This document shows, piece after piece, positions 1 to 20,269 of a stretch of 20,269 bases of DNA. Source of the stretch: a virus; the IMG/VR virus record IMGVR_UViG_3300027770_001983, positions 1 to 20,269 of that record. One strand, given 5' to 3'. The notes under the pieces were generated by a model. The model was not told the origin of the DNA and made no database searches. It worked only from the letters and a program-made list of their open reading frames with translations. Numbering within the stretch: position 1 is the stretch's first letter; each line of letters begins with the position of its first letter. Both the position numbers and the translations under genes were made by a program.

Positions 1-39
1 ATAATTTTTTCACAAGGAATTGATTTTATTATAGACATA

Positions 40-1149
40 TTAAACTACTGTAATTGGTATAGGCATTGCTCTAAATTTTAACTGTTTGTTTAAATTTTCT
101 GCAATAAACGCTTCTTTTTCCATTTGCTTTTCAGGACGAAGACGTTCCAACCTTTCTTTAAGTTCAGTAACTAACATAGTTTTCTCATCTTTGGACTCAG
201 TTGATAAAGACTGGTAGTCCATAGTAAGTTCACTATCGGGTGTTTTTAAGTTACCGCTGAACTTACCTCTAACTCTTGCTAAAGTTTCTTTACAATAGGC
301 TGTAAACCATCTTCTTACCCATTGTCGTGCAGGGTCATTTAAGTCCTGCCAATTTAAAGCATCTAATGGGATATCGGAAGGTAATTTCACGATATCAGGA
401 TTATCTTTTAAACATTGGTCACGGTCACCATCGGTAGTATCATAATACCAATACCAAACTTGACCTCTCATTAACTCGTTGTTTCCAAAGTCAAATTTAC
501 CACCAGGTGTGTTATATAACATGATGGCTCTTTTACCATTTGGTAATGCGGTTACACGATAACTAACATCAGGTTGAATTATTCTTCTTTTAATGTTTAT
601 ATCTTGCAAACGTGCAATTGCGTCATATGATGAAGACATAAAGTATCCGCCACCACCAGGTTGTGCAAATCCACCTGCACCTCCAATACCAGGTCCACCA
701 AATCCTCCGAATGACCAAGGGTCAAAAAGAAGGTTGTTTTCCTCTGCTGGTGAATACCAAAGTAGTTCATTAATTTCACGACCTGCGGGAATTTCATATA
801 TTTGAACATTTGATTCTAACTTAAAAAAGTCTTTTTTCAAAACCCAAGGACCTGAGTTTTGTAAACCAACAATTTTAGAATATGCGTAAGTGTATTGAGT
901 TTCCCAATCTAATGTTCTTCTAACTAAAGCATTTGCGACAGATTGTGTAGCCAAATCCATACCATACAAACTTGTCCATTGGGTTTCAATTAACCAATCA
1001 TAGACATATTGTGTATAATCACCAATGGATAATTCCAACAAGGAATCCATTTGTTCCATATCCAATTCAACAGCTCTCAATGGAGCACCCAATTGATTTA
1101 GGATACGATTATAGAGTCTGGTTCTTTCTGGTTCTGCAATAACTGCCAT
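40..1149 (-). CDS. gp13-type neck protein (head-tail connector)
   Basis: This 369-aa protein is probably the T4 gp13-type neck protein, which caps the portal after DNA packaging and links head to tail. The N-terminus (residues 12-60) has the family pattern: RILNQLGAP, then VELDMEQMD, then an acidic aromatic helix SIGDYTQYVYDWL. This resembles the T4 gp13 start, where a 'LGAP...VEL..DQ' segment precedes a tyrosine-rich helix. It is longer than T4 gp13 (about 309 aa). Part of the excess is a glycine-rich stretch at residues 147-169, which is unusual for a neck protein. The C-terminus (about 320-360) is charged and helical. The ATG at 1149 follows a TATTTATT box by 11 nt and there is no Shine-Dalgarno. 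It lies downstream of the SOD fusion on the same strand, 27 bp away, and apart from the gp14/gp15-like genes. Identification rests on motif resemblance and context. Confidence 0.82.
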   Translation of the reverse strand: MAVIAEPERTRLYNRILNQLGAPLRAVELDMEQMDSLLELSIGDYTQYVYDWLIETQWTSLYGMDLATQSVANALVRRTLDWETQYTYAYSKIVGLQNSGPWVLKKDFFKLESNVQIYEIPAGREINELLWYSPAEENNLLFDPWSFGGFGGPGIGGAGGFAQPGGGGYFMSSSYDAIARLQDINIKRRIIQPDVSYRVTALPNGKRAIMLYNTPGGKFDFGNNELMRGQVWYWYYDTTDGDRDQCLKDNPDIVKLPSDIPLDALNWQDLNDPARQWVRRWFTAYCKETLARVRGKFSGNLKTPDSELTMDYQSLSTESKDEKTMLVTELKERLERLRPEKQMEKEAFIAENLNKQLKFRAMPIPITVV

Positions 1150-1160
1150 AGTTTTTTCTT

Positions 1161-1168
1161 AATAAATA
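1161..1168 (-). promoter_or_regulatory. TATTTAT box upstream of the neck gene
   Basis: Read on the minus strand this is TATTTATT, ending 11 nt before the ATG at 1149. It belongs to a set of similar boxes found before most uncoupled genes here. It may be a late-promoter -10 element or an AT-rich translation-initiation element. Confidence 0.45.
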
Positions 1169-1176
1169 TCTAGCAA

Positions 1177-2727
1177 TTATAATTGATACAATTTTGAATC
1201 AACTGGAAAATAATAAACCCCTTGATGTATCTTTGAATTTTTGTTATCAAAAATAACAATTGGTCCAAGATTTTTCATAAATATCATCCAATCTGTTTGA
1301 TATTTTTTTACATTTGCGGTTCCATCAACTTTATATTTGTCATCAATACGAGTAATATGACTAAAAGGTTTGATTTGTCCGGTATATTCTTTACCATCCA
1401 CGGTTATTTTTATATCAATACCTTTTATCATATCTTCTTGTGAACCTAATTCACCAATTTTGATAACATTTTCTTCACCAAATTCTTTTTTTAATCTTTC
1501 ATGTACAGCATCTTCGGTTTCACCACCTTTTTTAGATGATAAACCCATAACACTCATAATAGTTTCAAGTGTTTGTGATTCCGCCTTAAACACTCTGAAC
1601 TTAACATGGTTTAAAACTTTAATCATGTAAACCATTTCCTTAACTTGTTCCTCAGGTGTTTTATCTTTAAAATCAATTAATGGTTGGTTTGACTTTGCCA
1701 AGAATTTATTTAAATCTTTTTTCAATACACAAAAGGCACTGTAGTTTGTGTTTAAATAATTAATAATGGACCTACCTGAATCTTCTAAATTGTATATTCC
1801 CGACATTGAACCTTTTTCATATTCATCTTTATTATAATATCTGTCAGAAAAAACTTCTTTTAAGATTTGCATGATTGCGTTTTTATATAAACCTAATGCC
1901 TCACGATTTTGATTAAATAATTGTTTGGACTCCATTCTATCTGAAGATGAACATGGTTCACTTTTCGCCCCTTCGGTTAAGAATTCTTTTACACTTTCAC
2001 TTTCTTTAAGTGATTTGTCAAGTTGTTGTTTCAATGCGTCTTCAACATAGTCCCAATTCACAACTTTCCAAAAGTTTTTGATGTATTCTTCTTTTCTGTT
2101 TCTGTATCTTAGGTAATATGCGTGTTCCCACAAGTCTAATCCTAACAATGGGTAACCACCTTGTTCAACAACATCCATTAATGGGTTGTCTTGATTAGGT
2201 GTTGTCATAATTTTTAAGGTACCACGTTTGGTTAACACTAACCAACACCATCCTGAACCAAATCTGTCTTTTGCTTGTCCGTCAAATTTTTTCTTAAATG
2301 CCGCTAATGAACCAAAGTTTTGATTAAGTTTTTTTAATATTAAACCTTTTGGTGTCGTTGGTTTTGGCGATAACATTTTCCAAAACAATTGATGGTTAAA
2401 TGCTCCACCCGCTTGGTTTCTGACAAATTTGTTAAACCTTTCAATGGTTTTAACAATTTCTTCCAAAGATAAATCACCGTAATCTTTTTCACTTAAAGCG
2501 GTGTTCAACTTATCTACATAACCTTTGTAATGTTTGTTGTAATGTACGTTCATTGTCTCGGGGTCAATGAACTGTTTAAGTGCGGAATAAGAATAAGGTA
2601 ATTTTTCTACACTAATTTTTTTGGCTTCTTCAACAACTTTTCTATGTTTTACTTCTTGTTGTCGTTTTTGTTCTTTTTTTTCTAATTGTTCTTCCAAAAC
2701 TTCAATTCTGTTTTTGAGATTTTTCAT
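1177..2727 (-). CDS. Fe/Mn-family superoxide dismutase fused to a C-terminal nuclease-like domain
   Basis: The protein has 516 aa. Residues 1-40 are highly charged and probably coiled coil. Residues 42-235 are a full Fe/Mn superoxide dismutase domain, which disproportionates superoxide to oxygen and peroxide. All four metal ligands are visible: His62 (NVHYNKH), His112 (FNHQLFW), and Asp198 and His202 (LDLWEHAYY). Gly107-Gly108 before the second ligand and Gln179 in NQDNPLM follow the manganese-type pattern, so Mn or cambialistic use is likely. Residues 260-516 are not a known SOD part. The segment 403-453 (ETEDAVHERL, then GIDIK and GQIKP) resembles a PD-(D/E)XK fold with Asp438, Gln451 and Lys453. 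That assignment is tentative, and Gln replaces the usual acidic residue. The ordinary enzyme is about 200 aa, so more than half of this protein is extra. It starts 46 bp after the SNF2 stop, with a hairpin directly before the ATG. Confidence 0.88.
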   Translation of the reverse strand: MKNLKNRIEVLEEQLEKKEQKRQQEVKHRKVVEEAKKISVEKLPYSYSALKQFIDPETMNVHYNKHYKGYVDKLNTALSEKDYGDLSLEEIVKTIERFNKFVRNQAGGAFNHQLFWKMLSPKPTTPKGLILKKLNQNFGSLAAFKKKFDGQAKDRFGSGWCWLVLTKRGTLKIMTTPNQDNPLMDVVEQGGYPLLGLDLWEHAYYLRYRNRKEEYIKNFWKVVNWDYVEDALKQQLDKSLKESESVKEFLTEGAKSEPCSSSDRMESKQLFNQNREALGLYKNAIMQILKEVFSDRYYNKDEYEKGSMSGIYNLEDSGRSIINYLNTNYSAFCVLKKDLNKFLAKSNQPLIDFKDKTPEEQVKEMVYMIKVLNHVKFRVFKAESQTLETIMSVMGLSSKKGGETEDAVHERLKKEFGEENVIKIGELGSQEDMIKGIDIKITVDGKEYTGQIKPFSHITRIDDKYKVDGTANVKKYQTDWMIFMKNLGPIVIFDNKNSKIHQGVYYFPVDSKLYQL

Positions 2728-2770
2728 AAGTTCGGCTTTTGTTTTTATTAACTATAAATAAGCCGAACTT
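2728..2770 (-). promoter_or_regulatory. Perfect 11-bp hairpin abutting the SOD-fusion start codon
   Basis: AAGTTCGGCTT (2728-2738) and AAGCCGAACTT (2760-2770) are perfect inverted repeats separated by a 21-nt AT-rich loop. In the minus-strand transcript the 3' arm touches the ATG at 2727, so the folded RNA should bury the initiation region. No T-tract follows on either strand, so it does not look like an intrinsic terminator. A TATTTATA box starts at the end of the 5' arm and continues into the loop. RNA started from that box would lack the 5' arm and leave the start open. Confidence 0.7.
2753..2760 (-). promoter_or_regulatory. TATTTATA box inside the hairpin loop
   Basis: Minus-strand TATTTATA ends 25 nt before the SOD-fusion ATG. 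On the plus strand the same bases read TATAAATA, identical to the T4 late consensus but pointing away from the gene, so orientation is uncertain. Matching boxes at other genes favour the minus-strand reading. Confidence 0.5.
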
Positions 2771-2773
2771 TCA

Positions 2774-4543
2774 TTATCTTCGCATTTCATTTATTAAATT
2801 CATAATTTCTTCAACTGAGTCCGTTGAATTTGCGTTGTCACCCATGATTGTTTCAAAGATATTTTTCTTTTTCTTGAGTATATCATAGATAATCCCTTCA
2901 ACTGTGTTGTCAAAAATAGGATAATAAACTAACACGTTATTTTTTTGTCCGTAACGGTAACTACGGTCTTCGGCTTGAGAGTGGTCTGATGGTAAAAATG
3001 ATAGGTCATTCATCACAACAGCTTCAGCGGCAGTCAATGTGATACCAACACCAGCGGCTTTAATGTTTCCTACGAATATTTTAACATCTTCTTCGTTCTG
3101 AAAACGGTCAACGGACGACTGTCTTTCTTTTTGGGACATTTGTCCGTCTAATCTAACAGCATTTTTACCAAAATGTTGCAAAATTAACTCCAAACTTTTT
3201 GTAAAGTTGGTGAACACAATAACCTTCTTACCTTGTTCAATAATATTTTCACAAAGTTCAATGGTTGCCTTAGTTTTTTCTTCAGCAATTACCTGACGAA
3301 CCTTTGTTAACTTGGTAAATTGAAGTGTTAATGAATCTGATTCACCACTTTTATCGTACCAATCGTAATACTCACCCATAAGTTCTTCATATTCATTTGA
3401 TTTCAACCTCAAATAAACAGGTGTAATAATCTTTTCGGGTAAATCTAATACATTTTCCTTCAATCTACGTAAAACAAGTGGTGATGTCCTATCTCTTAAC
3501 TCTTCCAAGTTGGATGCTCCACTTACATTCCATATCTTACGTCTACCCGCTTGAAATTGAAAACCATTACAATACCTTTTTACATATGCCATCCAATTCT
3601 GAGCTACAGGTGAGTCAATTAAACTCAATAAATTGAAGTAATTAATTGGTCTTGATGTAATTGGGGTACCAGTTAACAACCAAACACGTTCAACTTTCTT
3701 TCCAATGTCATTAATTAACTTTGTTCTTTGGGCTTGAGAGTTCTGAACGTAGTGTGCTTCATCTATAATCACCAAATCAAACTTTGATTTAACAATAATT
3801 GATTCGGTTTTCTTTTTATCATCATGGAAATTTTTAATAATATCATAATTGATGATGACAAAGTCGGCTTCGTCCCATTTTTTACCTTCAATGATACTTG
3901 TCGTTCTATCTGAATAGTTCTCAATCTCTCTTTGCCAGTTAATCTTTAAAGAAGCAGGACAAATAATTAACATTTTCTTCGCTCCCGTTTCCAAAGCGGC
4001 AATAATTGTTGAAGTTGTTTTACCCAAACCCATATCATCGGCCAAAATAAATTTTTTATTCTCAACCAATTTTTGGATTGCTTCTTTTTGGTGCTCAAGT
4101 GGTGGACGGTGTGAATACTTATCGTAATCAATCACAACATTCTCAACTTTATTGTTTTTAATCAAAGCAACTTTGGGTAACCAAAAGTCGTGGAGTTCCT
4201 GACTATCAAAAAATTTCCCCCAAATATGATAAGAGGTGTCTTTTTCAATTAAAAGTTTTTCAACATAAACTTGTGTTGCAATTTTAGTGAATAATTTTTC
4301 ATCAGAAATTTTTTTAGAAAAATACTCATCCAACTCAACCCATTTTTTTGCAACCTTTGGAGTTGTATTAATGTAGTTTACAATATATTCTGCTTGAGCT
4401 CTTGTTGGATAAAACTTTTTATTATCTATTTGTTTTTTTCTTAAACGCATGATGTAGTTGTTGGCCCCTGAATAGGTTTCCAACAAATCAAGTGCCTTTC
4501 TTTCTAATACAGAGACATTATATGTGTTTTCAGTATTTTCCAA
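2774..4543 (-). CDS. SNF2-family DNA translocase/helicase
   Basis: This 589-aa superfamily 2 ATPase is of the SNF2 type; such proteins translocate on double-stranded DNA and remodel or reverse DNA structures. All motifs are present in order: LEHQKEAI (149-156), Walker A DDMGLGKT (169-176), ICPASLK (194-200), Walker B DEAH (261-264), LLTGTP (289-294), VFTNF (443-447), IKAAGVGITLT (494-504), and motif VI DRSYRYGQ (526-533). The enzyme therefore looks intact. The N-terminal 140 residues are an accessory region without a clear assignment. The likely start is TTG at 4543: no ATG occurs in frame before the upstream stop, and the next ATG (residue 32) would cut into what looks like folded sequence. 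It is divergent from the plus-strand neck genes across 39 bp and precedes the SOD fusion. It could serve replication, recombination or repair, or control of transcription; the sequence does not decide. Confidence 0.9.
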   Translation of the reverse strand: MENTENTYNVSVLERKALDLLETYSGANNYIMRLRKKQIDNKKFYPTRAQAEYIVNYINTTPKVAKKWVELDEYFSKKISDEKLFTKIATQVYVEKLLIEKDTSYHIWGKFFDSQELHDFWLPKVALIKNNKVENVVIDYDKYSHRPPLEHQKEAIQKLVENKKFILADDMGLGKTTSTIIAALETGAKKMLIICPASLKINWQREIENYSDRTTSIIEGKKWDEADFVIINYDIIKNFHDDKKKTESIIVKSKFDLVIIDEAHYVQNSQAQRTKLINDIGKKVERVWLLTGTPITSRPINYFNLLSLIDSPVAQNWMAYVKRYCNGFQFQAGRRKIWNVSGASNLEELRDRTSPLVLRRLKENVLDLPEKIITPVYLRLKSNEYEELMGEYYDWYDKSGESDSLTLQFTKLTKVRQVIAEEKTKATIELCENIIEQGKKVIVFTNFTKSLELILQHFGKNAVRLDGQMSQKERQSSVDRFQNEEDVKIFVGNIKAAGVGITLTAAEAVVMNDLSFLPSDHSQAEDRSYRYGQKNNVLVYYPIFDNTVEGIIYDILKKKKNIFETIMGDNANSTDSVEEIMNLINEMRR

Positions 4544-4570
4544 TCTAATAAAAGATAATCAATTTATGTA

Positions 4571-4578
4571 TATTTATC
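4571..4578 (+). promoter_or_regulatory. TATTTAT box in the divergent intergenic region
   Basis: TATTTATC ends 4 nt before the ATG at 4583. Read on the other strand it is GATAAATA, about 27 nt before the SNF2 TTG start, so it could serve either direction. A -10 element this close would give a nearly leaderless plus-strand mRNA. Confidence 0.4.
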
Positions 4579-4582
4579 AAGT

Positions 4583-5098
4583 ATGGCACAACCTCTCGTT
4601 CCAATAACAAGATTAGGTAAATTCTTTGGTGGTGAAGATTATACTTTAGACATTTCTATGGGTAGAGAATGGTTAGATGGTGATATGAATTTTACCATTG
4701 TAATCTATCGTGTAGATAGAACAAAAACCGTAAATGATGATGTGTATGGAGAGGTATTACCACAAGGTATTCAGTTCTTACCACCTATTTCAGTAAAGGC
4801 ATATGTTCAAATTTTACAACCCGATGAAAAATTCTTAGGTAATTCAAAAATTTTACAAAATGAACCTGGTAATTTGAAGTTTGCAATTTACGACCAAGAT
4901 TTAATGGATTTACAACTTGACATTAATTTGGGTGATTATATTGGGTATTGGATTACCGAGTCACAAGTTAGATATTTCTCTGTCGTAAACGCAGGTACCC
5001 CTAACTTTGATAATAAACACACTTATGGTGGTTACAAACCATTTTATGTTTCATTTATTGCAACACCTGTAAGTGAAAACGAATTTAACGGAATATAA
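4583..5098 (+). CDS. Putative gp14-like neck protein
   Basis: This 171-aa protein looks rich in beta strands and lacks membrane segments. It opens a TAATG-coupled set with a 137-aa unknown and a gp15-like tail terminator. In T4, gp14 lies directly before gp15. Weak resemblance to T4 gp14 can be seen in the order of features: a 'GDYIGYW' strand (gp14 has a 'GDLIYFP' strand), then an aromatic strand and a 'YKPFYVSF' segment comparable to 'YDPFYQLG'. It is shorter than T4 gp14 (256 aa). The start is the ATG at 4583, preceded by an AT-rich box without a Shine-Dalgarno. Its stop overlaps the next ATG by one base. The gp14 assignment is an inference from synteny and weak motif similarity. Another head-closure or virion protein is possible. 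Confidence 0.5.
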   Translation: MAQPLVPITRLGKFFGGEDYTLDISMGREWLDGDMNFTIVIYRVDRTKTVNDDVYGEVLPQGIQFLPPISVKAYVQILQPDEKFLGNSKILQNEPGNLKFAIYDQDLMDLQLDINLGDYIGYWITESQVRYFSVVNAGTPNFDNKHTYGGYKPFYVSFIATPVSENEFNGI

Positions 5099-5511
5099 TG
5101 AAACTTATTATAACCGAATCACAATTTGACAATTTATTTTTGGGTAAGAAAGTAATGGTATATTACAACTTACACAAACAGACATTTTCCGTAACATATG
5201 ACAGTAAAGTTGTTATACATGCAGATTATGTTAAATTAGGCGATGTTGAGTTTAGGGTTAGAAAAGGTGGTAAAGAAAGAGTTCGTTTAGAAAAATCAAA
5301 AAATGTTCACGCATTTGTAATTGGTAACTTATTAGATTACTGTGAATACCCTTGTGATAACATTCCAAATCCACCGTCAGACATGATTGTGACTTATAAC
5401 CCATATAAAGACAATTCGTTTGTTTATAAAAATAGTGAAGAGCCTGTTTATCGTGCAAAAGAAGTTGATATGATAAATTCAAAAAATAAACTATTTGTTG
5501 TTAAAGAGTAA
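5098..5511 (+). CDS. Hypothetical phage protein with KNVHAFVIG motif
   Basis: I do not recognise a function for this 137-aa protein. It is soluble, basic in the middle and mostly beta by appearance. It starts with MKLIITESQ, a short opening that I associate with proteins from large environmental phages. Residues 60-82 carry a basic run ending in KNVHAFVIG, which reads like a conserved core. Two cysteines lie close together at YCEYPC (about residues 82-87). Both ends overlap neighbours as TAATG (5096-5100 and 5509-5513), so it is almost certainly translated in coupling with the gp14-like and gp15-like genes. Co-expression suggests a virion or assembly role, but that is context only. Confidence 0.75.
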   Translation: MKLIITESQFDNLFLGKKVMVYYNLHKQTFSVTYDSKVVIHADYVKLGDVEFRVRKGGKERVRLEKSKNVHAFVIGNLLDYCEYPCDNIPNPPSDMIVTYNPYKDNSFVYKNSEEPVYRAKEVDMINSKNKLFVVKE

Positions 5512-6599
5512 TGGCATATCCTAAAAAAATTATACCAACAATAAATCTTAAACCTGAGAAAATTCTTCTTCAAAGAAGAGAAGAGTTACTTAGTTATATA
5601 ACCGAAGACGGAACTTATTTACCAAAACAATTATTACACTCTGAATTAGATAGGGGGTTTTTGGACTTTGTTAAAGAAGACTTGAAAACGGTAGTTGCGG
5701 GGAAAATTATTCCAATGGTTGACATTATTATAACAACTCAGAACTGGTCGCAGTTTACTGAAACTTGGGATTTTAATGATTTAAATGGAAATCCAAATCC
5801 GCCGTTTATTACGGTTGTCCGTCAACCTGAAGTAAAATATGGAAGTAATCCCGCATTACTTTGGAATATTCCTAATAGAAAAGAGTTTTATTATGCCGCA
5901 GTTCCAACTTGGAATGGAAACATTAAAGGTATGGATATCTATAAGATTCCACAACCTGTCCCTGTTGATATTACATATAATGTAAAAATTATTTGTAACA
6001 GAATGAGAGAGTTAAACGAGTTTAACAAAATTGTAATTCAGACTTTTGCTTCTCGTCAAGCCTATAGAAAAATTGAAGGTCACTATATACCGATTGTTAT
6101 GGGTAATATTTCTGATGAATCTGTTGTTGAGGTTGAAAAAAGAAGATTTTATATTCAAAATTATGAATTTACAATGTTAGGTTTTTTATTAGACCCTGAT
6201 GAGTTTGAGGTTGCTCCTGCAGTTTCAAGAGTTTTTAATTCTTTTGAAGTTGTGACTGGTAATAGTAATCGTAAAAAGAAAAAATATCCTGAAAATCCCG
6301 CAACTTTTGAATATGTTTTGGAATTTAGTTCTTTAGAAACATCAAGGGATATTATTGCCGATTACACAGGTAATTTTACTTTAACAAGTAACGTTAACAT
6401 TGAAGATGTTGATGGGTATGAGGTTTATATAAAACCTTTTGGTTCAAACGACTTTGATTTTTATGGAACTGATGTTGACAAAATACAAGTTAATACAAAT
6501 GATACTTTAAGATTTGTTATTACAAAAATAACTTCAGGTAATGTGGCATCTTTAACTTACCAAGTAATATTAGAACCACCTGCGGTTCCATATATTTAA
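5511..6599 (+). CDS. gp15-like tail terminator / sheath stabiliser
   Basis: This 362-aa protein resembles T4 gp15, the protein that caps the tail tube and sheath and makes the joint with the neck. Three stretches fit. QPVPVDITYNVKIIC with the following 'RELNEFNKIVIQTF' matches the gp15 strand-helix unit 'PIKMIYELSIFTRYEDDMFQIVEQ'. A basic KRRF and aromatic strand follow. Then comes 'MLGFLLDPDEFE', like gp15 'VNGWMYPP'. These cover residues 148-235. From about residue 255 to the end is an extra beta-rich tail of about 105 residues, with tandem strands that look Ig-like; T4 gp15 has only 272 aa. It is coupled by TAATG to the gene before it. Its stop overlaps the stop of a convergent small gene by two bases. 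Placement just before the sheath gene supports the call. Confidence 0.72.
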   Translation: MAYPKKIIPTINLKPEKILLQRREELLSYITEDGTYLPKQLLHSELDRGFLDFVKEDLKTVVAGKIIPMVDIIITTQNWSQFTETWDFNDLNGNPNPPFITVVRQPEVKYGSNPALLWNIPNRKEFYYAAVPTWNGNIKGMDIYKIPQPVPVDITYNVKIICNRMRELNEFNKIVIQTFASRQAYRKIEGHYIPIVMGNISDESVVEVEKRRFYIQNYEFTMLGFLLDPDEFEVAPAVSRVFNSFEVVTGNSNRKKKKYPENPATFEYVLEFSSLETSRDIIADYTGNFTLTSNVNIEDVDGYEVYIKPFGSNDFDFYGTDVDKIQVNTNDTLRFVITKITSGNVASLTYQVILEPPAVPYI

Positions 6600-6784
6600 T
6601 CCTCACCATATATATCTTTTTTTTCGGAACATTTTTCTTTAATTAAGTTTTCAAGAAACTTATACATTTTGATTCCTCGTTTATCACAATATGTTTTTAA
6701 TATTTGGTGCGACTCAATTGATATCTTAAGATTTTTAATTTTCTTTTCCATAGGTAGAATAAAGGCAGAAAATAATCTGCCCAT
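6596..6784 (-). CDS. Small ribbon-helix-helix-like protein, candidate regulator
   Basis: This 62-aa minus-strand ORF sits between two plus-strand structural genes. Residues 18-50 fit a ribbon-helix-helix layout: a strand with alternating side chains (NLKISIES), then helix HQILKTYCDKRG, then helix KMYKFLENLIKEKC. Such Arc/CopG-type proteins bind DNA as dimers and repress transcription. The ATG at 6784 follows TATTTATAAA closely, as at several other starts here. An alternative ATG at 6751 would give 51 aa and keep the whole motif. The C-terminal tail is charged. Its stop overlaps that of the gp15-like gene. If it binds DNA, the nearby sheath promoter region or other TATTTAT boxes are natural candidate targets; this is speculation. 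Confidence 0.58.
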   Translation of the reverse strand: MGRLFSAFILPMEKKIKNLKISIESHQILKTYCDKRGIKMYKFLENLIKEKCSEKKDIYGED

Positions 6785-6786
6785 TT

Positions 6787-6794
6787 TATAAATA
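6787..6794 (-). promoter_or_regulatory. TATTTATA box before the small RHH-like gene
   Basis: Minus-strand TATTTATA ends two bases before the ATG at 6784. On the plus strand it is TATAAATA, identical to the T4 late consensus, and could also point at the sheath gene 76 nt downstream. Confidence 0.4.
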
Positions 6795-6830
6795 GATGAT
6801 AGAAAGTAAAGTTTTTCTAAAAAAACTGAA

Positions 6831-6847
6831 TATTTATGTTATAAATA
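6831..6847 (+). promoter_or_regulatory. Sheath promoter candidate: TATTTATG plus TATAAATA
   Basis: The stretch reads TATTTATGTTATAAATA and contains both orientations of the box. The TATAAATA copy at 6840-6847 ends 23 nt before the sheath ATG at 6871, a spacing like that of T4 late promoters. The leader after it is A-rich and lacks a Shine-Dalgarno. Confidence 0.55.
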
Positions 6848-6870
6848 AATCATGAAGAATATTAAATAAA

Positions 6871-9800
6871 ATGGCAGTAGCAAATAAAGTTTTCGTTTCT
6901 CCAGGTGTATACACATCTGAGTATGACTTAAGTTTTGTAGCTCAAAGTGTTGGTGTAACTACTTTGGGTGTTGTGGGTGAAACTCAAACGGGTCCAGCGT
7001 TTGAACCAATTTTCATAACAAACTACAGTGACTTTGAATCGTATTTCGGTGGTACAATCCCTGAAAAATTTGTCAATACACAAATTCCAAAGTACGAATT
7101 AGCGTACATTGCTAAATCTTATCTACAACAATCTAACCAATTGTTTGTGACCAGAGTTTTGGGTCTATCGGGTTACGATGCCGGTCCATCTTGGTCAATC
7201 ACAACTATCGCAAACGTTGACGGTACAACTGTTGGTTTAAATGGAAGCTCAACAGCAATTTCTGTCAATTTTACAGGAACCACAGGTTCAACAACCATGA
7301 CTTTCTTGGGTTCATTTCCGGCACAAATTCAAAATGAATTGGATGTCCCATTTACTCAGTTTGATGGTAGTACAAGTACATTAAGAACACAAATTAATTC
7401 TCAATTGTATGGTATATTACTAAATAATAGTTTTTCAGGAACTTCAGCTTACTATTATGGTACCATTCCAACTGCAGCATATAATACATTATCACCAACT
7501 TATACCGCAGAAACAAACGTTTATCAAGTTTCAGGTTTAAGTGAAAATGTTGCTGACTATACAGCGTCTGTTGATGATACTTGGTATTATGCAAACTTTA
7601 ACATTTCTTCAGGTGATAACTACACAGGTTATTCTTGGTATGGTATTGTAACATCATTAACCGGTGCTTCAGGAAATTATTCGGGAACAGTAACAGGTAA
7701 TTTATATAATTACACAGGTACCGCTTTCTCACAATACAATAATTTAGTTGCAGCAACACTTCGTTCAAGAGGTATTGCAACATACGTAAATGATAATGGA
7801 CCTGTCTATACAGTGTCAGGTTTAACAGATGTTATAATTAATTCTTCAGGAACATATTCAGGAATTACACAAAATCCTTTTGCTGAGTTCGCAATATCAG
7901 GACAAACAGCGTCAGGAAATGATTTCTCATTCATGACTTCATTGAGTACCTCAAATACTGATTATATTTCTAAAGTATTTGGTCAAACTAACTTTGGTAA
8001 AATAAGAACTGAGGTTCCTTTATTTGTTGAAGAAACATTCCCAAATTTATTAAATTATGCTTATAACAAAGGTTACATTAGAGGTATCAATACTACTTTT
8101 ATTGCTTTACCTGGTGTAAGATATAGTGACACAACTGATACAATCGCAGATTATTTAGTTAAATATCAATCAGCTGAATCACCATGGGTTGTTTCTCAAT
8201 TACGTGGTAATTTGGTTCAAAGATTATTTAAAATAATTTCAGTTTGTGACGGCGATTCTGCTAACTTACAAATTAAAATATCTATCATAAATATTTCATA
8301 CACAAATGGTTCGTTTGATTTGGTTGTTCGTGATTTCTACGACACGGATTCAAACCCTGTTGTGATTGAAAAATACACAAATTGTACTTTAGACCCAGCT
8401 AACAATAGTTATGTCGCGGTTAAGGTTGGTACTAGCAATGGTGAATACGCTTTGAATTCAAAATACATAATGTTGGAAATGAATGAAGACGCAAGTCCTG
8501 ATTCATTACCTTGTGGTTTTGAAGGATTTGAAATTAGAGAATATGCAAGTGCTACACCTCCATTCCCAATATATAAAACATCATATAACTATCCAGGTGA
8601 AGTTATCTATAACCCACCATTTGGTAACACTGCGGGTCAAGATAATACTGTTAAAAGTGCTGGTGATAGAACAAGAACATCTTATTTGGGTATTTCATCA
8701 CAAGTTGGTTATGACCCTAATTTCTATATGTTTAAAGGTGTTCAAAAACCAAACAATCTTTGTATTGAAGACCCTTACGAACCTTGGGCTTATAAAACAA
8801 AAGGATTCCACATGGACTCAGGTGCTACGGTGGTTACAATCGTTGCAGGTCCAACAGCTGGACAACCAGCGTTCTTTGTTGGTGACGCTTCGTTCCAATC
8901 TGAACCTGAAACTATTACAAGTCCATACTATACAATTCAATCAAGAAAATTCACTTTTTTAGTTCAGAAAGGTTTTGATGGTTGGGACATATATACAGAA
9001 AAAAGAACAAACACAGACAGATTCCAATTAGGTAATGCTGGTTATCAAAAAGGAGCTTGTTCAACAACAAGATATCCAAACGCAACTGGTTGGGGAGCGT
9101 TTAAACCGATTGCTTTAGGTGAATTCACTGACTACGCAAATACCGACTATTACGCATACTTGTTAGGTATTAATACATTTGCAAACCCTGAAGCAACGAC
9201 TATCAACGTATTTGCAACTCCAGGTATTGATTATGTAAATAATTCAAATTTAGTAGAAGATGCAATTTCAATGGTAACTTATAACAGAGCAGATTCAATC
9301 TACGTTTGTACAACACCTGACTGTAATGTAAACATACCAATTCAAACTGATAATTTTGTTTATCCAACCGAAGCGGTTGATAATTTAAATAACACAGGTA
9401 TTGATTCTAACTACACAGCTACTTACTACCCTTGGATTTTGGTTAGAGATACTGTTAACAACACACAAATTTATATCCCACCAACAAATGAGGTGTGTAG
9501 AAACTTGGCGTTGACTGATAACGTATCATTCCCTTGGTTCGCAACTGCGGGTTACACAAGAGGTTTGGTAAATGCGGTTAAAGCTCGTAAGAAACTTACA
9601 CAATCAGATAGAGATACATTGTATCAAGGTAGAATTAACCCTATCGCAACTTTCTCTGATGTTGGAACTGTAATTTGGGGTAATAAAACATTACAAATTG
9701 CTGACACAGCACTTAACAGAATTAACGTTAGAAGATTGTTATTACAAGCTCGTAAGTTAATTTCAGCTGTGGCTGTAAGATTGTTGTTTGAACAGAACGA

Positions 9801-10026
9801 TTCTAAAGTTAGACAAGATTTTTTAGATGCGGTTAATCCTATTTTGGACGCTATTAGAAGAGACAGAGGTCTTTATGATTTCAGAGTTACAGTAAGTAAC
9901 AATCCTGAAGATTTAGATAAAAACCAAATGGTTGGTAAAATTTATTTGAAACCAACTAAAGCTTTGGAATTTATTGATATTGAATTCTTCATTACTCCAA
10001 CAGGAGCATCATTTGAGAATATCTAA
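6871..10026 (+). CDS. Contractile tail sheath protein (gp18-type)
   Basis: This is the polymerising sheath that contracts around the tube during injection. The N-terminus VSPGVYTSEYDLS (9-21), followed by VGVTTLGVVGETQTGP, is the signature of T4-type sheaths, whose N-terminal arm weaves into neighbouring subunits. The C-terminal 120 residues (ISAVAVRLLFEQND, then FRVTVSNNPED and FIDIEFFITPTG) form the conserved sheath core. A middle segment near residue 485 (VVRDFYDTDSNPVVIEKY) also matches the family. At 1051 aa it is far longer than T4 gp18 (659 aa). The excess lies mainly at about residues 110-370, rich in Ser, Thr, Gly, Asn and Tyr with recurring short motifs such as YTG, SGN and YSG. That region is probably a surface-exposed beta domain. 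The ATG at 6871 is preceded by TAAATAAA. The HAD gene follows after 5 bp. Confidence 0.96.
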   Translation: MAVANKVFVSPGVYTSEYDLSFVAQSVGVTTLGVVGETQTGPAFEPIFITNYSDFESYFGGTIPEKFVNTQIPKYELAYIAKSYLQQSNQLFVTRVLGLSGYDAGPSWSITTIANVDGTTVGLNGSSTAISVNFTGTTGSTTMTFLGSFPAQIQNELDVPFTQFDGSTSTLRTQINSQLYGILLNNSFSGTSAYYYGTIPTAAYNTLSPTYTAETNVYQVSGLSENVADYTASVDDTWYYANFNISSGDNYTGYSWYGIVTSLTGASGNYSGTVTGNLYNYTGTAFSQYNNLVAATLRSRGIATYVNDNGPVYTVSGLTDVIINSSGTYSGITQNPFAEFAISGQTASGNDFSFMTSLSTSNTDYISKVFGQTNFGKIRTEVPLFVEETFPNLLNYAYNKGYIRGINTTFIALPGVRYSDTTDTIADYLVKYQSAESPWVVSQLRGNLVQRLFKIISVCDGDSANLQIKISIINISYTNGSFDLVVRDFYDTDSNPVVIEKYTNCTLDPANNSYVAVKVGTSNGEYALNSKYIMLEMNEDASPDSLPCGFEGFEIREYASATPPFPIYKTSYNYPGEVIYNPPFGNTAGQDNTVKSAGDRTRTSYLGISSQVGYDPNFYMFKGVQKPNNLCIEDPYEPWAYKTKGFHMDSGATVVTIVAGPTAGQPAFFVGDASFQSEPETITSPYYTIQSRKFTFLVQKGFDGWDIYTEKRTNTDRFQLGNAGYQKGACSTTRYPNATGWGAFKPIALGEFTDYANTDYYAYLLGINTFANPEATTINVFATPGIDYVNNSNLVEDAISMVTYNRADSIYVCTTPDCNVNIPIQTDNFVYPTEAVDNLNNTGIDSNYTATYYPWILVRDTVNNTQIYIPPTNEVCRNLALTDNVSFPWFATAGYTRGLVNAVKARKKLTQSDRDTLYQGRINPIATFSDVGTVIWGNKTLQIADTALNRINVRRLLLQARKLISAVAVRLLFEQNDSKVRQDFLDAVNPILDAIRRDRGLYDFRVTVSNNPEDLDKNQMVGKIYLKPTKALEFIDIEFFITPTGASFENI

Positions 10027-10031
10027 TTTAA

Positions 10032-10868
10032 ATGATTAAAACAAAAACAAATATCCCAGTGTCATCATTACTTGAAGGTTTTGATGACGCTGGTTCGCCA
10101 GATTTAAAATATTACGCATTTGACTGGGATGACAATTTAATGTTCATGCCAACAAAAATCATCTTACAGGATTCTAAAGGAGCTGAAGTTCCAATGTCTA
10201 CCGAAGATTATGCACAATACAGACATGTTATTGGAAAAGAGCCTTTTAATTATAAAGGGTATGAAATTGTAGGTTATGCAGATTCCCCATACCGAAACTT
10301 TAGAAAAGAGGGTGACAAACAATTTAAAATTGATTCAATGAAAGCAAAACCAGGTCCGGCTTGGTCTGATTTTATAGAAGCAATAAACAATGGGTCTATA
10401 TTTTCAATTATTACGGCTAGAGGTCACCATCCTGATACTATTAAAGATGCGATTTATAATTTAATAATCACAAATCATAATGGGGTAAATAAAGATTTAT
10501 TAATTAAAAATCTAAAAAAATACAGGGACATTGTAGGTTTGGAGGATAAAAGTGATTTAGAATTAATCAGGGAATACTTAGATTTAAATAAATATTATCC
10601 AGTTACTTTTAGCGACAGTTCAGGAACTGCAAACCCCGAGAAATTAAAAGTGAATGCTATGAGAGAATTTATATCATATGTAAAATCTCAAGCAAACATA
10701 TTAGGTAAAAAACTATTTGTTAAAAATGATATATCTAATAAGTTTATTCCTAGTATTGGTTTTTCTGATGATGATATAAAGAATGTAGAAACTATGAAGA
10801 CTAGTTTAGAAGATGAACCATCTCTTAAAACTTATTATACTGGACAAGGAACTAAAACTAGATTCTAA
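10032..10868 (+). CDS. HAD-superfamily phosphatase
   Basis: This 278-aa protein has the four HAD motifs. Motif I is AFDWDDNL, with Asp31 as nucleophile and Asp33 as acid/base. Motif II is Thr128 in SIITARGHHP. Motif III is probably a lysine near 205-207. Motif IV is the acidic GFSDDDIKN (243-251). A long cap-like insertion lies between motifs I and II (about 40-120). The fold hydrolyses phosphate esters; the substrate cannot be read from sequence. Phage relatives of this kind include 5'-nucleotidase-like and polynucleotide 3'-phosphatase-like enzymes, but no kinase domain is present here. The ATG is 5 bp after the sheath stop, so it is probably co-transcribed with a highly expressed structural gene. 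Its place between sheath and tube is unusual, because these are adjacent in T4. The C-terminal 20 residues look disordered. Confidence 0.82.
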   Translation: MIKTKTNIPVSSLLEGFDDAGSPDLKYYAFDWDDNLMFMPTKIILQDSKGAEVPMSTEDYAQYRHVIGKEPFNYKGYEIVGYADSPYRNFRKEGDKQFKIDSMKAKPGPAWSDFIEAINNGSIFSIITARGHHPDTIKDAIYNLIITNHNGVNKDLLIKNLKKYRDIVGLEDKSDLELIREYLDLNKYYPVTFSDSSGTANPEKLKVNAMREFISYVKSQANILGKKLFVKNDISNKFIPSIGFSDDDIKNVETMKTSLEDEPSLKTYYTGQGTKTRF

Positions 10869-10972
10869 AGAGGAATATAAATTTTGAAAAAACAAAGTAA
10901 ATACAAAAATTTTCCAGATGGATGTATTTATAAATAAATAAAAAATAATAAAAAGAAAAAAAATAATATACC
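10869..10972 (+). promoter_or_regulatory. Tube gene leader with palindromic TATTTATAAATA
   Basis: The 104-bp gap is extremely AT-rich and holds TATTTATAAATA at 10925-10936, a perfect palindrome containing both box orientations. It ends 36 nt before the tube ATG at 10973. The rest is an A-rich leader with no Shine-Dalgarno and no terminator hairpin. It is the best promoter candidate for the abundant tube protein. Confidence 0.55.
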
Positions 10973-11461
10973 ATGGCTGATTTATTAATGAAAATGCCGG
11001 TTCCCTACGAACCAAAAAGAGCGAACCGATTTATACTAAGTTTTGACCCAACATTGGGTATAAATGAATGGTTTGTTGAATCAACAGGAAGACCATCTAT
11101 TGATATTAATCCGGTTGAAATTCAATTTTTGAACACATCTACTTTTGTAGCTGGTAGATTCAAATGGAACCCAATGACCATAAAATTCCGTGACCCTATT
11201 GGACCATCAGCCACACAAGCTCTTATGGAATGGGTTCGTTTACACGCAGAATCTGTTACAGGTCGTATGGGATATGCCGCTGGTTACAAGAAAGACTTGT
11301 ACTTAGAGATGTTAGACCCAACTGGAGTTGTTGTTGAAAAATGGCAATTAGCTCAATCAATGATTACTAAAGCGGCTTGGGATACAGCATCTTACAGTGA
11401 TGACAAATTGGCAACAATTGATTTGACTATACAAATGGACCGTTGTATATTGATTTACTAA
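10973..11461 (+). CDS. Tail tube protein (gp19-type)
   Basis: This 162-aa protein is almost the same length as T4 gp19 (163 aa), which stacks in hexameric rings to form the inner tube through which DNA passes. Family features are visible: a basic N-terminal KRANRFILSFD strand, 'EWFVESTGRPS' near residue 25-35 (the common 'v...sRPs' tube motif), 'KWNPMTIKFRDPIGPS' (62-77), and a final strand ending in 'TIQMDRCILIY'. The ATG at 10973 is preceded by an A-rich leader and a strong box. A classical intrinsic terminator follows 51 bp after the stop, so the tube gene probably ends its own high-level transcript. Confidence 0.95.
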   Translation: MADLLMKMPVPYEPKRANRFILSFDPTLGINEWFVESTGRPSIDINPVEIQFLNTSTFVAGRFKWNPMTIKFRDPIGPSATQALMEWVRLHAESVTGRMGYAAGYKKDLYLEMLDPTGVVVEKWQLAQSMITKAAWDTASYSDDKLATIDLTIQMDRCILIY

Positions 11462-11512
11462 GATTGTATTTACTTTTTATTATTGATTAAAAATCAAAAT
11501 GAAATATATTTA

Positions 11513-11543
11513 ACACAGGGGTATAAACCCTGTGTTTTTTTTT
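11513..11543 (+). terminator. Intrinsic terminator after the tail tube gene
   Basis: ACACAGGG (11513-11520), loop GTATAAA, and CCCTGTGT (11528-11535) form a perfect 8-bp stem. The last stem T begins an uninterrupted tract of nine T residues (11535-11543). The tract runs straight into the ATG of the gp26-like gene at 11544, so downstream expression must come from readthrough or a promoter very close by. Confidence 0.92.
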
Positions 11544-12293
11544 ATGGATGCAACAATGTTACAATACGGACAACAAGATTTTAATTTACCACATGACGTG
11601 GTAAAGTTACCATCTGAGGGTAAATTTTACCAATCAAAAAAGAAAGCTGTAAAAGTTGGTTATCTAACCGCGGCTGATGAAAACATTCTTATGTCAACAA
11701 ATCCTGATGATTTGTTAATGAATTTGGTGAGAACCAAAGTTTATGAACATGATTTAAAACCAGAAGACATGTTAAATGGTGATATTGAAGCCATTTTAAT
11801 CTTTTTACGTAACACATCATTTGGTCCTGAATATAAAGTGACGGCAATTGACCCCCAAACAGGAAAAAGATTTGAACAAGACATTCTTTTAGATAGTTTG
11901 GATTTTAAAGTTCCAAGTACACCACCAAATGAAGACGGAACATATAGTATTCAACTTCCAAAATCACAAGTTAACATTAAAGTTAAACCTTTAACTTTTA
12001 AGGAGGTACAAGAAATTGATAAATTGGCGGAAACATATCCAAAAGGTAGAGTTGCACCAAAGGTTACTTGGAGATTAATGAAACAGATTGTTTCTGTAGA
12101 CGGAGAAACAAGTGAACAAACAAAAACAAAATTCATTGAAGGACTTCCAATTATGGATTCAAAGTACATTAGGAATTTTTTGAATGAAAATGAACCATCA
12201 ATTGATTTAAGAAAAGTATTAGTAGCCCCGTCAGGAGAAAAAGTTGATGTCAATATCAACTTCGGGGCAGAGTTTTTTCGGGTTTTCTTCTGA
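11544..12293 (+). CDS. gp26-type baseplate protein, probable tail assembly chaperone
   Basis: With the start at ATG 11544 the protein has 249 aa. A GTG at 11532 lies inside the terminator T-tract and would only add Met-Phe-Phe-Phe, so I reject it; ATG 11556 is an alternative. Residues 18-110 carry the T4 gp26-type pattern: DVVKLPSEGKFY, then VGYLTAADENILMS, then 'LKPEDMLNGDIEAILIFLR' and a 'YKVTAIDPQTGKRF' hairpin. T4 gp26 acts in baseplate hub assembly. Its position between tube and tape measure is where many tailed phages keep the frameshifting G/GT chaperone pair. The 3' end overlaps a second ORF in the +1 frame. The start lies right against the terminator, and the nearest box-like sequence is a poor TATTTAAC at 11507-11514. 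Reading as a chaperone is inferred from context. Confidence 0.8.
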   Translation: MDATMLQYGQQDFNLPHDVVKLPSEGKFYQSKKKAVKVGYLTAADENILMSTNPDDLLMNLVRTKVYEHDLKPEDMLNGDIEAILIFLRNTSFGPEYKVTAIDPQTGKRFEQDILLDSLDFKVPSTPPNEDGTYSIQLPKSQVNIKVKPLTFKEVQEIDKLAETYPKGRVAPKVTWRLMKQIVSVDGETSEQTKTKFIEGLPIMDSKYIRNFLNENEPSIDLRKVLVAPSGEKVDVNINFGAEFFRVFF

Positions 12294-12435
12294 TTACGCA
12301 AAATATCAATTAGACGAATTTTATGTGTTGGCGACAAATATGCATTTGTCGTGGACTGATTTTATGAGAATGCCTTCGTACGCCCGAAGATATTTTGTAG
12401 ATAAAGTAATAGAACTTTCTCAAAAATCAGAATGA
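12247..12435 (+). CDS. Small ORF overlapping gp26-like gene: separate protein or frameshifted extension
   Basis: This reads in the +1 frame relative to the gp26-like gene and overlaps it by 47 bases. From ATG 12247 it would give 62 aa. The part beyond the overlap looks like a real folded helical domain: YQLDEFYVLATNMHLSW, then FMRMPSYARRYFVDKVIEL. The 'MP.Y.RRY.' segment resembles short domains placed after tail chaperones. No Shine-Dalgarno or TATTTAT box precedes ATG 12247. The overlap contains TTTTTT at 12273-12278 followed by CGG, where a +1 or -2 slip would fuse 245 residues of the first protein to 51 of this one (about 296 aa for +1). Either independent initiation or frameshifting is possible. 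The order tube, overlapping pair, tape measure favours a G/GT-like arrangement. Confidence 0.6.
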   Translation: MSISTSGQSFFGFSSDYAKYQLDEFYVLATNMHLSWTDFMRMPSYARRYFVDKVIELSQKSE

Positions 12436-12438
12436 TTC

Positions 12439-12446
12439 TATTTATA
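12439..12446 (+). promoter_or_regulatory. TATTTATA box before the tape-measure gene
   Basis: TATTTATA ends 4 nt before the ATG at 12451, with AGAT between. The box is in the 15-bp gap after the small overlapping ORF. If it is a -10 element the mRNA would be nearly leaderless. Confidence 0.4.
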
Positions 12447-12450
12447 AGAT

Positions 12451-14274
12451 ATGCTTGACCCTAGTAATACATCCAACGGTGATGATTCTGAAAAACTAAG
12501 TTTATTGGCCAGGGCCGTTAAAATTGTACAAGAAGGAATCAATGATGGATATAAGACAATTAATCAAACAATCAACGATTTAGTTGATGAGTTAGACGAC
12601 AGTAATGCGTCTTTAACCGCAGTATTTGGTCAAACACAAAAATCGGTAGCAGCATTAAGACAAGAAATTGCGGTATCAATACCTGGAATTATTGGTATGG
12701 GTGGACAAGCAAAAGACGCTTATACCATTCAAGAGAGTATTGCTAAACAATTACAAACAAATATGATTACATCGGCTGAGGTTGCCGAACAATTGTATGC
12801 TGGTGGTAAAGTTTTAGGGTTTAGTGTAGAACAAAGTGGTAGAGTTGTTACAAACTTTCAAAATGCTGGTATTCAAACAGGTCAAATGGTTAAAGACTTG
12901 CAAAGTACTGCGGATATTGCTCGTAAAGTTGGGGTTAATACATCTGCGGTTTTTGAATTGGTTGAACAAAATTTAAACCAAATCAATAGATATGGATTCC
13001 AAGATGGGGTCAACGGATTGGCTAGAATGTCTGCTCAAGCTGCGGGACTCAGAATAAGAATGAGCGAAACTTTTGACTTTGCCGATAAAGTATTTAACCC
13101 TGAAGGTGCTATTGATATGGTTGCGACTTTCCAAAGATTGGGGGTTGCCGCTGGTGATTTAGCAGACCCATTTAGATTAATGTATTTAGCTTCGGAAGAC
13201 GTTGAAGAATTACAAAATCAAGTTGTAAACATGACTGAAAAGTTTGTACAATTTGATGAAAAAAATGGTAGGTTTAAAGTTTTACCAAACGCCAAACGTG
13301 ATTTAATGGAGTTACAAAAAGCTACAGGATATCAATATGATGAGTTGGTTAAAATGAGTGAGGGTGCTGCTAAATTACAACTTTTACAAAAAGATTTTAA
13401 AATTGGTGGATTTGATAAAGAATCACAACAGTTTATTGCAAACGTTGCTGAGTATAGTAAAGAAAAGGGTGGTTTTACTGTTAAATTGGGTGTTGGTGAA
13501 GAAAAATTAGTTTCAGAACTTAATGTTGATGATTTTTCAAAAATAGAGGAATATAATAAACCTAAAAAATTAGAAGACTTAGCTAGAGACCAACTTAGTA
13601 CACAAAAAAGTATTGAGTCCATGGTAAGACAATTTGTGTTTGGTGCGGCTGCTCCAATTGCGGGTTCAAGGTTTCCTAGTGATGTTAAAGATATGGAAAG
13701 AGCCATAAGTCTTGCGGGAAAAGCGGAAATTGATAAACTTATGGGAAATCCTCGTAATACAATCAAAACCATTGACTCAGGATATAAAAATTTATCCGGT
13801 GCCGCGATTGGCGCTTTTGAAGGAAAATTTTCATTTTCAGATGCTAAAAAAATGTTTGATGAAAGTACCAAAACAATATATGGTAATTTAGAAAAATTTG
13901 GACAAACTTTGGAAAGTATGTCTCTTTCTGACATTAAACCATTTATATCTGATAGTAATTTATTAGCCAAATCATTGGGTGCTGGAGCTGATGCGGTTAT
14001 TAATTTTACCGACAAACTTAACAATGCTTTTGCAACGGGTAAACCATTAAGAAATACTAATTTAGGAACTAATACAACGCCAGATAAACCACAAAATTAT
14101 ACTTTAAATGGTGGTGTGAAAGTGGATGTGGATGTAAATGGTCTTGATAAAAACATTTCGCCTGATTTATATCAAAAAATGATGGACGCAATTTCAAAAG
14201 CCGTGAAAGAGGCGATTGAAAAAGCATTACCACAAGGACAATACGGAAATGTACCTTCGTCAGTTCCACGATAA
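12451..14274 (+). CDS. Tape-measure protein candidate (gp29-like position)
   Basis: This 607-aa, mostly helical protein lies directly after the chaperone-like pair, the standard position of the tail length tape measure. It is close in length to T4 gp29 (590 aa). At about 0.15 nm per residue it would specify a tail near 90 nm. Residues 20-80 look like amphipathic helices with coiled-coil character. The middle (about 80-260) has repeated Ala/Gly/Gln-rich helices with modest hydrophobicity and no clear transmembrane segment. A lysine-rich region follows. The C-terminus is helical (ISKAVKEAIEKAL) with a short Pro/Gly tail. No lysozyme or peptidase motif was seen. The call depends on position, size and composition, since tape measures diverge quickly. 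A baseplate hub component is the alternative. The ATG at 12451 is 15 bp after the previous stop. Confidence 0.7.
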   Translation: MLDPSNTSNGDDSEKLSLLARAVKIVQEGINDGYKTINQTINDLVDELDDSNASLTAVFGQTQKSVAALRQEIAVSIPGIIGMGGQAKDAYTIQESIAKQLQTNMITSAEVAEQLYAGGKVLGFSVEQSGRVVTNFQNAGIQTGQMVKDLQSTADIARKVGVNTSAVFELVEQNLNQINRYGFQDGVNGLARMSAQAAGLRIRMSETFDFADKVFNPEGAIDMVATFQRLGVAAGDLADPFRLMYLASEDVEELQNQVVNMTEKFVQFDEKNGRFKVLPNAKRDLMELQKATGYQYDELVKMSEGAAKLQLLQKDFKIGGFDKESQQFIANVAEYSKEKGGFTVKLGVGEEKLVSELNVDDFSKIEEYNKPKKLEDLARDQLSTQKSIESMVRQFVFGAAAPIAGSRFPSDVKDMERAISLAGKAEIDKLMGNPRNTIKTIDSGYKNLSGAAIGAFEGKFSFSDAKKMFDESTKTIYGNLEKFGQTLESMSLSDIKPFISDSNLLAKSLGAGADAVINFTDKLNNAFATGKPLRNTNLGTNTTPDKPQNYTLNGGVKVDVDVNGLDKNISPDLYQKMMDAISKAVKEAIEKALPQGQYGNVPSSVPR

Positions 14275-14290
14275 AAAATACAAAAGTTTC

Positions 14291-14298
14291 TATTTATT
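14291..14298 (+). promoter_or_regulatory. TATTTAT box before the large baseplate gene
   Basis: TATTTATT ends 13 nt before the ATG at 14312, within the 37-bp gap after the tape-measure gene. An A-rich stretch without a Shine-Dalgarno follows it. Confidence 0.42.
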
Positions 14299-14311
14299 AT
14301 AAAAACTAAAC

Positions 14312-17300
14312 ATGCCAAGCTATTTAACTCTCGCAGCAACCGAATTTGATAGGAGAAGAAATTTATTAAGAAATTTAAAACCCTATAGAAAGCCTGGTGT
14401 TTTTACACCTTTGGGGCAACCTGCGGGAATTGATGAATACATTGAAAATGATTATGCGGTTGTAAATTCACCCGATAATTTAATTGATAATAGCCCATTT
14501 TCAGACCTTCTTTACCCAAGGAATAAATTTGGTCCTAATGGTGGTTATAATAAAGACATTAATGGTTTAGTTAATACTTTTCAAACTAAAAGTAATGTTG
14601 GTCCCTATGGTCCAACACCACCATTTACAGACGCATTACAATTATATTCAACAAGTTTTATTGGAAAGGCGTACATTAAAAACGCTTATGGTCCTGGTAG
14701 TGGTTCATATTCTTATTTTGAACTTTCAAATATAATTAAAACACAATTGAATAGAACTTATTGGGAGCCAATGAGTTTTGTTCCTTCTTCTTATTCACCT
14801 TACGCAGTTCTATTACAAGCTGACCCCGCTGGTGATAATGGATTGGCATCCCAAGATTCTAAATTAGCCCAAATAGGTGTTAAAGGTGCAAAAGATTCGT
14901 TTCAACAAAGAGTTAATCAGAATATAAGAACTCAAACATTAGGGCGAATTAATATATTAGGGGGAATAAAAGACCCTATTCAATTAGCTTTATTAGTTGC
15001 GGGAAAAAGACCTTTAATTGCTCGTAATTTTAAAATTACTGTTGGCGGACAAAATATTTTATCACAAGGTCAAGATATTGTTGAAAGAATTGTTGGTTTT
15101 ACGCTTCCAATTTCACCTATACCTGGAGATTATTTTCAAAGAAAAGATTACAATTCATCGCAATCGGCCACACGAGCTTTTAGTAACGGAAAAAGAGGAG
15201 GTCTATTTGGTTTACGAGGAAACAGACCAACAAACCCATCTCAATTATTTTTGGGATATACTGGTTCAGGTCAAAGAGAACAATTAACTAATAGTTTAGC
15301 AAACAACAAATATAGACCATATTATAATACGGGTGGTTCTGGTATTTTATCGGCTTTAGGTAATGCAATAACGGGTGCTTTTGCAAGAGACGAATCAGAA
15401 GGTAATTTTTATGTTGGAACCGCAGAAAGAGACCCGACATTTATTGCCTCACCAGCAGGACAAATTCCAATTGACCAATATGGTAATCAAGTTTTGGCCC
15501 CTGTTTATGGTCCTGACTTATTAGCCAAAGATTTTGAAGGTGAGGTAAATAATTTTATAACACCTTTTGCAAGAACAAGTAACTTTGCTGAAACAGGTGA
15601 TTTATCTGGTGGTTTTTCTTGGGTAAGTGGTAAGTGGGCACCAAACTCAGGTAAACGAATGACCCCTAAGGGTGATTACGGGAGTGAAAGTCCTGATTGG
15701 AATCAAATATCGGGTTCATTTATTAAAGGTGAGTCAGATACAAAGACATTCAGACCGGGTTCAATATTAGATAACACTCAAAGATTAATTGATTCACAAC
15801 CAAACAATGGGGGAAGATTTGCTCACGTTGGTAACGCCATACAACAAACATCAAAGATATTCAATGATGGTTACAAACAAATTACCAAGGGTTCACAAGT
15901 TATTAAATATTCTGACGGACAAACTAATGTTGGTATTGAATATTGTCGTATCTTCACAAAAGACACACCTTACTATACTTTTAATGATTTACAGAAAAAA
16001 GAAGGAAACATTAGAAAGTTTACATATTCTATTTTAGATTCAACATTTAATTTAAATATTGCACCTGAAAAGGGTGGTGATAGTTTAATTACTACAGGTT
16101 CAATCAATGGTATTACACAAGGAAGAGTTAAAAAATATATGTTTTCATTGGAGAACTTGGCGTGGAGAACAGGTTATAGACCGGGATATCGTGTTAGTGA
16201 CCTTCCAGCGTGTGAACAAGGACCTAACGGTGGAAGAATCATGTGGTTCCCCCCATATGACTTATCATTCAATGAGGATGCAAGACCAGCCTTTAACGAA
16301 ACCGCTTTTTTAGGAAGACCCGAACCAATTTATACATACAAAAATACATCTCGTACAGGTACATTAAAATGGAAGATTATTGTTGACCATCCATCTATTT
16401 TAGATTTGATTGTAAATAAAGTATTGGCTAATGAGGGTGATAGAGAAAAGGTTGACTCAATTGTTAATTCATTTTTTGCTGGATGTAAGAAATATGACTT
16501 GTATGAATTGGCAAAAATTTATAACACAGTTCCACTAACAGAATTACAAGCGTGGCAAGAATTACTTAACAATCCACAACTTACCAACGAACAATACACA
16601 GATGCTTTCAATAGTATCAATCCTGATGAAGGGACTGGTGGTGTAACAGGGGGTGGAAATACTAATGGAACACCACAACTTACACTTGATGCTTACAAAT
16701 ATTTGGGATTTTATTTTGATAATGATATTCCTGGAACAGACCCACAAGATACAACATCAACAAATTTCCAAACAGCTTATAATGCTTATACATCAATTTC
16801 TAGTAAACAATTATATAAGAGTGTTTCTGGAACATCGGCAACAACATCAACATTCTTTACCGATATTGTTGAAGATAACTTTACACAAGTTTTGAAATTA
16901 ATGGGTGAAATGTATAACGCATTAAAACAAAATCAAGTTGCACAAATTATTTTACAATTACAAGGTAGTGCTTCGTCACCACAAAAAAAGGTATACAACA
17001 AACATCTTTCATTAAGAAGAATTGATTCTGTTACACAATTTTTAAAAACATATCCGTTTGATGGAACAAACACATTGGGTGATTATGTTGGAACCAAAAT
17101 ATTAATATCTCCAAATGCGGTTGGGGAAGAAGTGACAATTAATACTCCAAAAGGAAAGACTGGAACATTTGGTTCGGTTAATTGTAGGGAAGATTTTCCG
17201 CCAGGTTCACCATTGAGAGTTTATTCAACAAATGCTATGGCTTGTAGAGCGGTATTAATTACCGATATTACCGTAATATCACCTGAAACAAATCCATCAC

Positions 17301-19201
17301 CATCTAACCCGGCACCAAATGTTGTTAATGTTAACAACCCACAACCTATTAAACCAAAACCACCAGTACCACAACCTACTCAAGATTTGTATAAAGGTGC
17401 ATCTAAAAAGTTATTAAGATATCTTTTAAATGAGTGTGATTATTTTGAGGTGATGAAGTCTACGGACCCGTTCATTTATAGTTCAATTAAAGAAAAATTA
17501 AAATATTTCCAACCATCATTTCATTCAATGACACCAGAAGGATTAAACGCTCGTTTAACTTTCTTACAACAATGTACAAGACCTGGTGATACAATTCCAA
17601 CCATAGGTCCAAAAGGTGAAAAATTATATAATGATTCTTTAAATACATCATTTGGGGCACCACCAGTCTTAGTATTAAGAGTGGGTGATTTTTATAACTC
17701 TAAGATAATACCAACAGGTGTTAATTTTGATTATGAAAAAACATGGGACATGAACCCTGAAGGCATTGGTTTCCAACCGATGTTGGTGAATGTTACATTA
17801 TCATTTAACTTTGTTGGTGGTATGGGTCTTAAAAACCCAATTGATACCTTACAGAACGCTTTGACGTTTAACTATTATGCCAATACAGAAATGTATGATG
17901 AAAGAGCTGAGGCTACTGAAGACACAAGTAAACTTGATAAAGAAATTGTTAATGCGTTACAAAGACAACAACCAACAGTTGGTTTAACTAATCTTGATGA
18001 CCAATTAAGTACTGATGGTGGAAATACTATTGGTATACAAACAATTACAGGAACAACAGCAAGTGGAAATACTGGTACTTTAAAGTATGGACCATTTATG
18101 AATAAGTTTGTATCGCAAACACAAACTTATTATAACACAACCGTTAACACATTTGAAAATGTATTAACAAAGTATAACTATGGAATGTTATCTATGATAA
18201 ACTCAAATTCAAATAACAATCAATCTTACAACACTGGTAAATTTGAAGATGCAATTCCTGATATTCCACTTTGGGGTAAACCACAACAAACTCAACAATT
18301 CACTAACACGGCTTTTAGTGCGTTATTACAAGATGTAGAAGACCAAACTTTGACTATATTTTCTTCTAAATATTTTACAAATCCAAGCATTACGGATGCT
18401 CAAAAAAGATTATTTAAAAAGAATTATACTGACTATGTTAATACCTATAAAAACTCATTTTTAAATGATTTAACAGTTGATGTAAATACTTTAGTGAATG
18501 TACAACAAGTGTATGTTTACAATGTTGATAGATTAAATTTTGTAACAAAAGGAAGTGTGGATGGTAAATTAGATAAACAAAACATTGCCATAATATATTC
18601 AATTACTGGTACATCAGAAACCGCACCAAATGGTACAGTTGTTAATAGTTTAGATTACCTTAAAAGTAATTTTAATGAAATTGGTCAAGATAATTCGGCA
18701 TTTTTATATTTTTTAGAACAGGCAAAGTTATATGTACCAACATCTTATAAAACAGATAAACCAGGAACATTTACACCACCACCAACATTTCCAACTTTTC
18801 TTACGTTTGGTGAATATAGTCAAAGAGAGTATACATTAATGAGTAAAGCCTTATTATTTGATAGGGTTAATTTTATTTCTGCATTAACACAAGGGTTAGA
18901 TAGAGTTACCTTGAATGCGGTTGAATTTTATTATTCAACAGGAAGTGATTCTTTATTTGGTCTATGGACAAAATTAAATGTTTTGGGTAAAGATTTAGTT
19001 GTTAATTATAGAGCTAGTGTTGATGGACTTAAATTTGAAAAATATACACCACCATTTGGAACTACACTTGATAGAATTACAATATTTGAAGAAAATCCAA
19101 CAGCAAATAGTGGAATAAAGAATTCTTTACAAAATATATATAGTAATAAAAACGACACTTTATTAAAAAACCCATATAATCTTAAACGTAAATTCTTGTA
19201 A
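14312..19201 (+). CDS. Giant multidomain baseplate/tail protein with OmpA-like segment
   Basis: This 1629-aa protein has no single recognisable T4 counterpart. Residues 1-480 are Gly, Asn and Pro rich, with many FGPNGG-type loops. Residues about 560-800 contain a structured block: ENLAWRTGYRPGYR, then GGRIMWFPPYDLSF, FLGRPEPIYTYKNTSRTG and KIIVDHPSILDLIVNKVL. Residues about 860-985 look OmpA-like: IILQLQG, then YNKHLSLRRIDSVTQFL with Asn896 and Arg902, closing with ACRAVLITDI. OmpA-like domains bind peptidoglycan, although the usual aspartate partner is not evident here. A Pro-rich linker (about 990-1027) follows. Residues about 1115-1195 carry VLRVGDFYNSKIIP and TWDMNPEGIGFQPM, a baseplate-type beta domain. 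The rest is unassigned. It is coupled to the gp53-like gene by TAATG, so it probably belongs to the baseplate wedge or hub. It might be a fusion of several proteins. Confidence 0.8.
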   Translation: MPSYLTLAATEFDRRRNLLRNLKPYRKPGVFTPLGQPAGIDEYIENDYAVVNSPDNLIDNSPFSDLLYPRNKFGPNGGYNKDINGLVNTFQTKSNVGPYGPTPPFTDALQLYSTSFIGKAYIKNAYGPGSGSYSYFELSNIIKTQLNRTYWEPMSFVPSSYSPYAVLLQADPAGDNGLASQDSKLAQIGVKGAKDSFQQRVNQNIRTQTLGRINILGGIKDPIQLALLVAGKRPLIARNFKITVGGQNILSQGQDIVERIVGFTLPISPIPGDYFQRKDYNSSQSATRAFSNGKRGGLFGLRGNRPTNPSQLFLGYTGSGQREQLTNSLANNKYRPYYNTGGSGILSALGNAITGAFARDESEGNFYVGTAERDPTFIASPAGQIPIDQYGNQVLAPVYGPDLLAKDFEGEVNNFITPFARTSNFAETGDLSGGFSWVSGKWAPNSGKRMTPKGDYGSESPDWNQISGSFIKGESDTKTFRPGSILDNTQRLIDSQPNNGGRFAHVGNAIQQTSKIFNDGYKQITKGSQVIKYSDGQTNVGIEYCRIFTKDTPYYTFNDLQKKEGNIRKFTYSILDSTFNLNIAPEKGGDSLITTGSINGITQGRVKKYMFSLENLAWRTGYRPGYRVSDLPACEQGPNGGRIMWFPPYDLSFNEDARPAFNETAFLGRPEPIYTYKNTSRTGTLKWKIIVDHPSILDLIVNKVLANEGDREKVDSIVNSFFAGCKKYDLYELAKIYNTVPLTELQAWQELLNNPQLTNEQYTDAFNSINPDEGTGGVTGGGNTNGTPQLTLDAYKYLGFYFDNDIPGTDPQDTTSTNFQTAYNAYTSISSKQLYKSVSGTSATTSTFFTDIVEDNFTQVLKLMGEMYNALKQNQVAQIILQLQGSASSPQKKVYNKHLSLRRIDSVTQFLKTYPFDGTNTLGDYVGTKILISPNAVGEEVTINTPKGKTGTFGSVNCREDFPPGSPLRVYSTNAMACRAVLITDITVISPETNPSPSNPAPNVVNVNNPQPIKPKPPVPQPTQDLYKGASKKLLRYLLNECDYFEVMKSTDPFIYSSIKEKLKYFQPSFHSMTPEGLNARLTFLQQCTRPGDTIPTIGPKGEKLYNDSLNTSFGAPPVLVLRVGDFYNSKIIPTGVNFDYEKTWDMNPEGIGFQPMLVNVTLSFNFVGGMGLKNPIDTLQNALTFNYYANTEMYDERAEATEDTSKLDKEIVNALQRQQPTVGLTNLDDQLSTDGGNTIGIQTITGTTASGNTGTLKYGPFMNKFVSQTQTYYNTTVNTFENVLTKYNYGMLSMINSNSNNNQSYNTGKFEDAIPDIPLWGKPQQTQQFTNTAFSALLQDVEDQTLTIFSSKYFTNPSITDAQKRLFKKNYTDYVNTYKNSFLNDLTVDVNTLVNVQQVYVYNVDRLNFVTKGSVDGKLDKQNIAIIYSITGTSETAPNGTVVNSLDYLKSNFNEIGQDNSAFLYFLEQAKLYVPTSYKTDKPGTFTPPPTFPTFLTFGEYSQREYTLMSKALLFDRVNFISALTQGLDRVTLNAVEFYYSTGSDSLFGLWTKLNVLGKDLVVNYRASVDGLKFEKYTPPFGTTLDRITIFEENPTANSGIKNSLQNIYSNKNDTLLKNPYNLKRKFL

Positions 19202-19521
19202 TGGATACATATTATAACCGATACCAACAATTCTTAATAAATGGAGAACAAACTGTTGTTCCATTTACACCGTTGCCATCCAAAACATCAGACCAAAGAT
19301 ATGTTTATAGAACAGGTTTTAGTAGATTGGACAAAGTTTCACAAGAATATTATGGTACACCATTCTTTGGTTGGTTAATATTACAAGCAAATCCACAATA
19401 TGGTGGTTTAGAATGGAATATACCTAACAATTCCATATTGACTATACCATATCCGCTTATATCTTCATTACAAGACTATAAAAATGGTTTAGACAATTAT
19501 TTCTATTATTATGGCAGATAA
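19201..19521 (+). CDS. gp53-type baseplate wedge protein with LysM-like domain
   Basis: This 106-aa protein matches the gp53 family of wedge proteins, which clamp baseplate wedges together and carry a LysM-like fold. Residues 37-83 have the LysM pattern: TGFSRLDKVSQEYYGTP, then FFGWLILQANPQYGGLEWNI, then 'NNSILTIP', equivalent to the usual 'GD.l..IA..yYG....W..I...N......i..G..L.IP'. It is shorter than T4 gp53 (196 aa), so only the core seems to be present. Its ATG overlaps the stop of the giant baseplate gene (TAATG at 19199-19203). Its end overlaps the next gene by 11 bp. All three are therefore probably one translational unit. LysM folds can bind glycans, but in gp53 the domain mainly has a structural role. 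Confidence 0.86.
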   Translation: MDTYYNRYQQFLINGEQTVVPFTPLPSKTSDQRYVYRTGFSRLDKVSQEYYGTPFFGWLILQANPQYGGLEWNIPNNSILTIPYPLISSLQDYKNGLDNYFYYYGR

Positions 19522-20269
19522 CATACAAGTTAACGACAATATATTAGTTGAATTAGATTATCAGAACATATGTTTAATTGACCCAAACAAAGTTGTTAAT
19601 TTAGACGGAACTGTTCGTGAAAGACAAATTCATCCTGAAAATTTAGTAATGTATGCTAATTTGGAGGCTAAAATGATTCCAAGAAGCAAACTTGTTGTTG
19701 GTGCAGGATTTAACGATGCGGTTCAAACAACCCCAATAGCATCAATTAACTTCCTTAGACCAAATGGTGATACAATGTTGTCTAATAAGTATCTTGACCA
19801 AATAACTGGTTTAAACAGTGTTAGTGGTAAGGGAACAAACCAACCACAATTAACAAATATTAGTCAACAAAACAAAACGGAAGACTTTTATATTAAACAA
19901 AACACATCAAATAGGGTTGACACAGGTCTTTTAGGTATTGAATCAATTAAGATAAAAAACACTAGAAGTTTAACACCAACAGTTGATATTACTCTTGTTG
20001 ATGTACAAGGAAGAGCTCTATTTGAAAAAGGTGAAAATTCTGAATATGCAGCATTCTTTAACTTACCCTACCCAACGTTTTATTTAACATTAAAAGGGTA
20101 TTATGGTAAGGCGGTTAAGTACCAACTTATTATGACCAATTTTTCAACTTCTTTTGATAGTAACACGGGGAACTATAGAGTTGATTTAAAATTTTATTCA
20201 TACAAATATACTATTTTAGCCGAACTACAAATGGGAGCATTGTTTGCACTACCATTTATGTATACAACC
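19511..20269 (+). CDS. Partial structural tail/baseplate protein (runs off the right edge)
   Basis: An open frame from ATG 19511 continues to the end of the window (253 codons, no stop), so the 3' part is missing. The start overlaps the gp53-like gene by 11 bases, in the sequence ATGGCAGATAA. It has an N-terminal strand-rich segment (NDNILVELDYQNICLI). Later come a 'SLTPTVDITLVDVQGRALFE' block and an aromatic beta region, LPYPTFYLTLKGYYGKAV followed by KYQLIMTNF and YKYTILAELQMGALFALPF. This looks like a large phage tail or baseplate protein. I do not recognise which T4 product it corresponds to. In T4 the gene after 53 is gene 5 (hub lysozyme), but no lysozyme motif is visible in the part present. 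The neighbours argue for a baseplate role. Confidence 0.8.
   Translation, partial: MADNIQVNDNILVELDYQNICLIDPNKVVNLDGTVRERQIHPENLVMYANLEAKMIPRSKLVVGAGFNDAVQTTPIASINFLRPNGDTMLSNKYLDQITGLNSVSGKGTNQPQLTNISQQNKTEDFYIKQNTSNRVDTGLLGIESIKIKNTRSLTPTVDITLVDVQGRALFEKGENSEYAAFFNLPYPTFYLTLKGYYGKAVKYQLIMTNFSTSFDSNTGNYRVDLKFYSYKYTILAELQMGALFALPFMYTT

Follow-up and report, generated by a model that had tools for sequence, protein, structure and literature searches.

A conserved superoxide dismutase–nuclease-fold fusion of large T4-type phages is probably a processed internal head precursor

Introduction

The internal proteins of bacteriophage T4 carry capsid-targeting propeptides of 10–19 residues, and the T4 protease gp21 cleaves C-terminal to the motif L/I-X-E (PMC9026906). 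Foreign enzymes joined to the signal of one of these proteins, IPIII, are packaged and carried into the host cell (PMC9026906), and processing at multiple sites within one head protein has been documented in T4 and in giant phages (PMC5694885). A superoxide dismutase (SOD) is expressed late and packaged in the virion of the algal virus PBCV-1, whose infection is accompanied by lower superoxide than that of the SOD-less virus NY-2A (PMC7019647). Motif variations are known within the PD-(D/E)XK nuclease superfamily, and the corresponding residues of Hjc are spaced as D33/E46/K48 (PMC1913061).

Here we analyse a viral DNA of 20,269 nucleotides (IMG/VR record IMGVR_UViG_3300027770_001983, hereafter the window) that encodes an SOD fused to a C-terminal region with a nuclease-like motif. 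Relatives of the fusion are numerous, and conserved motifs in its linkers make it probable, as judged from sequence, that the 516-residue protein is an internal head precursor that is packaged and then cleaved by the prohead protease.

Results

The fusion gene lies at positions 1177..2727 of the minus strand as a single frame of 516 codons starting with ATG, and its product consists of an N-terminal helix, an Fe/Mn SOD, a linker, a helical domain and a PD-(D/E)XK-fold domain. The sequence-only reading of the window had reported the same open reading frame, without its strand, and had named two separate genes joined by a frameshift error as the alternative to a true fusion. An IMG/VR scan confirmed by tblastn found 199 loci encoding a relative of the protein; 80 relatives were kept, most of which align unbroken to residues 1–516. 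The frames extracted for the SOD-bearing forms are uninterrupted and encode 504–525 amino acids, and the nonredundant relatives show 46–85% identity. Nucleotide comparisons of relatives gave dN/dS values of 0.015–0.08 for the SOD and mostly of 0.03–0.22 for the C-terminal domains; strong purifying selection thus acts on the SOD and, in most comparisons, on the C-terminal domains. Recurrence of the full-length frame in many independent contigs, at this level of divergence, refutes an assembly or frameshift artefact with near certainty. The fusion is a genuine single protein and, nearly all of the relatives examined being full length, a conserved architecture.

No GenBank phage record matches the fusion protein over its full length, and plasmid records match it through the SOD part only. 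The freshwater SOD record MW462191, considered as a relative, was rejected as an ordinary stand-alone SOD among bacterial-type genes. In the BFVD structure library, the 501-residue protein A0A6J5L953 of an uncultured Caudovirales phage matches the C-terminal model with a TM score of 0.92 and 36% identity, so the fusion is already deposited as a sequence and is not new as such; a search of the open literature found no description of an SOD–nuclease fusion. No family in a library of defence systems matches the fusion protein, for which a defence role was once suggested.

The SOD domain (residues 38–232; 2032..2616, minus strand) is recognized by Pfam Sod_Fe_N over residues 40–120 (E 1e-20, 74 bits against a cut-off of 27) and by Sod_Fe_C over residues 127–230 (E 6e-39, 132.7 bits against a cut-off of 20.9), and its nearest solved structures are the MnSODs 6gsc and 5a9g. 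The metal ligands His62, His112, Asp198 and His202, together with Gln179, are invariant in 21 aligned relatives, so that the SOD still looks catalytically competent, as had been proposed; Gln179 and the motif GGAFNH suggest manganese as the metal. Stand-alone Fe/Mn SODs are also encoded by other jumbo phages, namely the PA5oct group and Vibrio phage 2.275.O.

Sequence searches of residues 250–516 against Pfam, PHROGs, NCBIfam and the PDB returned no significant family, so the fold assignment of the C-terminal part is drawn from AlphaFold and structure comparison. The AlphaFold model of residues 253–516, built from 51 aligned relatives, has a pLDDT of 91.5 and a pTM of 0.84. Foldseek against the PDB ranked the homing endonuclease I-Ssp6803I first (E 0.0036), followed by Hjc resolvases. 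VIA-align placed Hjc best (Z 9.0 over 103 residues, rmsd 3.3), and the matches below it are mostly PD-(D/E)XK proteins, including NhoI, I-Ssp6803I (Z 7.8), Eco15I, HhaI, DpnI, RecU and PvuII; they span model residues of about 145–264, equivalent to protein residues ∼397–516. With the top VIA-align matches almost all PD-(D/E)XK nucleases, the prediction that residues 395–516 (1180..1545, minus strand) adopt this fold is firm by computation. The nuclease-like assignment in the sequence-only reading thus holds for residues 395–516 and fails for the rest of 250–516, where residues 261–394 form a conserved helical domain (1546..1947, minus strand; GRSxINxLNTNYSxFC...DxN). This domain, which was modelled and structure-searched jointly with the nuclease domain, belongs to no known family, with no Pfam or PHROG match above threshold.

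The two motifs noted previously are present, GIDIK containing D438 (1414..1416, minus strand) and GQIKP containing Q451-I452-K453 (1369..1377, minus strand). E405 provides the acidic residue of motif I, D438 that of motif II and K453 the lysine of motif III; these residues and Q451 show no variation across 51 relatives, some of them SOD-less. The canonical acidic residue of motif III is replaced by Q451 in 51/51, and we accordingly describe the domain by its fold, as a QxK variant whose nuclease activity is predicted. D438 and Q451 are 13 residues apart, and the resulting D-x12-Q-x-K spacing equals that of Hjc. The 735-kb phage LR756501 encodes a distant homologue of the C-terminal domains as a protein of its own (L197:3755-4627), in which GVD and QCK motifs are recognizable; this homologue keeps the D, Q and K and a nearby E and has no obvious propeptide, and no SOD was seen in that record. 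LR756501 is among the largest known phage genomes. When the C-terminal alignment was searched against bacterial and archaeal genomes, the one match was weak and covered 62 residues; a cellular source was not found.

Very low confidence in the full-length AlphaFold model is confined to two stretches, residues 28–35 and 240–250. The first falls within the N-terminal charged helix recognized earlier, which the model extends over residues 2–36 and which we propose as a capsid-targeting propeptide (residues 1–34; 2626..2727, minus strand). Apart from its end, this segment is poorly conserved (mean majority identity 0.37), and the linkers around E34, E242 and E252 reach only 0.37–0.48 in 46 SOD-form relatives. 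Each linker nevertheless holds a strongly conserved glutamate, a feature that the sequence-only reading did not mention. Site 1 (residues 32–34, VEE↓A, the arrow marking the candidate cut; 2626..2634, minus strand) has E34 in 45/46 SOD-form relatives, with Leu (20), Ile (18) or Val (7) at P3; the window itself has Val. Site 2 (residues 240–242, LKE↓S; 2002..2010, minus strand; pLDDT below 50 at 240–250) has E242 in all 46, with Leu (27), Ile (15) or Val (4) at P3 and Ser at P1' in 34. Site 3 (residues 250–252, LTE↓G; 1972..1980, minus strand) has E252 in 51/51 relatives, five of them SOD-less, with Leu (43), Ile (7) or Met (1) at P3 and Gly, Ser, Gln, Thr or Ala at P1', Gln in 10 of the 51. 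A hydrophobic P3 residue (Leu, Ile or Val) occurs at the three sites in 98–100% of the 46 SOD-form relatives.

Motifs as short as [LIV]-x-E are common; the protein contains 15 of them, from which these three are singled out by conservation and position only. Glutamate is conserved at a level of at least 90% in ten columns, and in half of these P3 is Leu, Ile or Val: besides the three candidate sites, they are E201, within the active-site motif of the SOD, and E364, in the helical domain. The gp21 motif is matched better by sites 2 and 3 than by site 1, where the window has Val in place of Leu or Ile at P3 and Met occupies P1' in 26/46 relatives, an atypical gp21 context; this Met may be the old start codon of the SOD. 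Since the linkers carry conserved [LIV]-x-E motifs, the helix, the SOD and the nuclease are likelier to be separated in the head than to work as a coupled unit, and the earlier idea of redox sensing coupled to DNA processing loses ground.

The window does not extend to the protease region, and the protease is known from related contigs. Of 12 large contigs with the fusion family, 7 encode a gp23 capsid protein together with an S77 (gp21-type) prohead protease (E ~1e-24); neither was detected in the other five, probably because these are fragments. In 7/7 of the contigs with both genes, LINE↓A occurs in the capsid protein at about residue 60; the gp22-like scaffold contains LxE motifs followed by ↓A, ↓S or ↓Q, P1' residues that are shared with site 3. 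Closest GenBank matches of the capsid protein include an uncultured huge phage, a Microcystis phage, the Flavobacterium phages 'immuto' and Rhodothermus phage RM378, the last being the reference of the 'Far-T4' clade, which is frequent in freshwater and marine habitats (PMC4360716). Flavobacterium and Rhodothermus phages being among the isolates with the closest capsid proteins, a Bacteroidota host is plausible. The gene's phage is probably a large T4-type phage of the Far-T4 group.

A late-promoter-like element, TATTTATA, is situated at 2753..2760 (minus strand), at −33 from the fusion start codon. Among relatives, TATTTAT precedes the fusion gene in 50/51 (14–37 bases from the start codon), the neck gene in 49/49 and the helicase gene in 3/43, and it also precedes gp20, gp21, gp22 and sheath genes. 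In a 295-kb relative (G001), it stands before 80/298 genes, among them sheath, tube, gp21 and gp22 genes, and is the commonest permutation of the 7-mer, the next occurring before 41. By position and gene class, TATTTAT(A) is a candidate late promoter of this phage group; it was seen 10–40 bases ahead of many genes, including most virion genes, in G001 (L182–L195), the window and the relatives. An 11-base inverted repeat, AAGTTCGGCTT / AAGCCGAACTT (window positions 2728–2738 and 2760–2770), flanks TATTTATA directly before the fusion start codon and is largely kept in the closest relatives.

N-terminal LxE motifs are only mildly commoner in G001 among genes with the late element (24/80) than among the others (44/218), a difference that we do not take as proof. 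The same genome (L188, L189) contains two pairs of otherwise different proteins whose N-termini are nearly identical as far as L-x-E or slightly beyond, reading MKNLLNISEEEKNRILEMHTSATNKHYL[NK]E↓Q... and MKKFIITEEEK.RILGMH...SLNE↓[QS]... (for example G001:C1:165728-166174, 173390-174190, 175043-175477 and 181516-182211). Three of these four proteins have the TATTTAT element, and the shared N-termini look like capsid-targeting propeptide cassettes.

The fusion gene is flanked downstream, in nearly all relatives checked, by a head–tail adaptor (neck) gene (40..1149, minus strand; phrog_211) and directly upstream, in all relatives checked, by an SNF2/UvsW-type DNA helicase gene (2774..4543, minus strand; PF00176, phrog_62). 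The order g171/helicase/fusion/neck is kept in every locus checked, with or without the SOD, and two loci (L146 and L147) have extra sequence between the fusion and neck genes. The helicase matches many SNF2 helicases of the defence library because the helicase fold is shared. Elsewhere in the window, the tail sheath protein (6871–10026, plus strand) has 1051 residues, about twice the length of its PHROG tail-sheath family, and sheath families match only its C-terminal ∼330 residues. Between the tail sheath and tail tube genes lies a gene for 278 residues (10032–10868, plus strand) whose product starts MIKTKTNIPVSSLLEGFDDAG, has a phosphatase-like FDWDDN motif and an LxE↓G near the N-terminus, and matches nothing in Pfam, PHROGs or NCBIfam.

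In a maximum-likelihood tree, the SOD-less forms constitute one nested clade (support 100/99) that lacks the SOD only and retains the site at residue 252. Because of this nesting, a single loss is simpler than repeated gains, and loss of the SOD is the likely direction, with a root that hangs on one very distant outgroup. A 308-kb SOD-less relative has no SOD gene anywhere in its record.

Discussion

The late-type promoter element and the place beside the neck gene favour packaging in the virion. We propose that the N-terminal helix would target the 516-residue precursor into the prohead core, where a gp21-type (S77) prohead protease would cut after E34, E242 and E252 during head maturation. 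Cleavage would free an active Mn-type SOD of about residues 35–242 and a C-terminal protein, residues 253–516, made of the helical and PD-(D/E)XK-fold nuclease domains. Both fragments would remain in the head with the DNA and then pass into the next host cell. There the SOD could remove superoxide early in infection, a host-protecting role, and the nuclease could act on host or branched DNA. The component steps are not equally secure: packaging and cleavage are probable. On whether an active SOD is delivered and lowers superoxide in early infection, for which PBCV-1 offers the best parallel, we are evenly divided; we see the same balance for a natural two-enzyme T4-type head precursor whose SOD and nuclease are released in the capsid and both injected with the genome. 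A nuclease held beside the phage's own DNA would need restraint, which is a counterpoint to the packaged precursor.

Several other explanations have to be weighed, and the confidences overlap since those that involve packaging share this step with the precursor reading. If the protein were a soluble bifunctional enzyme that is never packaged, the SOD would protect the cell, the nuclease would act on DNA of the phage or of the host, and the linkers would serve only as flexible hinges. Such a function would suit two enzymatic domains and the occurrence of SODs as ordinary genes in other jumbo phages, and packaging itself is a step that we infer. It leaves unexplained, however, why three glutamates stay invariant in variable linkers of low pLDDT, and the fusion shares its promoter-like element with neck, head and tail genes while the adjacent helicase gene is without it; we regard a soluble enzyme as quite improbable.

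The protein might also be packaged with a C-terminal region that is a structural or DNA-binding part near the neck, not an active nuclease, the SOD being a passenger on its packaging signal. The conserved place beside the neck gene, the clade that dropped the SOD and retained the rest, the Gln in motif III and the distant stand-alone homologue in the 735-kb phage all suit such a role. Invariance of E405, D438, Q451 and K453 in 51 relatives, and the D, Q, K and nearby E kept even by the 735-kb phage protein, are what is expected of a catalytic site, and we hold such a non-nuclease part to be possible though on the doubtful side. Alternatively, the nuclease domain could resolve Holliday junctions or branches and so clear the DNA to be packaged, in a role like that of T4 endonuclease VII, the SOD being incidental. 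Archaeal Hjc proteins are the best VIA-align matches and share the D-x12-[E/Q]-x-K spacing; but the scores of NhoI, Eco15I, DpnI, HhaI and a homing endonuclease are only slightly lower, so the substrate is not readable from the fold, and retention of the SOD in most relatives under strong purifying selection does not suit an incidental partner. We consider the resolvase function unlikely.

If the packaged-precursor reading is true, the gene would be nature's own equivalent of the capsid-targeting fusions engineered in T4, and its SOD would act as an ejected phage protein. Widespread phages would then bring an oxygen-radical scavenger with them at DNA entry, and superoxide as a limit on early phage infection would become directly testable. 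The conserved cut sites would offer a sequence-only route to further head-packaged proteins in uncultured T4-type phages.

Compared with described proteins, A0A6J5L953 is evidently the same fusion; its name says only 'superoxide dismutase', and the C-terminal domains and processing sites are undescribed in it. The PA5oct-group and Vibrio phage 2.275.O enzymes are likewise Fe/Mn SODs of large phages but are only about 28–31% identical, consist of the SOD alone and leave the C-terminal domain unmatched. Hjc and I-Ssp6803I have the PD-(D/E)XK core in common with the fusion, and Hjc also the motif spacing; neither has detectable sequence similarity or a shared function shown, and the fusion has an extra helical domain of 130 residues. 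PBCV-1 A245R is also a late-type virus SOD that is missing from some relatives (PMC7019647), but it is a Cu/Zn enzyme encoded by a stand-alone gene of a chlorovirus, whereas the phage has an Fe/Mn SOD inside a putative precursor. The fusion resembles T4 IPI, IPII, IPIII and Alt (PMC9026906) in its putative N-terminal propeptide, which would end in a candidate site of the L/I-X-E type, in the S77 protease encoded by its phage group, in its late-type promoter-like element and, as proposed here, in ejection with the DNA. No sequence relationship to them is shown, and their propeptides are shorter than the ∼34 residues of the fusion; in contrast to the T4 internal proteins, the fusion precursor would combine two enzyme-like folded domains and have internal sites separating them.
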